A DNA stretch of 64,000 bases. Source: an uncultured Christensenellaceae bacterium. GTDB lineage: Bacteria > Bacillota > Clostridia > Christensenellales > UBA3700. Location: positions 1 to 64,000 of the forward strand of contig CALWGZ010000011.1 in NCBI GenBank assembly GCA_944380285.1, given 5' to 3'. A program made the position numbers and the translations under genes. The notes under the pieces are model-generated. The model did no database searches and was not told where the DNA came from. It saw only the letters and a program-made list of their open reading frames with translations. Shown here piece after piece: positions 1 through 64,000 of the stretch (position 1 is the first letter of the stretch; each line of letters opens with the position of its first letter).

Positions 1-81
1 ACATTTGTGCCTCAACCGTTCCCTTCCTTCCTATTCGCGTTTTCAATGTTCTCGCCGCCGCCTTTCCGCGACAGCCTTGTA

Positions 82-110
82 ATTGTATCACAACGATATT
101 TTGATGTCAA
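82..110 (-). promoter_or_regulatory. Promoter firing out of the left edge
   Basis: On the minus strand TTGACA (105-110) and TACAAT (82-87) are separated by exactly 17 bases, a near-consensus housekeeping promoter. Transcription would start near 75 and leave the window to the left. A GAGG six bases before an ATG at 4-2 suggests the gene it serves starts at the very edge; its product cannot be seen. Confidence 0.7.
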
Positions 111-172
111 TTGTTTTTTCTTTGAAAAATAAAGAAATTTAACTTTTTCGACAGCGCCGCCTCGGCGCCCTC

Positions 173-1255
173 TCACAGGTCGTACTTTGAGTCTATCTCG
201 CCGCCTCCGAGGCACACCTCTCCCTGATAGAGCGCGACATATTGCCCCTCGACGATCGCCCGCTGAGCGCGCTCGAACGCGACCTCGACGCCGCCGCCCG
301 GCAGCAGTCTTGCCCTCGCCGCCTGCAACGGCTGGCGATGGCGTATCCTCGCCATGCATTCGAACTCCTCGCCCTCGGGCTTCAACGAAATGAAGTTGAA
401 GTTTTCGCACATCAGCGCGTTGTGAAACAGCGACTCCTGACTTTGCGAGACATACAAGACGTTCTTTGAGACATCCTTGCCGACGACGAACCACCGCCCG
501 TCGTCCGCGCCGTCCACTCCGCCGATGCCCAGCCCCCTGCGCTGACCGAGAGTATAGTAGAACACCCCTTCGTGTTCACCCAAAAGGGCGCCGTCATCGC
601 CACTGATCTCCCCCTTTTGCATGGGAAGATACTCGGACAAAAACGCGCGGAAGTTGCGCTCGCCGATGAAACATATCCCCGTGCTGTCCTTCTTTTTCGC
701 GGTCGGGATGCCGAAGCTCTCGGCGAGTTCGCGCACCTGAGGTTTGAGCAGATGCCCGATCGGGAACAGCACGTTGTCGAGCTGCTCGCCCTTGACTTGA
801 TTGAGGAAGTAGGTCTGATCCTTGTTCTCGTCCGCGGCGCGGAGCAGCAGATTGAGCCCGTCGTCGTGAGCGATGCGGCAATAATGCCCCGTCGCGACAA
901 AGTCCGCCCCCATCTCTCGCGCCTTCGCGACGAAAGGCTCGAACTTGATCTCGCGATTGCAGAGCACGTCGGGATTGGGCGTCCTGCCCTTGGCGTATTC
1001 GTCCAAAAACTTCTTGAACACGCGGTCGTAGTACTCGTCCGCAAAATCCACACTGAAATAGGGTATGCCGAGCCCGTCGCAGACGCGCCTCACATCATAG
1101 AAGTCCTCGTCCGCGGTACAATTGCCGCCCTCGTCCGTCTCATGCCAATTGCGCATGAACAGACCGATCACGTCATATCCCTGTTGTTTGAGGAGCGCGG
1201 CGGCGACCGAACTGTCCACGCCTCCGCTCATCCCCACCACTACCGTCTTTGCCAT
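173..1255 (-). CDS. mnmA: tRNA-specific 2-thiouridylase MnmA
   Basis: MnmA adenylates and thiolates U34 of the Lys, Glu and Gln tRNAs in the cytoplasm, using sulfur relayed from a cysteine desulfurase. The 360-residue protein opens with the PP-loop motif GMSGGVDSS (residues 8-16). It keeps the two catalytic cysteines, C99 in NPDVLCN and C195 in STGICFIG, and its length is normal for the family. An upstream in-frame ATG at 1282 would add nine residues, but it lies inside the promoter spacer, so the ATG at 1255 is preferred. No Shine-Dalgarno precedes it, and a -10 box ends six bases upstream, which points to a leaderless transcript. The gene is divergent from the large lipoprotein gene. Confidence 0.95.
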   Translation of the reverse strand: MAKTVVVGMSGGVDSSVAAALLKQQGYDVIGLFMRNWHETDEGGNCTADEDFYDVRRVCDGLGIPYFSVDFADEYYDRVFKKFLDEYAKGRTPNPDVLCNREIKFEPFVAKAREMGADFVATGHYCRIAHDDGLNLLLRAADENKDQTYFLNQVKGEQLDNVLFPIGHLLKPQVRELAESFGIPTAKKKDSTGICFIGERNFRAFLSEYLPMQKGEISGDDGALLGEHEGVFYYTLGQRRGLGIGGVDGADDGRWFVVGKDVSKNVLYVSQSQESLFHNALMCENFNFISLKPEGEEFECMARIRHRQPLQAARARLLPGGGVEVAFERAQRAIVEGQYVALYQGEVCLGGGEIDSKYDL

Positions 1256-1261
1256 ATCCGC

Positions 1262-1290
1262 ATTATAACACATTCCTCGCAAACGGGCAA
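1262..1290 (-). promoter_or_regulatory. mnmA promoter, leaderless arrangement
   Basis: TTGCCC (1285-1290), a 17-base spacer and TATAAT (1262-1267) are followed after only six bases by the mnmA ATG. A start site about seven bases past the -10 falls on the A of the ATG. Confidence 0.7.
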
Positions 1291-1326
1291 GAAAAACCGC
1301 GATCTCGCGCCGCCGAAACCCCGATA

Positions 1327-1355
1327 TTGACGTGCGCGCGCAAATATTGTATAAT
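1327..1355 (+). promoter_or_regulatory. Promoter of the large lipoprotein gene
   Basis: TTGACG (1327-1332) and TATAAT (1350-1355) have a 17-base spacer. The leader of about 50 bases ends in AAGGTGAG before the ATG at 1413. It sits back to back with the mnmA promoter. Confidence 0.7.
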
Positions 1356-1412
1356 TATATTATAAATACGCTTTCGCGCTCCCTGTCGCCGAGCGATATG
1401 ATAAGGTGAGAT

Positions 1413-4400
1413 ATGAAGTTTAAGAGAGTTTTGATCGTTGCGCTCGTCGCGCTCGTCCTGTTGAGCGCGGCGGCTTGCGTGATTGACGATGAAAAAGGCA
1501 AGATTGAACCCGCGCAAAAGACGCAGCTGACCGCCGACATGATCACCGTCGGCGGAACATACAGCTATACCGGCGAACCCGTCTGCCCCGACCAAAACGG
1601 AACCATCTCTGTCGTCGCAGACGGCAGCCGAGTCGACGCGTCGCAATTCACCTACTCCTACTCCGACAACGTCAACGCCGGCACCGCGTCCGTCACGGTC
1701 ACCGCAAAGGAATCTTGCACAAAAGTGACCGGCAGCGCGACCGCGCACTTCGAGATCGCGCCCGCGACAAAGACCTCAACCGACATCTCCGCTCTGCAAA
1801 GTCTGCTTGACGACCCCAATTACGGCATGATCTATTACGGCGGCGACGACGCGCTCGCCGCAAATTCCGCCCTCGCCGTCCCCGAGGGGAAGACGCTGCA
1901 ATTGAACGACGGGCTGACCGTCAACGGCAAGCTGACCGTCAACGGCACTTTGATCGTCTACAACAACGGCAAACTGTTCGGGAGCGGATCTTTGACCAAC
2001 AACGGCACGCTCGAACTGAGGCGCGGCGCACGGCTGTTCGCGCCGAGCGGCACGATCTCGGGAGACGGCGACGTCGTCAACGAGGGCACCGTCTACATCA
2101 ATTCCGCAACGAATATCGACGGCAGCGTGGTCGTGCGCCGCGACCTGTCCGATGCCGAAATATTTCTCCAATACCCCGAGCTGAAATACGACAAAGACAT
2201 CGCCGAGTATACGCCGGGCAGGATAACGATCTCCCATCCCGACATCACCGGTACTGCCGACGGCAGCGGCTATTCCCCCGTCTATTCCGACAACGACGGC
2301 GTGGGCACCGCAACCGTAACTTTGAGCGCGCCTATCGACGACGAACGCTTTTTCGGTACCGCTTCGGCGACCTATCGCATCGTCCCCGGCGACGTGACCG
2401 TCACATCGGTCGAGGACGCGCTCGACGCGCTTGCCGACGCCAATTACGACGTCGTGCGACTGATAGGACAGCAGCGTTATGCCGCCGACATCACCGTTCC
2501 CCAAGGCAAGACTTTGACGATCGCGTCAAGTCTTGACTGCACAGGTAAATTGACGAATCTCGGCACTCTGCAAGTCGAGGGAACGTTGATGACAGACGAC
2601 TTCGACGCCGATCAAAATGCGCATATCATCAACACGGGTACGATTTTTTGCAATTGCGACTTTGTCTTTGATCCGACCCGTACCGACAACGCAAAAGGCA
2701 CGATCTACTCCTATTGCGCACAATCTCCGGACCTGCCGGGCGCGATCGAAAAGCACGACATCGCCGCCCCGTCGACGGGCTTTGTCTTCGACCGAGCAAC
2801 TCTGCCTTACAACGGCGCCGCTCACGACATCTTCCCCGTCACCGCATTCGGCGCGATCGGAATACGCGACATTTCGGTCGGCTACTACCGCGACGGCAAG
2901 TCAACCAAAGACCTGACGTCCGTCGGCACGATAGAGGCGCGCTATTCCGTCGTCAAGAACTCGCGAAACGCCTATCGCGGCAGCGCTTCCCTTTCGTTCG
3001 AGATAGTCTCCGGGACCGCAAGCGTGTCAAACCGCACCGCACTGAGCTCCGCATTGAGCGACCCCGGCTATTACCTTGTCACGATGACGGACGACATCAC
3101 CGACATCGGCACCGTCCAAGTCCCCGAGGGAAAGACGCTCGACACAGGCGGAAATAAGCTGGAGTGCATCGACTTGATCAACTACGGGACCGTGCTCAAC
3201 CCCTATGACGGAGACTTCTCCGACCCGTCCGCCGTAGGCGCGCTGATCAAGGCGGACAAGGTGACAAACTGCGGCAAGATCGACAACAGAGGTATCATCG
3301 CTCTGTCGCCCCTGCAAGACGCGTCGTGGCAGCAGCAAAGCGGCTCCGAATTCGTCAACGACGGCGTAGTATTCATCAATGAAAACACCGAGGCCGCATT
3401 ACCCGGCGATGTGCGCGTCCGCATATTCATCGACAATGTCGACATCGCACTCGAATACGCGTCGACCGACTATGACGGCGACGAAAAATGCCCGACGGTC
3501 ACAGCAACAAAGGGCGACGTCTCAATCTCTGCGGACGATATGACCGTGATCTACGCCGACAACGTCTCTGCCGGGCAAGCGATGGTGACCGTCTCCGGGA
3601 AAGGCGGACTTTTCGCCGCGCTCGTCGGCTCGAAAACGCTCACCTTTGGGATAGAACGCGGCGCGACGACCGTGAGAGACAAGGCGTCTCTGCTCGCCGC
3701 CCTCGACGACGAAAATTGGCAGACGATCATCCTCGGCGCCGACATCGATGTCGAATCGACCTCCATCGAATTGCACGAAAACACCACCGTAGCCTGCGGC
3801 GAATATATGCTCGTCACGGACGTCGATAACATCCCGTCCGTGCCCCAAACTTCAGCGATCACCGCGACCGCGACTTCGGTCGACAGGCTGAGCGCGCTGC
3901 TGCGCTCGGCGACATATGTTACGCTCGGCGACAACATGACAGGAGACATCATAAACGTCAAAGGGACGAAAACTCCCCTCGCCGTCACGCTCGACCTCGA
4001 CGGCAAGAGCCTCGGCGCGGCGCTCTATCTCGACGGCGACGGCAACACAATTGATTTAACCGTCAAGAACTTTTCGACTACGCAAAGTTATCTCGCGGGC
4101 AGCGCGTCCGCAACGGCGGCGGTCGTAATATCGGGAGATTCCAACCGCGATGTTACACATTTGACGCTCGAGTCAATAAACATAAACGGCATCGTCGTCG
4201 ACGCGCCAAACGCTTCGGTCGATCTGACGGTCACGGGCTGCATCATCACGCAGGGCGCAAACGGCAAAGCGGTCGATTTGAGCCGTCCGCAGTCCTCGGT
4301 TCAATCGCCGTTTGCCGCGACGTTCACCGACTGCACTATCTCGGGCGAAGAGGGCGTGTACGTCAACGCTCCGTCCGCGACCTTCACCCGCTGCACGATC

Positions 4401-4682
4401 ACCGCCGAAGGCGAATACAGCGCCCCGTCGTCATACTCCAATGCCGGCAAAGGCTTTGCGGCGGCGATATACTTCAACGAAGGCGTGCCGACGTCGGTAG
4501 TCTTTGAGGAGTGCGAGCTGGAATCGACAAACGGCTATGCGCTCGTTCAAGCTCAAAGCGACGCCTACTCTACGACTTTTCCGGCGGCAAACTACTCTAT
4601 CCTGCTCACCGGCTGCACTCTGACCGGCGGCGACGGCAAGACGACGCGTTGCGTGTCGGAAGGCAATTTGACGATCAAATAA
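1413..4682 (+). CDS. Large repeat-containing surface lipoprotein
   Basis: This 1089-residue protein begins with a lipoprotein signal peptide (basic MKFKR, hydrophobic stretch, lipobox LSAAAC), so it should be anchored to the outer face of the membrane. The body alternates two modules. One is a beta-sandwich resembling bacterial MBG/Ig-like repeats (Y-T-G-E-P start, later YSDNVNAGTA), seen near residues 45-115, 230-315 and 660-750. The other is a recurring unit with a helical start (aL..aL.d.nY) and then VPEGKTL and GKLTN.GTL strands, seen four times, near residues 125, 325, 545 and 755. The C-terminal 250 residues look like a right-handed beta-helix. No catalytic motif is recognised; adhesion or glycan binding is only an inference. 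Confidence 0.75.
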   Translation: MKFKRVLIVALVALVLLSAAACVIDDEKGKIEPAQKTQLTADMITVGGTYSYTGEPVCPDQNGTISVVADGSRVDASQFTYSYSDNVNAGTASVTVTAKESCTKVTGSATAHFEIAPATKTSTDISALQSLLDDPNYGMIYYGGDDALAANSALAVPEGKTLQLNDGLTVNGKLTVNGTLIVYNNGKLFGSGSLTNNGTLELRRGARLFAPSGTISGDGDVVNEGTVYINSATNIDGSVVVRRDLSDAEIFLQYPELKYDKDIAEYTPGRITISHPDITGTADGSGYSPVYSDNDGVGTATVTLSAPIDDERFFGTASATYRIVPGDVTVTSVEDALDALADANYDVVRLIGQQRYAADITVPQGKTLTIASSLDCTGKLTNLGTLQVEGTLMTDDFDADQNAHIINTGTIFCNCDFVFDPTRTDNAKGTIYSYCAQSPDLPGAIEKHDIAAPSTGFVFDRATLPYNGAAHDIFPVTAFGAIGIRDISVGYYRDGKSTKDLTSVGTIEARYSVVKNSRNAYRGSASLSFEIVSGTASVSNRTALSSALSDPGYYLVTMTDDITDIGTVQVPEGKTLDTGGNKLECIDLINYGTVLNPYDGDFSDPSAVGALIKADKVTNCGKIDNRGIIALSPLQDASWQQQSGSEFVNDGVVFINENTEAALPGDVRVRIFIDNVDIALEYASTDYDGDEKCPTVTATKGDVSISADDMTVIYADNVSAGQAMVTVSGKGGLFAALVGSKTLTFGIERGATTVRDKASLLAALDDENWQTIILGADIDVESTSIELHENTTVACGEYMLVTDVDNIPSVPQTSAITATATSVDRLSALLRSATYVTLGDNMTGDIINVKGTKTPLAVTLDLDGKSLGAALYLDGDGNTIDLTVKNFSTTQSYLAGSASATAAVVISGDSNRDVTHLTLESININGIVVDAPNASVDLTVTGCIITQGANGKAVDLSRPQSSVQSPFAATFTDCTISGEEGVYVNAPSATFTRCTITAEGEYSAPSSYSNAGKGFAAAIYFNEGVPTSVVFEECELESTNGYALVQAQSDAYSTTFPAANYSILLTGCTLTGGDGKTTRCVSEGNLTIK

Positions 4683-4697
4683 ATAGTTGCGCTCAAA

Positions 4698-4747
4698 CCC
4701 TTGACAACTTTCCGCGTCCCAAAAAGGCGCGGATTTTTTGTCAAGGG
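4698..4747 (+). terminator. Long hairpin terminator after the lipoprotein gene
   Basis: An inner stem CCGCG/CGCGG is followed by ATTTTTTG. It is enclosed by a second inverted repeat, CCCTTGACAA (4698-4707) and TTGTCAAGGG (4738-4747), giving an unusually long two-part stem. Confidence 0.7.
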
Positions 4748-4876
4748 GTGAGTACACTCTTTTTTTACAATACAAGATATTTTCGTCTCATTGCGTTGAC
4801 CGCCGCAACAAACGCGTTGCGCGTACGAGCCGTCAACCGCGCTGCGGTCGGTATTGCGCACCGACGACGGCGACAC

Positions 4877-5632
4877 TCACCGGCACGCGCGCACATCGAA
4901 CGATATTCCGCCGGGCAACAATTGCGGCAATATCTCGCGGTATCTGCCCTCTTCGGACGGGTCGGTCAAGATCAGATCGACGTGCGGCGCGCCGTGCAAT
5001 TCGCACGTGCGCGCGATACGGGACGCAACGCCGACTGCGCCGTCAAAGACGGGACAGCCAAAGCGCTTGGCGATGAACTCGGCAAGATAGGAGTAGTGCG
5101 TGCAGCCGATCACGACCGCGCCCAAGTCCTCGCGCGGATACGCCGACAGGATGTGCTCCGCCTCCGCCTTCGCGCGTTTGGGGTCGGGCAGCCCGTACTC
5201 GACAAGATGAGCAAGGCGCGAACAATCGGGAGTGTTGACCTTTGCTCCGCTCGCTTTGAGCAATGCGGCAAAGCGCGGCTGTTTGAGCGTCAGCGGCGTC
5301 GCCATCACCGTCAACTTGTCATACCTCGCCGCCGCAGGCTTGATTGCCGGCTCGGTACCGACAAATTCTATGTCGGAAAACTCGGCGCGCAATTCGTCAA
5401 TGCAGACTGCGGTCGCCGTGTTGCACGCGAGCACGATCGTCTTTGCCCCCAAGTCTTTGAGCCGCGCACAATTGGCGCACATAACCTTTTGCAGCCGCAG
5501 TTCGGACAAGCGTCCGTAAGGCGCATGAGCGTTGTCGGCAAAATATAATATTTTTCCTACCCGTGTGCGTTCAAGCAACTTTTTGACGACGAATAGTCCG
5601 CCCATGCCCGAGTCGGTGACCGCTATATCCAT
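4877..5632 (-). CDS. murI: Glutamate racemase MurI
   Basis: MurI interconverts L- and D-glutamate to supply D-Glu for peptidoglycan. The 251-residue protein carries the N-terminal TDSGMGG motif (D7), the proton-exchanging cysteines C70 in ACNTAT and C177 in GCTHY, and the APYG motif. All are expected of the family, and the length is normal. It lies 33 bases downstream of the GPR-like gene on the same strand and is probably co-transcribed with it. No good Shine-Dalgarno is visible in front of the ATG. Confidence 0.93.
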   Translation of the reverse strand: MDIAVTDSGMGGLFVVKKLLERTRVGKILYFADNAHAPYGRLSELRLQKVMCANCARLKDLGAKTIVLACNTATAVCIDELRAEFSDIEFVGTEPAIKPAAARYDKLTVMATPLTLKQPRFAALLKASGAKVNTPDCSRLAHLVEYGLPDPKRAKAEAEHILSAYPREDLGAVVIGCTHYSYLAEFIAKRFGCPVFDGAVGVASRIARTCELHGAPHVDLILTDPSEEGRYREILPQLLPGGISFDVRACR

Positions 5633-5665
5633 ACCATAATACTATGCGCGAGCTACGGCGCGTTT

Positions 5666-6373
5666 TCATGAATACGCGGCAAAAATCGCTGCGGCGATCG
5701 TATTTGCGCACTCGCCGACAACGCTTTCGGCGTCGTAGGGAATGACGCTCCTTTGCCCCTCCGTCGTGTCGACGGCGCAGATCAGAGGCACTCCGACCGC
5801 GAGCACTCGCGTCCCGATGTAGTCGCCGTCGATGCACTTTCCGCCCGCGCCCGTTCCGCTCCCGGGGCGGATCCCTGCCGTCGTCAATTGATAGCACGCG
5901 CCTATCTTGCGCCAATCCGTCGTCGCGAGCGCGTCCGCGGCGATCACGAGATCGGGCTTGACGGCGCCCGCAAGAGAGGCGATCACGTCCGCGGAGTCCA
6001 CTCCCGTCACCGACCTGACTTCGGGCAGCACGGTCAAAAACGCGCCGTTTCTGTCCAGCCGCCTCAAAGCATTCACAGCATCTGCGCCGAACGCGTCGGA
6101 GACAAAAGACGAATTGCCAAGCCCCGCGACCAACACCTTCACGCCTCGCGCCAATCGTCTCATGGCATAGGCGAGCGCACGCGCCGCGGCGCTTCCCGTC
6201 ACGGTGCAATAGTCGCCCTCTCTTCGGCTCAGCGCCCTTGCCGCAACCTCGTCGATGTGCGAAAAGCGCAACTCACAGCCGTACTTCTTCTCCAACCGCG
6301 AGATGTATCCGCCGCGCCATGCGGCGGCGTCCGAAAGCAGGTCCGAACCGTCCGATATCAAAAATTTTTGCAT
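5666..6373 (-). CDS. gpr: GPR-type germination (spore) protease, short form
   Basis: GPR is the aspartic-type protease that degrades small acid-soluble spore proteins at germination. Recognisable blocks are VAGLGNSS followed by SDAFG (D93), TGVDSADVI, DLVIAADALAT (D147) and GIRPGSG. D93 and D147 sit where the family's two catalytic aspartates are. The protein is about 235 residues, clearly shorter than the usual 320-370, and lacks much of the N-terminal pro-region and the C-terminal part. I chose ATG 6373 because the longer form needs a TTG at 6400 with no ribosome site. It implies a sporulating lineage or a relic of one, and is probably co-transcribed with murI. Confidence 0.8.
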   Translation of the reverse strand: MQKFLISDGSDLLSDAAAWRGGYISRLEKKYGCELRFSHIDEVAARALSRREGDYCTVTGSAAARALAYAMRRLARGVKVLVAGLGNSSFVSDAFGADAVNALRRLDRNGAFLTVLPEVRSVTGVDSADVIASLAGAVKPDLVIAADALATTDWRKIGACYQLTTAGIRPGSGTGAGGKCIDGDYIGTRVLAVGVPLICAVDTTEGQRSVIPYDAESVVGECANTIAAAIFAAYS

Positions 6374-6500
6374 ATCAAGAGCATTGACACAAAACGGCAA
6401 AACGATAGCGTTTGCGGCGCTTTTTGCTCATATTTGCGCCCGCGGACGCGACTTTGGCGCTCAAAAGCGCAAAAATACTCAAAAAAGCGCGTGCATTTTA

Positions 6501-6529
6501 TTGCTTTATGGGCGCAAGTGTGCTAAAAT
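6501..6529 (+). promoter_or_regulatory. rpsT promoter with palindrome on the -10
   Basis: TTGCTT (6501-6506), 17 bases, TAAAAT (6524-6529). A perfect inverted repeat TGCTAAAA-TG-TTTTAGCA (6521-6538) covers the -10 box and the start site, so it could be an operator or a 5' transcript hairpin. Confidence 0.6.
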
Positions 6530-6560
6530 GTTTTAGCAAATACGAAAACGGAGGGAACCT

Positions 6561-6833
6561 ATGCCTAACATTAAGTCCCAGAAAAAGAGAGTCGGCATCT
6601 CCGCCAAAGAGAACGAGATCAACGTCGCGAAGCGCAGCAGAGTCCGCGGCGCGATCAAGAAGTTCCAGGCGGCTGTCGAGGCGAAGGATTTCGAGAATGC
6701 GGAGAAGCTTCTGCGTGAGGCGATCTCTTTGATCGACTGCGCGAAGAACGACGGCATCTACAAGGCAGAGACGGCAAGCAGGAAGATCGGCAGACTTTCC
6801 AAGCAGCTGGACAAAGCGAAGAAAGCCGAGTGA
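6561..6833 (+). CDS. rpsT: 30S ribosomal protein S20
   Basis: This basic 90-residue, wholly helical protein begins MPNIKSQKKR and has the S20 core (KRSRVRGAIKKF, later ASRKIGRLSKQL). S20 binds 16S rRNA early in 30S assembly. GGAGGG lies eight bases before the ATG, and a strong terminator follows, so it is a single-gene unit, as S20 often is. Confidence 0.96.
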   Translation: MPNIKSQKKRVGISAKENEINVAKRSRVRGAIKKFQAAVEAKDFENAEKLLREAISLIDCAKNDGIYKAETASRKIGRLSKQLDKAKKAE

Positions 6834-6852
6834 TTTGAACGAACGAAGTTCG

Positions 6853-6878
6853 GCGCGCCGCAAGGCGCGCATTTTTTT
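6853..6878 (+). terminator. rpsT terminator
   Basis: Perfect stem GCGCGCC-GCAA-GGCGCGC followed by ATTTTTTT. Confidence 0.9.
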
Positions 6879-7050
6879 GTCGATCTTCGCTTTGCCGGTT
6901 TGATCGGCGTTTGCGGCGTTTGCTCAAACTCCAAGCCCGCAACGCCTTCCCCGGCACGCATATCTTTACATTGTGTTTCGGCTTTCAAAGCGCAGCCGTT
7001 GAAAGTGCGGCGGACGAGACAAAGATGGTCCCGTCCGCCGCGTCATTTGC

Positions 7051-7077
7051 AAAAAAGCGGCTCCCTTTCGGAGCCGC
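7051..7077 (-). terminator. Terminator of the WG-repeat gene
   Basis: On the minus strand GCGGCTCC and GGAGCCGC form a stem that is followed by TTTTTT, immediately after the stop codon of the gene at 7083. Confidence 0.88.
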
Positions 7078-7082
7078 GCATT

Positions 7083-8054
7083 TTATCTCCAAAGCACTTC
7101 GAGCGTCTTGCGGTCGAGCACTCCCCATCTGCCGTCCTCGCGGACGATCGCCCTGCCGTCCTCGAACGGCGTCGCGACGTCGAACCTGAGCGACACCGCC
7201 TCTTCGCCATGTTTGTCGATGTAGCCCGACTTCTCGCCGACGGTGACGGACGCAAGCCCGTCGCTGAACGAAGTCGCCGAATCAAATTTGAAGTCGATGA
7301 CGACGTCGCCCTTCTTGTCGATATATCCGAGTTTGCCGTCCCTCTCCACGCAGGCGAGATCTTCGGAGAACTCAAAGGCATCGTCATAATCGGGCTGTAT
7401 GACGACGTTGCCCTTGCGGTCGCGGTAGCCCCACTTGCCCTTGCGGTTGAACTTGACGATCGCGTCCGGCGGTAGCGGCTCGCGCTGCGGCTTTTCGACG
7501 ACGGGCGCAGGCTCGCGCTTGCCGTAAACGATCTCGTAAAGGCTCATGCCGGCATACGGATCGCGCTCATTGCGCTGTTGCCTTCCCTTGCCGTCGCGGC
7601 GGTCGTTTTTGTCTCTGCGGTCGTCGCGGCTATCTTTGCGGTCTTTGCCGCGCTCGCCGCCCTGTCTCTTTTCGTCGCGCTTTGCGCCGCCCTGCGCCTG
7701 TTCGGACTGACGGCGGTCGCGCTTGCCTTCGGGACGAGCGTCGCGGACGGGCTTTTCGCCCTGTCCCTGCGCGGGCTGCTCGTCGTCGGGGCGGAAGTCA
7801 AGCCCCAGCTTGGTAAGAGCGCCCTTGACCTCAAAGCATTGCTTTTTGCCTATGTTTTGGATGCGGTACATCTCGCGCATACGGCGCGCCGCCAGATCGC
7901 GCGCGGTCGCTATGCCGCCCTTTGCGAGCAATTCCGCGGTGCGTTCGGACAATCCGAGCGCCTCGAGCGGAGTCGAAAGCGCCTTTTCGTCGCCGACCGG
8001 CGTATATTCGTCGCGCTGTTTGCGCGGGCGATTGTGTCTGAAATTTTTTCCCAT
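7083..8054 (-). CDS. RpoA-CTD-like domain plus WG-repeat protein
   Basis: The 323-residue protein has three parts. Residues 26-88 resemble the helix-hairpin-helix C-terminal domain of RNA polymerase alpha (STPLEALGLSERTAELL ... NIGKKQ). Residues 90-190 are a highly charged, low-complexity Arg/Lys/Asp/Gln linker. Residues 205-323 hold four WG (KWG) beta repeats, for example GKWGYRDRKG and GRWGVLDRKT. The combination suggests a nucleic-acid-associated protein with a protein-binding beta platform, but no function can be assigned. The MGKNF start at 8054 is chosen because a promoter overlaps the longer ORF. The ATG follows the -10 box by six bases without a ribosome site, so the message is probably leaderless. 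Confidence 0.75.
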   Translation of the reverse strand: MGKNFRHNRPRKQRDEYTPVGDEKALSTPLEALGLSERTAELLAKGGIATARDLAARRMREMYRIQNIGKKQCFEVKGALTKLGLDFRPDDEQPAQGQGEKPVRDARPEGKRDRRQSEQAQGGAKRDEKRQGGERGKDRKDSRDDRRDKNDRRDGKGRQQRNERDPYAGMSLYEIVYGKREPAPVVEKPQREPLPPDAIVKFNRKGKWGYRDRKGNVVIQPDYDDAFEFSEDLACVERDGKLGYIDKKGDVVIDFKFDSATSFSDGLASVTVGEKSGYIDKHGEEAVSLRFDVATPFEDGRAIVREDGRWGVLDRKTLEVLWR

Positions 8055-8060
8055 ATCGTT

Positions 8061-8089
8061 ATTATACCACCGAGCGGGCAAAATGGCAA
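8061..8089 (-). promoter_or_regulatory. WG-repeat gene promoter, leaderless arrangement
   Basis: TTGCCA (8084-8089), 17 bases, TATAAT (8061-8066), then six bases to the ATG at 8054. This is the same geometry as mnmA. Confidence 0.7.
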
Positions 8090-8213
8090 CTTCTCGCGCG
8101 TGTATGAGCGCTCCGAGCGAGTCGATTTGGGGCGCATGCGGTAAAGTATTGCGCAATTTTCGCGCGCGCGCATATAAAAATGTATATAATTTTGAAAACA
8201 TATATAAAAAGTG

Positions 8214-8242
8214 TTTACAAATGCCGCGCGAATGCATATAAT
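8214..8242 (+). promoter_or_regulatory. Promoter of the double zinc-ribbon gene
   Basis: TTTACA (8214-8219), 17-base spacer, TATAAT (8237-8242). The leader of about 45 bases includes GAGG just before the ATG at 8293. Confidence 0.75.
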
Positions 8243-8292
8243 ACTACACGCAAAGACCGACGCGTCTCAGCATATGAAAAGAGGTATGAATT

Positions 8293-8805
8293 ATGGCAAA
8301 GTATAAGAGATGCCCCCGCTGCGAACTCAACTGGATCCCCGAAGAAGAGGAATATTGCGACGTCTGCAAGGCGGAGTTGAAGATAGGCGGCGCCAGCCTC
8401 CTCGAAGACGAAGAGGAAGAACTGTGTCCCGTATGCCACGTCAACTATCTCGAACCGGGCGAAAAGATATGCTCCTATTGCGCGCAGAAAAACCCGGACA
8501 AAGCCGATGACGACGAGCACGTCTACAACATCGACGACACCGATCGCTCGGAAGAAGACCTCGAAAAGGTCTCGTTCGACGAGCTTGCCGAAGAGGAAAG
8601 CTGGGCAGACTATGACGAGCCGTTCGACGACAACGAGAACTTCGACGACGCCGACTATGCCGACGACGAAGAAGATGACGAAGATGAAGAGGAAGAACAG
8701 TTCAACGACGACATAGAGGACGACTTCGACTATGACATCGACAGCGTCGAGGACATCGACGAGGACGAAGAAGAGGACGAAGACCCCGGCAACGACGAAG
8801 ATTGA
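8293..8805 (+). CDS. Double zinc-ribbon protein with long acidic tail
   Basis: The N-terminal third of this 170-residue protein holds two probable zinc ribbons. CPRC pairs with CDVC at residues 7-26, and CPVC pairs with CSYC at about 46-67. The remaining hundred residues are almost all Asp and Glu, with runs of four or more acids. Such tails are seen in RNA polymerase-associated and histone-like binding proteins, but no family is recognised. It has its own promoter, a GAGG ribosome site and a terminator, and is divergent from the WG-repeat gene. Confidence 0.75.
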   Translation: MAKYKRCPRCELNWIPEEEEYCDVCKAELKIGGASLLEDEEEELCPVCHVNYLEPGEKICSYCAQKNPDKADDDEHVYNIDDTDRSEEDLEKVSFDELAEEESWADYDEPFDDNENFDDADYADDEEDDEDEEEEQFNDDIEDDFDYDIDSVEDIDEDEEEDEDPGNDED

Positions 8806-8810
8806 CATCT

Positions 8811-8838
8811 CGCCCTGCGTTTAGCGGGGCGATTTTTT
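8811..8838 (+). terminator. Terminator after the zinc-ribbon gene
   Basis: CGCCCTGC-GTTTA-GCGGGGCG followed by ATTTTTTC. It ends only eight bases before the next start codon. Confidence 0.85.
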
Positions 8839-8845
8839 CAAATGT

Positions 8846-9496
8846 ATGACGATAGCCGTTTGCATAAATAACGAAAACATCGCCGACATGATCAAAGGTC
8901 TGATGAGCGCCACCCTTCCCGACGCGCAGTTCGAGAAATATGACGCCCAAACTTTGCCATACTTTTCCGGCACGATCTCGATGGTGCTGTGCGACGCGGA
9001 GTCGCTGTTGCACATATGGCAAAACGACAAACTCCGCGCCCACTATCTGCCGAGCAATCCGATCGCGATGATCGTCAACATCAACGGCAAACCCGAAATA
9101 TTTTACAAATCGTACACAAGCCAAGGCTTGAGAACGCTTGGCATGAAGCGCATCGGCGCCGAACCGTCGCCGATGATACCGCTGTTCCACTCTCTCGCCG
9201 AGATTACCGAAGACGGCAAGTCGGACGACTATTTTCTCTATACGGGCGGAAGTTCCGGCGGCGGTCAATTCGCGGTCCGCTACGGCGACGACACCTTGAT
9301 CGCGCAATATGCCGACAATGTCAAAAGCGGTTCGCGCACCATCATTTCAGTCGCCGGAGAGCGCCGCATAGGCAGACTTCGTCTGCACAAAGACGGCGTG
9401 TCGATCGAAGGAAAATTCTACTCCTATCAAGAGTGTGAGACATTGCCGCTCTACATAATCGCACGCATCCAAAAGGTGCTCAAAGGGCGCAATTGA
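8846..9496 (+). CDS. Hypothetical protein, no recognised family
   Basis: This 216-residue soluble protein has no signal peptide or membrane segment and mixed alpha/beta character. A notable feature is a Gly/Ser-rich turn, TGGSSGGGQF, near residue 138. The start at 8846 has no Shine-Dalgarno and sits just behind a terminator, so its expression must come from read-through or a promoter inside the preceding gene. Codon usage matches the GC-rich host, which supports it being real. I cannot place it in a family. Confidence 0.6.
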   Translation: MTIAVCINNENIADMIKGLMSATLPDAQFEKYDAQTLPYFSGTISMVLCDAESLLHIWQNDKLRAHYLPSNPIAMIVNINGKPEIFYKSYTSQGLRTLGMKRIGAEPSPMIPLFHSLAEITEDGKSDDYFLYTGGSSGGGQFAVRYGDDTLIAQYADNVKSGSRTIISVAGERRIGRLRLHKDGVSIEGKFYSYQECETLPLYIIARIQKVLKGRN

Positions 9497-9516
9497 ACTT
9501 AAAAGCGTAAAATTGT

Positions 9517-9545
9517 TGCCCTCTCTTTGCAAGTTTTGATATAAT
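9517..9545 (+). promoter_or_regulatory. Promoter of the TIR-methyltransferase gene
   Basis: TTGCCC (9517-9522), 17 bases, TATAAT (9540-9545), then a short leader with GAGGGA before the ATG at 9573. Confidence 0.7.
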
Positions 9546-9572
9546 TATAACATTAAACGATGAGGGAACATT

Positions 9573-10868
9573 ATGCCTTTGACCGATCATGAATACGACT
9601 TCTTTATAAGTTATTCCAATGCAGATACCGACCTGGTCTCTTCCATTGTCGAGAGTTTGGAAAATGATTACAAAGCAAAATGCTGGTTTCAAGAAAAAGA
9701 TTCCAAAGCCGAATTCATTGATGAAATCATGTCAGGGATCGAAAACTCGAAAGTGTTTATTCTGTTCATAAGCGAACACTCTGCAAACTCCTATTTTGTT
9801 TTGAACGAGATCAATCATGCAACCGAATGGCGCTGCCAAAATGAAGACTATAAAATCATACCGATCATAATCGACAAAACAAAGCAAGATGTTGCCGATG
9901 CGGCATACAAAAGAGTACGCTTCTATTTGGGTAGATTGAACATACTGAATGCTAATACTTTTGACTCCATAGACTCTTTGATATTGAAAATATTCGAGCA
10001 AGCGGAAATCGACTTGCCTGATAGATCTTTGCATAAAAGTCTATATCATTCGAGCGAAAGTGAAAACGCACGGCTTTGCGCTCAAAACGAAATACTCCGC
10101 AACTTTTCATCGGAATTTTTTACTAAATACACTACGCCCGATTCCTACATCCTTGATATCGGATGCGCCTCGGGGGAAAATATTATCCTAAGATTGGAAG
10201 GCATAGCTTATACCGCTCTGCTTGGATTGGATATTGACGAAAAACAGGTAGAATGCGCAACCAATCGTTTTGGCGACAATAAAAACACTTTTCTCAAATG
10301 CGACGTCATGTCCCCCGAGCTGGATGATATTTTGGAAGACTACATGGAGCGAAACGATATTATCGGTTTTGATGTGATCCACATTTCCGCGGTTCTGTTG
10401 CACTTGGACGATCCGCTCGACTTATTGCGACGTCTCCGCAGATATTTGAAAAAAACCGGAGTCTTGTTCATACAAGATGAGGACGACGGAGCCAATATCG
10501 TATATCCAAATTCCAAATTTTTCAATCGTGCATTTGAAATATGGGCAGATTCCGAAGAAAGCGGCGACAGATTCTGCGGAAGGAAAATACCCTCCTATTT
10601 GTCGGCTGCCGGATATAAATATTGTAATTTGGCAAAGTGCGGAGTTTCAAACACTGCGCTCTCAAAAGATCAGCATTCGGCATTGTGGGACATTTATTTC
10701 AATTATCATCTTTGGCTTGCCGTTGAAGAAAATATGTTTCGCAATCCAAACAAAACCGCTAAGCTGTTGAACGATTATATCGCCGAATACGACACTTACA
10801 AAAAAGCCTACGATAACGGCGAGATATTTATTCAATTGGGATTCATGTTTTTCCTGGCAAGAAAATAA
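9573..10868 (+). CDS. TIR domain fused to class I SAM methyltransferase
   Basis: Residues 6-140 of this 431-residue protein are a TIR domain. The first strand is YDFFISYSNAD, followed by ENSKVFILFIS and then YFVLNEI, whose E79 occupies the NADase catalytic glutamate position (aromatic-x-x-x-Glu). Residues 180-330 form a Rossmann methyltransferase: motif I ILDIGCASG (193-201), acidic LGLDID (D220), and a FDVIHIS/LLHLDDP post-motif region like small-molecule methyltransferases. Base composition is visibly more AT-rich than both neighbours, which suggests acquisition. TIR domains of this kind cleave NAD or make cyclic ADP-ribose signals in phage defence. What the methyltransferase acts on is unknown. 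No partner gene is adjacent. Confidence 0.85.
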   Translation: MPLTDHEYDFFISYSNADTDLVSSIVESLENDYKAKCWFQEKDSKAEFIDEIMSGIENSKVFILFISEHSANSYFVLNEINHATEWRCQNEDYKIIPIIIDKTKQDVADAAYKRVRFYLGRLNILNANTFDSIDSLILKIFEQAEIDLPDRSLHKSLYHSSESENARLCAQNEILRNFSSEFFTKYTTPDSYILDIGCASGENIILRLEGIAYTALLGLDIDEKQVECATNRFGDNKNTFLKCDVMSPELDDILEDYMERNDIIGFDVIHISAVLLHLDDPLDLLRRLRRYLKKTGVLFIQDEDDGANIVYPNSKFFNRAFEIWADSEESGDRFCGRKIPSYLSAAGYKYCNLAKCGVSNTALSKDQHSALWDIYFNYHLWLAVEENMFRNPNKTAKLLNDYIAEYDTYKKAYDNGEIFIQLGFMFFLARK

Positions 10869-11102
10869 TGCCATTACAATACAATTTTCCTGCCCGTGTC
10901 TGTTATCGATGTCAATGTGCGCGGAGTTTGCTTCTGTTCATCGCCTGTGAGCACGCATTCCCCATTGCCGACGAGTCGCTTCGATCGTCTGCCCGCCGTA
11001 TAGAACGCGGCGTCTCTCCCCCGTCGTCCAAGCAAATTTTAGCATCGTGCGGCGGCGATGTCAAATGCTTATTTTTTATGTCCCATCATACTTCGCGGGC
11101 AT

Positions 11103-11127
11103 AAAAAACGCGCCCGAAGGCGCGTCC
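11103..11127 (-). terminator. gpmI terminator
   Basis: On the minus strand ACGCGCC-TTCG-GGCGCGT is followed by a T run. The 240 bases between this hairpin and the upstream TIR gene show no convincing gene; a 78-codon plus-strand ORF there lacks family features. Confidence 0.85.
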
Positions 11128-11143
11128 TTTGTCGTTGGTTTTG

Positions 11144-12679
11144 TCACTTCACGAGCAGCGAATGCCCGGTCATCTCGGACGGGATCGCGAGCCCCATCGC
11201 GTCGAGCATGGTCGGGGCGATGTCGCACAGCCTACCGCCGTCCGCAAGCGCCTTTACGCCGTCTACGCCGATCGCGATGAACGGCACGGGGTTGGTCGTG
11301 TGCGCGGTGAACGGAGTGCCGTCCGCGTCGAACATGTGATCGCAGTTTCCGTGATCGGCGGTGACGAATGCCTGTCCGCCTACGGACAAGATCGCGTCGA
11401 CGACCTTTTGAACGCACTCGTCGGTGACCTCGACCGCCTTTTTCGCCGCTTCCATGACGCCGGTGTGACCGACCATGTCACAATTTGCGAAGTTGAGGAT
11501 CATCACGCCGTACTTGCCGCTCTTTATCTCCTCAACAGCCCTGTCGGCGACCTCGTACGCGCTCATCTCGGGCTTCATATCGAATGTCGCGATCTTGGGC
11601 GACGGGATGAGGATGCGCTCTTCGCCCTCGTTCGGCGCCTCGACGCCGCCGTTGAAGAAGAAGGTGACGTGCGCGTACTTTTGCGTCTCCGCGATGCGGA
11701 ATTGCTTTATGCCCTGCTTGGCAAGATACTCGCCGAGAGTATTGGTGTAGCTCTCGGGGCGGAACGCGACGTCGAGCGCGTCGTTGAAGGTCACGTCATA
11801 TTGAGTGAACGACACGAAGTGCGGCGCGAGGAACCCTTTCGCCCTCGGGAAGGACGCGAAGTCGGGATAGATGAACGAACGGGTGATCTGACGCGCGCGG
11901 TCGGGACGGAAGTTGAAGAAGACGACGCTGTCGCCCTCGTCGACCGTCGCGACGGGCTTGCCGCCGTCCGTGAGCACGGTCGGGATCACAAACTCGTCGG
12001 TCACGCCCTTGTCATAGCTGTTTTGCATCGCCTCGATAGGGTCGCTCTCCTCTATGCCTTTGCCGTCGACGAGCGCTTCGTATGCCTTTTGGACCCTGTC
12101 CCAAATGTTGTCGCGGTCCATCGCGTAGAATCTGCCCGAGATCGTCGCGATCTTGCCGAAGCCGAGTTTGTCCAAATGCGCTTGAAGCTGTTCGATGTAG
12201 CCCTTGCCGCTCTCGGGAGGGGTGTCCCTGCCGTCCATAAAGCAGTGGATGTAGACGTTGTCCAGCCCGCGGCGCTTCGCCATCTCGACCAGCGCGAACA
12301 GGTGGGTGATGTGGCTGTGCACGCCGCCGTCGGAGACAAGCCCCATCACATGCAGCTTTTTGCCGTCCCTCTTGGCGTCGTCCATCGCCTTGACGAGCGC
12401 GGGATTGGTGAAAAAGTCGCCGTCCTCGATCGCCTTGGTAATGCGGGTGAGTTCTTGATAGATGACCCTGCCGGCACCGATATTGAGGTGACCGACCTCG
12501 CTGTTGCCCATCTGTCCTTCGGGAAGACCGACCGCAAGCCCGCTCGCCTTGAGCCGAGTGGAGGGATATTTGTCCTGCATCGCGATCACTCGCGGAGAAG
12601 TCTCGGGCGAGATCGCGTCGTCGGGACCGTACGGAGCGATGCCGTAGCCGTCCATGATGATAAGTCCTGTAAATTTCAT
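11144..12679 (-). CDS. gpmI: 2,3-bisphosphoglycerate-independent phosphoglycerate mutase
   Basis: GpmI converts 3-phosphoglycerate to 2-phosphoglycerate through a phosphoserine intermediate and needs Mn. The 511-residue length is typical. MDGYG near residue 10 and the nucleophilic S60 in QMGNSEVGHLNIGAG are present. The C-terminal metal site (TADHGNCDHM) is also intact. GAGG precedes the ATG. It is transcribed alone from the promoter at 12735-12763, away from the XRE gene, and belongs functionally with tpiA and pgk a few kilobases on. Confidence 0.96.
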   Translation of the reverse strand: MKFTGLIIMDGYGIAPYGPDDAISPETSPRVIAMQDKYPSTRLKASGLAVGLPEGQMGNSEVGHLNIGAGRVIYQELTRITKAIEDGDFFTNPALVKAMDDAKRDGKKLHVMGLVSDGGVHSHITHLFALVEMAKRRGLDNVYIHCFMDGRDTPPESGKGYIEQLQAHLDKLGFGKIATISGRFYAMDRDNIWDRVQKAYEALVDGKGIEESDPIEAMQNSYDKGVTDEFVIPTVLTDGGKPVATVDEGDSVVFFNFRPDRARQITRSFIYPDFASFPRAKGFLAPHFVSFTQYDVTFNDALDVAFRPESYTNTLGEYLAKQGIKQFRIAETQKYAHVTFFFNGGVEAPNEGEERILIPSPKIATFDMKPEMSAYEVADRAVEEIKSGKYGVMILNFANCDMVGHTGVMEAAKKAVEVTDECVQKVVDAILSVGGQAFVTADHGNCDHMFDADGTPFTAHTTNPVPFIAIGVDGVKALADGGRLCDIAPTMLDAMGLAIPSEMTGHSLLVK

Positions 12680-12734
12680 AAAAACCTCTTTGGCTTTCGC
12701 CTCAAAATTTTGCCTTTGCGGCTTTTTCGGCTAT

Positions 12735-12763
12735 ATTTTAGCACAACGCGAAAATATAGTCAA
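12735..12763 (-). promoter_or_regulatory. gpmI promoter
   Basis: TTGACT (12758-12763), 17-base spacer, TAAAAT (12735-12740) on the minus strand. Confidence 0.7.
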
Positions 12764-12898
12764 TCGCATTGCCCGGCACAAAATAGCGGGCGTAAAACGA
12801 AAATTTAGGTGCCAAACGCGGATTAACGGTCAATTGTCCGCATTTTGCCCTGTTTTTTGGTATTGCCTAAAATGCGTGCGCAACTACAAAAAGTGCAA

Positions 12899-12960
12899 TA
12901 TAATTGATATAATAATATCGTTAGACAGACGGAGATCTCCTTCCGGCTGTCATGGAGATC
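12899..12960 (+). promoter_or_regulatory. XRE gene leader: -10 boxes and hairpin next to the ribosome site
   Basis: Two overlapping candidate -10 boxes (TATAAT at 12899 and 12908) lack a good -35. They are followed by an imperfect hairpin, GACAGACGG (12924-12932) with CCGGCTGTC (12943-12951). Its loop carries ATCTCC, the exact complement of the GGAGAT ribosome site at 12954-12959. The leader could therefore fold in two ways. Confidence 0.45.
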
Positions 12961-12964
12961 AGGT

Positions 12965-13177
12965 ATGACACTGCAGGAGCAAATTTCGGAAAACATCAAG
13001 GCTGAGATCCTCGCCTCCGACAAGACAAAGAGTCAGATCGCCGCGGAGATCGGCGTGTCCAAACCCACTTTGTCGCAATATCTGTCGGGAAGGATCCAAC
13101 CGTCGCTGCTCACCTTTGCAAAACTTTGCAAGGCGATCGGCGCGTCTGCGGACGAGATCCTCGGCTTGACCAAATAA
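12965..13177 (+). CDS. Small XRE-family helix-turn-helix regulator
   Basis: This 70-residue protein is essentially one Cro/CI-type helix-turn-helix (KSQIAAEIGVSKPTLSQYLSG, shortened here to its core, then PSLLTFAKLCKAIG and ADEILGL). It has no sensor or dimer domain, so it probably acts as a small dimeric repressor. It lies between gpmI and tpiA and converges on tpiA across a shared terminator. Whether it controls the glycolytic genes is unknown. Confidence 0.85.
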   Translation: MTLQEQISENIKAEILASDKTKSQIAAEIGVSKPTLSQYLSGRIQPSLLTFAKLCKAIGASADEILGLTK

Positions 13178-13208
13178 GCCGTCGCCCGCTTATCCGTTTT
13201 TCGGCAAC

Positions 13209-13245
13209 AAAAAAATTGCCGCGGTCACTCCGCGGCAATTTTTTG
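13209..13245. terminator. Bidirectional terminator between XRE gene and tpiA
   Basis: AAAAATTGCCGCGG-TCACT-CCGCGGCAATTTTT is a perfect stem with a T run on either strand, suited to the two converging genes. Confidence 0.92.
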
Positions 13246-13253
13246 CCATTTTT

Positions 13254-14009
13254 TCAGCCGTTGTATTTGACGACCTGCGAGAAGTCGACCGCTTTGAGCG
13301 ACGCTCCTCCGATCAGTCCGCCGTCGATCTGAGGCATTGCCATCAGCTCTTTGGCGTTCTTGGGATTCATCGAGCCGCCGTATTGGATGCGAACTCTCTC
13401 CTCGGCGTTCTTCTCGCCGTAGAGCTCGCCCATAGTGCGGCGAATGATCGCGATCGTGTCGTTCGCGTCCTGAGCGGTAGCGGTCTTGCCGGTGCCGATC
13501 GCCCAAACGGGCTCGTACGCGATGACGATGTTGTCAAGGTCTGCGGCGTCGACGCCGTCGAACGCGCCCTTGGTCTGTCTGACGAGCACTTCTTCGACCT
13601 TGCCGCCCTCTCTCTCCTCAAGGGTCTCTCCGACGCAGATGATGGGTTTGAGTCCCTTTGCAAGCGCGGTCTTGACGCGCTTGTTGACGGTCTCGTCCGT
13701 CTCGCCGAAGTATTGACGGCGCTCGCTGTGTCCGATGATGACGTACTCGACGCCCTGTTCGAGCAGCATATCGGCGCTGATCTCGCCGGTGAAAGCTCCC
13801 TTTTCAGCCCAATGCACGTTCTCCGCGCCCAGCTTGATGTTGGTGCCCTTGATCGCGTCGCCCGCAGCCCAAATGCTGGTGTACGGCACGCAGATGACGA
13901 CCTCCGCCTCGGCGTCCGCGACGAGCGGGATGAGATCGTTGAGCAGCGCATAGGTCTGCGCCTTGGTGTTGTTCATCTTCCAGTTGCCTGCAATGATGGG
14001 TCTTCTCAT
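13254..14009 (-). CDS. tpiA: Triosephosphate isomerase
   Basis: TpiA interconverts dihydroxyacetone phosphate and glyceraldehyde 3-phosphate. The 251-residue protein has K11 in GNWKMN, H94 in IIGHSERR, E166 in AYEPVWAIGTG and the C-terminal GGASL phosphate loop, so it should be fully active. It starts 17 bases after pgk, behind GAGAGG, and forms a pgk-tpiA operon. Confidence 0.97.
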   Translation of the reverse strand: MRRPIIAGNWKMNNTKAQTYALLNDLIPLVADAEAEVVICVPYTSIWAAGDAIKGTNIKLGAENVHWAEKGAFTGEISADMLLEQGVEYVIIGHSERRQYFGETDETVNKRVKTALAKGLKPIICVGETLEEREGGKVEEVLVRQTKGAFDGVDAADLDNIVIAYEPVWAIGTGKTATAQDANDTIAIIRRTMGELYGEKNAEERVRIQYGGSMNPKNAKELMAMPQIDGGLIGGASLKAVDFSQVVKYNG

Positions 14010-14025
14010 GATATACCTCTCAAAA

Positions 14026-15345
14026 TTACTTCTTGTCGTTGAGGCACGCGATGCCCGGGAGCACCTTGCCTTCGAACAGCTCCAACGACGCGCCGCCGCC
14101 CGTGGAGATGTGGGTCATCTTGTCCGCAAAGCCGAGCTGCTTGACCGCAGCCGCGCTGTCGCCGCCGCCGATGATGGTCGTCGCGTCCTTTGCGTCCGCC
14201 ATCGCCTGAGCGACAGCGATCGTGCCCTTCGCGAGCGTCGGGTTCTCGAACACGCCCATAGGACCGTTCCAGATGACCGTCTTCGCGCCCTTGATGACGT
14301 CGGCGAACAGCTTCTTGGTCTTGTCGCCGATGTCGAGCCCCATCTTGTCTGCGGGGATCGCGTTCACGTCGACCGTCTCGACCGCGATCTCGGCGTCGAT
14401 GGGATCGGGGAACGCCGCCGCGACGACGGTGTCGACCGGCAGATAGATGGTCTTGCCGAGCTCTTTCGCCTTGGCGAGCATGTCCTTGCAATAGTCCATC
14501 TTCTCGTTGTCGACCAGCGACTTGCCGACCTCGTAGCCCTGCGCCGCGAGGAAGGTGTACGCCATGCCGCCGCCGATGATGAGGCTGTCGCACTTGTTGA
14601 GCAGGTTGTCGATGACCTTGAGCTTGTCCGCGACCTTCGCGCCGCCGAGCACCGCGACGAACGGTCTCTCGGGCGCCTCGAGCGCGTGAGCCATGACTTT
14701 GAGCTCCTTCTCGATCAGGAAGCCGCAGACCGCGGTCTTGACAAAGCCGTATTCGACGATCGCCGCGGTCGACGCGTGCGAACGGTGCGCGGTGCCGAAC
14801 GCGTCGTTGACATAGATGTCGCAATAGGAAGCGAGCTGACGGCAGAACTCTTCGCCTCTGCCCTCCTCCTCTGCGTAGAAGCGCAGATTCTCGAGCAGCA
14901 CGCACTCACCGTTCTTACATGCGGCGACCTTCGCCTTGGCGTCCTCGCCGACGACGTCCTTTGCGAACGTCACCTTGCCGCCGAGCAGCTCGTTGAGCCT
15001 GTCGGCAACCGGTTTGAGCGTGAGTTTGACGGGGTCGTTTTTGAGCGCCTTGGCGATGTACGCCTCGGTCGCGGCTGCTCTCTCGTTCTCGGGAAGAGCC
15101 TCGACCGCCTTCTTTTCCTTCTTGGTCAGACCGACCTTTGCGCTGAGAATGCTGTGCGGCTTGCCCATATGCGAGCAAAGGATGACCTTTGCGCCGTGCT
15201 GCATCAAATATTCGATCGTCGGCAACGCGCCGATGATGCGGGTATCGTCGGTGATCACGCCGTCCTTCATCGGGACGTTGAAGTCCACTCTGACGAGGCA
15301 GCGCTTGCCGTTGACGTCTACGTCTCTGATTGTCATCTTGTCCAT
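14026..15345 (-). CDS. pgk: Phosphoglycerate kinase with an insertion
   Basis: Pgk makes ATP from 1,3-bisphosphoglycerate. The family signature [12 protein letters not shown], the SHMGKP substrate loop, LLENLRF and the nucleotide loop GGGDSAAA are all present. The protein is 439 residues against the usual 390-400. About 35 extra residues, mostly charged and helical (around [14 protein letters not shown]), sit between SHMGKP and LTLKPVA in the N-terminal domain. AAGGAG lies six bases before the ATG, just after a GGACGG/CCGTCC hairpin in the leader. Confidence 0.96.
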
Positions 15346-15398
15346 AGTTATCTCCTTGGACGGCAGCTCCGTCCGTATGATAAAATTTTCACGCTCAT

Positions 15399-15428
15399 AT
15401 TATATCATTGCGCGCAAACTTTTTACAA
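15399..15428 (-). promoter_or_regulatory. pgk-tpiA promoter
   Basis: TTGTAA (15423-15428), 18 bases, TATAAT (15399-15404) on the minus strand, giving a leader of about 50 bases. Confidence 0.6.
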
Positions 15429-15544
15429 GTATATATGCGTAAATGTTTTGTCAAAATGACGTAAAGCGAAGCGGAGAGACCTCCGCCTCTCCGCCGAAAT
15501 CCGCAGACGGACATATCGACGATATATCCGATATTTTTATTTTA

Positions 15545-15562
15545 TTCCCATTTTAGTGGGAA
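15545..15562. promoter_or_regulatory. Operator 1 of XRE gene, palindrome
   Basis: TTCCCA-TTTTAG-TGGGAA, a perfect 6+6 palindrome with a 6-base AT-rich centre. Confidence 0.75.
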
Positions 15563-15573
15563 GTCAACTAAAA

Positions 15574-15591
15574 TTCCCAATTTTATGGGAA
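15574..15591. promoter_or_regulatory. Operator 2 of XRE gene, palindrome
   Basis: TTCCCA-ATTTTA-TGGGAA, with the same arms as operator 1. Their centres are 29 bases apart, and the site ends nine bases before the start codon, so bound repressor would also block translation initiation or a leader start site. Confidence 0.75.
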
Positions 15592-15600
15592 AATAGTTAT

Positions 15601-15807
15601 ATGGACGCAACATTCGGGGAACGATTGAGAGAATTGCGCAAAGAGGCGGGGCTGGGGCAGATCGCCCTCGCCGAAAAGCTGGGCGTGGGCAAGTCGGTGA
15701 TCAGCCTTTGGGAGTTGAACAAATGCGAGCCGACGCTGTCTAATCTCGTCGCGATCGCTCGCTTTTTCGACGTATCGCTCGACTGGCTGGCGGGGCTTGA
15801 AGACTGA
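15601..15807 (+). CDS. XRE-family repressor, probably autoregulated
   Basis: This 68-residue single helix-turn-helix protein has FGERLRELRKEAGLGQ, then LGVGKSVISLWE, then DVSLDWLAGLED. It is the minimal form of clostridial XRE repressors. The start at 15601 is preferred because the longer ORF would run through both operators. Two identical palindromes directly upstream suggest it represses itself. Its other targets are not in view. Confidence 0.88.
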   Translation: MDATFGERLRELRKEAGLGQIALAEKLGVGKSVISLWELNKCEPTLSNLVAIARFFDVSLDWLAGLED

Positions 15808-15847
15808 CAGCCCGTCCGACGGGCGGACACTGCGGCGGTGTTTTTGT

Positions 15848-15875
15848 AAAAAAATCGGGGTCGAAATTCGACCCC
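15848..15875 (-). terminator. Terminator of the nitroreductase/sigH unit
   Basis: Minus-strand GGGGTCGA-AAT-TCGACCCC (loop orientation approximate) is followed by a run of eight T. Confidence 0.85.
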
Positions 15876-15931
15876 TTTGTTTTTCGTACGGACACCGAGC
15901 AGACGTATTCCGAGCCCGCCCCTCGTTTGAG

Positions 15932-16447
15932 TCAGACGCGGTAGACCCAATCGCTCTTGCGCGGCTTTGGCGCGGCGATCTCGCCGTCGGGATAGCCGAG
16001 TGCGACGTGTCCGACGCCGACATATTCGCCCTCTATGCCCAGCTTCGCGAGCAGCTTTTTGCCCCACTCGCTCTCAAGCTCTTCCTTTGCGCGGTGGATC
16101 CAGCACGAACCGACTCCGAGCGACCACGCGGCGTTCATCAGGTTGGAGATCACACATGTGCCGTCATACACGTCGGTCGGGCGCTTTTTGGCGGCGACGA
16201 GCAAGATCACCGGCGCGCCGTAAAAGGGGTCGCCCGACATCCCCGCGATCTCGGCGTTGAGTTCGGACACCTCGGCGCGCACCTCGGGGTCGGTGATCAC
16301 GATGATGATCGGGCTCTGCTGCCCCATGCCGGTGGGCGCGTACATGCCTGCCGTCAAGATCTCGTCCAACACCTTTTCGGGGACGGGATCGCTCTTGAAT
16401 TTGCGAACGCTGCGACGCGTCGTCAACACTTTTATAGTCTCGTTCAT
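15932..16447 (-). CDS. Nitroreductase-family flavoprotein
   Basis: This 171-residue protein opens with the FMN-binding RRSVRKF motif and has AGMYAPTGMGQQ, SLGVGSCWIH and VALGYPDGE, all typical of the short nitroreductase family (NAD(P)H and FMN dependent). Its substrate is unknown. AGGAGG precedes the ATG, and the ATG overlaps the sigH stop codon (ATGA type), so it is the last gene of the thyX-rlmB-sigH chain. Confidence 0.88.
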   Translation of the reverse strand: MNETIKVLTTRRSVRKFKSDPVPEKVLDEILTAGMYAPTGMGQQSPIIIVITDPEVRAEVSELNAEIAGMSGDPFYGAPVILLVAAKKRPTDVYDGTCVISNLMNAAWSLGVGSCWIHRAKEELESEWGKKLLAKLGIEGEYVGVGHVALGYPDGEIAAPKPRKSDWVYRV

Positions 16448-17013
16448 ATGTCCTCCTGGCGATGAGATCGCACGATCTTAAGAATTTTCTTTTTGAGTTT
16501 TTGCAAAGACGTATCGACTTTTTTGACCGTAACACCCAAGACTCCGGCGATCTCCTTGTAACTTTTTCCGGCAAGATAGAGGTTGAGCAGCGCCTTTTCG
16601 TCGTCCGAAAATCCGCTGTCCAAAGCCTTGGCGAGATCGCGTCCGCTCTCGCGCGATATCGCGATCTCCTCCGCGCTCATTCCCGCGCCGAGCAGCTCGT
16701 CCGCGTCGGCAAGCGGGATATACCCGTTGAGCGCCTTGTGCTTGTCGCGGTTTGCGGACTTGATGACGTCGAGCAGTCTGTTCTTGACGCATCCGGCGGC
16801 GTATGCGGCGAACGCGCCGCTCTCGGGGCGATAGGTCTTGATCGCGCGATAGAGGGCGATCATCCCCTCTTGCGCGAGGTCTTCCGAATCTCCGCCGACG
16901 AGAAAATAGCGGCGCACATTCGCGGTCACAATGCTCTTGTAACACGCCAAAAGCGTCTCGACCGCTCCCTCGTCGCCGTCTGCCGCGAGCGCGAACAATT
17001 CTTCTTCGCTCAC
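16444..17013 (-). CDS. sigH: RNA polymerase sigma factor SigH-like
   Basis: This 189-residue sigma-70 family factor has region 2 (LAQEGMIALYRAIKTYRPE, then FAAYAAGCVKNRLLDVIK) and a C-terminal region 4 helix-turn-helix (LAGKSYKEIAGVLGVTVKKV). It matches Spo0H/SigH in sequence and in neighbourhood, because mrnC, rlmB and sigH are adjacent in many Firmicutes. SigH drives the switch to sporulation or competence. The start is a GTG at 17013 that overlaps the rlmB stop (GTGA) with GGAGG six bases upstream. The longer ORF upstream is the rlmB shadow. Confidence 0.88.
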   Translation of the reverse strand: MSEEELFALAADGDEGAVETLLACYKSIVTANVRRYFLVGGDSEDLAQEGMIALYRAIKTYRPESGAFAAYAAGCVKNRLLDVIKSANRDKHKALNGYIPLADADELLGAGMSAEEIAISRESGRDLAKALDSGFSDDEKALLNLYLAGKSYKEIAGVLGVTVKKVDTSLQKLKKKILKIVRSHRQEDI

Positions 17014-17735
17014 TTCATACCTCCGCGCGCGCGGACCGCCTCGTAGCACAATATGCCGCAGGCGACGGACGCATTGAGCGAGTTGACCTTGCCGAACTGC
17101 GGGATGGACAGCGATCTGTCGCACAGCTTTGCGGTGAGGCGCGACACTCCGCTGCCCTCTCCGCCGATGACCAGCGCGATCGCGCCCGAATAGTCTGCCC
17201 CGTACATCGGCTCGCCGCCCATATCGGCGCAATAGACCTTGAAAAATTCCTCTTTGAGACGGCGTATCGCGTCGTTGACGTTGCCCACCTTTGCGACCTT
17301 GACGTGCGCCGCCGCGCCGGCGGACACGCGGATCACCGTCGCGTTGACGGACGCACTGCGGCGAGACGGAATGATGACCCCGTCCACGCCCGCGCACTCG
17401 GCGACGCGCAGTATGCTGCCGAGATTGTGCGGATCCTCGACGCCGTCCAGAACGAGCAAAAACGGCGCGGCGTCCTTGCCTCTGTTCAGCGCGGCGAGCT
17501 GTTCGAAATCGGTATATTCAAACTCCTCCCCGACCGCGATCACGCCCTGATGGCGCACCCCTTCGGACAGCCTGTCCAAAGCCTGTCTCTCTTCAAAGCG
17601 CACGGGCACGCGCCTCTCGCGCGCGGCGGACACGAGTTTGTCCATGTCGTGCGCGCCCTTGGCGACGTAAAGTTGCTTGATCGCTACGCCTGCCGAGAGC
17701 GCCTCGGCAACGGCGTTTTTGCCCGCTATGATCAT
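17010..17735 (-). CDS. rlmB: 23S rRNA 2'-O-ribose methyltransferase RlmB (SpoU family)
   Basis: The SPOUT-fold enzyme methylates G2251 of 23S rRNA with SAM. It has an N-terminal substrate-binding segment (MIIAGKNAVAEAL), then the SpoU motifs LDGVEDPHNLGSILR, LVIGGEGSGVSRL and the C-terminal LNASVACGILCYE knot. The 241-residue length is normal. ATG 17735 has AAAGGAG upstream and overlaps the thyX stop by ATGA; the longer upstream ORF is spurious. Confidence 0.93.
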   Translation of the reverse strand: MIIAGKNAVAEALSAGVAIKQLYVAKGAHDMDKLVSAARERRVPVRFEERQALDRLSEGVRHQGVIAVGEEFEYTDFEQLAALNRGKDAAPFLLVLDGVEDPHNLGSILRVAECAGVDGVIIPSRRSASVNATVIRVSAGAAAHVKVAKVGNVNDAIRRLKEEFFKVYCADMGGEPMYGADYSGAIALVIGGEGSGVSRLTAKLCDRSLSIPQFGKVNSLNASVACGILCYEAVRARGGMK

Positions 17736-18463
17736 TTGAGCTCCTTTCTGCGCGCGCGGACTTCGTCGGGCTTGCCGCACGACATCTTGCCCTCCGAGCA
17801 CGGACCGGACACGCAGGACGGACCGCTCGCCGAGAACAGCATCGGCGCGACTTCGCTGACGAGAGCGAGCATCTGCCATGCGACCTCGCGGATCTCCCAC
17901 TGCGCGCGGTTGCAGCAGCGCAGACGGAAAAAGTGCATCAATTCGCGCGCGTTCATCGTGACGACCATCTTGGTCTCCGCGGCGTTGGGCAGCACAAAAC
18001 GCGCGTCCTCGTTGGACTTTTCGCACGCGCCGCCGAGCAGCGTCTGCCACTCCGAGTACCAGCCCTGTATCTCGTCCATCTGTGCGCGGAACTTGGCGGC
18101 GTATTCTTCGCCGAGCGCCTCGATCGCCGGGGGGATGACATAGTTGAACGTCTCCTCTCCGCTTGCCGAGACATAGCGCTGGGACTTGACCGAAAAGCTC
18201 GCGATGCGGTGGCGTGTGATCTGCGCAAGCAGAGCGCGCGACACGCCCTCTATGCCGAACGTGAACGAAGCGTGTTCGATGGGCGACAGATGGCTCATCG
18301 AGACGAGACGCTGCAAAAATTTGGACACGTCCTTGCTGTCCACGCCCTGTTTGAGATCGCCGATGTCGGCGTCGCTGTAACAGAGTTTCGCGGCGAGCGC
18401 GACCACCTTTTCGGGGTCGGGCGTATAGTCGAGCAAGACTACTTTCGGTTTGACTTGGGGCAT
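17732..18463 (-). CDS. thyX: Flavin-dependent thymidylate synthase ThyX
   Basis: ThyX makes dTMP from dUMP with FAD, NADPH and methylene-tetrahydrofolate. The 243-residue protein contains the ThyX signature RHRIASFSVKSQR (84-96, pattern RHR-x7-S-x-R) and C-terminal contacts near MNARELMHFFRLRCC. No thyA is visible in the window. It is the first gene of the chain thyX-rlmB-sigH-nitroreductase, in which each stop overlaps the next start. Confidence 0.95.
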   Translation of the reverse strand: MPQVKPKVVLLDYTPDPEKVVALAAKLCYSDADIGDLKQGVDSKDVSKFLQRLVSMSHLSPIEHASFTFGIEGVSRALLAQITRHRIASFSVKSQRYVSASGEETFNYVIPPAIEALGEEYAAKFRAQMDEIQGWYSEWQTLLGGACEKSNEDARFVLPNAAETKMVVTMNARELMHFFRLRCCNRAQWEIREVAWQMLALVSEVAPMLFSASGPSCVSGPCSEGKMSCGKPDEVRARRKELK

Positions 18464-18522
18464 AGTGACTCCTTTGCGCGCATGCGCATCATTTGTATGA
18501 TTCTATGATATACCGAAATCAC

Positions 18523-18548
18523 AAAAAAAGCAACCCAAACGGGTCGCT
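18523..18548 (-). terminator. Terminator of the aldolase-mrnC unit
   Basis: AGCGACCC-GTTT-GGGTTGCT followed by TTTTTTT on the minus strand. The hairpin begins at the mrnC stop codon. Confidence 0.88.
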
Positions 18549-18973
18549 CAATCGGAACAAACGTCAAACGCCGCGTCGAGCAGCTCGTCCAGCCTGTCCG
18601 TCCTGCCTGTGAGATAGAGAAAACCGAACACCGCCTCGAGCCCCGTCGCCGAGTGATATTCGGCGATCGACGCGTGCTTTGCCGCGCTACCGACGTGAGA
18701 GTTGCGCGCCCTCAAAAAGATCGCTCTCTCCTCGTCGTCAAACCTCTCGTTGAGCGCGGCTGCCGCCTTCGCCTGCGAAGTCGCCCTCGCCTGTCCCGAG
18801 ACGAGCGTGTGCAATTTGCCCGCCTTTGCGTGCGACGACGACGCCAGCCTTGCCCGCAGATAGAGCATCTGCACGCCGTCGCCGACATAGGCGAGCACGA
18901 GCGGATTGAGCTCGCGCGCCTCTGCGGGCGTCAACGCCTTGCCGAAGCGCGGCGAAAACCCGTCAAGCGCCAT
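18548..18973 (-). CDS. mrnC: Mini-ribonuclease III MrnC
   Basis: MrnC is the stand-alone RNase III catalytic domain that matures 23S rRNA in Firmicutes. In this 141-residue protein LAYVGDGVQMLYLR matches the conserved start, and RNSHVG and YHSATGLEAVFGFLYL match the acidic catalytic block. There is no double-stranded RNA binding domain, as expected. Its start overlaps the end of the aldolase gene by 11 bases, so a housekeeping RNase is translationally attached to the sugar cluster. Confidence 0.92.
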   Translation of the reverse strand: MALDGFSPRFGKALTPAEARELNPLVLAYVGDGVQMLYLRARLASSSHAKAGKLHTLVSGQARATSQAKAAAALNERFDDEERAIFLRARNSHVGSAAKHASIAEYHSATGLEAVFGFLYLTGRTDRLDELLDAAFDVCSD

Positions 18974-19619
18974 ATTTCGACTTGAAGTAGTCGAAGAGCA
19001 ACTCGTCGCTGTAAGTCTTTTGACCGGTCGCTTCGAGCGTCTTTTGCTCGATGTACTGCTTGCAGCTGCGCTCCATGATACGGATGATCTCGAACGCCTC
19101 GTCCATATCCCTGCCCGCGCAGAACACGCCGTGATTTGCCATAAAGCAGGCGTTGCGCCCCTGCATAGCGGCGACGGTGCCGTTGCGCAGCTTTTTGGTG
19201 CCGGGCAGCCCGTACGCGCCGACGCGTGCGCTGCCGCCGACGAGTTTTTGCATCTCGTCGCTCATCACCGGCAGTTCGACGCGAGCGGACGCGAACACCG
19301 AACACCACACCGGATGCGAGTGGATGGTCGCGTTGATCTCGGAACGCGCCGCCATGATCGCCGCGTGTATCTTGCGCTCGCTGGTCGGTTTTTTGCCGTC
19401 GCTCCAGACGGACGGATCGCTGATCTGCACGATCGGCATATCCTCGGGCTGCAATGCGACATAGTCGAGCCCCGTCGGGGTGACGAGCATGTGATCGTCA
19501 TCAAGCCTGACCGCGGTGTTGCCCCAAGTGCCCTGCACGAGATTCTCGGCGAGCAGCGCGACTCCGCTGTCCTTGATGACTTGACGCAGTCTCTTTTCTT
19601 CCTCTTTGTCCCATGCCAT
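18963..19619 (-). CDS. Class II aldolase/adducin-family enzyme
   Basis: This 218-residue protein is of the fuculose/rhamnulose phosphate aldolase and ribulose-5-phosphate 4-epimerase family. The metal site is complete: E81 in TSER, H100 and H102 in IHSHPVW, and H163 in ANHGVF. The GTWGNTAVR loop near residue 30 matches the phosphate-binding segment. The substrate is unknown. It follows a degenerate paralogue and an FGGY kinase, so it probably cleaves or epimerises the sugar phosphate that the kinase makes. Confidence 0.85.
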   Translation of the reverse strand: MAWDKEEEKRLRQVIKDSGVALLAENLVQGTWGNTAVRLDDDHMLVTPTGLDYVALQPEDMPIVQISDPSVWSDGKKPTSERKIHAAIMAARSEINATIHSHPVWCSVFASARVELPVMSDEMQKLVGGSARVGAYGLPGTKKLRNGTVAAMQGRNACFMANHGVFCAGRDMDEAFEIIRIMERSCKQYIEQKTLEATGQKTYSDELLFDYFKSKYGA

Positions 19620-19620
19620 A

Positions 19621-20244
19621 TCAGTCGCCCTCCCTTTGGGAAATGTTCTCTTGGTTGGTCTTGCTGTACTTCTTCTTGTAGACGAAGCGCATCAGCTTGG
19701 CTTCGAGCGTATTGATGACCTTGCAACCGCCGACTACACTGCCGCAGACGAAGACGTGCGCCGCCTTGTCGAGCACGAGCGCACAGGTGTACGCCTCGTC
19801 CATAGTGCGGCCCGAAGTCAACGCGCCGCCGCCGGCTATGAGGCAGGAATTGCGCCCCTTGACCGCCTTGATCACGTCGGCGACTTCCGCGCTCTTGCTC
19901 GTCTTGCAGGTCGTGCCGACGATCTGAGCCATGTCGTCGATGACCGCCGGGATGGTCGCCTTCGCCTCTGCGACAGCGCGCACATACGCGGGGTGAGTGA
20001 TCATGACCGCGTTGATGTCCTCGCGCGTCGCGAACAACTCGCCGAGCAGAGCGTTCTGTCCCGAACGGTCGTCCGCCTTGACTTCGACCAACTTGTCCTC
20101 GGTCAGCTCCGCAAACGGCGCGGCGTTTTTCACAAAGCCGCCCTTGGAGCGCATCGCGATGACGTCGCCGTCGCCGCAAAGCCTTTCCGAAACCGCCTTT
20201 TGCGCATAGTCGCACATGGTGGCGGCGAGCTTTTTGTCAATCAT
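19621..20244 (-). CDS. Degenerate class II aldolase paralogue, metal site lost
   Basis: The 207-residue protein aligns with the next gene along most of its length. The HSHP motif has become ITHP, so only one of the two histidines remains (H84). The ANHG motif has become AGGG, and the acidic ligand segment SER is replaced. With most zinc ligands gone it is unlikely to be catalytic on its own. A structural or regulatory subunit of the intact neighbour is plausible. It overlaps the kinase gene by eight bases and stops one base before the intact aldolase. Confidence 0.75.
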   Translation of the reverse strand: MIDKKLAATMCDYAQKAVSERLCGDGDVIAMRSKGGFVKNAAPFAELTEDKLVEVKADDRSGQNALLGELFATREDINAVMITHPAYVRAVAEAKATIPAVIDDMAQIVGTTCKTSKSAEVADVIKAVKGRNSCLIAGGGALTSGRTMDEAYTCALVLDKAAHVFVCGSVVGGCKVINTLEAKLMRFVYKKKYSKTNQENISQREGD

Positions 20245-21778
20245 CTTCTCCTCCTCCGAACCTCAGCGCGTTCGCCTTGTAATAGGTGCGTTTGAGGCTC
20301 TTGTAAAGTCGTTTGTAGGTGGCGAACATCTCGTCGTAGATGTAGCCGTTCGCCGGGTTGGGGCGATAGGTCTTGTTTTCTTTGACGAACTGTTTGGCGC
20401 TCTCAAAGCTCTCGAGTTCGCCAAGTCCGATCAGCGCGATGATCGCCGCGCCCAAAGCGCCGGCGTTGCGCGGATTGTCTACGACCGCAAACTCCGCGCG
20501 CGTGATATCCGCGATGATCTGCATCCACGCGTCGTCGAGCGCGCCGCCGCCGATGATGCGGAATTGGCGGCAGTGGAAGCCGTAATCCTTCTCGAAATTC
20601 TCGAGGATCCATCTCAGATTGTAGCCGATGCCCTCGTAGACGGCGCGCATCAAATGCTCGCGCGTATGCTCGGGTCCGATGTTGAAAAGCGTCGCCCTCG
20701 TGGTCGTCGACGACACCGGGCATCTCTCGCCCAACATCCACGGCGTGCACAACAGGTGGTCCGACCCGGGAGGGATCGTCTCTATGACCTTGTCCATATA
20801 GGAATAGATGCCATCGCCGAGTTCCTTTTGCTCCTGACGGAAGAATTGGTCGATCAGCCACTGGATGTTGCTGCCCGCCGCCTCGGTGATGCCGACGATG
20901 AGGTTCATGTTGATGTCCGCGCTCTGTATCGCCGACGCGCCGTGCTTGAACTGTGTCTTGTCCCTGGACGCGGCGCCGACCCAGGCGGAAGTGCCGAGAT
21001 AGATGTGGATGTCGCCGTCGCTGTTCATGCCCGAACCTATGCACGCGCTCTGCGTGTCGTCGCAGCCGCCGAACACCGGCGTGCCGGGATCGAGTCCCAT
21101 CTCCTGCGCCGCCTGTTCGGTCAATCCCGAGCCGATCTGATCGGTGCTTTTGACGAGCGGCGGCAGCTTTTTCATGTCAAGCCCCGTCAGCGACAGCACG
21201 GACATCCATTGCTTCTTTTTGAGGTCGAGCCCATAGCTGGACGCGCCGCTGTATTCGGCGACCATTTCGCCCGTGCACTTGAATTTGAGATAGCCGTTGA
21301 CGTCGAGGAAATACTTGGTGCTGTTGTAGACGTCGGGGCGCTCTTCTTTGAGCCAGATCAGCTTGGCGACGACGTCCTTGCCCATGATCGGCGTACCGGC
21401 GACGAGAGTGAACAGCCTCTTGCCGCCGAGCTTGCGCATGATCGAACGCGCCTGCTTCTCCGCCCTGCCGTCGACCCAAGTGATGTTGTTGTGCAGCACG
21501 TTGCCCCATTGATCGATGGGGATGATGCCCATCGCCTGCGTCGAAAAGACTATGCCCTTGACCTCGTCCGGCTTGATGCCAGAAAGCTCAACGACGGCGC
21601 GCGTCGACTTGCAGACCGCCTCCCAATATTCCGCCGGATCCTGTTCGACGAAACTCGGGCTGGGGTAGTAGGTCGGATAGGGCGCGGTGTTTGTCGCGAC
21701 GATCTTGCCGTCAAAGTCGACGAGGACCGCCTTGTCCGAACTTGTGCCCATGTCGTGGGCGATGATATACTTTCCCAT
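20237..21778 (-). CDS. FGGY-family carbohydrate kinase
   Basis: This 513-residue two-domain kinase resembles xylulokinase and L-ribulokinase. The N-terminal phosphate loop is HDMGTSSDKAV, the catalytic aspartate region is FGGCDDTQSACIG, and the second ATP loop is LGTSAWVG. RIIGGGALDDAWMQIIAD is the FGGY signature 2 block. It phosphorylates a sugar or polyol that cannot be named from sequence. AAAGGTG lies before the ATG. It leads the kinase-aldolase-aldolase-mrnC unit. Confidence 0.9.
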   Translation of the reverse strand: MGKYIIAHDMGTSSDKAVLVDFDGKIVATNTAPYPTYYPSPSFVEQDPAEYWEAVCKSTRAVVELSGIKPDEVKGIVFSTQAMGIIPIDQWGNVLHNNITWVDGRAEKQARSIMRKLGGKRLFTLVAGTPIMGKDVVAKLIWLKEERPDVYNSTKYFLDVNGYLKFKCTGEMVAEYSGASSYGLDLKKKQWMSVLSLTGLDMKKLPPLVKSTDQIGSGLTEQAAQEMGLDPGTPVFGGCDDTQSACIGSGMNSDGDIHIYLGTSAWVGAASRDKTQFKHGASAIQSADINMNLIVGITEAAGSNIQWLIDQFFRQEQKELGDGIYSYMDKVIETIPPGSDHLLCTPWMLGERCPVSSTTTRATLFNIGPEHTREHLMRAVYEGIGYNLRWILENFEKDYGFHCRQFRIIGGGALDDAWMQIIADITRAEFAVVDNPRNAGALGAAIIALIGLGELESFESAKQFVKENKTYRPNPANGYIYDEMFATYKRLYKSLKRTYYKANALRFGGGEDD

Positions 21779-21810
21779 AATTCACCTTTGCGGATCCCCG
21801 CTTATAATTC

Positions 21811-21852
21811 GAAAAAGGGGTCGCTCGTGCGCTTTTGCACACGGGCAACCCC
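21811..21852 (-). terminator. Strong hairpin between aminotransferase and kinase
   Basis: A 16-base imperfect stem (GGGGTTGCCCGTGTGC with GCGCACGAGCGACCCC) around AAAA is followed by TTTTT on the minus strand. It should end most aminotransferase transcripts; read-through would feed the kinase operon. Confidence 0.85.
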
Positions 21853-21867
21853 GGTCCCTATCTTAGA

Positions 21868-23466
21868 TTATTGATTCTTTCTCGCGGCGATCGCGGCAGC
21901 CTTTTTCGCCTCTTTTTCGGCGCGATATCTCGCGACCTGCTTCTCCATCGGCTCGGTGCGCTCCTTGACGAGAGCGAACACTTGGTCGAACTTGCCGAGC
22001 GCGTCGTCGATGACCTCGTCGGTGTCCGCCATCGAGGTGTACAGTCTGCTGCCGGCGAGTGTGACAATGCCGTGAGACATATACGCCGCGCCCATGTGCT
22101 CCATCGCCTCTTTGCGGACCATGATCATGTCCTTCATCTTGAGCACGCTGAGCAGCTTGAGGATGTTCATCGACGAGAAGTCGTAACTCATCGCGCCGGT
22201 GCATTCGAGGTGGACGATCGAGCCTTGGTTGTACGCGACATAGGGCAGCTCGTACTTTTCGATCAACTTGACGAGCCCGTCGGTCAATCTGTCGCCGGCG
22301 CGTCCCGCCTTGACGCAGGCGTCGTTCTTTGCGATCTCCTTGATCGCGACATAGCCTGCCATCGCGGACAGCGGGTTAGCCGCCAAAGTGCCGCCGACGT
22401 AAGCCTTCTTCGCGCCGCCGGCAACGCCCGCCGCCATCAGGTCGACGAGGTCGCGTCTGCCGCCTACGCCGCCCGCAGCGGGATAGCCGCCCGCGACGAT
22501 CTTGCCGAAGATGGTCAAGTCGGGTCTCACGTCGAACAGACCCTGCGCGCCGCCGAGACCAACTCTGAATCCGGTGACGACTTCGTCGAAGATGAAGATG
22601 CAGCCGTACTTGTCGCACAGCGCCCTGACGCCCTTGTTGTAGTCCCAATCGACGGGTCTGGTGCCCGATTCGGGTCCGACCGGCTCGACGATGACCGCAG
22701 CGGTGCCGCCGCGCAGCTTGTTGAGTTTGAGATAGTCTTCAAGCATATTGAGGTCGTTGGGTCTGACCTCGTCGACGACGGAGAAGATGACGTTGGGGAT
22801 GCCGAACGACTCGAGGAACTGTCTGGTGCCGGGCACTTTGAGTCCGTAGACCATCTGATCGGACCAGCCGTGATATGCGCCGCCGATCTTGATGACTCTC
22901 TTCTTCTTGGTCGCGCATCTCGCGATACGGATCGCAGCCATGACCGACTCGGTGCCGCTTCCGAGCATACGGAATTTCTCGACATAGGGCATGTGCTTGT
23001 TGATCTCCTTCGCGATCAGCAGTTCCGCCTCGTGGAACAGACCGGTGACGGGTCCGCACTCCTTGATCAGCTTGATCGCCTCTTCCTGCACCGCCGGGAA
23101 GTTGCTGCCCAAAATGGTCGGGCCGCCCGCCTGCAAGAAGTCGATGTACTTGTTGCCGTCGATGTCGGTGAGGTATGCCCCCTCCGCCTTGGTCATGCAC
23201 ATCGGGAAGGGCTTGTTGAAGGCGAGGTTGTGCTGAACGCCGCCCGGGATATACTTTTTGGCTTCCGCGGTGATCTCCTTGGACTTGGCGCACTTGACGT
23301 CATAGTATTCGGAGCATATCTTTTTGTATTCCTCTTCGGGAATGCTGTAAATATTCTTATCGGTGAGTTCTTTGAGACTTTGATTGATCTCTTGAGCGTT
23401 TGCCCAGCGCGTGACGCCGTAATGCGCCTCAGCCTTGCCGGGAAGAGCGGTATAAGTTACCTTCAT
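21868..23466 (-). CDS. Class III PLP aminotransferase (glutamate-1-semialdehyde mutase-like)
   Basis: Fold-type I PLP enzyme of the class III family. Residues show YIPGGVQHN, GSGTESVMAAIRIAR, the FDEVVTGFR cofactor aspartate and the lysine in FGKIVAGGYP. It resembles HemL but is 532 residues, about 100 longer, with an N-terminal extension of about 70 residues and a charged Lys/Ala-rich C-terminal tail. No other tetrapyrrole genes are nearby. Next to a sugar kinase and aldolases it more likely acts on an amino-sugar or amino-acid-type substrate; this is inference. Confidence 0.85.
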   Translation of the reverse strand: MKVTYTALPGKAEAHYGVTRWANAQEINQSLKELTDKNIYSIPEEEYKKICSEYYDVKCAKSKEITAEAKKYIPGGVQHNLAFNKPFPMCMTKAEGAYLTDIDGNKYIDFLQAGGPTILGSNFPAVQEEAIKLIKECGPVTGLFHEAELLIAKEINKHMPYVEKFRMLGSGTESVMAAIRIARCATKKKRVIKIGGAYHGWSDQMVYGLKVPGTRQFLESFGIPNVIFSVVDEVRPNDLNMLEDYLKLNKLRGGTAAVIVEPVGPESGTRPVDWDYNKGVRALCDKYGCIFIFDEVVTGFRVGLGGAQGLFDVRPDLTIFGKIVAGGYPAAGGVGGRRDLVDLMAAGVAGGAKKAYVGGTLAANPLSAMAGYVAIKEIAKNDACVKAGRAGDRLTDGLVKLIEKYELPYVAYNQGSIVHLECTGAMSYDFSSMNILKLLSVLKMKDMIMVRKEAMEHMGAAYMSHGIVTLAGSRLYTSMADTDEVIDDALGKFDQVFALVKERTEPMEKQVARYRAEKEAKKAAAIAARKNQ

Positions 23467-23504
23467 AATTGCCTCCTTAAAGCCAAGATTTGGTTTATAC
23501 GTCT

Positions 23505-23534
23505 ATTTTATCACAACATTTTCGCGAGTGTCAA
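23505..23534 (-). promoter_or_regulatory. Aminotransferase promoter
   Basis: TTGACA (23529-23534), 18 bases, TAAAAT (23505-23510), followed by AAGGAGG before the ATG. The rest of the 308-base gap to the divergent peptidase gene shows nothing else but that gene's promoter. Confidence 0.7.
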
Positions 23535-23720
23535 TATTTATAAATTTTTTTTACGCCCCAAATGCGCCCGATAGGTGAATTAAGCTACAAAAACGCCCCG
23601 TTGATGCATCAATTGCGCTTTTCGTCCGCCGGGAATTTCCTCCGGGTTTTCATGCCGCCTCAAACGGCGTCTCTGCGGCAAAAAAAATTAAAAAAGCGTG
23701 AAAAAGTTTGGGCGAACACG

Positions 23721-23749
23721 TTGTCGCGGCGCAAGCCGTATGATATAAT
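23721..23749 (+). promoter_or_regulatory. M28 peptidase promoter
   Basis: TTGTCG (23721-23726), 17 bases, TATAAT (23744-23749), then AAGGAG before the ATG at 23776. Confidence 0.65.
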
Positions 23750-23775
23750 AATGAAAAAGCTTAAGGAGCAGGAAA

Positions 23776-25047
23776 ATGAACGAGAAACAAGAGTACGGCA
23801 AGTTCGTCTACGACTTTGCCGCAAAGGTGATCGACGCCACCGGTCCCCGTCTGCCGGGATCTCCCGAGGAGGCGCAGGGCGCCGCGATGATCGCGGACGA
23901 GCTCGAGCGCATATCGGGCAAGCCGTCCACCGTCGAAAAGTTCACCATGGCGCCGCGCGCGTCGATCGCCGCGATCCCGATACTCGGGCTACTCGGCATC
24001 ATCTCTTTCGTGTTGTTTTATGTCTCGCCGATCGCGAGCCTTATCTCGACCGTGTTCACGTTGATCCTCGCGATCGTACAGGTCTTCACCTACTCGGCGA
24101 AACTCGACTTTTTGTTCAAAAAAGAGCCGTCTCAAAACGTCTACAACACCTTTGAGCCGCTCAGCGGCAACGTCAAGCGCACGATCATACTCTCCGCGCA
24201 CAACGACAGCAGCTGGTGCTGGCAGCTTTCGGTCAAAAACCCCAAGACCGCGATCCCCAAAACGGTGATCGGCGTGGTCAGCGTGCTGGCGATATTGGTG
24301 ATGAGCGTGATTGCGCTCTGCCTCGGGATGTACAGCTTCCTCTACATAGGCGAGCTGGCGACCGCCGAAGAGTTGAGCGGAGTTCAGATCTTCTCGATCG
24401 TACTCTACATCCTGCCGGTGCTCTGCCTGCCCGGGTGCTATTGGCTGTGCCAATATGTGTCGTGGGACAAGTCCAAGGCGTCGCCGGGCGCGATGGACAA
24501 TTTGACGGGCACGGGACTTTATATCGCATTGCTCAAATACTTTTACGCACATCCCGAAAAGGCGCCTGCCGACTGCCGCATAATCGCCGCCGGCATGGGC
24601 GCGGAAGAGGCGAGCCTCAAAGGCGCGATGGACTTTGTCAAGCGCCACAAGGGCGACCCGTCGCTGATGGGCGAACGCACCTATGTGCTCAACCTCGATT
24701 CCTTCCGCGACCGCCCCTACTTCTCGGTGATCATGGGCGACGCGTGGCTGGGCTCCAAATTCGATCCCGATCTTCGCGACGTCGCGCTCAAAGTCATGAA
24801 CGAGATGGGTCTTGAACCCAAGATCATGCTCAATCCGGCAGGCGGATGCGACTCCACCCCGTTCATTCGCGCGGGCGTCAAGACGATCACGCTGTGCGCG
24901 CAAAACCCGACGACGACGGAATACTACCACACCTTCAACGACACCATAGACGGGCTCGACCAAACGGTGCTTGAAGACGCGTTCGAAATGGTGCTGAAGA
25001 TCGTCGACGAGACCGCAAAAATGGACGAAGCGAGACATTCGGACTGA
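23776..25047 (+). CDS. Membrane-embedded M28-family metallopeptidase
   Basis: The 423-residue protein combines an M28 aminopeptidase fold with two inserted membrane hairpins (about 62-105 and 162-226). All five di-zinc ligands can be placed: H142 (SAHNDS), D241 (AMDNLTG), E277/E278 (GAEEAS), D308 (NLDSF) and H385 (YYHTFND). It therefore looks active. Its substrate, perhaps peptides at the membrane, is unknown. It is monocistronic with its own promoter and terminator. Confidence 0.85.
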   Translation: MNEKQEYGKFVYDFAAKVIDATGPRLPGSPEEAQGAAMIADELERISGKPSTVEKFTMAPRASIAAIPILGLLGIISFVLFYVSPIASLISTVFTLILAIVQVFTYSAKLDFLFKKEPSQNVYNTFEPLSGNVKRTIILSAHNDSSWCWQLSVKNPKTAIPKTVIGVVSVLAILVMSVIALCLGMYSFLYIGELATAEELSGVQIFSIVLYILPVLCLPGCYWLCQYVSWDKSKASPGAMDNLTGTGLYIALLKYFYAHPEKAPADCRIIAAGMGAEEASLKGAMDFVKRHKGDPSLMGERTYVLNLDSFRDRPYFSVIMGDAWLGSKFDPDLRDVALKVMNEMGLEPKIMLNPAGGCDSTPFIRAGVKTITLCAQNPTTTEYYHTFNDTIDGLDQTVLEDAFEMVLKIVDETAKMDEARHSD

Positions 25048-25070
25048 GTCGACTGCAACGCAAAATTTGT

Positions 25071-25100
25071 CCCCGAGGCTTGTCCTCGGGGCTTTTGTTT
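25071..25100 (+). terminator. M28 peptidase terminator
   Basis: CCCCGAGG-CTTGT-CCTCGGGG then CTTTTGTTT. The 305-base gap from 25048 to 25353 otherwise holds only the glycosyltransferase terminator and small GC hairpins. Confidence 0.85.
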
Positions 25101-25315
25101 GCAACGAACATGCCTGCAAGTGCAAAACCTCGGCAAAATGAAGATGAAATGCCTTAAACCGTTTTGATGAAATATGCGACAAGTCAACGCAGAAGCCGTA
25201 ACGCCTCTGCCGGCAAACGCCGCCGTCAGCGGCAATGCCGCAAACCGCAAGATTCAATTATCGTAGAGCGCAACGCTTGTGAAGAACATGATGCGCACGG
25301 CGCGCACTCATACGA

Positions 25316-25347
25316 TCAAAAATCGGGCGACGGCTGCCGCCGTCGCC
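25316..25347 (-). terminator. Glycosyltransferase gene terminator
   Basis: Minus-strand GGCGACGGC-GGCA-GCCGTCGCC followed by CGATTTTTG. Confidence 0.8.
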
Positions 25348-25353
25348 TTCGCG

Positions 25354-26829
25354 TCAATCCTTGCCGTCTTCCTGTGTTTTGTCGGGCGGCGAGACCTCGT
25401 CGCCTGTGCCGTCTGCGGCGTCTTCGCCCTCACCTGACGCGCCGTCATCGTTCTCTGTCGGCGGCTGAGCGGGTGCGTCGTCCCCTGCCGGCAGCTGTTC
25501 GCCCGAAGCGTTTGATGCGGCGGACGTGCCGGTGTTACGATTGATCTTCGCCCATGTCGGCTTGCAGAAAAGCCCGACAGCCATCGTAATGCAGTATATT
25601 ACCGTAAACGCCGGAAACAGCAAGACGCCCGGAATGAGCTCTCTGCGCCGCTTTGCGCCCATCTTTTTGTACTCGAAGATCACGAGTAGCATCCCCTGCA
25701 ATATGCCGGCGAACATAAACAATATCCCTACGCACAATCCGACAATGGTCAGCAGTTCCCAAAATCCGGGACCTGCCAGCCCCGCCGCCGCGGCGTCCGC
25801 CGTGTGCATGACGCCGTTCGCACCGAGATAGGAAAACGCATAGATGTAGTACGCCGGGATCCAAGTGCACAACAACAGCGCGATGATCATAAAGAAGTAG
25901 GTCAATATCTGCTCGATGAACGAAAACCGGAATTGTTTGATCGAGTTCCAAACCAGCTTGGGGGTGTACTTCGCCAAAAGCCGTACGTTGCCCGACGCGA
26001 TGCGCTTGTTGCGGTTGAGAGTGTCCTTGAACGACGACGGCAAATCTTCGTAGACAACGGCGTCTTCGACGAAATGGCAGCGATAGCCGTCGATCATCCT
26101 CTTGAAGCAAAACTCGGTGTCTTCGACGATGCTGATCGTGTCATAGCCGCCTATCTTTCGAATGATGTCAAAGTCGGTCATCGACCCGGGGCCGTTGACG
26201 TGAGCGTCGAGACTGAGCCTCTCGCGGACGCGCGAACCGAAGCGCGAATCAAAGATATAGTAGAGCCCGCACGCCATCGTGAAGTTGTTTTGCGTCATGT
26301 TGAGCGCGGATTCATAAGGGCGCGCGATCTTCACTCCCGCGCACCACGCGTCGTTCATCAACGAGAAAAAGTCGTCGTTGACATGATTGTCCGCGTCAAA
26401 CCTCAGCGAAAACGCATAATCTATCCCAGTCGCCAAAATGCTTTCATATCCGAATTTCAATGCATACGAAACGATGTGTCTGCTCTCGTCGGGATCGTCC
26501 AACACAAAGACCGTCGCGCCCGCCTCTCTTGCGATCTCGGCGGTGCGGTCGGTGCAATTGTGCGCGACGACATAGATGTCGAAAAGTTCTTTGGGATAGT
26601 TTTGACGGGATATAAGATCCGCGACCGTCGCGCCGATCACGTCCTCTTCGTTGTGAGCGCAGATCAAAACGCAAAGCCTGTTCTTCTTTTCCGAAACGGG
26701 AAACTTCTTCTTCGGCACCCAAAACAAAAGCATGTATATCAATTGAAGCAAAAACGGTATGCCTATTACGAACAACACCACGTTGTTGACGTGAGTCAAC
26801 ACGTTGTAAAGCTGCTGGTGCCACTCCAT
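25354..26829 (-). CDS. Membrane glycosyltransferase, GT2 family
   Basis: The 491-residue protein has an N-terminal membrane anchor (about 17-36) and a GT-A domain with CAHNEEDVI, the RFDADN divalent-metal motif and the EDTEF catalytic acid region. At least three membrane helices follow at about 305-430. The last 70 residues are a Gly/Asp/Glu/Pro-rich disordered tail. This is the layout of processive or lipid-linked polysaccharide synthases. The product is unknown. AAAGGAGG precedes the ATG, and it is a single gene. Confidence 0.88.
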   Translation of the reverse strand: MEWHQQLYNVLTHVNNVVLFVIGIPFLLQLIYMLLFWVPKKKFPVSEKKNRLCVLICAHNEEDVIGATVADLISRQNYPKELFDIYVVAHNCTDRTAEIAREAGATVFVLDDPDESRHIVSYALKFGYESILATGIDYAFSLRFDADNHVNDDFFSLMNDAWCAGVKIARPYESALNMTQNNFTMACGLYYIFDSRFGSRVRERLSLDAHVNGPGSMTDFDIIRKIGGYDTISIVEDTEFCFKRMIDGYRCHFVEDAVVYEDLPSSFKDTLNRNKRIASGNVRLLAKYTPKLVWNSIKQFRFSFIEQILTYFFMIIALLLCTWIPAYYIYAFSYLGANGVMHTADAAAAGLAGPGFWELLTIVGLCVGILFMFAGILQGMLLVIFEYKKMGAKRRRELIPGVLLFPAFTVIYCITMAVGLFCKPTWAKINRNTGTSAASNASGEQLPAGDDAPAQPPTENDDGASGEGEDAADGTGDEVSPPDKTQEDGKD

Positions 26830-26911
26830 GGCTTCTCTCCTCCTTTGCGGCGCATTGGCTCGCGACCGCGCCGCAAACCTGCCACTGGCAACATCAGTCG
26901 CCTATGTGAGT

Positions 26912-26940
26912 ATTATAATCTTTCACCGAGCGAATGTCAA
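26912..26940 (-). promoter_or_regulatory. Glycosyltransferase gene promoter
   Basis: TTGACA (26935-26940), 17 bases, TATAAT (26912-26917), near consensus, with a leader of about 75 bases. Upstream of it lies a perfect hairpin ATCCCCGAGG/CCTCGGGGAT (26982-27007) without a T run. Confidence 0.8.
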
Positions 26941-27028
26941 CGTTTTGGCAATTACGAACACGAAGTGCGGCACAATTGCTCATCCCCGAGGCGCAAACCT
27001 CGGGGATCTTTCAATCTTCAAAACATAG

Positions 27029-27142
27029 GATATATGCCGGCGAGACGTCCAATATCTGCACAAGTTGGCAAGGGTGTCGAGCGCGGGGATCACTCTCTCC
27101 GAGTTTTTCGATTCGCCCTATTTTGACGGTTTGGACGATTGA
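27029..27142 (+). pseudogene. 3' remnant of an XRE-family regulator gene
   Basis: An open frame of about 37 codons with no start reads YLHKLARV, GITLSEFFDSPYF, GLDD and then stop. This matches the C-terminal end of common clostridial XRE regulators (helix 4-5 plus the SEFFDSP tail). The helix-turn-helix recognition part is missing, and a TAG lies just upstream in frame. It is probably a decayed gene in the 420-base gap between the glycosyltransferase and the mutarotase-like gene. Confidence 0.5.
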
Positions 27143-27202
27143 CGGCAAGGTCCCGCCGCTTTTCTGAGGGAAGTTCCAAGTCGTCCCGCAGCGATATCAC
27201 GA

Positions 27203-27232
27203 CAAAATCGCCGCTCCTTTCGGGGCGGCGAT
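27203..27232 (-). terminator. Terminator after the mutarotase-like gene
   Basis: Minus-strand ATCGCCGC with GCGGCGAT around CCCGAAAGGA, followed by TTTTG. Confidence 0.75.
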
Positions 27233-27252
27233 GTCTTGTCGTATGACCTGCC

Positions 27253-28113
27253 TTACTCTTTCTCCAGCGTCCACACTTCGACGTGTTCGGCGCTCTCTCC
27301 CGGCTCCAATGTCAGGTGCGGCGAAAGGCTCTCCACCTCGAACATCAGCTCGTTGGTATAGAGCTCGGCGTTGCATTGCATGTCGGGATAGTCCGCGCCT
27401 GCCTCGTAGCCGAACGACTTGGTGAACACCACTCCCTTTGTGCGGATGGTGATCTTGCCGTCGTCGATCAGCGCGCCGACCTTGAACGGCGGTCTGTCCT
27501 TCCATGTGAGCGTGACCTTTTTGCCGTCCGTAGCAAAGCGGTCGTCCGTCATGTCGCTGTATTGCCAGAACACGAGATTGCGGTTGGGCAAAAAGCCGGT
27601 ATCCGCTTGCGACAGCTTGAACTCGCCGACCGCGCCCTTGTCCATGACGGTCAGCGCCCACAGCGCGATCTTGCCGCTGTTTTGCGTGCCCGTGTTGGTT
27701 ATCCTATGTCTGATGGTGACGACGCCGTCGTCGCTCATCTCGATCGCGACGCTCTTTTGCAGCTTTGTCGTCACCTCCGGCTCGGCGGTGAAGATCGCCC
27801 CGTGAGAGGTCATCTTGACGTCGACGGGCGCGTTGTCGGGATAGTAGGTGTCCATATATTCGGGCGACTTCCACAACCTGTGTCCGCCGTAGATGTGCCA
27901 GATGCCCTTGCCCGGCAGATTGTCGTCAAAGAACTTGCCGCCCTTGTTGATGTCGTCGCCCTTATCCTCGAACATGATGTTTTCGCCGCCCTTCATCCCG
28001 AAGTAGATGATGCGCGGACCGATGTCCGTGGTCACGAGCAGGCTGCGCACGCCGTCCGTGATCTCGACGCACGCGCCGTATTTGCCGTATGTTGTCCTGC
28101 CGATGCCTACCAT
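27253..28113 (-). CDS. Galactose mutarotase-like beta-sandwich protein (DUF4380-like)
   Basis: The 286-residue protein reads as an all-beta supersandwich. GPRIIYFG near residue 33, YGGHRLWKSPE near 76 and the final ALEPGES-type strands (here LTLEPGESAEH) match DUF4380/mutarotase-like proteins. These bind carbohydrates, and some isomerise them. No histidine/aspartate pair of a proven epimerase can be assigned. It has GAGGTG before the ATG and lies ten bases after carB-dapF, so it is probably the last gene of the carAB operon. Confidence 0.7.
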   Translation of the reverse strand: MVGIGRTTYGKYGACVEITDGVRSLLVTTDIGPRIIYFGMKGGENIMFEDKGDDINKGGKFFDDNLPGKGIWHIYGGHRLWKSPEYMDTYYPDNAPVDVKMTSHGAIFTAEPEVTTKLQKSVAIEMSDDGVVTIRHRITNTGTQNSGKIALWALTVMDKGAVGEFKLSQADTGFLPNRNLVFWQYSDMTDDRFATDGKKVTLTWKDRPPFKVGALIDDGKITIRTKGVVFTKSFGYEAGADYPDMQCNAELYTNELMFEVESLSPHLTLEPGESAEHVEVWTLEKE

Positions 28114-28122
28114 GTTTTCACC

Positions 28123-31100
28123 TCAGATCTCGATCTCGCCGTCGAAGATCTTGACGGCTTCGCCGGTCAGATAGACCGCCTCGTCCGTATACTTGACGAC
28201 GAGGTCGCCGCCCGGGACTCTGACCGTGATGTCCTCACCCTTGGGGCAAAGACCCGCTTCGACCGCCGCGACCGCCGCCGCGCACGCTCCGGTGCCGCAT
28301 GCGAGCGTCTCGCCGCTGCCTCTCTCCCACACTCTCATGCGCAGGGTGTGGCTGTCCATCACCTTGACGAACTCTACGTTGGTGCGCTCGGGGAACATCG
28401 GGTCGACTTCGACCGCTTCGCCTATGCCGTTCACGTCGAGGCTGTCGAGGTGTTTGACAAAGATGACGCAATGGGGGTTGCCCATGGACACGCAGGTGAT
28501 CTCGCGCTCTTCTCCGCCGACTTTGACCTTTTCGGCAACGAGTTTCGCCTTTTTGGTCACGACGGGGACGTCCTTCGCCGCGAGGCTCGCCTTGCCCATA
28601 TCGACGGTGACGGATGTCGCCTCGCCGTTTTGGGTGTGGATCATGACGCCCCGCACGCCCGCGCCCGTCTCGATGTCAAAGCCGTGCTTGCGGACGATGT
28701 TGTTGTCGAACAGATACTTCGCGACGCAGCGGATGCCGTTGCCGCACATCTTGCCCTCACTGCCGTCGAGGTTGAACATGCGCATGCGCGCCTCGGCGAC
28801 CTTGGACGGACAGATGAGGATGACCCCGTCGCCGCCTATGCCCTTGTGCCTGTCGCACAGCGCGATCGAGAGCCTTTCGGGGCTGTCGATCGGGGACTCC
28901 ATACAGTCGAAGTAGATGTAGTCGTTGCCGCAGCCGTGCATCTTGGTGAACTTGCGCAGCGTCTTGCCGGTGCGCAGTCTGTTGATGTCGACAAGCTCGG
29001 TGTTGAACTCGGAATATCTGCTCATCAAGCTGTTTGCGACCGCGTTTGCGGTGTCGATGCTGGTCAGACAGGGGATCGCCCTCTCGACCGCCTTGCGGCG
29101 TATCTTGACGCTGTCGCGCGTCGGCAGCTTGCCCTTGGACGAGGTGGAGATGATGTAGTGGATCTTTCCGCTCTCGATCAGGGTGAGGTTGTTGTGTTCG
29201 GGGTTTTGATGGATCTTGTCGACGACGATGACGTCAAGCCCGATGTCGCGCAGCACCTTGGCAGTGCCCGCGGTCGCGTAGAGCGTGTAGCCGAGCTCTT
29301 CGAACTTTTGCGCGATCTCGCCGATCTCGCCCTTGTCCTGGTCGCGTACGGTGATGAAGATGCCGCCCTTCTTTTTCATGCGGTATCCTGCGGCGACAAG
29401 CCCCTTGAACAGCGCCTCTTCGAGCGTGCTCGCAATGCCGAGGACTTCGCCCGTAGACTTCATCTCGGGTCCGAGCTGGGTGTCGACGTTGGTCAATTTC
29501 TCAAACGAGAACACCGGCACCTTGACCGCGACGTACGGCGAGTTGGGATACAGTCCCGTGCCGTAGCCCATGTCGGCGAGCTTTTCGCCGAGGATCGCCC
29601 TCGTCGCGAGGTCGACCATCGGCACGCCGGTGACCTTGCTGATGTACGGCACGGTGCGGCTGCTGCGCGGATTGACCTCGATGACGTAAAGTTCGTCGTG
29701 ATAGATCAGATATTGGATGTTGACGAGACCGAGCGTATGCAGCGACAGCGCGAGCTGTTTGGAGCACTCGATGATGCGCTCGACCATCTCGTCGCTGAGG
29801 TTCCACGCCGGATAGACGGCGATGGAGTCGCCCGAGTGGATGCCCGTCCTCTCGATGTGTTCCATGATGCCGGGGATGAGGATGTCCCTGCCGTCGCAGA
29901 TCGCGTCGACCTCGAGCTCTTTGCCCATGAGGTACTTGTCGATGAGGACGGGGTTCTCGATCTCCTGCGACAGGATGACGTCCATATATTCGATGACGTC
30001 GGCGTCGCCGTAGCATACGGTCATGTTTTGACCGCCGAGGACGTAAGAGGGACGCAGCAGCGTCGGATAACCTATCTCGTTTGCGACCTTGAGCGCCTCT
30101 TCTTTGGTCATGACGGTGAAGCCCTTGGGACGCTTGATCTGCAGCTTTTCGAGCAACTCGTCAAATCTCTCGCGGTCCTCCGCGGCGTCGATATCCTCCG
30201 CCTGGGTGCCGAGGATGCGGATGTTCTCGCGGCGAAGCATCTTGGTCAGCTTGATCGCCGTCTGTCCGCCGAACGCGACGACGACGCCGTACGGCTTCTC
30301 GGTGTTGAGTATGCTGAGCACGTCCTCGTCCGTCAACGGCTCGAAGTACAGCCTGTCGGCGGTGTCGAAGTCGGTGGAGACGGTCTCGGGGTTGTTGTTG
30401 ACGATGACCACCTCGAACCCCTTGCGCTTGAGCGCCCAGACGCAGTGGACGGACGCATAGTCGAACTCGATGCCCTGCCCTATGCGGATGGGACCGGAGC
30501 CGAAGACGACGACCTTTTTCTTGTCGGACGGATGCTCTTTGAGGAACTCCTCCGCCTCGTTCTCGTCGTCGTAGGTGGAATAGAAGTACGGGGTCTCCGC
30601 CTTGAATTCCGCCGCGCAGGTGTCGACCATCTTGTAGGAAGCATAGCGCTTGTGCGCGATCTTTTTGCCGCTTATCTTCTCGATGGACTTGTCAAGATAG
30701 CCCATCTTCTTTGCCTCGAGATAGAGCTCGTCGGTGAGCGGCTCCGCCTTGAGACGGCGCTGCATCTCGACCAGCTTGTTCAGCTTGCTCAAAAACCACC
30801 TGTCGATCTTGGTGACGTTGTAGATCTCGTCGACCGTGACGCCGCGCTTGAGCGACTCGAAGATGACGAAGATGCGCTCGTCATCGACGTCGTGCAGCTT
30901 CTCGGCAAGCTGAGCGTCGCCGTAGGCGGCGAACTTGTCGCTGTCGAGAGTGTTGTGCGAGATCTCCGCGCCTCTGACCGCCTTCATGATCGCCTGTTCG
31001 AACGTCGTGCCGATCGCCATGACCTCGCCGGTCGCCTTCATCTGCGTGCCCAGCTTGCGGCTGGCGTAGAAGAACTTGTCGAACGGCCACTTGGGGAACT

Positions 31101-32166
31101 TGACGACGACATAGTCAATGGACGGCTCGAAGCAGGCGTAGGTGTTACCCGTGACCGCGTTCTTGATCTCGTCGAGGGTGTAGCCTATCGCGATCTTGGT
31201 CGCGACCTTTGCGATCGGATAGCCGGTCGCCTTGGATGCGAGCGCGGAAGAGCGCGACACGCGGGGGTTGACCTCGATGACCGCATACTCGAAGCTGTCC
31301 GGTTTGAGCGCGAATTGGCAATTGCAGCCGCCCTCGACTTTGAGAGCCTCGATTATGTTGAGCGCCGCGGTGCGCAGCATCTGATACTCTTTGTCCGCAA
31401 GGGTGACGGCGGGAGCGATGACTATGCTGTCGCCGGTGTGAACGCCGACGGGGTCGAAGTTCTCCATGCTGCAGATGGTGATGACGTTGCCCTTGCTGTC
31501 GCGCATCACCTCGAACTCGATCTCTTTCCAGCCGCTGATGCACTTCTCGACCAGGATCTGGTGGATCGGGGAGCTGCGCAGACCGTTCTCGGCGATCTCG
31601 AGGAAGTCTTCCTCTGTGTCGGCGATGCCTCCGCCGGTGCCGCCGAGAGTGAACGCGGGACGGACGATGACCGGATAGCCTATCTCACGGGCGACCTCGA
31701 TCGCGGAATCGAGATCGTTGACGACCTTTGACGGAATGACCGGCTCGCCGATCGCGGCGAGAGTGTCCTTGAACATCTGTCTGTCCTCGGCTTTGTCGAT
31801 GGTGTCGGGGTCCGCGCCGAGCAGCTTGACGCCCATCTTGTCGAGGAAGCCCTCTTTGGCGAGCTGCATGGACAGCGTAAGTCCCATTTGACCGCCCATC
31901 GTCGACATAAGGCTGTCGGGGCGTTCTTTCTCGATGATCCTCTTGACCGTGGTCAGCGTGAGCGGCTCGATGTAGATCCTGTCCGCGACCGCGTTGTCCG
32001 TCATGATCGTCGCCGGGTTGGAGTTGACCAAGACGACTTCAAGTCCGTCCTCTTTGAGCGCGCGGCAAGCCTGCGTGCCCGCATAGTCGAACTCCGCTGC
32101 CTGTCCGATCACGATGGGACCGGAACCTATGACCATTACTTTGTGAATATCTTTGTTGAGCGGCAT
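28123..32166 (-). CDS. carB-dapF: CarB-DapF fusion: carbamoyl phosphate synthase large chain + diaminopimelate epimerase
   Basis: Residues 1 to about 1065 are a full-length CarB: two ATP-grasp halves (each with VIGSGPI/VFGSGPI-type starts and EVNPRxSRSSAL/TVPYIS) and the MGS-like allosteric domain. Without a stop the frame continues through NTELVDINRLRTGKTLRKF into a complete DapF (1076-1347). DapF's GCGNDY start and both catalytic cysteines are present: C1141 in GKMCGNG and C1290 in ACGTGAC. CarB makes carbamoyl phosphate; DapF converts LL- to meso-diaminopimelate for lysine and peptidoglycan. The internal ATG at 28941 has no ribosome site, so one polypeptide is expected. The ATG at 32166 overlaps the carA stop (TAATG). 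Confidence 0.93.
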   Translation of the reverse strand: MPLNKDIHKVMVIGSGPIVIGQAAEFDYAGTQACRALKEDGLEVVLVNSNPATIMTDNAVADRIYIEPLTLTTVKRIIEKERPDSLMSTMGGQMGLTLSMQLAKEGFLDKMGVKLLGADPDTIDKAEDRQMFKDTLAAIGEPVIPSKVVNDLDSAIEVAREIGYPVIVRPAFTLGGTGGGIADTEEDFLEIAENGLRSSPIHQILVEKCISGWKEIEFEVMRDSKGNVITICSMENFDPVGVHTGDSIVIAPAVTLADKEYQMLRTAALNIIEALKVEGGCNCQFALKPDSFEYAVIEVNPRVSRSSALASKATGYPIAKVATKIAIGYTLDEIKNAVTGNTYACFEPSIDYVVVKFPKWPFDKFFYASRKLGTQMKATGEVMAIGTTFEQAIMKAVRGAEISHNTLDSDKFAAYGDAQLAEKLHDVDDERIFVIFESLKRGVTVDEIYNVTKIDRWFLSKLNKLVEMQRRLKAEPLTDELYLEAKKMGYLDKSIEKISGKKIAHKRYASYKMVDTCAAEFKAETPYFYSTYDDENEAEEFLKEHPSDKKKVVVFGSGPIRIGQGIEFDYASVHCVWALKRKGFEVVIVNNNPETVSTDFDTADRLYFEPLTDEDVLSILNTEKPYGVVVAFGGQTAIKLTKMLRRENIRILGTQAEDIDAAEDRERFDELLEKLQIKRPKGFTVMTKEEALKVANEIGYPTLLRPSYVLGGQNMTVCYGDADVIEYMDVILSQEIENPVLIDKYLMGKELEVDAICDGRDILIPGIMEHIERTGIHSGDSIAVYPAWNLSDEMVERIIECSKQLALSLHTLGLVNIQYLIYHDELYVIEVNPRSSRTVPYISKVTGVPMVDLATRAILGEKLADMGYGTGLYPNSPYVAVKVPVFSFEKLTNVDTQLGPEMKSTGEVLGIASTLEEALFKGLVAAGYRMKKKGGIFITVRDQDKGEIGEIAQKFEELGYTLYATAGTAKVLRDIGLDVIVVDKIHQNPEHNNLTLIESGKIHYIISTSSKGKLPTRDSVKIRRKAVERAIPCLTSIDTANAVANSLMSRYSEFNTELVDINRLRTGKTLRKFTKMHGCGNDYIYFDCMESPIDSPERLSIALCDRHKGIGGDGVILICPSKVAEARMRMFNLDGSEGKMCGNGIRCVAKYLFDNNIVRKHGFDIETGAGVRGVMIHTQNGEATSVTVDMGKASLAAKDVPVVTKKAKLVAEKVKVGGEEREITCVSMGNPHCVIFVKHLDSLDVNGIGEAVEVDPMFPERTNVEFVKVMDSHTLRMRVWERGSGETLACGTGACAAAVAAVEAGLCPKGEDITVRVPGGDLVVKYTDEAVYLTGEAVKIFDGEIEI

Positions 32167-33236
32167 TATCTCTTACCCTCCATAGCGGCAATGAATTTGT
32201 CGAACATGAACCTCGTGTCGAGCGGACCTCCGCACGCCTCGGGGTGGAACTGTACGGTGAAGTTGCCTCCCTCGTACTCGACGCCCTCGCAGGTGCCGTC
32301 GTTGACATTGTAAAAAGACACCTTCGCGCCCTTGGGCACCGTGTCGCTGTCAAGCGCGTACCCGTGGTTTTGGCTGGTGATGTACACCCTGCCCGTCTCC
32401 ACGTCCTTGACCGGCTGATTCTCGCCGCGGTGGCCGTATTTGAGTTTGAACGACTTCATCCCGTTGGCGAGCGCGAGCAATTGATGCCCGAGACAGATGC
32501 CGAACATCGGGATGCCGCTCTTTTGCAGCTTGACCAATTGTTCGATCTCGAACTTATTCTCGGCGGGGTCGCCGGGGCCGTTGGACAGCATTATGCCGTC
32601 CGGCTTGCCTTCGAGGATCTTCTCGGCGGACGTGTCGTGCGGCACGACGGTGACGTCGCAGCCTCTCGCGGCGAGCTCTCGCGCGATGTTGCGCTTCGCG
32701 CCGTAATCGATCATCGTGACCTTGAAGCGCGGCTTGCCCTGCTTGACGTGATACGGCTCCTTGCAGCTGACGTTCGCGACCGCGTCGATCTGACGATATG
32801 CCTTGATGCGCTCCATCAATTCCGCGGTCGGCTCGCCCTCGACGATCGCGCCGTTCATGACGCCGTACTCGCGGACGATGCGGGTCAGCTTGCGCGTGTC
32901 CACTCCGCATATACCGGGAACTCCGTACTCCTTGAGCATATCGTCCAGCTTGCCCTGGCTGCGGAAGTTGGACGGCGTATCGCACAGGTCGCGCACCACA
33001 TATCCGCTCAAATGCGGACGGTCGCTTTCGAAGTCCTCTTTCATCACGCCGTAATCGCCGATGAGGGGAAAGGTCTGTACGACGATCTGTCCGAAAAAGC
33101 TGGGGTCGGTCAGCGTCTCGACATAGCCGGACATACCGGTCGTGAACACGACCTCGCCGATCGTCTCTTTTTCCGCTCCGATCGCAACCCCGGGGAACTT
33201 TTCGCCGTTTTCGAGAATAAGACAAATTTTTTTCAT
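32166..33236 (-). CDS. carA: Carbamoyl phosphate synthase small chain
   Basis: CarA hydrolyses glutamine and passes ammonia to CarB. The 356-residue protein starts MKKICLILENGEKF and has the CarA N-domain (GYVETLTDPSF) and a class I amidotransferase domain with GICLGHQ (nucleophile Cys) and FHPEACGGP (His, Glu). ATG 33236 follows GAGAGG; the ORF in front of it is non-coding. Confidence 0.96.
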   Translation of the reverse strand: MKKICLILENGEKFPGVAIGAEKETIGEVVFTTGMSGYVETLTDPSFFGQIVVQTFPLIGDYGVMKEDFESDRPHLSGYVVRDLCDTPSNFRSQGKLDDMLKEYGVPGICGVDTRKLTRIVREYGVMNGAIVEGEPTAELMERIKAYRQIDAVANVSCKEPYHVKQGKPRFKVTMIDYGAKRNIARELAARGCDVTVVPHDTSAEKILEGKPDGIMLSNGPGDPAENKFEIEQLVKLQKSGIPMFGICLGHQLLALANGMKSFKLKYGHRGENQPVKDVETGRVYITSQNHGYALDSDTVPKGAKVSFYNVNDGTCEGVEYEGGNFTVQFHPEACGGPLDTRFMFDKFIAAMEGKR

Positions 33237-33629
33237 AAAACCTCTCTCGCGTAAGCCCGCGACCGCGCATATGCGCATATCGTGCGCGCGTTCCGCTTTC
33301 TAATTATGATACCATATGCACCGCGTCGCAAGCAAGAATTTGGGGCACATTTTCATCATTTTTTGACACCGGAAGCGCTTCACCGCGATATGTGCGTTCA
33401 ACAACACCGTTAGTACGAAAACAACCGTTTTCGCAGCGGCATTTCGCTTCGTTCGCTTACAGCGACGGTCCTCTCGGAGCGCATTTCGTCCCCATTTGTC
33501 CGCCACTTTCCGCCCGAGGCGGAACGTGTCGAAAAAAATTGTTTTCCGCGCGCTCAAACCCGTGCAAAACAAATGACATCGACGCCTCTTTGTGCTATAA
33601 TGACTGTATTCTTTTTTCGGAGGATGACT
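33237..33629. other. carA-purF divergent intergenic region
   Basis: This stretch of about 390 bases holds the purF promoter near its right end. A weaker minus-strand candidate for carA, TTGCTT-18-TATCAT, lies near 33310-33340. I see no riboswitch, PyrR site or gene that I can support. Confidence 0.4.
33573..33601 (+). promoter_or_regulatory. purF promoter
   Basis: ATGACA (33573-33578), 17 bases, TATAAT (33596-33601), then a leader of about 20 bases with CGGAGG. Confidence 0.65.
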
Positions 33630-35030
33630 ATGTCTTGCATCAAAGAAGAATGCGGCGTCTTCGGCGTCTACAACAAGGCGGGCATCAAACAGCTCGGCAA
33701 CCTCGTCTATTTCGGTCTGTTCGCATTGCAGCACCGCGGTCAGGAAGCGGCGGGCATCGCGATCAACGTGGGCGGCGACGTCGAACTCAAAAAAGATCTC
33801 GGCTTGCTCAGTGATGTGTTCAACAACTCGCCGATGATCACCAAGGACGGCGACATCGCGGTCGGACACGTCAGATATTCGACGACGGGCAGCAACACCG
33901 TCGAGAACGCCCAGCCTCTCAACGCGAGATACTACAAGGGCTCTTTGACGATCGCCCACAACGGCAACATCTGCAACGCTCCCGAACTGCGCAAAAATCT
34001 TTCCGAACAAGGCGCGATCTTCCACTCCACCAACGACAGCGAAGTCATCGCATACCTCATCGCGAAAGCGCGCATCCACACCGGTTCCATCGAAGAGGCG
34101 GTCAAAGAGGTCGTACCCATGCTGACCGGCTCCTTTTCGCTGCTCATCATGAGCCCGCGCAAATTGATCGCGGTCCGCGACCCGCACGGGATCCGTCCGC
34201 TGTGCATGGGCAGGATAGGCAAGACGGTAGTATTTGCCAGCGAATCGTGCGCTCTCGACGCGGTCGGCGCCGACTTCGAGCGCGACATCAAGCCGGGCGA
34301 GATACGCGTCGTCACCCCCGACGACGAGTTCTCGATCGAAGACTACTGCGGTCAGACCCCCGCGCTGTGCATCTTCGAGCACGTCTACTTCGCCCGTCCC
34401 GACAGCGAGATCGACGGCCAGTCCGTCAACGGCGCGCGCGTCAACGCGGGCAAATTGCTCGCCAAACAGCACCCCGTCGACGCGGACGTCGTCATCGGCG
34501 TGCCGGACAGCGGTCTTGCCGGCGCGATCGGCTATTCGATCGAAAGCGGCATCCCCTACGGCGTCGGACTCATCAAGAACAGATACATCGGCAGGACTTT
34601 CATCCAGCCGTCGCAGGCTATGCGCGAACGCAGCGTCGCCCTCAAACTCAATGTGCTCAAAGCCAACGTCGAGGGCAAGCGCGTCGTGATGATCGACGAC
34701 TCCATCGTCCGCGGCACGACGACCGCCAACATCATCAAGATGCTCAAACACGCCGGCGCGACCGAAGTGCATGTGCGCATCGCCAGCCCCAAGTTCCTCT
34801 ACCCCTGCTTCTTCGGCACGGACATCCCCGACCAGGATCAGCTCGCCGCGGTCAAGTACACTCACGAAGAGTTGACGCGCAAGATCGGCGCCGACTCGCT
34901 CGGCTTCCTCGACCTCGACAGCGTCGACCAAATGGCGCCCGACAGCAAGCTGTCCTTCTGCAAGGCATGCTTCACCGGCAACTATCCCTGCCCCGTGCCG
35001 TGCAAGGTCAACAAACTCGAATTTGAATGA
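33630..35030 (+). CDS. purF: Amidophosphoribosyltransferase PurF
   Basis: PurF makes phosphoribosylamine from PRPP and glutamine, the first committed purine step. The seven-residue leader before C8 (EECGVFGVYN) fits the family's cleaved propeptide that frees an N-terminal cysteine. The LQHRGQEAAG glutaminase block and the PRPP loop VVMIDDSIVRGTTTANII (shortened core) are present. The C-terminal cysteines (CKACFTGNYPCPVPC) fit the Fe-S type. ATG 33630 is chosen for its seven-base spacing from GGAGG. Confidence 0.96.
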   Translation: MSCIKEECGVFGVYNKAGIKQLGNLVYFGLFALQHRGQEAAGIAINVGGDVELKKDLGLLSDVFNNSPMITKDGDIAVGHVRYSTTGSNTVENAQPLNARYYKGSLTIAHNGNICNAPELRKNLSEQGAIFHSTNDSEVIAYLIAKARIHTGSIEEAVKEVVPMLTGSFSLLIMSPRKLIAVRDPHGIRPLCMGRIGKTVVFASESCALDAVGADFERDIKPGEIRVVTPDDEFSIEDYCGQTPALCIFEHVYFARPDSEIDGQSVNGARVNAGKLLAKQHPVDADVVIGVPDSGLAGAIGYSIESGIPYGVGLIKNRYIGRTFIQPSQAMRERSVALKLNVLKANVEGKRVVMIDDSIVRGTTTANIIKMLKHAGATEVHVRIASPKFLYPCFFGTDIPDQDQLAAVKYTHEELTRKIGADSLGFLDLDSVDQMAPDSKLSFCKACFTGNYPCPVPCKVNKLEFE

Positions 35031-35058
35031 GACGCTCTCCGGGCGGCGAGGGCGCGAC

Positions 35059-35093
35059 GTACGCGGCTGCAAATGCGGCCGCGTACTCTTTTC
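35059..35093 (+). terminator. purF terminator
   Basis: GTACGCGGC and GCCGCGTAC form a stem that is followed by TCTTTTC. Confidence 0.75.
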
Positions 35094-35150
35094 GGAAATA
35101 CTTTCCTCCGACTCAGATTTTCGTTCCGTCGCCCCGCCGCGGCGAACGGC

Positions 35151-35182
35151 AAAGGGGGCGTCCGCAACGCGCGGACGCCCCC
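35151..35182 (-). terminator. alaS terminator
   Basis: Minus-strand GGGGGCGTCCGC-GCGTT-GCGGACGCCCCC followed by TTTGCC; a strong stem with a short T run. Confidence 0.7.
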
Positions 35183-35230
35183 GAATCGTTCAACGATGCC
35201 GGACGCCGTACCGTGACGACGTCCTTTCCG

Positions 35231-37024
35231 TCACTCCGTCTTTGCTTCGAGGACCGCTTTGATCCTTCTCACTCCCGAGGAAGAGGACTGCTCCTTTACG
35301 ATCCTGAATTTGCCGAGCAACCCCGTGTGTTCGGCGTGCGGTCCGCCGCATATCTCCTTGTCGACGTCGCCGATCGTATAGACCTTGACGATCTCGCCGT
35401 AGCGGCCGCCGAACACGCCGACTGCGTTTTGACGGCGCGCCTCTTCGACGGTCATCTCCTCGCAGGTCACGGGAAGATCGCGTCTGATCGCGTCGTTGAC
35501 TCCGTCTTCGACAGCCTTCTTTTCCTCTTCGGTCAACGGTCTTTCGAAGTTGAAGTCAAAGCGCAATCTCTCGGGCGTGATGTTGCTGCCCTTTTGCTGT
35601 ATGTCGTCTCTGCCGAGCACCTTTTTGAGCGTCGCGAGCAAAATGTGCGTCGCGGTGTGCAGATAGGTGGTCATCTCCGAGCTGTCGGCAAGTCCGCCCT
35701 TGAACTTTTGCTCCGCGCCGGCGTGCGACTTTTGCTGATGCTCTTCGAACGCCTTTTTGTAGCCGTCCATATCTACACCGTAGCCCTTCTCCTTGCAGAT
35801 CTCGACGGTCATCTCGATCGGGAAGCCGTAGGTGTCGTAAAGTCTGAACGCCGTCTTGCCGTTGAGCGTGTTGCCTTGGACATATTTGAGCACCTTTTCG
35901 ATCTCTTTGAGCCCGTTTTCGAGCGTCTTGGAGAAGCGCTCTTCCTCTTTGGCGAGCTCTTCGACGATCCTGCCCGAATTGACTCCGAGTTCGGGATAGA
36001 CCTTTTTGTATTTTTCGATATAGATCTCTGCGATGTCGACAAGGCGCGCGGGATCGCAGCCGATCTGACGGGCGAACCTGACCGCCCTGCGAATGAGCCT
36101 TCTCAACACATAGCCCTGATCGACGTTGCTCGGCACGACGCCGCGCTCGTCGCCGATCATAAACGTCGCGGTGCGGATGTGGTCGGCGATGATGCGGATC
36201 GCCCTGGTCGCCTCCTCGTCTTCGCCGTACTTCTTGCCCGACAGCTCGCAGATCTTGGCGATCGCGCCGGCGAACAGATCGGTCTCGTACGCGCTGGAAA
36301 GCCCGTTGATCATGCAGACCGTGCGCTCCAAGCCCATGCCGGTGTCGACGTTCTTTTGTTTGAGCGGCTCGAACTTGCCGTCCACGGTGCGGTTGAACTC
36401 CATAAACACGTTGTTCCAGATCTCCACCCACTTGCCGCAGTCGTCGGCGGGCGAACAGTCGGGACCGCAAGGCTCCTTGCCGGTGTCGATGAAGATCTCG
36501 GTGTCGCTGCCGCAGGGACCGGTGGGACCGGCATACCACCAATTGTTAGCCTTGGGCAGATAGAAGATGCGCTCTTTGGGGATGCCGTGCTTTTCCCACA
36601 CGCTCGCGGCAAAGGTGTCGCGCGGACAGTCCTCGTCGCCGGCGAACACGGTGACGGCGATCTTTTCGACGGGGATCTCGAGCACCTTGGTCAAGAACTC
36701 GAAGCTGAACCCGATCGACTCCTCTTTGAAGTAGTCTCCAAGCGACCAATTGCCGAGCATCTCGAAGAACGTGAGGTGGGTCGCGTCGCCGACCTCGTCG
36801 ATATCGCCGGTGCGCACGCACTTCTGCACGTCGCAAAGGCGCTTGCCTGCCGGGTGCTTCTGCCCCAAAAGATAGGGCACGAGCGGATGCATGCCCGCGG
36901 TCGTGAACAGCACCGACGGGTCGTTTTCGGGAATGAGCGAAGCGGACGGAATGATCTTGTGTCCCTTGCTCTCAAAGAATTTCAAATAGCTCTCGCGGAG
37001 CTCATCCGAAGTCATCTTTTTCAT
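35231..37024 (-). CDS. alaS: Alanyl-tRNA synthetase, short form without C-Ala domain
   Basis: AlaS charges tRNA-Ala. Class II motif 1 (FFESKGHKIIPSASL), FTTAGMHP, GLERTVCM and the tRNA-recognition region are present. The editing domain has its HTATH and CGGPHAEHTG metal ligands (HxxxH...CxxxH). The protein then ends at 597 residues, where family members usually continue to about 870. The C-terminal coiled-coil and C-Ala domain are absent, with a normal stop and terminator. It starts 20 bases after glnN and no T-box is visible, so it should be co-transcribed with glnN. Confidence 0.93.
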   Translation of the reverse strand: MKKMTSDELRESYLKFFESKGHKIIPSASLIPENDPSVLFTTAGMHPLVPYLLGQKHPAGKRLCDVQKCVRTGDIDEVGDATHLTFFEMLGNWSLGDYFKEESIGFSFEFLTKVLEIPVEKIAVTVFAGDEDCPRDTFAASVWEKHGIPKERIFYLPKANNWWYAGPTGPCGSDTEIFIDTGKEPCGPDCSPADDCGKWVEIWNNVFMEFNRTVDGKFEPLKQKNVDTGMGLERTVCMINGLSSAYETDLFAGAIAKICELSGKKYGEDEEATRAIRIIADHIRTATFMIGDERGVVPSNVDQGYVLRRLIRRAVRFARQIGCDPARLVDIAEIYIEKYKKVYPELGVNSGRIVEELAKEEERFSKTLENGLKEIEKVLKYVQGNTLNGKTAFRLYDTYGFPIEMTVEICKEKGYGVDMDGYKKAFEEHQQKSHAGAEQKFKGGLADSSEMTTYLHTATHILLATLKKVLGRDDIQQKGSNITPERLRFDFNFERPLTEEEKKAVEDGVNDAIRRDLPVTCEEMTVEEARRQNAVGVFGGRYGEIVKVYTIGDVDKEICGGPHAEHTGLLGKFRIVKEQSSSSGVRRIKAVLEAKTE

Positions 37025-37043
37025 ATTTGCCTCTGATCAAATC

Positions 37044-39164
37044 TTATTCGTAGAAAAGTATGTCCGCATAGGTCGGGAACGGCCACACGTCCTTGGGACA
37101 GATCGTCTCCAGCTTGTCCGCCGTCGCGCGCAGCTTTGCCATCGCCGGCAGTACGCGGTCGCGGAAGAGGATCGCCTGCTTGCGCGGGTCCGCCGCCGAA
37201 AGCGCGCCTTCCTTTGCGGAATTCAACTTGACGATGTCCTCGTCCAACTCGTCGACGAGCACGCTCACTTCGCCGAGCATCCTGCGCGGAGTCCCCGCAA
37301 ACTTGGGATCGATGTCGCTGAGTTCGTCGACCTGTTTTGCCAGCTTGTATTGCCATTTGAGCACCGCCGGCAAGATCTGCTTGCGCGCCATCATCAACGC
37401 CGTCTCCGCCTCGATGTTGGCGGACTTGACATAATTGTCGATGTAGATCGCGCGGCGGCTCTCCATCTCCTTGATGGACAGGATGCCGTGCTTTTGGAAC
37501 GCTTCCATATTCTTTTTGGCGTTGAGCGCCTCGTAGGCGTCGACCGCGTTGTCCGCGCTGTCGAGCCCGCGCTTTTTCGCCTCTTTGAGCCATTCGCGGC
37601 TGTAATTGTTGCCGTTGAAGATGATGCGCGAATGCTTTTGGTACAACTCCTTGACGATGGTCAAGATCTCCTTGTCGAGCTGAGACTTGGGGACATTTTC
37701 AAGTCTGTCCGAAATGCGCGACAGCATCTCTGCGGTCATGATGTTCATCACCATCGTAGGCGTGGACAGCGTCGCAGACGAGCCGACCATGCGGAACTCG
37801 AACTTGTTGCCGGTGAACGCGAACGGCGACGTGCGGTTGCGGTCGGAGGTGTCGCGCTTGGGACGGGCGACGTAATTGACGCCCATATTGATGTATTGCT
37901 TGGTCGCGCTGGCGATCGTGTGCCCCTCGACGATGTCGTCCAAGAGGTTCTTCATGTCCTCGCCGATAAACACCGAAATGATGGACGGCGGCGCCTCGTG
38001 TCCGCCCAAGCGGCAGTCGTTGCCAAGGCTGGAACAGCTCATGCGCAGCAAGTCGTAATACTCGTCCACGCCCGCGATGACCGCAAGGAAGAAGAGCAAA
38101 AACACCTTGTTTTCGGCGGGATTGCTGCCCGGTTTGAGCAGATTGAGCCCGGTGTCCGTGCCGAGCGAATAGTTGGCGTGTTTGCCGCTGCCGTTGATGC
38201 CGGCGAACGGCTTTTCGTGCAAGAGGCACGCAAGCCCGTGATTGTCCGCTACCTTTTTCATCGTCTCCATGATCAATTGATTTTGATCGGTCGCGATGTT
38301 CGCCTGGCAGAAGATCGGCGCAAGCTCGTGCTGAGCGGGCGCGACCTCGTTGTGCTGGGTCTTGGCGGGGATGCCGAGCTTCCACAACTCCTCGTTGAGA
38401 TCCGCCATAAAGCTCGCGACCCTGTCGCGGATGGTCGCGTAATATTGATCGTTCTTTTCCTGCCCCTTGGGCGGCATCGCGCCGAACAGCGTGCGCCCGG
38501 TGAACTCGAGGTCGTAACGCTTGTCATAGTCGCTCTTGTCGACGAGGAAGTACTCCTGCTCTCCGCCGACGTTGGCGATGACCTTGCGCGCGTCCACGCC
38601 CAAGATGTTGAGCAGCCTCACGCCCTGACGGCTGACCGCGTCCATGGATTTGAGCAAAGGCGTCTTTTTGTCGAGCGCCTCGCCCGTATAGGAACAGAAC
38701 GCCGTCGGGATGCACAGCACCGCCGAGCCGTCCTTCGACTTCTTGATGAACGCCGGAGAAGAGCAGTCCCACGCGGTGTAGCCGCGCGCCTCAAACGTCG
38801 CCCTGATGCCTCCCGACGGGAAACTGGACGCGTCCGCCTCGCCCTTGCGCAGATTGCTGCCGGTAAATTCGAGCGCGATCTTGCCCTGCTTGTCGACCGA
38901 GATGAAGCTGTCGTGCTTCTCGGCGGTCGTGCCCGTCAAGGGCTGGAACCAATGCGTATAGTGGGTCGCGCCCAACTCTATGCTCCACTCCTTCATCGCC
39001 TCGGCGACCTTGTTGGCAAGCTCCTTTTCAAGCACCTTGTCGCGGTCGATGACCTCGCGCAGCTCGTTGTAGGCGTCCTCGGTGAGATACTTTTTCATCA
39101 CCTTGTCGTTGAAGACATAGCAGCCGTAAAAGTCGGTGATCTTTTTGGTCTCGGTAATGCGCAT
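37044..39164 (-). CDS. glnN: Glutamine synthetase type III
   Basis: GSIII makes glutamine from glutamate and ammonia. The 706-residue length and motifs such as HYTHWFQPLTG, FPSGGIRATFEARGY (core), LLHEKPFAGINGSGKH and NRTSPFAFTGNKFE identify the long, back-oriented GSIII type rather than GSI. GAGGAG precedes the ATG. The gene leads an operon with alaS. Confidence 0.95.
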   Translation of the reverse strand: MRITETKKITDFYGCYVFNDKVMKKYLTEDAYNELREVIDRDKVLEKELANKVAEAMKEWSIELGATHYTHWFQPLTGTTAEKHDSFISVDKQGKIALEFTGSNLRKGEADASSFPSGGIRATFEARGYTAWDCSSPAFIKKSKDGSAVLCIPTAFCSYTGEALDKKTPLLKSMDAVSRQGVRLLNILGVDARKVIANVGGEQEYFLVDKSDYDKRYDLEFTGRTLFGAMPPKGQEKNDQYYATIRDRVASFMADLNEELWKLGIPAKTQHNEVAPAQHELAPIFCQANIATDQNQLIMETMKKVADNHGLACLLHEKPFAGINGSGKHANYSLGTDTGLNLLKPGSNPAENKVFLLFFLAVIAGVDEYYDLLRMSCSSLGNDCRLGGHEAPPSIISVFIGEDMKNLLDDIVEGHTIASATKQYINMGVNYVARPKRDTSDRNRTSPFAFTGNKFEFRMVGSSATLSTPTMVMNIMTAEMLSRISDRLENVPKSQLDKEILTIVKELYQKHSRIIFNGNNYSREWLKEAKKRGLDSADNAVDAYEALNAKKNMEAFQKHGILSIKEMESRRAIYIDNYVKSANIEAETALMMARKQILPAVLKWQYKLAKQVDELSDIDPKFAGTPRRMLGEVSVLVDELDEDIVKLNSAKEGALSAADPRKQAILFRDRVLPAMAKLRATADKLETICPKDVWPFPTYADILFYE

Positions 39165-39202
39165 ATATTCTCCTCGCTCCCCCGACGGGGAACCTTTACA
39201 TA

Positions 39203-39231
39203 ATTATATACAAGCGTTAATAAAATGGCAA
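39203..39231 (-). promoter_or_regulatory. glnN-alaS promoter
   Basis: TTGCCA (39226-39231), 17 bases, TATAAT (39203-39208) on the minus strand. Confidence 0.75.
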
Positions 39232-39437
39232 ATAATTTAGGATATGTTTTGATATTTTCGTTACGATTTCACACAAATCGCAATTTTCAAAAAGTATCGT
39301 TTATAAAATTCGCTTTACCGTTCGTTTTTGATAAGCGTAGCTTTTTCGCCGGCGGTAATTTCGACCCCCAACCGACGCTTCCCGCTCTCCCGCCCCGAGC
39401 CAAGCAAACACTTTTTGCAAAAACCGCTCCAAAATGT

Positions 39438-39465
39438 TTGCATTTTTCTGAATTTGTGATAGAAT
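39438..39465 (+). promoter_or_regulatory. tRNA-Leu promoter
   Basis: TTGCAT (39438-39443), 16 bases, TAGAAT (39460-39465); transcription would begin about eight bases before the mature tRNA end. Confidence 0.65.
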
Positions 39466-39479
39466 ATTATCACTGTCAT

Positions 39480-39566
39480 GCGGACATGGCGGAATTGGCA
39501 GACGCGTAAGATTCAGGTTCTTATGGTCGAAAGGCTGTGCAGGTTCAAGTCCTGTTGTCCGCACCA
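39480..39566 (+). tRNA. tRNA-Leu (anticodon CAG)
   Basis: Acceptor arms GCGGACA and TGTCCGC pair fully. The anticodon stem TAAGA/TCTTA encloses loop TTCAGGT, with CAG at 39514-39516. There is an extended variable arm and a GGTTCAAGTCC T-arm, and CCA is encoded (39564-39566). Its last 21 bases plus one are repeated at 39706-39727. Confidence 0.95.
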
Positions 39567-39567
39567 A
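39546..39567 (+). repeat. tRNA-Leu 3'-end repeat, copy 1
   Basis: A 22-base sequence starting CAAGTCCTG and ending CGCACCAA, inside the tRNA. It is identical to 39706-39727. Confidence 0.9.
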
Positions 39568-39596
39568 AGCAACGGATCGTTCCGTTGCTTTTTGTT
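39568..39596 (+). terminator. tRNA-Leu terminator
   Basis: AGCAACGGA-TCGT-TCCGTTGCT followed by TTTTG, directly after the CCA end. Confidence 0.9.
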
Positions 39597-39641
39597 TGTC
39601 CGCAGTCCTTTCCCTGCACGTCGACTCCGTCTCCCTGTGCA

Positions 39642-39699
39642 GTGCACGCTCCCGCGCCTCGCCACTCCCGTGCCTCGCCGTCCCCTCTCGGCGTCCGCT
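39642..39699 (+). repeat. Cassette core shared with the tRNA-Arg locus
   Basis: This 58-base GC-rich segment contains GTGCCTCGCCGT. It aligns, about three quarters identical by eye, with the minus strand of 44965-45021 next to tRNA-Arg. It lies between the tRNA terminator and the second copy of the tRNA end. Confidence 0.6.
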
Positions 39700-39705
39700 G
39701 TAAGG

Positions 39706-39727
39706 CAAGTCCTGTTGTCCGCACCAA
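39706..39727 (+). repeat. tRNA-Leu 3'-end repeat, copy 2 (island edge)
   Basis: An exact 22-base copy of the tRNA-Leu 3' end. The GC-rich sequence stops here and the AT-rich island begins, as expected of an attachment-site junction. The rest of 39728-39874 holds only the promoter of the TIR gene (TTGATT-17-TATAAT, 39818-39846). Confidence 0.85.
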
Positions 39728-39874
39728 GTCTTAATAGCTTGAACTTCTTTGTCATAAAAAGAATGTTCGAACTATTTTGTTTTATTGAGGAATTTATTCA
39801 TTTTTGTAATCAAGCCATTGATTTTCTTCTCTATATGTTTTATAATTTAATTAAAATTGAAGAGGTGATTTTAT

Positions 39875-40648
39875 ATGATTTTTCTTTCACATAATAAAAA
39901 TGATAAACCTATCGTTGAGCCCATTGCAATCCGTCTTTCATCTATTTATGGTGCAGACAATGTATTTTACGATTCATGGTCAATACAGCCCGGAGATGGT
40001 ATTATCGACAAAATGAACGAAGGATTAGAAAAAGCAAGCTATTTTTTCTTATTCGTTTCTGCGAATAGCTTGTCGAGCAGTATGGTTAAACTCGAATGGC
40101 AAAATGCATTAATGAAAGCGACTCAAGGGAACTGCAAAATTATACCTATTCGTTTAGATGCTTCATTAATGCCTTCAATCCTAATGCAAACACTTTACTT
40201 GGACATGTACACCAATGGAATTGAGGTAGTCTTAAAGCAAATTGTTGATATTGCTAGCGGCAATAATACATTTAAACCTCGCTACAATAACTTTTCAAAT
40301 GTTGAAGCAGAAATTAAAGCCAATGAATCAATAGAAATAACCATTCAGGCAAAATACTTTATGGAGCCAACTTCAATGTATCTTATCTGCACCAAAAACA
40401 CAGAAGAAGAATTGTCTTATAAAGTTACGTCCGATAGTGTTATGGAAAGTGGCTTCAATAAGAATATTAAGCTTAACAATGGAGAAACCTATAATGGTAT
40501 TTTTATTAATGTTTTTAGAGCAACAACCCCTCAAAATCCTGTCATAATAAAATTAACACCCAAAAATAATGCTAATATCTGTGTCGAATTTGTTATGAAA
40601 GGCGAAAATAATCATGATTTTCATTCAATCCCTATCAAAAGACATTAA
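39875..40648 (+). CDS. TIR-domain protein with C-terminal beta domain
   Basis: Residues 1-125 of this 257-residue protein are a TIR domain. It opens with MIFLSHNKND, a VFYDSWSIQPGD loop follows, then SYFFLFVSANSLSSSM. E74 in MVKLEW fits the NADase glutamate. Residues 140-257 look like a beta-sandwich with no recognised family, possibly the part that senses or binds a partner. Codons are AT-rich, unlike the host. GAGGTG precedes the ATG, and a hairpin terminator follows. Single-gene TIR proteins of this sort are candidate phage-defence effectors. Confidence 0.82.
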   Translation: MIFLSHNKNDKPIVEPIAIRLSSIYGADNVFYDSWSIQPGDGIIDKMNEGLEKASYFFLFVSANSLSSSMVKLEWQNALMKATQGNCKIIPIRLDASLMPSILMQTLYLDMYTNGIEVVLKQIVDIASGNNTFKPRYNNFSNVEAEIKANESIEITIQAKYFMEPTSMYLICTKNTEEELSYKVTSDSVMESGFNKNIKLNNGETYNGIFINVFRATTPQNPVIIKLTPKNNANICVEFVMKGENNHDFHSIPIKRH

Positions 40649-40655
40649 ATGTTTA

Positions 40656-40697
40656 AGGCGGGCAGAGCGTTTTTCGCTTTGCCCGCCTCGCCGTTTT
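40656..40697 (+). terminator. TIR gene terminator
   Basis: AGGCGGGCAGAGCG pairs with CGCTTTGCCCGCCT, followed by CGCCGTTTTT. Confidence 0.8.
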
Positions 40698-40788
40698 TAG
40701 TTGTAGGTTTTCCTCTACGGCGCAACCTAATCTGATTTGCGGTAACAGTACTCTCACAAGAGATTCTATCTGATAATCGGGAATATCA

Positions 40789-41271
40789 TCATTTCTTGCG
40801 GATAATCTTTTTCATAGCCTCATATTCAAACACTTGATTACTATCAGATAGTAACATTCTCTGTATGTCACACACCATGTAGCCGCGGTTCAAATAAAAC
40901 TTTTTTGCAGGAATAGATGTTTCAAGGCAAACGCAATTATAACCTTCACCTGCTATTTCATCTTCTAAGCAACTCATCATTTTACTTCCGTATCCGTTAT
41001 ACATACAATCAGGGGCTACAAAAACCCTTGCAACATGATTACCTACTCGGCTACCCGTTGCAACAATTCTGCCATCCGCAGTAAGTATTTTAATATTGCC
41101 ATTATCTATATCAGAACTAATATTGGCAAAATCATGCAGTTGACAGAAGAAACTGACAACGGCTTTTGGGTAATACTTGGGGTATACCGACTGTATTGTC
41201 TGTTGCACGAGCTTCCAAACGGAATTCGCGTCACCAGATTCTGCAACGCCGTACTCTACTTTGCTTGACAT
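40789..41271 (-). CDS. GNAT-family N-acetyltransferase
   Basis: The 160-residue GNAT protein has the acetyl-CoA loop region VFVAPDCMYNGYGSKMM and the C-terminal FYLNRGYMVCDI segment. The acceptor is unknown. ATG 41271 is preferred over the GTG at 41280. It follows the CAT-like gene by 17 bases on the same strand, as the last gene of the DUF3788-CAT-GNAT set. Confidence 0.85.
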   Translation of the reverse strand: MSSKVEYGVAESGDANSVWKLVQQTIQSVYPKYYPKAVVSFFCQLHDFANISSDIDNGNIKILTADGRIVATGSRVGNHVARVFVAPDCMYNGYGSKMMSCLEDEIAGEGYNCVCLETSIPAKKFYLNRGYMVCDIQRMLLSDSNQVFEYEAMKKIIRKK

Positions 41272-41288
41272 AATACACACTAACCAGA

Positions 41289-41912
41289 TTATAAGTTAAG
41301 CTCTAACTGTAACTTTTCCACAAGTTTGCCGATATGTAACCCATCAACAAAAGAGTGGTGCGCCTGAACCGAAAACGGCAACCATAGCTTGCCGTCCCGT
41401 TCATAGTACTTACCCCAATCGAAGAGAGGCGTTGCGTTATCCTTCTTGCCAGAATTTGTGTGAGAGATATGGGTATATGTTACCCACGGCATTGGAGAAA
41501 ACTGAAACACGTCGTTGCCTAACGGCCCTGTAAAATATTCTTTTTGCTCCTCTGCAGCTTGCTTTGCTGTTTGGCAATATTCCTCCATATTGCCAGCAAA
41601 CGGTACATTTACTACCTTAAACAATTCCGTCTGCTTATTGAGATATGTAAATGCCGTATCTATTTTATCAAATAATACGACTTGCCCGTCGAGAAAGCGG
41701 TATCTGAACTCCTCGATCTGATTGGCGCATTTTGCCACGGCATAAATCATTGCAAAGGTAAAAGACAGGTTTTTCTGCTTGATTTTACTGTAAAATGCAG
41801 TAATATCAAGGTCAAAGGTCACGCAAAAAGCAGGCTCGACACAATTTCTGAAAACTGCGCAGTGTGTAGCTCTCTTCCAAGTATCTTGATCTATTATCTT
41901 ATATGTGTTCAT
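41289..41912 (-). CDS. Chloramphenicol acetyltransferase-like protein (CatA family)
   Basis: This 207-residue protein resembles type A CAT along its length: the N-terminal IDQDTWKRATHC, VTFDLDIT, and the catalytic block AHHSFVDGLH (His185/186) near the C-terminus. The family acetylates chloramphenicol or other hydroxyl acceptors. Sequence alone does not show which drug, if any, is the substrate. The AT-rich composition marks it as part of the acquired island. Confidence 0.85.
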   Translation of the reverse strand: MNTYKIIDQDTWKRATHCAVFRNCVEPAFCVTFDLDITAFYSKIKQKNLSFTFAMIYAVAKCANQIEEFRYRFLDGQVVLFDKIDTAFTYLNKQTELFKVVNVPFAGNMEEYCQTAKQAAEEQKEYFTGPLGNDVFQFSPMPWVTYTHISHTNSGKKDNATPLFDWGKYYERDGKLWLPFSVQAHHSFVDGLHIGKLVEKLQLELNL

Positions 41913-41971
41913 TTTGATTATACTCCTATTAACATCACGAAATAGTTGTTCAGTATTATTTGCTATTTTCT

Positions 41972-42385
41972 TTATATCTTGTTCGGTTTTCTTTTAATAG
42001 ATAGCAATTTCAAAAAATCATTAAACAATGAGGTATCCTTTGGCTCAAACATCATCCATTTACCGTCGTGATACGTTTTAGCTTGGTTGTAAACGGCTAG
42101 TGTTTCCTCTAAGTAGTCGGCTTTATCCGCTTCGAATTTTGCTCTCTCGTCTTTGCCGAAAATAATCATAAACCCGATACAGTTTTCTCTCGCATAGAGC
42201 GAGCATAGCGTTTTGCCGCCGCGACGGTATTTATATTCATATTTCCACGCCTTGCCGCCACTATTCCAGAGCCGCTCCATATCATAGTTTTCATTGATTA
42301 AAGCAACTAACTTGTTCCACACCTCATACAAAGGTTTACTTACCAGATTTGACAGTTCGTCCGCCATAGGAGCTATAACAGGCAT
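41972..42385 (-). CDS. DUF3788 family protein
   Basis: The 137-residue protein matches DUF3788: LYEVWNKLVALINENYD near residue 20, then GGKAWKYEYKYRRGGKTLCSL (core shown) and YHDGKWMMFEP. The function is unknown, though the family often rides with resistance and acetyltransferase genes. AAGGAGG precedes the ATG; it starts the three-gene minus-strand set. Confidence 0.82.
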   Translation of the reverse strand: MPVIAPMADELSNLVSKPLYEVWNKLVALINENYDMERLWNSGGKAWKYEYKYRRGGKTLCSLYARENCIGFMIIFGKDERAKFEADKADYLEETLAVYNQAKTYHDGKWMMFEPKDTSLFNDFLKLLSIKRKPNKI

Positions 42386-42562
42386 GACAACCTCCTTAAT
42401 AGGTTTTCTTCATTATACCATATATAAGATGACAACCGCAAATCATCTTTTATAAAGTCAAACCAAATCTTTTCTTATTAAGTGTATATCGTTTTTATGT
42501 AAATGCGATTAGCATATTGACTTAATTTAAAAATCGTGTATAATAATATACAAGGTGACAGT

Positions 42563-42946
42563 ATGAGCAGTAAAATTATAGGAGAAAGATTGAGAACCCT
42601 GCGTGAAGATGTAGGTAAAACACAGGCTTTTATAGCAAGCGAGATAGGAACGGTGGCTTAGTCTGCCATTTTCAGATATGAAAGTGGGCAGAGCGACGTG
42701 CCGAACACCATTTTGTTGTGGTACGCTGACTATTTCGACGTGTCGCTCGACTATATTTTCGGGCGCACGGACAAGCCGCAGGGCAAACTGTACGACTGCA
42801 ACCCCAAAGCCTTCGACGACGAGAAAATGCAGCAGTTTATGGAGATGTGTTTTGACCCCAAATCCCCCGCCAACGCCAAACTTAAAGAGGCAATCTTAAA
42901 GCTAATGAAGGATAATACCAATAAAAGGTGGCTCTATGGAAATTAG
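42563..42946 (+). pseudogene. XRE-family regulator interrupted by in-frame TAG
   Basis: The frame begins SSKIIGERLRTLREDVGKTQ, continues FIASEIGTVA, meets TAG at 42659-42661 (codon 33), and resumes in the same frame with SAIFRYESGQSDVPN and VSLDYIFGRTD to 42946. The TAG sits where homologues commonly carry Gln in the recognition helix (SQSAI pattern). One CAG-to-TAG change would explain it; amber suppression is the alternative. Its end overlaps the next gene by 11 bases. The promoter has TATAAT near 42538-42545. Confidence 0.8.
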
Positions 42947-44084
42947 GATTTTCTATTCATGGCAATCAGATTTGCCCTCTAAAACCAACAAAACTTTTAT
43001 AGAAAAATCTATTCTTAGTGCTGTAAAGTCAATAAACTCTGAACAAAAGGCATTATCAGTATTAGATAGAGATACCAAAAATGAAATTGGCAGCCCTAAT
43101 ATAGTAGATACTGTATTGTATAAAATAAATCATTGCAAATTTTTTATTTGTGATATATCTTTCATTAATTCAAATATACCTAATCCAAATGTTCTAATAG
43201 AATTGGGATATGCAATAAAAACATTAGGTTGGCAAAAAATTATATGCCTTTTTAACACATCCACAGGTAAGATTGAAGATTTGCCGTTTGATATAAATCA
43301 TAACCGCGTAACTCCTTATAATCCTTCTGTTAAAAATGAAAAAGAACGAATAGCGAAAATTATTAAAGAGAATATTGATTCTTTATTCAGAAATGGACAG
43401 CTATATAATCCAATAGAAGACCATATAAAAGGTAAAATCGATTATGAGGTATTAAGAATCATTCGTAATATGATTTGCATACTCAAATTTGAAGAGAATG
43501 TAAGCTATTCAAAATTTTTAAATGAGATTAGTGAAAAATCCATTGATGATATTTCTTATTTGCTTTTAACAAAACCCACATTAGGCTTTTACTACCGTTA
43601 TAATTACGCAGAATGCCAAAATAATTTAGAGCAACTTTTAGATAAGTTACTTAGTTGTGATTACTTCTCTATGACTTGGAGAGAAGCTGTTATTAGATTC
43701 ATTGTTTGGATAGATATTTGGCAACACTCTATGGATGAACATTTCTCTCCAAACTTGCTTAAAGTTGTATCTGAAGCAAGATATATTATCAAAGAAATGC
43801 ATAATGAAAATCCGGCAAACCCGCTCAATTCAGTATTATTACTCAAACATATTGAAGGCAGTAATTATAAAGTTGTTCAAGGTGGGTTCATTGCTAACAA
43901 AGAAAACGTATCCAATTTAGTTACTGTTGAGACACAGTACACTCATAATATAGCTTCTCAAATCAAAGAATTGATAAATATAATCGATTTTTGGATGAAT
44001 GAATCAGGCAATGAATTTATTTTAGAACCTAGACATTATATGATAAATAGGTTTACACCTGTTGTTCACGAGGTAAAACTATGA
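42936..44084 (+). CDS. TIR-like domain protein (FYSWQSD type), putative defence effector
   Basis: The first 150 residues of this 382-residue protein form a TIR/nucleotide-binding-like domain. RIFYSWQSDLPSKTNK opens it, SPNIVDTVLYKI and KFFICDISFIN follow, and NPNVLIELGYAIKTLGW contains the conserved Glu. This N-terminal type recurs in many uncharacterised proteins of bacterial defence regions. The remaining 230 residues are mainly helical with no recognised family. The gene is AT-rich, overlaps the broken XRE gene upstream, and its stop overlaps the recombinase start (ATGA). Confidence 0.75.
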   Translation: MEIRIFYSWQSDLPSKTNKTFIEKSILSAVKSINSEQKALSVLDRDTKNEIGSPNIVDTVLYKINHCKFFICDISFINSNIPNPNVLIELGYAIKTLGWQKIICLFNTSTGKIEDLPFDINHNRVTPYNPSVKNEKERIAKIIKENIDSLFRNGQLYNPIEDHIKGKIDYEVLRIIRNMICILKFEENVSYSKFLNEISEKSIDDISYLLLTKPTLGFYYRYNYAECQNNLEQLLDKLLSCDYFSMTWREAVIRFIVWIDIWQHSMDEHFSPNLLKVVSEARYIIKEMHNENPANPLNSVLLLKHIEGSNYKVVQGGFIANKENVSNLVTVETQYTHNIASQIKELINIIDFWMNESGNEFILEPRHYMINRFTPVVHEVKL

Positions 44085-44772
44085 GAGCCGTTATCTACGC
44101 CCGCTATTCGAGCGACAATCAGACTGAAGCCTCGATAGAAGGTCAGTTGCGGAATGTATGGAATTTGCCGAGCGCGCGGGCATTGACGTTATAGGCAACT
44201 ACATAGACAGAGCGTTCTCCGCCAAGTCTTACCACCGCCCCGAATTTCAGCGAACGATAAAGGACAGCTACAAATACGCCTTCGACTGCATTATTGTGTG
44301 GAAGTTGGACAGGTTCTCCCGCAACCGTTACGACAGCGCACACTATAAAGCGCTGTTACGCAAGAATGGAGTTAAGGTCATTTCCGCAAAGGAGACGATT
44401 GCCGAAGGTTAGGAAGGCATACTCTTGGAGTCCGTCCTCGAAGGTATGGCGGAATACTACTCCGCCGAGCTTGCCGAGAAGGTAACGCGCGGAATGAAAG
44501 AGAACGCCTTGAAAGGCTTGTGGAATGGAGGCAATGTTCCATTCGGCTATGTGATAAACAAAGAGCGCAAGCTCGATATAGACCCGCAAGCCGCGCCCGT
44601 CGTTCAGGAGATATTCAAGTTGAGCAACGACGGAAAGACGGTAAAGGAAATCTATAACATAATGAACGAGCGCAAAGTAACGCGCTCGAACGGCAAGGCT
44701 TTGAGATACAACGCAATCCGCCGGCGGGACTTGTACGGACGAGCTTTGCGAGGACGGAATAGCGGAGTGTAA
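44081..44772 (+). pseudogene. Large serine recombinase, frameshifted, amber-interrupted and truncated
   Basis: The N-terminus MRAVIYARYSSDNQTEASIEGQ carries the resolvase catalytic serine (shown here only as YARYSSDNQ). One base is lost near 44152, and the frame resumes at MEFAERAGIDVIG and WKLDRFSRNRYD. A TAG follows at 44410-44412, then EGMAEYYSAEL and the recombinase domain to NAIRR. At about 44718 the gene runs into the tRNA-Arg-like repeat and stops within 20 codons, so most of the zinc ribbon and coiled-coil is missing. It is the likely former integrase of the island. Confidence 0.88.
44721..44735 (-). repeat. tRNA-Arg 3'-end-like repeat, outer copy
   Basis: Plus strand CCGGCGGGACTTGTA, identical to bases 44919-44933 and close to the tRNA-Arg end. 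The recombinase frame breaks exactly here, marking the right edge of the island. Confidence 0.7.
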
Positions 44773-44804
44773 CGACGCGTCACGATTTCGGTGCCCGACG
44801 GGGC

Positions 44805-44829
44805 AGCGGAGCGCAGGGCGAGGCAGGGG
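44805..44829 (-). repeat. Cassette core, second tRNA-Arg unit
   Basis: The minus strand reads CTGCCTCGCCCTGCGCTCCG and neighbours, a shorter match to the cores at 44965-45021 and 39642-39699. Confidence 0.45.
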
Positions 44830-44837
44830 CTCGGCGC

Positions 44838-44880
44838 AAAAAAGCGACAGGGGGAATACTTTCCTGACCTGTCGCTTTTT
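44838..44880. terminator. Hairpin in outer tRNA-Arg cassette
   Basis: AAAAAGCGACAGG and CCTGTCGCTTTTT form a perfect stem with T runs on both strands. Confidence 0.75.
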
Positions 44881-44914
44881 GCGGCACGCTTGAGCCGATG
44901 CCCGAAGCGTTGGC

Positions 44915-44933
44915 GCACCCGGCGGGACTTGTA
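44915..44933 (-). repeat. tRNA-Arg 3'-end-like repeat, middle copy
   Basis: GCACCCGGCGGGACTTGTA differs at two positions from the tRNA-Arg 3' end at 45147-45165. Confidence 0.75.
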
Positions 44934-44964
44934 AGGAGCGAGGCATCTTGCCAAGCGACGGAAT

Positions 44965-45021
44965 AGCGAGCGCCGTTAGGATACGGCGAGGCACCGCCGT
45001 GCCGAGCCGCGCGAGCGTCAC
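44965..45021 (-). repeat. Cassette core, inner tRNA-Arg unit
   Basis: This 57-base segment contains GTGCCTCGCCGT on the minus strand and aligns with 39642-39699 beside tRNA-Leu. Confidence 0.6.
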
Positions 45022-45071
45022 TCGGTCGGTATCCCGCCGGGCACACCGTGACAAAAGCGAGCAAAAACGAG

Positions 45072-45120
45072 GCGGGCAAAAAGAAAAGAGAAGCCGCATG
45101 ACTTCTCTTTTTTTGCCCGC
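45072..45120. terminator. tRNA-Arg terminator hairpin
   Basis: GCGGGCAAAAAGAAAAGAGA with its near-complement ending TTTTTTTGCCCGC around CCGCATGA. On the minus strand it lies just after the tRNA and carries T-rich arms. Confidence 0.7.
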
Positions 45121-45142
45121 TGCCGATAGGCGAGCGTTGTCA

Positions 45143-45219
45143 TGGTGCACCCGGCGGGATTTGAACCCACAGCCTTCGCCGTCGGAGGGCGACGCTCTAT
45201 CCAATTGCGCTACGGATGC
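45143..45219 (-). tRNA. tRNA-Arg (anticodon CCG)
   Basis: On the minus strand acceptor GCATCCG pairs with CGGGTGC (one G-T). Anticodon stem TCGCC/GGCGA encloses CTCCGAC, giving anticodon CCG. The T-arm contains GGTTCAAATCC, and CCA is encoded. It lies 48 bases downstream of acpP and may share its transcript. Confidence 0.95.
45147..45165 (-). repeat. tRNA-Arg 3' end, reference copy
   Basis: GCACCCGGCGGGATTTGAA (plus strand), the source of the imperfect copies at 44915 and 44721. Confidence 0.8.
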
Positions 45220-45267
45220 ATAGTAAAGCGGGGCGAGCGGCGCCCGTCCCGCAAGTCGTTTCGCGGC

Positions 45268-45495
45268 TTACTTGTGCGCCTCGATGTAGTCGGCGACGTC
45301 GCCGATGGTCCGGAAGTTGATCGCCGCCTCGTCGTCGATCGTGATGCCGTAGACTTCCTCTACCTGCATGATGAACTCCACCTTGTCGAGAGAGTCGGCG
45401 TGGATGTCGTCGGTGAGATTGGTGTCGGCGGTGAGGTCCGCCTCGTCAACGCCGAGTTTTTCGGATATGATCTTTTTGAGTTCGTCGAGAACCAT
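45268..45495 (-). CDS. acpP: Acyl carrier protein
   Basis: This acidic 75-residue four-helix protein carries the phosphopantetheine serine S35 in the HADSLDKVEF motif. It carries acyl chains for fatty-acid synthesis. AAGGAGG precedes the ATG. Its own promoter (TTGACA-17-TACAAT, 45539-45567) overlaps the end of the phosphopantetheinyl transferase gene just upstream. Confidence 0.96.
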   Translation of the reverse strand: MVLDELKKIISEKLGVDEADLTADTNLTDDIHADSLDKVEFIMQVEEVYGITIDDEAAINFRTIGDVADYIEAHK

Positions 45496-45538
45496 GATTG
45501 CCTCCTTGTGCCGCGGTCGCGGCTTTGTATCGAAGATT

Positions 45539-45567
45539 ATTGTACTACTTGCCGCGCTTTATGTCAA
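45539..45567 (-). promoter_or_regulatory. acpP promoter
   Basis: TTGACA (45562-45567), 17 bases, TACAAT (45539-45544). Confidence 0.8.
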
Positions 45568-45992
45568 CGCTTTGGCAACAATACCGTCTCGCAGTCGCGC
45601 TCTCCGCCGGCGACGGCAAGAGTATACCCGGGGAAGATGTCGAAATATCGCGCCTCTTCGCGCGGCAAGCCCTCTCTCACGTCCGAGAGTCGTATCCCCT
45701 CTCTTGTCAATTTGCGCCGCGCCTCGTAGGCGGTCCAGCTTTGGATGTCGCTCACGCGCGAAGCGCGGTCGCTCTTTTCGAGATCTATCCCGACGGGCGT
45801 CGCCGACACGGCGATCACGATTTTGGCACCGGTGTGTGTTATCGACACAAAATGCCCTTCACAAACCGGCGCGCCGCGCTCGTCGTAACGTATCGTGCCG
45901 ATCGGTTTTTCGCCGCGCTCTTTCAGCTTTTCGTCGATCACGGAGAGCAGCTCTTCGCGCGCGATCTCGCCGTCGTAGGCGAACAATATCAT
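45564..45992 (-). CDS. 4'-phosphopantetheinyl transferase-like protein
   Basis: This 142-residue protein has the magnesium-binding VGIDLEK motif and WTAYEARRKL in place of the usual WxxKEA, with SITHTG upstream, so it is a compact PPTase. It should transfer phosphopantetheine from CoA to the serine of the adjacent AcpP. ATG 45992 overlaps the malQ stop (ATGA). The usual KEA lysine is replaced by Tyr-Glu-Ala, a mild deviation. Confidence 0.8.
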   Translation of the reverse strand: MILFAYDGEIAREELLSVIDEKLKERGEKPIGTIRYDERGAPVCEGHFVSITHTGAKIVIAVSATPVGIDLEKSDRASRVSDIQSWTAYEARRKLTREGIRLSDVREGLPREEARYFDIFPGYTLAVAGGERDCETVLLPKR

Positions 45993-47485
45993 ACGCGATA
46001 GCGGCCGTACAGCCCGTTGATATAGCTGAAATATCCCCTGTCGACGCTGCGCATCGCGTCCTCGGTCGCGCGGAACGTCCAGTTGCCGTCGGCTACGCCG
46101 GGGGTGTTCATCCTGCAATCGGCGCCGTAGCCGCAAAGGTCTTGGAAGGGGACGATCGCGAGGCGGCAGCAGCTGGAGATGAGCCTGCGGATGAACAGCT
46201 TTGTCGGCTTGCAGTCATACCCTCCGCCGCCCCAATAAGTGCGGTCGCACTCGATATATCTGAGCATATAATCGAGTATGTTTTCGGGCAGCGAGTACAT
46301 CCAGCCGAGAGTGGTGTTGTTGTCGTGCGTAGCGGTATAGCCCACGCAATTGCGGCTGAAATTGTGCGGCAAATGGATGCTGTCGCCGTCCTCAAAGCCG
46401 AATTGCATCACGCGCATGCACGGCAGTCCGGTGTAGGCAAGCAGTTCGTTGACGTCTTCGTCGATGATGCCGAGGTCCTCGGCGATGAAGCGCTCGCGCG
46501 GATACTTTTTGAACACTTTTGGGAAGAGTTCTTTGCCGACGCCTTTGCGCCACTCCCCTTCTTTGGCGGTCTTCGCCTTTGCGTCGACAGCCCAAAACGC
46601 GCTGAATGCGCGGAAGTGGTCGATGCGCAGCACGTCGTACAGCTCCATCATCCTGTCAATGCGCGACAGCCACCATTTGAATCCGTCCTTGCGCATATGC
46701 GAGTAGTTGTAGAGGGGGTTACCCCACAGCTGACCGTCCGCGCTGAAATAGTCGGGCGGCACGCCGGCGACTTCGGTCGGGACGAGATCTTCGTCCAATT
46801 TGAACAGCGACGGATCGCCCCAAACGTCCGCACTGTCGAGGCTGACGTACATGGGCATATCGCCGATCACGCGCACGTTTTTGAGCGCGAGCGCATCGCG
46901 CACTTCGCGCCATTGACGATCGAAAATATATTGTTCGAATACATAGTAGCGATACTCGCGCTCAAACTCGGAAACGAGCGCGTTGCTGCCGCCGCGCGAG
47001 GCGAACTTGAACCTGTCTTCCCATTGCCACCACGGCGCGCCGCCGTGCGCGTCCTTGATCGCCATGAACAGCGCATAGTCGGGCAGCCACGCATGCTCCT
47101 TTGCAAACCTGTCGAGCGCGGCTCCGTCGCGGAAATTGTCGAACGCCTTGCGCAAAAGCGCCCTCTTTGCGTCGCGGCAGAAGACGTAGTTGACCGCATA
47201 GGGGTCGTCATAGCGGCACTTGTCCGCGTCCTCGCGGCTGACCAAGCCGTCGCGGACGAGCCTGTCCGGATCGACATAGAGGAAATTGCCGGCAAACGCG
47301 CTCGAACCCGAATAGGGCGACCAGCCGGTGCCTATCGTCGTGACCGGCAAGATCTGCCAATAGTGAAAACCGCTCTCGAGCATGAAGTCGGCGAACCTTT
47401 CTGTCTCCTCGCCGAATCCGCCGATCCCGTACTTGGACGGCAGCGAAGAGATGTTGAGCAATATGCCGCTGCTTCTGTTAAGCAT
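45989..47485 (-). CDS. malQ: 4-alpha-glucanotransferase
   Basis: MalQ (GH77) transfers maltooligosaccharide units in glycogen or maltodextrin metabolism. The 498-residue length, the N-terminal SSGILLNISSLPSKYGIGGFG (core), WQILPV, LRIDHFRAF with the nucleophile Asp, and IAEDLG with the acid/base Glu are all present. GGAGGG precedes the ATG, which overlaps the upstream hydrolase by eight bases. Confidence 0.95.
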   Translation of the reverse strand: MLNRSSGILLNISSLPSKYGIGGFGEETERFADFMLESGFHYWQILPVTTIGTGWSPYSGSSAFAGNFLYVDPDRLVRDGLVSREDADKCRYDDPYAVNYVFCRDAKRALLRKAFDNFRDGAALDRFAKEHAWLPDYALFMAIKDAHGGAPWWQWEDRFKFASRGGSNALVSEFEREYRYYVFEQYIFDRQWREVRDALALKNVRVIGDMPMYVSLDSADVWGDPSLFKLDEDLVPTEVAGVPPDYFSADGQLWGNPLYNYSHMRKDGFKWWLSRIDRMMELYDVLRIDHFRAFSAFWAVDAKAKTAKEGEWRKGVGKELFPKVFKKYPRERFIAEDLGIIDEDVNELLAYTGLPCMRVMQFGFEDGDSIHLPHNFSRNCVGYTATHDNNTTLGWMYSLPENILDYMLRYIECDRTYWGGGGYDCKPTKLFIRRLISSCCRLAIVPFQDLCGYGADCRMNTPGVADGNWTFRATEDAMRSVDRGYFSYINGLYGRYRV

Positions 47486-48626
47486 TGTCGCCCTCCTGCG
47501 CCTTTGCGCGGCGCTCCAACGCCCTCGTAAAGAAGTCGTCGACCAAGTTCATGAACTCCTCGTCCGTATCAAAGACGACAGCCTTGTCCGAATAGCGGTA
47601 GTGCTCGTCGACGTTGTATTGGAAGATGTTCACTCCCTTGGGATCGTAAGGTTCTTGATTCTTGCTCTTTTCGTCATAATCGCTGTTGATGCGCGCCTCG
47701 GCGGCGATCGATCGCGACAGCGTGTGCCCCTTGCCGGGATAGAGCATATACTCTGTATTGCGATTGACTATCTCGTCGCGGTGGACATAGACGGAGCTCT
47801 CGATCGGCACGGTGGGATCGTCGACGCTGTGCGCGATCAGAACGGGCCCGCCGTAGGCGTTTACGCCGCTCACTCCGTCGCCCTTGGCGTCCTTGCCGTA
47901 CATTATCCTTTCAAGCAATTTGCTCCACGGTTTGAGCATGACAGCGAGCGAACCGACATAGCGCGACGCGTGGTGGCGCGTGATGTCCCAAGTGTCGTTG
48001 AAGCCGCTGAGCGAGGCGACAGCGGTCAACTCGTTGTGCCCGTAGTTGAGCATGTTTGCGGCGGCGTACCCCGACCAGCTGTGTCCATAGACGAGTATCG
48101 GCATCCCTTCGAACTCCTTGCGCGTCTTGACAAATTCTATCGCGTTGTGAAGGTCGACCTTTGACTGCATGAGGCTGCGCAAGCCTTTGCCTTGACTGAG
48201 ACACGTCCCCGTCATGTCAAAAGTGAACACATCGTAGCCGTGCTTTACGAACCACGCGGTACGGTTGAGATAGCCGTCCATATTGCAGCCGATGCCGTGG
48301 CTGACGATGACGAGCGCCTTGCCCCTCTCGGGCTTTCCGTCCGCCGCCTTGGCGGTATAGAGACAGCCGGCGAGCATGTTCTTGCCGGACATGAAGCTCA
48401 TCTTCGTTTGATCCATGACGTCCTTATAGTCGTCATAGGTCAAGGTGTTTTTGAGAGGCGTCACGCGCTTGCCGAACACGGCGTCGTTGACGATCTTTGC
48501 TCCGAGCAGAGGCAAGCCGACCGTCCATCCGAACAAGCCGAATATCGTGAAAAATCCGACCTTCATCCCGACGGCGAGCGCGCCCTTTTTGGGTCTTTGC
48601 CTGTGTGGCGATTGAATGTTGAGCAT
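47478..48626 (-). CDS. Alpha/beta hydrolase with N-terminal membrane segment
   Basis: The 382-residue protein has a hydrophobic segment at about 19-45, then an alpha/beta hydrolase domain. It has the oxyanion region SHGIGCNMDGY, nucleophile elbow GHSWSGY, acid Asp in HSVDDPTVP and the His in GKGHTLSR. It could be a membrane-bound esterase or peptidase; the substrate is unknown. CGGAGG precedes the ATG. It heads the hydrolase-malQ-PPTase overlapping set. Confidence 0.85.
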   Translation of the reverse strand: MLNIQSPHRQRPKKGALAVGMKVGFFTIFGLFGWTVGLPLLGAKIVNDAVFGKRVTPLKNTLTYDDYKDVMDQTKMSFMSGKNMLAGCLYTAKAADGKPERGKALVIVSHGIGCNMDGYLNRTAWFVKHGYDVFTFDMTGTCLSQGKGLRSLMQSKVDLHNAIEFVKTRKEFEGMPILVYGHSWSGYAAANMLNYGHNELTAVASLSGFNDTWDITRHHASRYVGSLAVMLKPWSKLLERIMYGKDAKGDGVSGVNAYGGPVLIAHSVDDPTVPIESSVYVHRDEIVNRNTEYMLYPGKGHTLSRSIAAEARINSDYDEKSKNQEPYDPKGVNIFQYNVDEHYRYSDKAVVFDTDEEFMNLVDDFFTRALERRAKAQEGDNA

Positions 48627-48638
48627 ATCTTCCTCCGT

Positions 48639-49028
48639 TTATTTCACCGTTATGCGCACCGATGCGGACGACGAGCTTATGCTGCCCGCCTTGCGCAAAT
48701 ACAGTCTTATCTCATATGTTCCCTGCGCGTTGAAAACAAGCGTTATCGACACGGGTACGGGATTTTTCAGCATTTCGTCGAGCGCGACTTTGACGGACGT
48801 CCCGTCGACGGTCGAATTGTTCACGCGGAAAGTTTGTACCGCTGCCGTCCGTAACGTCGGCGCCGCCGCTGTCGGTCACGCCGACCTCGACGTAATACTG
48901 CGCCCCGTCCGACACTCCGTGGCGGATGTTGACGATCGATGACGAAAGCGCGACGGCGGCAATGAGAGAAACTCGACCGCCAAAATTTTGGACAACTTTT
49001 CGTCGTCCTCGACAACCAATATCCTCAT
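48639..49028 (-). pseudogene. Chimeric relic: response-regulator start joined to a secreted-protein end
   Basis: From ATG 49028, with AAGGAG in front, the frame reads MRILVVEDDEKLSKILAVE, a clear OmpR-type receiver start. It then loses similarity near 48970. In another frame SLIAAVALSSSIVNIRHGVSD and YYVEVGVTDSGGADV continue an Ig-like beta domain. After one more one-base shift near 48845 it ends with VNNSTVDGTSVKVALDEML and YEIRLYLRKAGS to a stop at 48639. A deletion has fused two unrelated genes. Confidence 0.65.
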
Positions 49029-49178
49029 ACATTCTCCTTGCGCCCTCAGCGCCTCCTAAACCTTATCGTAAAAATGATAACACATAGGGCGCGCATTTTC
49101 AATAGGCGGCGGCAATTTTTGCAATAATTTTTTAATGTTTATGTAATGGCGATTTAAGACGCGCGCCCTTCGGGGCGC

Positions 49179-49203
49179 AAAAAAACGCGCCCCGAAGGGC
49201 GCG
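49179..49203 (-). terminator. Terminator of the PLC-like gene
   Basis: Minus-strand CGCGCCC-TTCG-GGGCGCG followed by TTTTTTT. A mirrored copy of the hairpin lies beside it (49160-49178), so the whole region is one 44-base inverted repeat. Confidence 0.88.
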
Positions 49204-49219
49204 CCGTGTGTTTTTCAAT

Positions 49220-50239
49220 TTAGGCGATGTTCTCTCCCTCAAACAGCATCTCTTGCAAATCGGGATCCACAAGCCCCTTTGCGGCGTTGAGTTTGACGAC
49301 GATCTTGAAAACCTCGTCCGACGCTCTCTCGCTGCCGATGTCGTCGTCGGCGACGAAGTCGCGCATCACTATGTTGATCGCGGCGAGCTTGTCGGCGTTC
49401 TCCGCCTTCTCCAAATCTGCGAGCCAATCATTGGCGATGGGTCTGAACTTCGCCTCCGCCTCGGCGAGCCAGCCGGTCGCGGTGATCTGCGACTGCAACA
49501 CGAACAGCTTGCCCTCGCTCTTGCCAGCGATGTACTTGTCCCACTCTGCGATGAGCAGCGGATACTTCTCTTCATATTTGTTCTCGCTTATGCTGTGTAT
49601 GCCGCTGTTGTATTCCGACTGCAAATACTCTTCTCTCTCGTAGAGGAAGTCTTTTTGTTCACACTTTTCGGGGGTGCGGTAGACGATGACTACGTTCTTG
49701 CCCCACTCGCGCATCTGCCCGAGCGTGACCTCGGCGGGTACGTCGGCAAGCGATTTGTCGAGCGCGATGCCGCCCAATTTTTGTTCGAGTATCGCGATCA
49801 CCTTGTCCTCGGTGGCGTCCCAGGTGTGCTGAAAGTCGAGCACGATCACTTCGGACGGATACTTCTCGACAAACGCGACGATGTCGTCGCATGCCTCGGC
49901 GAGCGTCAATTCGCTTCCCCAAAACGCCGGAGAATTGGTATTTGCGTGCACAAACGACAATTCGCCGTTGACTTCGGTCACGCGGCAGTCGAAATATCTG
50001 ACGCCGGCGTCCAACATCTTGCCGAAATCGCTGTGTTGAGTGCAAGCCATTTCGTTTTGCCCCACGGTGCCGGCGTCGTGCGCGCCCAGCATGACTATCT
50101 CTCCCAACTTGGCGTCGCTCTTCAAACAGGACATATAACCGCCCGAATATTCCTCACCGCTTTCGCCGCATGCGGCGAACACTGCGCAAAACGCACATAC
50201 CGCCGCCACTACGGCGATCGCAACAATCTTTCTTTTCAT
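49220..50239 (-). CDS. PI-PLC-like phosphodiesterase lipoprotein
   Basis: This 339-residue protein has a lipobox signal peptide (about 1-24, ending FAAC). The PLC-like TIM barrel follows: GAHDAGTVG with the first catalytic-type His, DCRVTEV, and FVHANTN with the second His. These match the X-domain of phosphatidylinositol-specific phospholipase C. It should face outward. The substrate is not provable from sequence. A terminator follows. Confidence 0.8.
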   Translation of the reverse strand: MKRKIVAIAVVAAVCAFCAVFAACGESGEEYSGGYMSCLKSDAKLGEIVMLGAHDAGTVGQNEMACTQHSDFGKMLDAGVRYFDCRVTEVNGELSFVHANTNSPAFWGSELTLAEACDDIVAFVEKYPSEVIVLDFQHTWDATEDKVIAILEQKLGGIALDKSLADVPAEVTLGQMREWGKNVVIVYRTPEKCEQKDFLYEREEYLQSEYNSGIHSISENKYEEKYPLLIAEWDKYIAGKSEGKLFVLQSQITATGWLAEAEAKFRPIANDWLADLEKAENADKLAAINIVMRDFVADDDIGSERASDEVFKIVVKLNAAKGLVDPDLQEMLFEGENIA

Positions 50240-50305
50240 CTTCTCACCTCGTCGTTAGTGATCATATTATAAACCACGGAAATCTCGGTGTCAAGCGGGC
50301 GCGCC

Positions 50306-50815
50306 TCAAACGTCCTTTTTGCGCACGACGGTGCCGCAATAGGCACACTTGATCTCGCCTTCTCTCAGCACAAGAGGCGCGTTGCAGTTGGGACACTTGC
50401 CGAGATCGATGTAGTCGCCCTGTTTGGGCGCGGAGCGCGCGATATTGCCGTCTGCGTCGAGAACATACCCTTTGAGACAGCCCTGCGCGATCAGATAGTC
50501 CACGCTTGCGCGCACGTTTTTGTCGTTCTTGCCGAGATGGGCGGCGATCGCCGACACCGTCCCCAAACCCTCGTCCTCTATCGCCGCGAGCACCGCGCCG
50601 TGCAGACTTTGATTGGAGTGTTGCACCCACGCGACCGGCGAGCCGTAAAAGCCGAGCACCGTCAGAATTATGCCGATCACCATCACCGCGGTGATGTCGT
50701 TGACCGCGCCGAGCACGATCATCGGGATGCCGGCGATCAGCCCTACTGTGAGGAACATCGCCACGCCGAACGCCCTCTGTTTTTTGACCTTGAATCTCTT
50801 TTGATTGCCGCTCAT
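50306..50815 (-). CDS. Two-TM protein with winged-helix-like region and zinc ribbon
   Basis: The 169-residue protein begins MSGNQKRFKVKKQ, has two membrane segments (about 20-60), and a helical segment like a short winged helix (LAAIEDEGLGTVSAIAAHLG core). It ends with a zinc ribbon CPNC...CAYC. It looks like a membrane-tethered nucleic acid or protein binder of unknown role. ATG 50815 has GGAGAG upstream and is two bases from the nitroreductase stop, so the two are coupled. Confidence 0.7.
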   Translation of the reverse strand: MSGNQKRFKVKKQRAFGVAMFLTVGLIAGIPMIVLGAVNDITAVMVIGIILTVLGFYGSPVAWVQHSNQSLHGAVLAAIEDEGLGTVSAIAAHLGKNDKNVRASVDYLIAQGCLKGYVLDADGNIARSAPKQGDYIDLGKCPNCNAPLVLREGEIKCAYCGTVVRKKDV

Positions 50816-50817
50816 GT

Positions 50818-51342
50818 TCACTCTCCGAAAACTATCTTTTCGTCCGCGGATTTGCGCTTTTTGGGGCGCGCTTCGTCCGCGGGATGCCCGATCGCGACGA
50901 TGAGTTTGACCTTTTCGCCGACCGAAAGGGGCAGCTCTTTGGCGATCTTTTTCGCCTGCAGCCAGCCTATTATGCACGTCCCCAGCCCCAGCTCCGTCGC
51001 GCGCAGGCAAAGGTGACCGACCGCAAGCCCCAGGTCATTGGCGGAAAAATCCAAGTTCTTGATCTTGTCCGCCGCCTTGTCGATCGCGGACGGCTTTGCG
51101 GTGACGACGATCAGCGCGGGCGCCTCGTCGGTGAAACCGTTCGCGCCGAAAAGCTGTGTGCATTTGGCGATCTTCGCCTTCTTTTCGCCCTTGACGACAT
51201 AAAATTTCCAAGGCTGTTTGTTGCATGCCGACGGCGCGAGCAGCGCGCATTCCAGACAATCGCGGATCAGCGCGTCGTCGACGTCCTCGGGCTTGTATGC
51301 GCGGCAGCTGTACCGAGCCGCTATCGCTTCTTTTACGTCCAT
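50818..51342 (-). CDS. Nitroreductase-family flavoprotein
   Basis: The 174-residue protein has FMN-binding RYSCRAYKPED, APSACNKQPWKFYVV and LGLGTCIIGW, typical of nitroreductases. It differs from the other nitroreductase in this window and the substrate is unknown. AAAGGAGG precedes ATG 51342; it is followed directly by the zinc-ribbon membrane protein gene. Confidence 0.88.
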   Translation of the reverse strand: MDVKEAIAARYSCRAYKPEDVDDALIRDCLECALLAPSACNKQPWKFYVVKGEKKAKIAKCTQLFGANGFTDEAPALIVVTAKPSAIDKAADKIKNLDFSANDLGLAVGHLCLRATELGLGTCIIGWLQAKKIAKELPLSVGEKVKLIVAIGHPADEARPKKRKSADEKIVFGE

Positions 51343-51433
51343 AGCTCCTCCTTTGGATCCCTTTTTCTCTATTATATCAGCAATCCGCCCGCAATGCAAT
51401 ACCGACGCGAAAATTCGACGCGCGTCGCGGACA

Positions 51434-51463
51434 TTGACAACAATGCGCTTGGCGTACTATACT
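51434..51463 (+). promoter_or_regulatory. MATE gene promoter, leaderless arrangement
   Basis: TTGACA (51434-51439), 18 bases, TATACT (51458-51463), six bases to the ATG at 51470. Confidence 0.75.
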
Positions 51464-51469
51464 GTAAAC

Positions 51470-52897
51470 ATGCAGGCACGTCTGTCCGAAAAGGAAAAAT
51501 ACATCTTCGAAAAGGCGCCCGTCCCCAAGGCGGTCGTCTCGCTCGTACTGCCGACGGTGGTCAGCCAATTGATCACGATCGTCTACAACCTCGCCGACAC
51601 CTTCTTTGTCGGCAGGCTGGGCGACGAGACGATGGTCGCGGCGGTCACGCTGTGCCTGCCCATCTATATGCTCTTGACCGCGACCGCCAACCTGTTCGGG
51701 ATAGGCGGTGCGTCGGTGATGTCACGCGCACTCGGCTCGGGCGATCCCGACGGGGCGCGGCGCGCGTCCTCGTTCGCGGTATGGGGCGGCATTGCGGTCG
51801 CGGCGGTGCTCTCGCTCGTGTTCGGACTGTTCCGCAAACCCCTCCTGACCGCGCTCGGAGCGGACGGGATGCGATTGCAATATGCGGTCGACTACCTGAT
51901 TTACACGATCGTCGCCGGCTCCGTCCCGACCGTGCTCTCGTCCGTGCTCGCCCATTTGGTGCGCGCCGAGGGCAAGGCGATGCATGCGGGGATAGGTCTG
52001 TCGCTCGGCGGCATCCTCAACGTCGCGCTCGACCCCCTGTTCGTCTTCGATCGGGGCTTGGGCATGGGGGTGACCGGCGCGGCGCTGGCGACGCTCGTCT
52101 CCAATTGCGTCTCCGCGCTCTACTTCGTCATTCTCGTGCTCAAATTGCGCGGAGTGGTCACTCTCAGACCGATCAAAGCCGCCTTTGCGCGCAAGACGTC
52201 GCTTGCGGTGATGTCGATCGGGCTTCCGGCGTGTCTGATGTCCATGCTGACGACCTGCTCCAACCTCGTCGTCAACTATCTCATGGCGGCGTATGGCGAC
52301 GCGGCGATCGCCGGCATCGGCGTCGCAAAGCGCGTCAACATGGCTTCGTTCGCGATCACTCAGGGCATAACGCAGGGCGCGCTGCCGCTGATCGGCTACA
52401 ACTACGCGTCCGGCGACCGCCGGCGAATGCGCTCGTCCGTGCTGTTCATGTCGGCGTGCACGTTCAGCTTTGCGCTGATATGTCTGACGATATCGCTGTC
52501 CTGCACCGAACCGCTCATACGCGCGTTCATCGACAGCGACGAGACCGTCGCCTACGGCACGCGATTTTTGCGCATCATATGCTGGGCGGTGCTGTCCGCG
52601 TCGGTCGGCTTCATCGCGGTCACCGTCTTTCAGGCGACGGGCAAAAAATATCGTGCGCTGCTGCTGTCCGTGCTGCGCAAGGGCGGTCTCGACGTGCCGC
52701 TGATGTTCATCTTGGACGCGCACTTTCCCGCGATCGGGATCGCGATGGCAACGCCGATCGCCGACTACACCGCAGCGCTCGTCGCGATCGTCTTCCTCAT
52801 CCTGTTTTTACGCACGGCAAAGCGCGCCCCTCTCAACGCCGCCGAACCGACCTCTCCCGAGCCGCCGACCGATGACGACGACGCTCAAAAAGATTGA
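51470..52897 (+). CDS. MATE-family multidrug efflux transporter
   Basis: The 475-residue protein has about twelve membrane segments and the MATE pattern: LVLPTVVSQLITIVYNLADTFF (core), GIGGASVMSRALG, and after the midpoint TTCSNLVVNYLM and GITQGALPLIGYNYASG. It exports cationic or other toxic compounds, driven by Na or H. The start at 51470 is chosen because the -10 box lies just upstream; no Shine-Dalgarno is present. Confidence 0.93.
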   Translation: MQARLSEKEKYIFEKAPVPKAVVSLVLPTVVSQLITIVYNLADTFFVGRLGDETMVAAVTLCLPIYMLLTATANLFGIGGASVMSRALGSGDPDGARRASSFAVWGGIAVAAVLSLVFGLFRKPLLTALGADGMRLQYAVDYLIYTIVAGSVPTVLSSVLAHLVRAEGKAMHAGIGLSLGGILNVALDPLFVFDRGLGMGVTGAALATLVSNCVSALYFVILVLKLRGVVTLRPIKAAFARKTSLAVMSIGLPACLMSMLTTCSNLVVNYLMAAYGDAAIAGIGVAKRVNMASFAITQGITQGALPLIGYNYASGDRRRMRSSVLFMSACTFSFALICLTISLSCTEPLIRAFIDSDETVAYGTRFLRIICWAVLSASVGFIAVTVFQATGKKYRALLLSVLRKGGLDVPLMFILDAHFPAIGIAMATPIADYTAALVAIVFLILFLRTAKRAPLNAAEPTSPEPPTDDDDAQKD

Positions 52898-52917
52898 CAC
52901 GTTTTGATTTTTGACGC

Positions 52918-52945
52918 AAAAAAGGACCGCCGCCGGCGGTCCTTT
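52918..52945 (-). terminator. guaB terminator
   Basis: Minus-strand GGACCGCC-GGC-GGCGGTCC followed by TTTTTTG; it also serves the converging MATE gene weakly. Confidence 0.85.
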
Positions 52946-52960
52946 GACTTGGCAAAAATG

Positions 52961-54436
<1,476 letters not shown>

Positions 54437-54441
54437 CTAAT

Positions 54442-54469
54442 TTTATAGCTTTTGCGCGCACAAAGTCAA
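54442..54469 (-). promoter_or_regulatory. guaB promoter
   Basis: TTGACT (54464-54469), 16 bases, TATAAA (54442-54447). Confidence 0.65.
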
Positions 54470-54561
54470 GCATATCGCCGCGCAATTTATACCCACTTGC
54501 GCGCAAATCGTCCGTTTATTTTTACAAAACTTGCCAAATGCGCGCAAATGCGTTTTTCGGC

Positions 54562-54590
54562 TTGTCTTTTCGGGCGAATGGTGGTATCAT
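54562..54590 (+). promoter_or_regulatory. GH3 gene promoter
   Basis: TTGTCT (54562-54567), 17 bases, TATCAT (54585-54590), then a leader of about 30 bases with GGAG. Confidence 0.6.
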
Positions 54591-54624
54591 ATGGTTGACT
54601 ACAAGCCAACGGAGAAATACCGTC

Positions 54625-57120
54625 ATGACACAACAACAGCTCAACGATCTCATCTCCCGTATGACACTGCGCGAAAAGGCGGCGATATGCAGCGGCCGCG
54701 ATTTTTGGACGACAAAACCCTTCCCCAAGCTCGGGATAGGCTCCTTTGTCATGTCCGACGGTCCGCACGGTCTGCGCAAGGAGAACGAAGACGACGACAA
54801 CCTCGGCATGAAGATGTCCTTCCCGGCGACGGCGTTCCCCCCGGCGGTCAATATGGCAAGCTCGTGGGATCCCGACCTCATCCGTGAGATCGGCGTCGCG
54901 CTCGGCGAGCAATGCCTCGATCAACAGGTCGACATCCTGCTCGGCCCCGGCGTCAACATCAAGCGCTCCCCTCTTTGCGGACGCAATTTCGAGTATTTTT
55001 CCGAAGATCCCTATCTCGCCGGCAAGATGGGCGCCGCCTACATCAAGGGCGTCGAATCGACGGGCGTAGGCACATCGCTCAAACACTTTGCAGTCAACAA
55101 CAACGAATATCTGCGCATGACGATCAACAGCGTCGTCGACGAGCGCGCTCTGCGCGAGATCTATCTGTCCGCGTTCGAAGAGTGCGTAAAGCAGGGCAAA
55201 CCGCGCACCGTGATGGCGTCGTACAACCGCATCAACGGCGTATACGCGACGGACAACCCGTGGCTGCTCGACACCCTTTTGCGCAGGCAATGGGGATATG
55301 AAGGCATGGTCGTCAGCGACTGGAACGCCGCCAACGACCGCATCGCCGGAGTCAAGGCGGGCATGGATCTCGAAATGCCCACGAGCGGAAACAAGAACGA
55401 CCGCCGCATCCTCGCCGCGATCAAGAGCGGCGCGCTCACCGAAGAGGAGCTTGACTCGGTCGTCGCCCGCGTCTTGCGCACGCTCGAAGTGTGCGAAAAC
55501 AACCGCCGCCCGTTCAAGGCGGACTATGACAAGGCGCACGAACTCGCGCGCCGCGTCGCGGACGAATCGATCATTTTGCTCAAAAACGACGCCGGACGTC
55601 TGCCGCTGTCAAAGGACGAAAAGCTGCTCGTCGTCGGCAAACTCGCCGAGCACAGCCGCTATCAGGGCGCGGGCTCGAGCCGTATCAATCCCTACAAGCT
55701 GGTCTCCGTGCGCGAGGCGTTGGACGAGGCGGGCGTCGGGTACGAATACGCCGAGGGCTACTCTCTCGACGGCGACGGCAAGGACGCCGCGCTCGAACGC
55801 AAGGCTCTCGAACTCGCAAAAGACTTTGACGGCACGATCGTCTGCTGCATCGGTCTGACCGACACTTACGAGAGCGAGGGCTACGACCGCACGCATATGA
55901 CGCTGCCGCCCTCCCACGACGACCTCGTGACCAAGCTCGCGGGGCTGGGCAAACCTCTCGTCGTAGTGCTGTTCGGCGGTTCCCCCGTCGAGATGCCGTG
56001 GCTGGACAAGGTCGACACGCTCGTCAACGCCTATCTGCCCGGCGAAGCGTGCGGCGAGGCGGTGCTCGACATCCTGACCGGCGCGGTCAATCCGTCCGGT
56101 AAGCTCGCCGAGACCTACCCGTTCAAACTCGAAGACAACATCAACGCCGCCTACTTCCCGATGGGACCCAAGAACGTCGAATACCGCGAGAGCATCTATG
56201 TGGGCTACCGCTATTACGACAGCGCGAAAAAGCAAGTCGCGTTCCCGTTCGGGCACGGGCTGAGCTACACCACGTTCGCCTATTCCGACCTCAATGTAGA
56301 CGACCATGGCGCGGCGTTCACCGTGACCAACACCGGCAAAGTCGCCGGCGCGGAGGTCGCGCAGATGTACGTCCGCGACCTCGATCCGGTCGTCTTCAAG
56401 GCGGACAAGGAGCTGAAGGGCTTTGCCAAGATCTTCCTCGCCCCCGGCGAGAGCAAGACGGTCACTCTGCCTTTCGACGAGCGCACGTTCGCGTTCTTCA
56501 ATACCGCCGAGGCCGATTGGCACCGCAGCGACGGCGAATACGAAATTTTGATAGGCGCGTCGTCGCGCGACATCCGCCTGTCGGCAAAGCGCAAGTTCGC
56601 GTTCGGCGAGTCGAGTCCCGTCAACGCGCGCCGCGCCGAGTGCCCCGTCTACTACGACATCGCCGGAGCGACCGAAATCCCCGCAGATCAATTCCGCGCG
56701 CTGTACGACAAGCCCATCCCGCCCAACGTGCCAAGCAAGCGCGGCGAGTTCGACGACAACACCACTCTCGGCGAATTCGGGTGCTGTCTTTTGGGCAAGT
56801 TCATCCTCAAAGCGGCGCCCGCGCTGATCAAGTCGCAGGTCCCCAACGCCGACATGACGACGATGCTCGTCCTCACCCAAGGCATGCAGGGCATGCCGCT
56901 GCGCGCGCTCGTCGGCATCTCGAGCGGCATCATTGACAGCCGCCTTGTGGACGGCTTGCGGCTGTGGGGCAACAAGCACCGTCTGCGCGGCTTCTTCAAG
57001 ATGATCGCGGGCTTGTTCGGGAGCCTTTCAAACATCGAGAAAAAGAACAGGACGAACATGCAGCGCAAGCTGCAAAAGCGCGCCGAGCAAAAGGCGAAAG
57101 CCAAAGAGCAAAACGACTGA
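54625..57120 (+). CDS. Glycoside hydrolase family 3 (beta-glucosidase-like)
   Basis: The 831-residue cytoplasmic enzyme has no signal peptide. The GH3 N-domain holds RSPLCGRNFEYFSEDP and the nucleophile D232 in VVSDWN. The C-domain (about 310-530) and a fibronectin III-like domain (about 590-660) follow. The last 150 residues form a family-atypical helical extension ending in a Lys/Gln/Ala-rich tail. It removes terminal beta-linked glucose or xylose; the exact substrate is unknown. ATG 54625 has GGAG upstream. Confidence 0.92.
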   Translation: MTQQQLNDLISRMTLREKAAICSGRDFWTTKPFPKLGIGSFVMSDGPHGLRKENEDDDNLGMKMSFPATAFPPAVNMASSWDPDLIREIGVALGEQCLDQQVDILLGPGVNIKRSPLCGRNFEYFSEDPYLAGKMGAAYIKGVESTGVGTSLKHFAVNNNEYLRMTINSVVDERALREIYLSAFEECVKQGKPRTVMASYNRINGVYATDNPWLLDTLLRRQWGYEGMVVSDWNAANDRIAGVKAGMDLEMPTSGNKNDRRILAAIKSGALTEEELDSVVARVLRTLEVCENNRRPFKADYDKAHELARRVADESIILLKNDAGRLPLSKDEKLLVVGKLAEHSRYQGAGSSRINPYKLVSVREALDEAGVGYEYAEGYSLDGDGKDAALERKALELAKDFDGTIVCCIGLTDTYESEGYDRTHMTLPPSHDDLVTKLAGLGKPLVVVLFGGSPVEMPWLDKVDTLVNAYLPGEACGEAVLDILTGAVNPSGKLAETYPFKLEDNINAAYFPMGPKNVEYRESIYVGYRYYDSAKKQVAFPFGHGLSYTTFAYSDLNVDDHGAAFTVTNTGKVAGAEVAQMYVRDLDPVVFKADKELKGFAKIFLAPGESKTVTLPFDERTFAFFNTAEADWHRSDGEYEILIGASSRDIRLSAKRKFAFGESSPVNARRAECPVYYDIAGATEIPADQFRALYDKPIPPNVPSKRGEFDDNTTLGEFGCCLLGKFILKAAPALIKSQVPNADMTTMLVLTQGMQGMPLRALVGISSGIIDSRLVDGLRLWGNKHRLRGFFKMIAGLFGSLSNIEKKNRTNMQRKLQKRAEQKAKAKEQND

Positions 57121-57124
57121 AACA

Positions 57125-57160
57125 GGGCGCCGCGAAAACACTTTCCGCGGCGCTCTTTTA
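57125..57160 (+). terminator. GH3 gene terminator
   Basis: GCGCCGCG and CGCGGCGC around about eleven bases, followed by TCTTTTA. Confidence 0.8.
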
Positions 57161-57197
57161 TGCCTTTCGATATTTTATTTTTTCGTGCCCGTGTGCG

Positions 57198-57911
57198 TTA
57201 TGGACGTATACGGCTGGTCACGACCTCTCCGCTTGACGGGTCCAGAAGCACGCTCATGTCGTTGCCTCTGTCCGCGGCGAAAGACACATACCAATAGTAC
57301 TCGCTGTCGCGGTCGGTCTTGCCGTTGACGAAGCGGACGTAGATCTCGCGGTGCATCCCGTCCTCCGACGCAAGCTCGGCGTCGATCTCGCTTTTGAAGT
57401 GTTCGTACGCCTTGACGAGAGCGTCGCCGGGGGCGATCGCGTCCGCCATTTTGTCAGTCAGCTCGAACGTGAACGGCGTATCCGGTGCGGCGGAATCGGT
57501 GATCGTCAGCTTGACGAGCGCGCCCAAAGCGGACGCGTCGGCGATCTTTGCGATCAGCTTGGCTCCGATCACGCTCGGCGTCATCGTGCCCTCCACCTTG
57601 CCGCTCTCCCCTTCGAGAACATAGGCGTAAGTCGACTCGTCCGACATGGACGGCAGCGATGCGATCACTGTCGTGACCGTCTCGAGCTCGCCCGCCTCTC
57701 CGTCCGTCACAAACACCTTTTCGCGGTCGAGCGTGCCTATGGTGACGTAGGCGTTTTCGGTCTGCCCGGTGTAGAGCGCGGTCTGGCGGTCGCTGACTCT
57801 CTCTTCCAACAGCTGCGCTGTCGTCTTTTCTTCTTCGCACGCCGCAGCGGCGACGGCAAACGTCACAAGCGCCGCGATGCACAGCGCGATTGCAATGATC
57901 CTTTTCTTCAT
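57198..57911 (-). CDS. PepSY-like lipoprotein
   Basis: The 237-residue protein has a signal peptide and lipobox (VAAAAC). Its C-terminal 70 residues (IYVRFVNGKTDRDSEYYWYVSF, core YYWYVSFA, then VLLDPSSGEVV) resemble the PepSY fold, often found in secreted peptidase inhibitors. The middle part has no recognised family. GGAGG precedes ATG 57911. Confidence 0.65.
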   Translation of the reverse strand: MKKRIIAIALCIAALVTFAVAAAACEEEKTTAQLLEERVSDRQTALYTGQTENAYVTIGTLDREKVFVTDGEAGELETVTTVIASLPSMSDESTYAYVLEGESGKVEGTMTPSVIGAKLIAKIADASALGALVKLTITDSAAPDTPFTFELTDKMADAIAPGDALVKAYEHFKSEIDAELASEDGMHREIYVRFVNGKTDRDSEYYWYVSFAADRGNDMSVLLDPSSGEVVTSRIRP

Positions 57912-58315
57912 ATATCCTCCACGGTTGGTTCGCCATATCATATGGCGCCGCCAAGGATTTTATGAATTGACGGAGCAAAGACGATTCGGCGTCGTCGCGA
58001 TCGCAAAAAAACCGCGCGCGACACTTGACAAAAATTACATCAAACTTAACGCGCGTAAACATAGCGCAAAGGCTGTCAATGATCTGCGCCGCTTTTTTGC
58101 AGATCTTTTCATTGCGGCACAAACTTTTGCGCGTGAAAAACAGATTAAATATCCCTCATTTGATAACGTTTTTGCTCCTTTGCGCCGCGCCGCGCGTTCG
58201 GCAGCAAAAGAAATTTTACCGAAAATTTACATTTTACGATCAAACTGTTTACACCCATTTGTTTGTAATGCCCCCGCCAAAAAGTATATAATGGTATCAA
58301 TACGAGAGAAAAATT
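57912..58315. other. Gap between the PepSY-like and transporter genes
   Basis: About 400 bases without a credible gene. It contains the promoter of the transporter fusion at its right end and is locally AT-rich from 58020 to 58290. Only short imperfect palindromes such as CCATATCATATGG (57940s) were seen. Confidence 0.4.
58263..58292 (+). promoter_or_regulatory. Transporter-phosphoesterase promoter
   Basis: TTGTAA (58263-58268), 18 bases, TATAAT (58287-58292), then a leader with GAGAGA before the ATG. Confidence 0.65.
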
Positions 58316-61123
58316 ATGGATAACAATTCTTCCACCCAACACGCGGCACGGACCGCGGACAGCGACTTCAAATACATCGGCAAAGCGGAGAAGGCTTCCT
58401 ACGGCTTCGCCTCGATAGGCAGCTTTATGATCTCGGCGGTCGTGTCGTCCTATCTGTCGGTGTTTTTGTCGGACATATTGCTGGTCCCTCTCGGCTTTAC
58501 GACGGCGTTGATGTTCGTCGCGAGATTTTGGGACATGGTCAACGACCCGATCATGGGCGTCGTCATCGACCGCACTCACACCAAAAACGGCAAGATGCGC
58601 CCGTTCATCAGGATAGGCGCGTTCCTCATCTTCATCGTCTCGATCGTGATGTTTTTGCCTCTTTCGGAGATGCCCGTCGCGGCGCGCTGCGCGTTTGCGG
58701 CGGTCGGCTATCTGCTGTTCGACTTCTCCTACACCGTAGTCGACGTGCCTGCGATGGGGCTTATGAGCGTCGCGACGCCCAATCCCAAGGAGAGGTCGTC
58801 TCTGCTCTCTTTTTATGTCACGCTCGGCTCGATAGGTTCTCTGATCCCGATAGGGCTTATCAGCGTCTATCAGAGGATAGTCCCCCCGACGTGGGTATAT
58901 TTCGCGATCGCGGCGACCGCCGGCACAGTCGTCTTTGTCGGCTATCTGCTGCTGTTCAAGAACTCCAAAGAACGCTTTGCGACTCGCACCGAAAAGACGC
59001 CCGTCAAAGAGATGTTCAGAGCCGCGGCGAAAAACAAACCTATGCTGCTGACACTGCTCACGTCGATGCTGGCTTCGCCTCGCTACCTGTTGATGGCGGC
59101 TGCGTCCTACATCTCGATCTATGTGGTGAAGATCGACGGCTGGGCGTCGGGCGACGTGCTGATTTTGCTCTATCTGGTCGTCGGCGCCGGTATGTACGCC
59201 GGGATATTGCTGACGCCCGTCGCGTACAAGCGCATCGGGTTCAAAAAGACGAGCCTCATCTTCGGCGCGATCTCGGCGGTCTTTCTGACTGCGGCGTTTT
59301 TTGTCGGCAGGATCAACTATTTCGCCGCGTTCCCCCTGATGACGATAGGCGGGCTCGGCGTCGGGGCGTACAACGTGCTGCCCTATCCCATGGTCGGCGA
59401 CAGCCTCGACTATCTCGAATGGAAGACGGGGCACCGCATGGAGGGCGTGTGCTTCTCGTTCAACTCCATGGTCACCAAGTTCAACAACGCGATCGCCGCG
59501 GTCGCGGTGACGGCGCTGCTGCTCGTCTTTCAGTTCAAGCAACCCGAGGTCTCGGGCGTACCCCTTCCCCAATCCGACTTCACGATCGACGGTATGTTCT
59601 CGATGGTCACGCTGATCCCCGCGGCGGGCTTTGCGCTGTCGCTGATCCCGATGGCGCTCAACACCTACCACGGCGCGCGCAAAAAGCAGATTTTGGACGA
59701 ACTCGAAGCAAAACGCGCCGAACTCAAGACCGACGGCGGCGTGGTGATAGAAGAAAAAGGATACGCCGTCAACGAAGACGACGAAATGATCGGCAGCGAA
59801 CCTCTCGTCAAAGCGGTCAAGCCGATCGAGATACATTGCGAGATCAAGCGCTTCGAAGTGGAAGGGCCTCTGCGCGTCGGGGTGATCTCCGACTCTCAGC
59901 TGTCTCCGTTCCCGTGGCGCAAAAACAAGACTTACGAACTCAATCTGCGCCGCGCGTTCGAGGTGCTCAAAGAGTACCGCGTCAATATGATCATCGTGCC
60001 GGGCGACATCTGCAACATCGGCTCCAAGTGCGCGTACCGCCGCTTCAACGCCGCGCTCGACCACGCATTCGGAGACAAAAAACCGATCGTGCAATTGATC
60101 ATGGGCAACCACGACTACTTCCCCGCAATCTTCCCGGCGCGCAAACGCAAGCTGTTCACCGCCTGCACGGGCAAACCTCCCTACTCGCACTATGTCGTCA
60201 ACGGATGGCACTTCATAGGCGTATCGCCTCAGGACAGCTCTCAGCAGAACGGCTATGACTCCGTCGCGGACTGGATGTGCGACCGCATCGACGCGGCGAT
60301 CGCCGAGGGCGGCAAACGCCCGGTGTTCGTGACCACGCACAACAGCGCCGCCAACACAGTCTACGGTTCGCAGTCCGAAGGCAAACTGTACAGTGACTTC
60401 AAGCTGGGCAAGATCCTCGGCAAATACGACAACGTCGTCAACCTCGCCGGGCACCTGCACTTCCCCATGCTGGACGAACGCGACATACATCAGCGCAACT
60501 ACACGACGATCGGCACGCAGTCCGTCTCCTATGTCGAATTGGAAAAAGGCAAGGTCAACGGCTCGGTGCCGCCGCAGGCGCACATCGCGCCGATGGGGCT
60601 GGTGATGGAATTTGGCGACGACGGCATCGACGTCAAACGCGTCAACATGCTCTCCGGCGAAGAGGAAAAGGCGGACAGACGCTGGCGGCTGCCTCTGCAC
60701 CTCGACAAGTCTGCGTTCACCTACACCTCGGCGCGGTTCGGCAAGACGCGCCCCGTGATGCCCGCAGAGAGAGGACGCTGCGCGATCATACACGGCTCGA
60801 CCTATCTCGTGTTCGAGCGCGGCAAAGATGAAGACCTCGTCCAAAGCTACAAGGTCATCTACAACGACGGCAAGGTGCAATACTACTTCTCCGACTACTA
60901 CAAGGGCGTCAACCACCGCTCCAAGTATATGCGCCTCAAATTGTACGACAAGGCGCAGGGCGTATACGACGTCGAGGTGTTCGCGATCAACTCTTCGGGG
61001 ATGGTCAGCGACAACAGCACGTCCATCGAGAACGTAAAGGTGCTCTACTACAACAAATATCCGTTGATCTTCGCACCCGATATGAACTTCACATGGCTGA
61101 AAGAACTGATCGCGAAATTCTGA
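58316..61123 (+). CDS. GPH-type sugar transporter fused to metallophosphoesterase
   Basis: Residues 1-455 of this 935-residue protein are a GPH/MFS_2 sugar-cation symporter: DPIMGVVIDRT (77-87), DYLEWKTGHRMEG (365-377) and about twelve membrane segments. Residues 515-770 are a calcineurin-like phosphoesterase with a near-complete dimetal site. Seen are D526 (SDSQ), D564 (PGD), N598/H599/D600 (GNHD), H675 (TTHN) and H713/H715 (GHLH). Residues 780-935 are a beta-rich domain like those of purple acid phosphatase partners. If the C-terminus is cytoplasmic, as for most such symporters, the phosphatase faces inward. The frame is unbroken, with an uninterrupted charged linker (455-515). Confidence 0.88.
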   Translation: MDNNSSTQHAARTADSDFKYIGKAEKASYGFASIGSFMISAVVSSYLSVFLSDILLVPLGFTTALMFVARFWDMVNDPIMGVVIDRTHTKNGKMRPFIRIGAFLIFIVSIVMFLPLSEMPVAARCAFAAVGYLLFDFSYTVVDVPAMGLMSVATPNPKERSSLLSFYVTLGSIGSLIPIGLISVYQRIVPPTWVYFAIAATAGTVVFVGYLLLFKNSKERFATRTEKTPVKEMFRAAAKNKPMLLTLLTSMLASPRYLLMAAASYISIYVVKIDGWASGDVLILLYLVVGAGMYAGILLTPVAYKRIGFKKTSLIFGAISAVFLTAAFFVGRINYFAAFPLMTIGGLGVGAYNVLPYPMVGDSLDYLEWKTGHRMEGVCFSFNSMVTKFNNAIAAVAVTALLLVFQFKQPEVSGVPLPQSDFTIDGMFSMVTLIPAAGFALSLIPMALNTYHGARKKQILDELEAKRAELKTDGGVVIEEKGYAVNEDDEMIGSEPLVKAVKPIEIHCEIKRFEVEGPLRVGVISDSQLSPFPWRKNKTYELNLRRAFEVLKEYRVNMIIVPGDICNIGSKCAYRRFNAALDHAFGDKKPIVQLIMGNHDYFPAIFPARKRKLFTACTGKPPYSHYVVNGWHFIGVSPQDSSQQNGYDSVADWMCDRIDAAIAEGGKRPVFVTTHNSAANTVYGSQSEGKLYSDFKLGKILGKYDNVVNLAGHLHFPMLDERDIHQRNYTTIGTQSVSYVELEKGKVNGSVPPQAHIAPMGLVMEFGDDGIDVKRVNMLSGEEEKADRRWRLPLHLDKSAFTYTSARFGKTRPVMPAERGRCAIIHGSTYLVFERGKDEDLVQSYKVIYNDGKVQYYFSDYYKGVNHRSKYMRLKLYDKAQGVYDVEVFAINSSGMVSDNSTSIENVKVLYYNKYPLIFAPDMNFTWLKELIAKF

Positions 61124-61791
61124 GCTCGCTCAAGGGCTTCATCTTCGATATGGACGGCACGCTCCTCGAATCGATGGGGCTGTGGGACAAGCTGTACGCC
61201 GACCTCTTTGCCGAAGACGGCTTGACGATGCCCGACGGGTTCTCGCTCGCGGTCAACCATCTCAAGCTGTCCGACTGCGCCGAATACGCGGTGCGAAACA
61301 CGCCGATCAGGATGAGCCGCGAAGAAGTCGAGGAGTTTTGGCACGACCGCGCGCTCGAAGCGTATTCCAACCGGGTGCCGCTCAAACCGTATGCGGCAAA
61401 ACTGCTTTCTCTGCTGGTCAAACACGGCGGCCGCATAGGCGTCGCGACCGCGCTGGGCGAAGATCTGTTTTGGCCCTGTCTCAAACAGCACGGCGTAGCG
61501 CCGCTGTTTTGGTCGGGCACGTCGATCGAAGAGGTCGGCGTCGGCAAGGACAAGCCCGACGTCTACATCCGCGAATGCAACAAGCTGGGGCTGCGTCCGT
61601 CCGAATGCGCGGTGTTCGAGGACAGCCACATAGGCATCGCGAGCGCAAAAAAAGCGGGCTTCTTCACCGTCGGTCTTTACGACGCCGCGTCCGCAGAGCA
61701 TTGGGACACGCTCAAATATCACTCCGACCTCGCCTGCCGCAGTCTCCGGCAAGCCTACTACGCGTTCAAGAACGCATACAGCGGCGTATAA
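61093..61791 (+). CDS. HAD-superfamily hydrolase (phosphoglucomutase/phosphatase-like)
   Basis: The 232-residue protein has motif I FDMDGTLLES (nucleophile D19, acid D21), a helical cap, GVATAL as motif II and VFEDSHIGIASAKKAG as motif IV. It resembles beta-phosphoglucomutase and sugar-phosphate phosphatases. Its start overlaps the fusion gene by 31 bases without a clear ribosome site, so it should be translationally coupled to the transporter fusion and may act on the same imported substrate. Confidence 0.88.
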   Translation: MAERTDREILSSLKGFIFDMDGTLLESMGLWDKLYADLFAEDGLTMPDGFSLAVNHLKLSDCAEYAVRNTPIRMSREEVEEFWHDRALEAYSNRVPLKPYAAKLLSLLVKHGGRIGVATALGEDLFWPCLKQHGVAPLFWSGTSIEEVGVGKDKPDVYIRECNKLGLRPSECAVFEDSHIGIASAKKAGFFTVGLYDAASAEHWDTLKYHSDLACRSLRQAYYAFKNAYSGV

Positions 61792-61795
61792 AATG

Positions 61796-61830
61796 ACGGC
61801 TCCGATCGCTCGGAGCCGTATTTGTTTTTT
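61796..61830 (+). terminator. Terminator after the HAD gene
   Basis: ACGGCTCCGA-TCGC-TCGGAGCCGT followed by ATTTGTTTTTT; it also lies at the end of the converging gene. Confidence 0.88.
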
Positions 61831-61841
61831 CTTTTTCGGAT

Positions 61842-62954
61842 TCAGGCGAAGTATTCGTCAAGCCCCTCTCTGAACCTCGCGACGTCGGCGTCGGTATAGA
61901 ACTTGTAGCCGATGTATTGCTTGTCCGAATTGGGCAGCTTGCAGACAAAACGCTTGTCGTCGTCATAGAGAAATTGAGGGATGTTCTCGTCTTTGAGCAG
62001 CGCGAGCACGACGGTGTTTTCGGTCGGCAGATACATGATGCGCGCATAGACGATGTTGCCCACGCGGTAGCTGTAAGAGCCGGTCAATTCCTCTATCTCG
62101 GTCTCGTCGGCGACCGCGCCGATCAGGCAGGGCGTCAGCCTCGTCAATGCGTCGATCAGCGACTTTTTGTCTTCGCTCCACTCCTCGAGCTTGACCCCGC
62201 GCAGATTGGTCGGGTTGCTGGTGTAGACCAGCTTGTTCGCGCCGGTATCATCGACGGGCAGCATCAGCTTTGCGGCGTTCGCGAACGCGCCGCTCTCGCG
62301 CGAAACGATGCCCTTGTCCATCAATTCGCTCCACGTCAAGATGCCGAACAAGCCCTTTTCGCCCTCCCACGCCGCGCCGATCAGCGCTTTGAGCACGTCG
62401 TCGTCCTCATAGGGGCTTTCGCATTCGGGATCGGTCGTCAGCGCGACATAGTAAAATCCGTCGGCATCGGCGAAGATCTTGCGGCAATACGAGGTGAACC
62501 CTCCCTTGCGCAGGCTGCGCGCCCTGTCGCGGACGATCCCGCTGTCATAGTCCGCCTCTTCGCAGATCTCGATGTTGTCGCCGCCGCCCGAGACGACCGC
62601 CTGCTTGAACCTGCGGTCGAGCGCAAGCTGTACGTTGATCGTACGCGCCTGACGGAAACTCGCCTCGCTCGCGCAGGCGTTGACATAGGAGACGACCTTC
62701 GCCTCGACGAACACTATGAACTTGGCGTTGGACGTGTGCGCGACGATCACGAGATCGGGCGAACCGAAGTCTCCCAACCTGTATTCGGGCAGATATTCAC
62801 AATATTCCACTTCTTTGACAAAATCCGGGGTCTTGCCGTTCCATACGACGCATTCGAGCAATTTGCGGTCCGCGCCTGCGGCGATGACGTCTGCGACGAG
62901 CCCGGACACCAGCCCGCTCTCACCGTAGTAGAGCACCTTGCTTGATCCTTTCAT
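61842..62954 (-). CDS. PD-(D/E)XK nuclease-like protein of unknown function
   Basis: The N-terminal half of this 370-residue protein contains SPDLVIV and, about 14 residues on, FIVFVEAKV. This arrangement fits the PD-(D/E)XK nuclease core (Asp, then Glu-x-Lys on the next strand). The remaining 250 residues are alpha/beta with no recognised family. Such proteins often act in repair or defence, but nothing nearby shows which. AAGGAGG precedes ATG 62954. Codon use matches the host. Confidence 0.6.
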   Translation of the reverse strand: MKGSSKVLYYGESGLVSGLVADVIAAGADRKLLECVVWNGKTPDFVKEVEYCEYLPEYRLGDFGSPDLVIVAHTSNAKFIVFVEAKVVSYVNACASEASFRQARTINVQLALDRRFKQAVVSGGGDNIEICEEADYDSGIVRDRARSLRKGGFTSYCRKIFADADGFYYVALTTDPECESPYEDDDVLKALIGAAWEGEKGLFGILTWSELMDKGIVSRESGAFANAAKLMLPVDDTGANKLVYTSNPTNLRGVKLEEWSEDKKSLIDALTRLTPCLIGAVADETEIEELTGSYSYRVGNIVYARIMYLPTENTVVLALLKDENIPQFLYDDDKRFVCKLPNSDKQYIGYKFYTDADVARFREGLDEYFA

Positions 62955-63048
62955 AATTTCCTCCTTGAGGGGATGTCCCTCTCTTATACAAAACCACAAA
63001 ATGCGCTCGCTGTCAATAGGTAACGGCAAAATTTTACATACATATTGC

Positions 63049-63070
63049 AAAAAAGGCGCCGCGGCGCCTT
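63049..63070 (-). terminator. Histidine kinase gene terminator
   Basis: Minus-strand AAGGCGC-CGCG-GCGCCTT followed by TTTTGC. Confidence 0.8.
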
Positions 63071-63075
63071 CGATG

Positions 63076-64000
63076 TCATTCGTTTGTCTTTTTGTTGCGT
63101 TTGAGCAAAGCCGCCTGGGACGCGCTCTTGGGAAGGCGGACGGTGAACTTGGTGTATGTCGTCCCGTCGCTGTCGCAGACGATCTCGCCGTCGTGATTCA
63201 TCACGATGTTCTTGGCGAGCGACAGCCCCAGCCCGAAACTCCCCGCCGAAGCGTTTTGCGTACGCGCGTTGTCCACGCGGTAGAAGCGGTCGAATATCTT
63301 GGTCAAGTGCTCCTTTGCGATGCCCGCGCCGTAGTTGGTGAACACCGCGGTCACACCGCGCTTGTCCGCGTGCAGCTCCACCTCGATCTTCCCCTTTTCG
63401 GGCGTGTATTTGAGCGCGTTGTCCATCAATATGTTGAACAGCCTCTCCATCTGCTTTGCATAGCAATTGAGCGTTATCGCCGGCATGATGCGCTGAGTCA
63501 GCTCTATGTTCTTCTCAAAGCACCTCGCCTCGAAACTGAGCAGCGTTCCGTCAAGCATCTCGGACAGATTTTCTTCCGTCTTTACACCCGCCGCCTGACT
63601 GTCCGCACGGAACAGTTCGAGCATATCGGTGATCAACGCGCTCATTCTCGCCAATTGCGCGTCGACATTTTCGATCCAATGCTCGTTCTCCGCAACGGTC
63701 GCGGCGGGGTCCGACTTGATCAAATACATGTTCGCGCCTATGATCGCAAGCGGCGTTTTCAGCTCGTGCGACGCGTCGGCGACCAGCTGCTTTTGCTGCT
63801 CGTAAGACTGCTTGACCGGCGCGATGATCTGCCGCGACACCAATTGCCCGAAGATGTAGAGCAGCACCAAACAGAAAAGATATATCACCGCGGTCGTCAC
63901 GCCCGAATTGATCAGATCGGTGCGGTCGTCCGTCCAGTCGTAGACCGAATAGACGGTGACGCTCTCCCTCTCGGCGCCATCCAATGTGATCTGCCTGTGC
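63076..64000 (-). CDS. Sensor histidine kinase, N-terminus beyond the window
   Basis: The frame is open to the right edge, so the start is not visible. Seen are an outer-face segment, one membrane helix (GVTTAVIYLFCLVLLYIFGQ region), the H-box SHELKTPLAIIGANM with the phosphorylated His, and the N-box MDNALKYTPEKG. The G boxes (FDRFYRVDNARTQ, FGLGLSLAKNIV) follow. It is an OmpR-partner (HisKA) type kinase. Its response regulator is expected just outside the window. Confidence 0.9.
   Translation of the reverse strand, partial: HRQITLDGAERESVTVYSVYDWTDDRTDLINSGVTTAVIYLFCLVLLYIFGQLVSRQIIAPVKQSYEQQKQLVADASHELKTPLAIIGANMYLIKSDPAATVAENEHWIENVDAQLARMSALITDMLELFRADSQAAGVKTEENLSEMLDGTLLSFEARCFEKNIELTQRIMPAITLNCYAKQMERLFNILMDNALKYTPEKGKIEVELHADKRGVTAVFTNYGAGIAKEHLTKIFDRFYRVDNARTQNASAGSFGLGLSLAKNIVMNHDGEIVCDSDGTTYTKFTVRLPKSASQAALLKRNKKTNE

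What the first reader, a model, noticed from the sequence alone, without database searches (positions are those of the whole stretch)
9573..10868. TIR domain fused to a SAM-dependent methyltransferase
An NADase-like TIR with its catalytic-position Glu (E79) is joined in one ORF to a Rossmann methyltransferase with an intact motif I. TIR domains are usually coupled to sensors or nucleases. A methyltransferase could modify the TIR product, a nucleotide signal, or act as the sensor or off-switch by using SAM level. The gene is AT-rich and alone, with its own promoter, which suggests a self-contained module.
Basis: partly seen in the sequence, partly recalled or inferred. Interest (0 to 1): 0.72.

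Follow-up and report, generated by a model that had tools for sequence, protein, structure and literature searches.

The report
TIR–methyltransferase candidate immune protein family
A gut bacterium carries a lone gene joining an NAD-cutting TIR domain, an alarm part used in immunity from bacteria to humans, to a methyltransferase-type domain; it belongs to a scattered family, which I found no paper describing, that keeps the second domain while swapping the TIR, so the methyltransferase-like part may act as the sensor.

Summary
The 431-aa ORF at 9573-10868 has a TIR domain (Pfam TIR_2, 2e-18) with Glu79 at the NADase position, and a class I methyltransferase (MT) domain with intact motif I. 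AlphaFold with 41 relatives gives pLDDT 90.5 and both folds.

It is not a one-off. I found 72 non-identical TIR-MT fusions in gut Clostridia, Bacilli/Mollicutes, Coriobacteriia and Bacteroidota, including cultured Acholeplasma granularum and Olsenella; the window's genome holds three. One ~280-aa MT family is joined to about nine very different TIR subtypes (MT 50% identical where TIR is 18%). The catalytic-position Glu is kept in 72/72. In the MT, E164, D304 and R333 are kept 72/72, and D305 and R337 71/72, although eight members (one clade) have lost the SAM-binding motif. Those eight all have an intact TIR-MT, or a lone MT gene, in the same genome, and seven have an acetyltransferase gene directly upstream.

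Best reading: an immune-type protein in which an MT-fold ligand pocket controls a TIR NAD+-cleaving output. Defence function, ligand and methylation are untested. It is a new variant of the known TIR-plus-sensor kind; no family model or paper found here names the pairing.

The parts
9573..10868 (+). TIR-methyltransferase fusion gene, 431 aa
   Evidence: ORF; Pfam TIR_2 + Methyltransf; AlphaFold2 pLDDT 90.5
9591..10004 (+). TIR domain, residues 7-144
   Evidence: Pfam TIR_2/TIR; secondary structure of the model; PDB relatives Cat1, AbTIR, TLRs
9807..9809 (+). Glu79, catalytic position of NADase TIRs
   Evidence: kept in 72 of 72 fusions across about nine TIR subtypes; aligned with Glu of Cat1/7uxr/TLR15
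10044..10865 (+). class I methyltransferase-fold domain, residues 158-431
   Evidence: Pfam; Foldseek 3mgg E=4.4e-15; own 280-column profile A2
10062..10064 (+). Glu164, invariant in the MT domain's first helix (E..RL motif)
   Evidence: 72 of 72; motif also in 3mgg
10146..10175 (+). SAM motif I region, residues 192-201 (ILDIGCASG)
   Evidence: intact here; degenerate in 8 of 72 relatives
10482..10487 (+). Asp304-Asp305, at the end of strand beta-5
   Evidence: D304 72/72, D305 71/72
10569..10583 (+). Arg333 to Arg337 motif (R..GR)
   Evidence: R333 72/72, R337 71/72
9516..9545 (+). promoter-like site TTGCCC-18 nt-TATAAT with TG before the second hexamer
   Evidence: consensus match 10/12; not evidence of function by itself

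Best explanation
The gene encodes a self-contained candidate immune (abortive-infection type) protein. The N-terminal TIR is the output: it probably cleaves NAD+, as Cat1-, AbTIR- and SARM1-type TIRs do, either draining NAD+ or making an ADP-ribose-type signal. The C-terminal MT-fold domain is the control part: a pocket built around E164, D304-D305 and R333/R337, with SAM bound in most members, senses a ligand (a small molecule, SAM itself, or an invader protein) and changes the assembly of the TIRs. Shown here by computation: both folds, conservation of the catalytic-position Glu, conservation of the MT residues, swapping of TIRs on one MT family, spread across phyla, solitary position in the window's clade. 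Inferred: NAD+ cleavage, sensing by the MT, defence.
For: E79 is kept in 72/72 fusions even between TIRs that are about 18% identical, so the TIR's enzymatic site is under selection. One of the family's TIR subtypes occurs at about 50% identity in TIR-NB-ARC-TPR, TIR-Sel1/TPR, TIR-MORN and TIR-DUF5050 proteins, i.e. the MT occupies the place usually held by a sensor domain. The TIR is exchanged on the MT: MT 48-50% identical with TIR 17-22%; MT-linked TIRs are not one clade (7 changes, at least 4 forced). E164, D304 and R333 stay at 72/72 (D305, R337 at 71/72) even where motif I is lost, so binding seems more constant than methyl transfer. The closest folds are small-molecule MTs (3mgg, phosphoethanolamine MT, JHAMT, RebM), and the post-beta-4 sequence (HISAVLLHLDDP) is not the N/DPPY motif of N6-adenine/N4-cytosine DNA methylases. 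Patchy spread over several phyla with foreign GC3. Some members lie beside AbiLi/AbiLii and AbiLi-like/Cas9 genes.
Against: No activity, ligand or phage phenotype was measured. The window copy itself sits among housekeeping genes, not in a defence island, and only a few family members have defence neighbours. Most members, including this one, keep an intact SAM motif, so real catalysis may matter. No family hits in plasmid or phage collections.
Confidence: 0.5

Rival explanations
1. The MT is an active enzyme that methylates the TIR's own product, or a precursor of it, so that the fusion makes a methylated ADP-ribose-type signal or switches the signal off.
For: Motif I and the acidic residue after beta-2 are intact in the window and in 64 of 72 fusions. 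Folds closest to small-molecule MTs. Acetyltransferases are often next door, suggesting small-molecule modification chemistry. In four loci a membrane protein with Rossmann-like segments and a RyR-like C-terminus is adjacent, and RyR domains bind cADPR-type signals in a phage system (PMC13232231).
Against: One clade has lost the SAM motif yet keeps the TIR and the other MT residues. In the window and its clade there is no neighbour that could receive a signal. The RyR match is weak (E=0.35) and its structure model poor.
Confidence: 0.2
2. The MT is a sensor of SAM level (or of SAM versus SAH): phages that destroy SAM to escape restriction trigger the TIR.
For: Intact SAM motif in 64/72. A SAM-binding domain fused to a toxic output would give such a guard directly.
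Against: Eight members lack the motif; the most invariant MT residues are outside the SAM motif and shared in part with 3mgg. No direct evidence.
Confidence: 0.12
3. Not defence: a metabolic or regulatory TIR protein, or a factor directed at the animal host, of these gut bacteria.
For: Found mostly in gut-associated bacteria; the window copy lies among housekeeping genes.
Against: Foreign composition, patchy presence (34 of 396 genomes of the order), TIR swapping and multiple divergent copies per genome fit conflict systems. Acholeplasma and MAGs from several phyla carry it. The N-terminus starts directly with the TIR, without an evident signal peptide.
Confidence: 0.18

Closest known systems
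Cat1 (CRISPR-associated CARF-TIR effector)
   Same: TIR with the same catalytic-position Glu joined to a ligand-binding domain; TIR alignment E=5e-5; Cat1 degrades NAD+ (PMC12162218)
   Different: sensor is a CARF domain that binds cyclic oligoadenylate, beside type III CRISPR; here an MT fold and no type III CRISPR
Bacterial TIR-NLR / TIR-TPR single-protein defence genes
   Same: TIRs about 50% identical to one TIR subtype of this family; one-gene TIR-plus-sensor layout
   Different: sensor is NB-ARC/TPR/Sel1, not an MT fold
Swarozyc (DUF4062 TIR-like NADase with an auxiliary sensor domain, PMC13174449)
   Same: works alike in the proposed model: TIR-like NADase controlled by a C-terminal domain that senses the phage; two TIR-MT loci (L113, L152) have a neighbour that reads by eye as DUF4062
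   Different: different TIR family and a different auxiliary domain
Thoeris (ThsB TIR and its effector)
   Same: TIR NADase chemistry; weak profile hits of the TIR to ThsB, and of the C13 paralogue's TIR to type III ThcB4 below cut-off
   Different: no ThsA, macro-domain or other named Thoeris partner beside the window gene; MT fused
3mgg, methyltransferase of Methanosarcina mazei, function unknown
   Same: closest solved fold of the MT domain, shares E..RL, D.G and GR motifs
   Different: free-standing, no TIR; D305 and R333 are not shared

Membership tests
NADase TIR domains | TIR fold | tested here: met
   Pfam TIR_2 2.4e-18; model
NADase TIR domains | catalytic Glu at the conserved helix position | tested here: met
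   E79, 72/72 in the family; aligned with Cat1 and 7uxr
NADase TIR domains | NAD+ cleavage | not testable with these tools
   needs a biochemical assay
Class I SAM-dependent methyltransferases | Rossmann MT fold with motif I and acidic residue after beta-2 | tested here: met
   D195, G197, G201, D220 in the window
Class I SAM-dependent methyltransferases | methyl transfer to a substrate | not testable with these tools
   substrate unknown; motif lost in one other clade of the family
DNA N6-adenine/N4-cytosine methylases (restriction-modification, BREX, MADS) | N/D-P-P-Y/F/W catalytic motif | tested here: not met
   sequence after beta-4 reads HISAVLLHLDDP; the mad2 hit (3.5e-11) covers only the generic MT core
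Thoeris | partner effector gene (ThsA or other) next to the TIR gene | tested here: not met
   neighbours are housekeeping or unknown genes
Thoeris | TIR recognised by curated Thoeris models | tested here: inconclusive
   Pfam ThsB_TIR passes its cut-off (26.8 vs 21.2), but generic TIR_2 is far better, no NCBIfam Thoeris equivalog passes and PADLOC ThsB hits are weak (1e-5)
Cat1 (CRISPR-associated TIR) | CARF domain and type III CRISPR locus | tested here: not met
   C-terminal domain is an MT fold; no CRISPR genes seen among the ORFs around the gene
TIR-MT fusion family described here | N-terminal TIR with Glu plus the A2-type MT with E164, D304-D305, R333/R337 | tested here: met

The most novel reading that the evidence does not exclude
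TIR-MT proteins are a family of modular immune receptors in which an MT fold has been turned into a ligand sensor. Catalytic and SAM-less (pseudo-MT) versions work as pairs, with an acetyltransferase as third partner, so the trigger may be a small molecule whose methylation or acetylation state reports infection.
Probability: 0.2. Interest if true: 0.85.

Novelty: new variant of a known kind. Interest (0 to 1): 0.62.

Why it matters
If the MT fold is the sensor, it adds a metabolite-binding enzyme fold to the list of domains that control TIR alarms, and gives a direct way to ask what small molecule bacteria watch during infection. The family includes cultured strains (Acholeplasma granularum ATCC 19168, Olsenella sp. 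An270), so it can be tested at once. The natural series of intact and SAM-less members separates 'methylates' from 'binds' without any design.

Tried and rejected
Chance or annotation artefact: rejected (relative at 66% identity, 72 fusions, confident model). Assembly error joining two genes: rejected, as the fusion recurs in unrelated assemblies and isolate genomes. DNA methylase / restriction-modification or MADS: rejected, no N/DPPY motif. Thoeris member: partner test not met. Phage or plasmid cargo: no TIR-MT in viral contigs (one TIR-only locus, L214), plasmids or phages (35, 36); the collections are limited. Conserved operon partner for the window gene: none within 7 kb across its clade. 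dN/dS: dS saturated in the window's clade, so only 'constrained' can be said (dN 0.26-0.28 against the nearest relative). Structure of the adjacent membrane protein in L149: pLDDT 49, not used. Alignments A1 and A2 were too divergent for the genome-contig scan, so A3 was used; it favours two of the TIR subtypes, so counts of the others outside the order are lower bounds. Literature searches found no paper naming a TIR-methyltransferase fusion, within an open-licence library only.

Full report
What is there. ORF 9573-10868 (+) encodes 431 aa. Residues 10-107 match TIR_2 (2.4e-18) and residues 182-304 match several class I methyltransferase (MT) families above cut-off. AlphaFold2 with 41 family members gives mean pLDDT 90.5: a TIR (7-144), a short disordered linker (151-155) and an MT fold (158-431); pTM is 0.67, so the relative placement of the domains is less certain. 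Foldseek's best PDB match is 3mgg, a Methanosarcina mazei MT of unknown function, followed by phosphoethanolamine MT, JHAMT and RebM, all small-molecule enzymes. E79 aligns with the Glu of Cat1, TLR15 and 7uxr TIRs.

Setting. The gene's third-position GC is 0.46 against 0.70-0.88 for its neighbours. It sits between a 216-aa gene and gpmI, which point towards each other. In a close relative (G007; gpmI 92% identical protein) the same slot holds a DUF3737 gene instead, and in G002 about 5 kb of other genes. So this is a slot with variable cargo, and the TIR-MT gene is best read as a single-gene insert.

A family. The window's genome holds three TIR-MT genes, the other two at 28-31% identity to this one. 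Relatives: 29 of 149 near genomes have some TIR or MT match; 34 of 396 genomes of the order have the MT domain; none of 299 other sampled genomes of the phylum does. The named collection gave fusions in Clostridia, Bacilli, Anaeroplasmataceae, Acholeplasma granularum, Olsenella, Atopobiaceae, 'Avirikenella' and Prevotellaceae. After removal of identical copies there are 72 fusions and four intact MT-only genes (L118 is a broken copy). Some of the 72 are near-copies.

Two domains with different histories. Across pairs, an MT identity of 48-50% goes with a TIR identity as low as 17-22%. TIR sequences of the fusions, placed with TIRs of other proteins, do not form one group: 7 changes, at least 4 forced by well-supported branches. 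On the MT tree the TIR subtypes are largely clustered but change 11 times. Hence TIRs were replaced on an inherited MT. One of the TIR subtypes is about 50% identical to TIRs of NB-ARC/TPR, Sel1, MORN and DUF5050 proteins.

What is kept. E79: 72/72. MT residues E164 72/72, D304 72/72, D305 71/72, R333 72/72, R337 71/72. The SAM-binding acid after beta-2 is kept in 64/72; the eight others also have a broken motif I, and seven of them were placed on the tree, where they form one clade with two TIR subtypes. By topology, E164 lies in the helix that caps the cleft, D304-D305 at the end of beta-5 and R333/R337 at the next helix, so I infer that they line the substrate side. E164, D304, G306 and R337 have counterparts in 3mgg; D305 and R333 do not (alignment).

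The SAM-less clade. All eight have an intact TIR-MT, or in L196 a lone intact MT gene, in the same genome or MAG. In the evenly searched order set, all four genomes with a SAM-less copy are among the nine multi-copy genomes of 34 (hypergeometric p=0.003). Seven of eight have a GNAT acetyltransferase directly upstream against about 8-9 of 64 others (Fisher p=5e-5). These counts are not corrected for shared ancestry, and the GNAT search was seeded from genes found there. L143 holds intact TIR-MT, two GNATs and SAM-less TIR-MT in one run of genes. This suggests, but does not show, pairs.

Other neighbours. In L146, L148, L149 and L131 a 680-734 aa membrane protein with GFGKxN Rossmann-like segments and a RyR-like end is adjacent, directly in three (Pfam RyR only E=0.35). 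RyR domains bind ADPR-type immune signals in a phage system (PMC13232231), so a signal-plus-channel version may exist; its structure model was too poor to use. L196 has AbiLi and AbiLii and L141 an AbiLi-like gene and Cas9 close by. In the window's own clade of eight the only shared neighbour family within 7 kb is a generic transporter.

Mechanism. The best reading is a TIR NAD+-cleaving output under control of an MT-fold ligand pocket, used in defence by the cell's own shutdown. It works like Cat1, TIR-NLR proteins and Swarozyc (PMC13174449) but is a member of none of them. Rivals are an active MT acting on the TIR product, a SAM-level guard, and a non-defence role. Steps shown are folds, conservation, swapping and spread; activity, ligand, methylation and defence are inferred.

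Limits. The genome-contig scan was pattern-based and favours two TIR subtypes. Gene calls in neighbourhoods are crude. No model coordinates were available. The literature library is partial.

Noticed in passing
window 39500-44500: Low-GC island (0.29-0.43 against 0.58) with a second TIR gene (39875-40648, TIR_2 1.6e-22), a GNAT gene (40789-41280, -), a chloramphenicol-acetyltransferase-family gene (41289-41912, -), a DUF3788 gene (41972-42385, -) and a CAP12/Pycsar-TIR-like gene (42936-44084, weak).
   Followed up: partly
window 44425-44772: Possible fragment of a serine recombinase/integrase at the edge of the low-GC island, judged by eye; may mark the island as mobile.
   Followed up: no
L149:5960-8002, L146:1253-3457, L148:9348-11411, L131:6367-8571: Family of 680-734 aa membrane proteins with GFGKxN Rossmann-like segments and a RyR-like C-terminus, directly beside TIR-MT genes in three of four loci; possible receptor for a TIR-made signal.
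   Followed up: partly
L037:11487-16844, L148:1858-7210, L035:12281-17434: Three-gene cluster (ParA/MinD-like ATPase with KGGSGRSS motif and two large unknown proteins without Pfam match above cut-off) near TIR-MT genes in three distant genomes.
   Followed up: partly
L143:8010-11761: Intact TIR-MT, two acetyltransferases and a SAM-less TIR-MT in one compact run of genes.
   Followed up: partly
L196:3778-9323: Prevotellaceae defence cluster: AbiLi, AbiLii, a TIR gene, a lone intact MT gene, then a SAM-less TIR-MT 25 bp downstream.
   Followed up: partly
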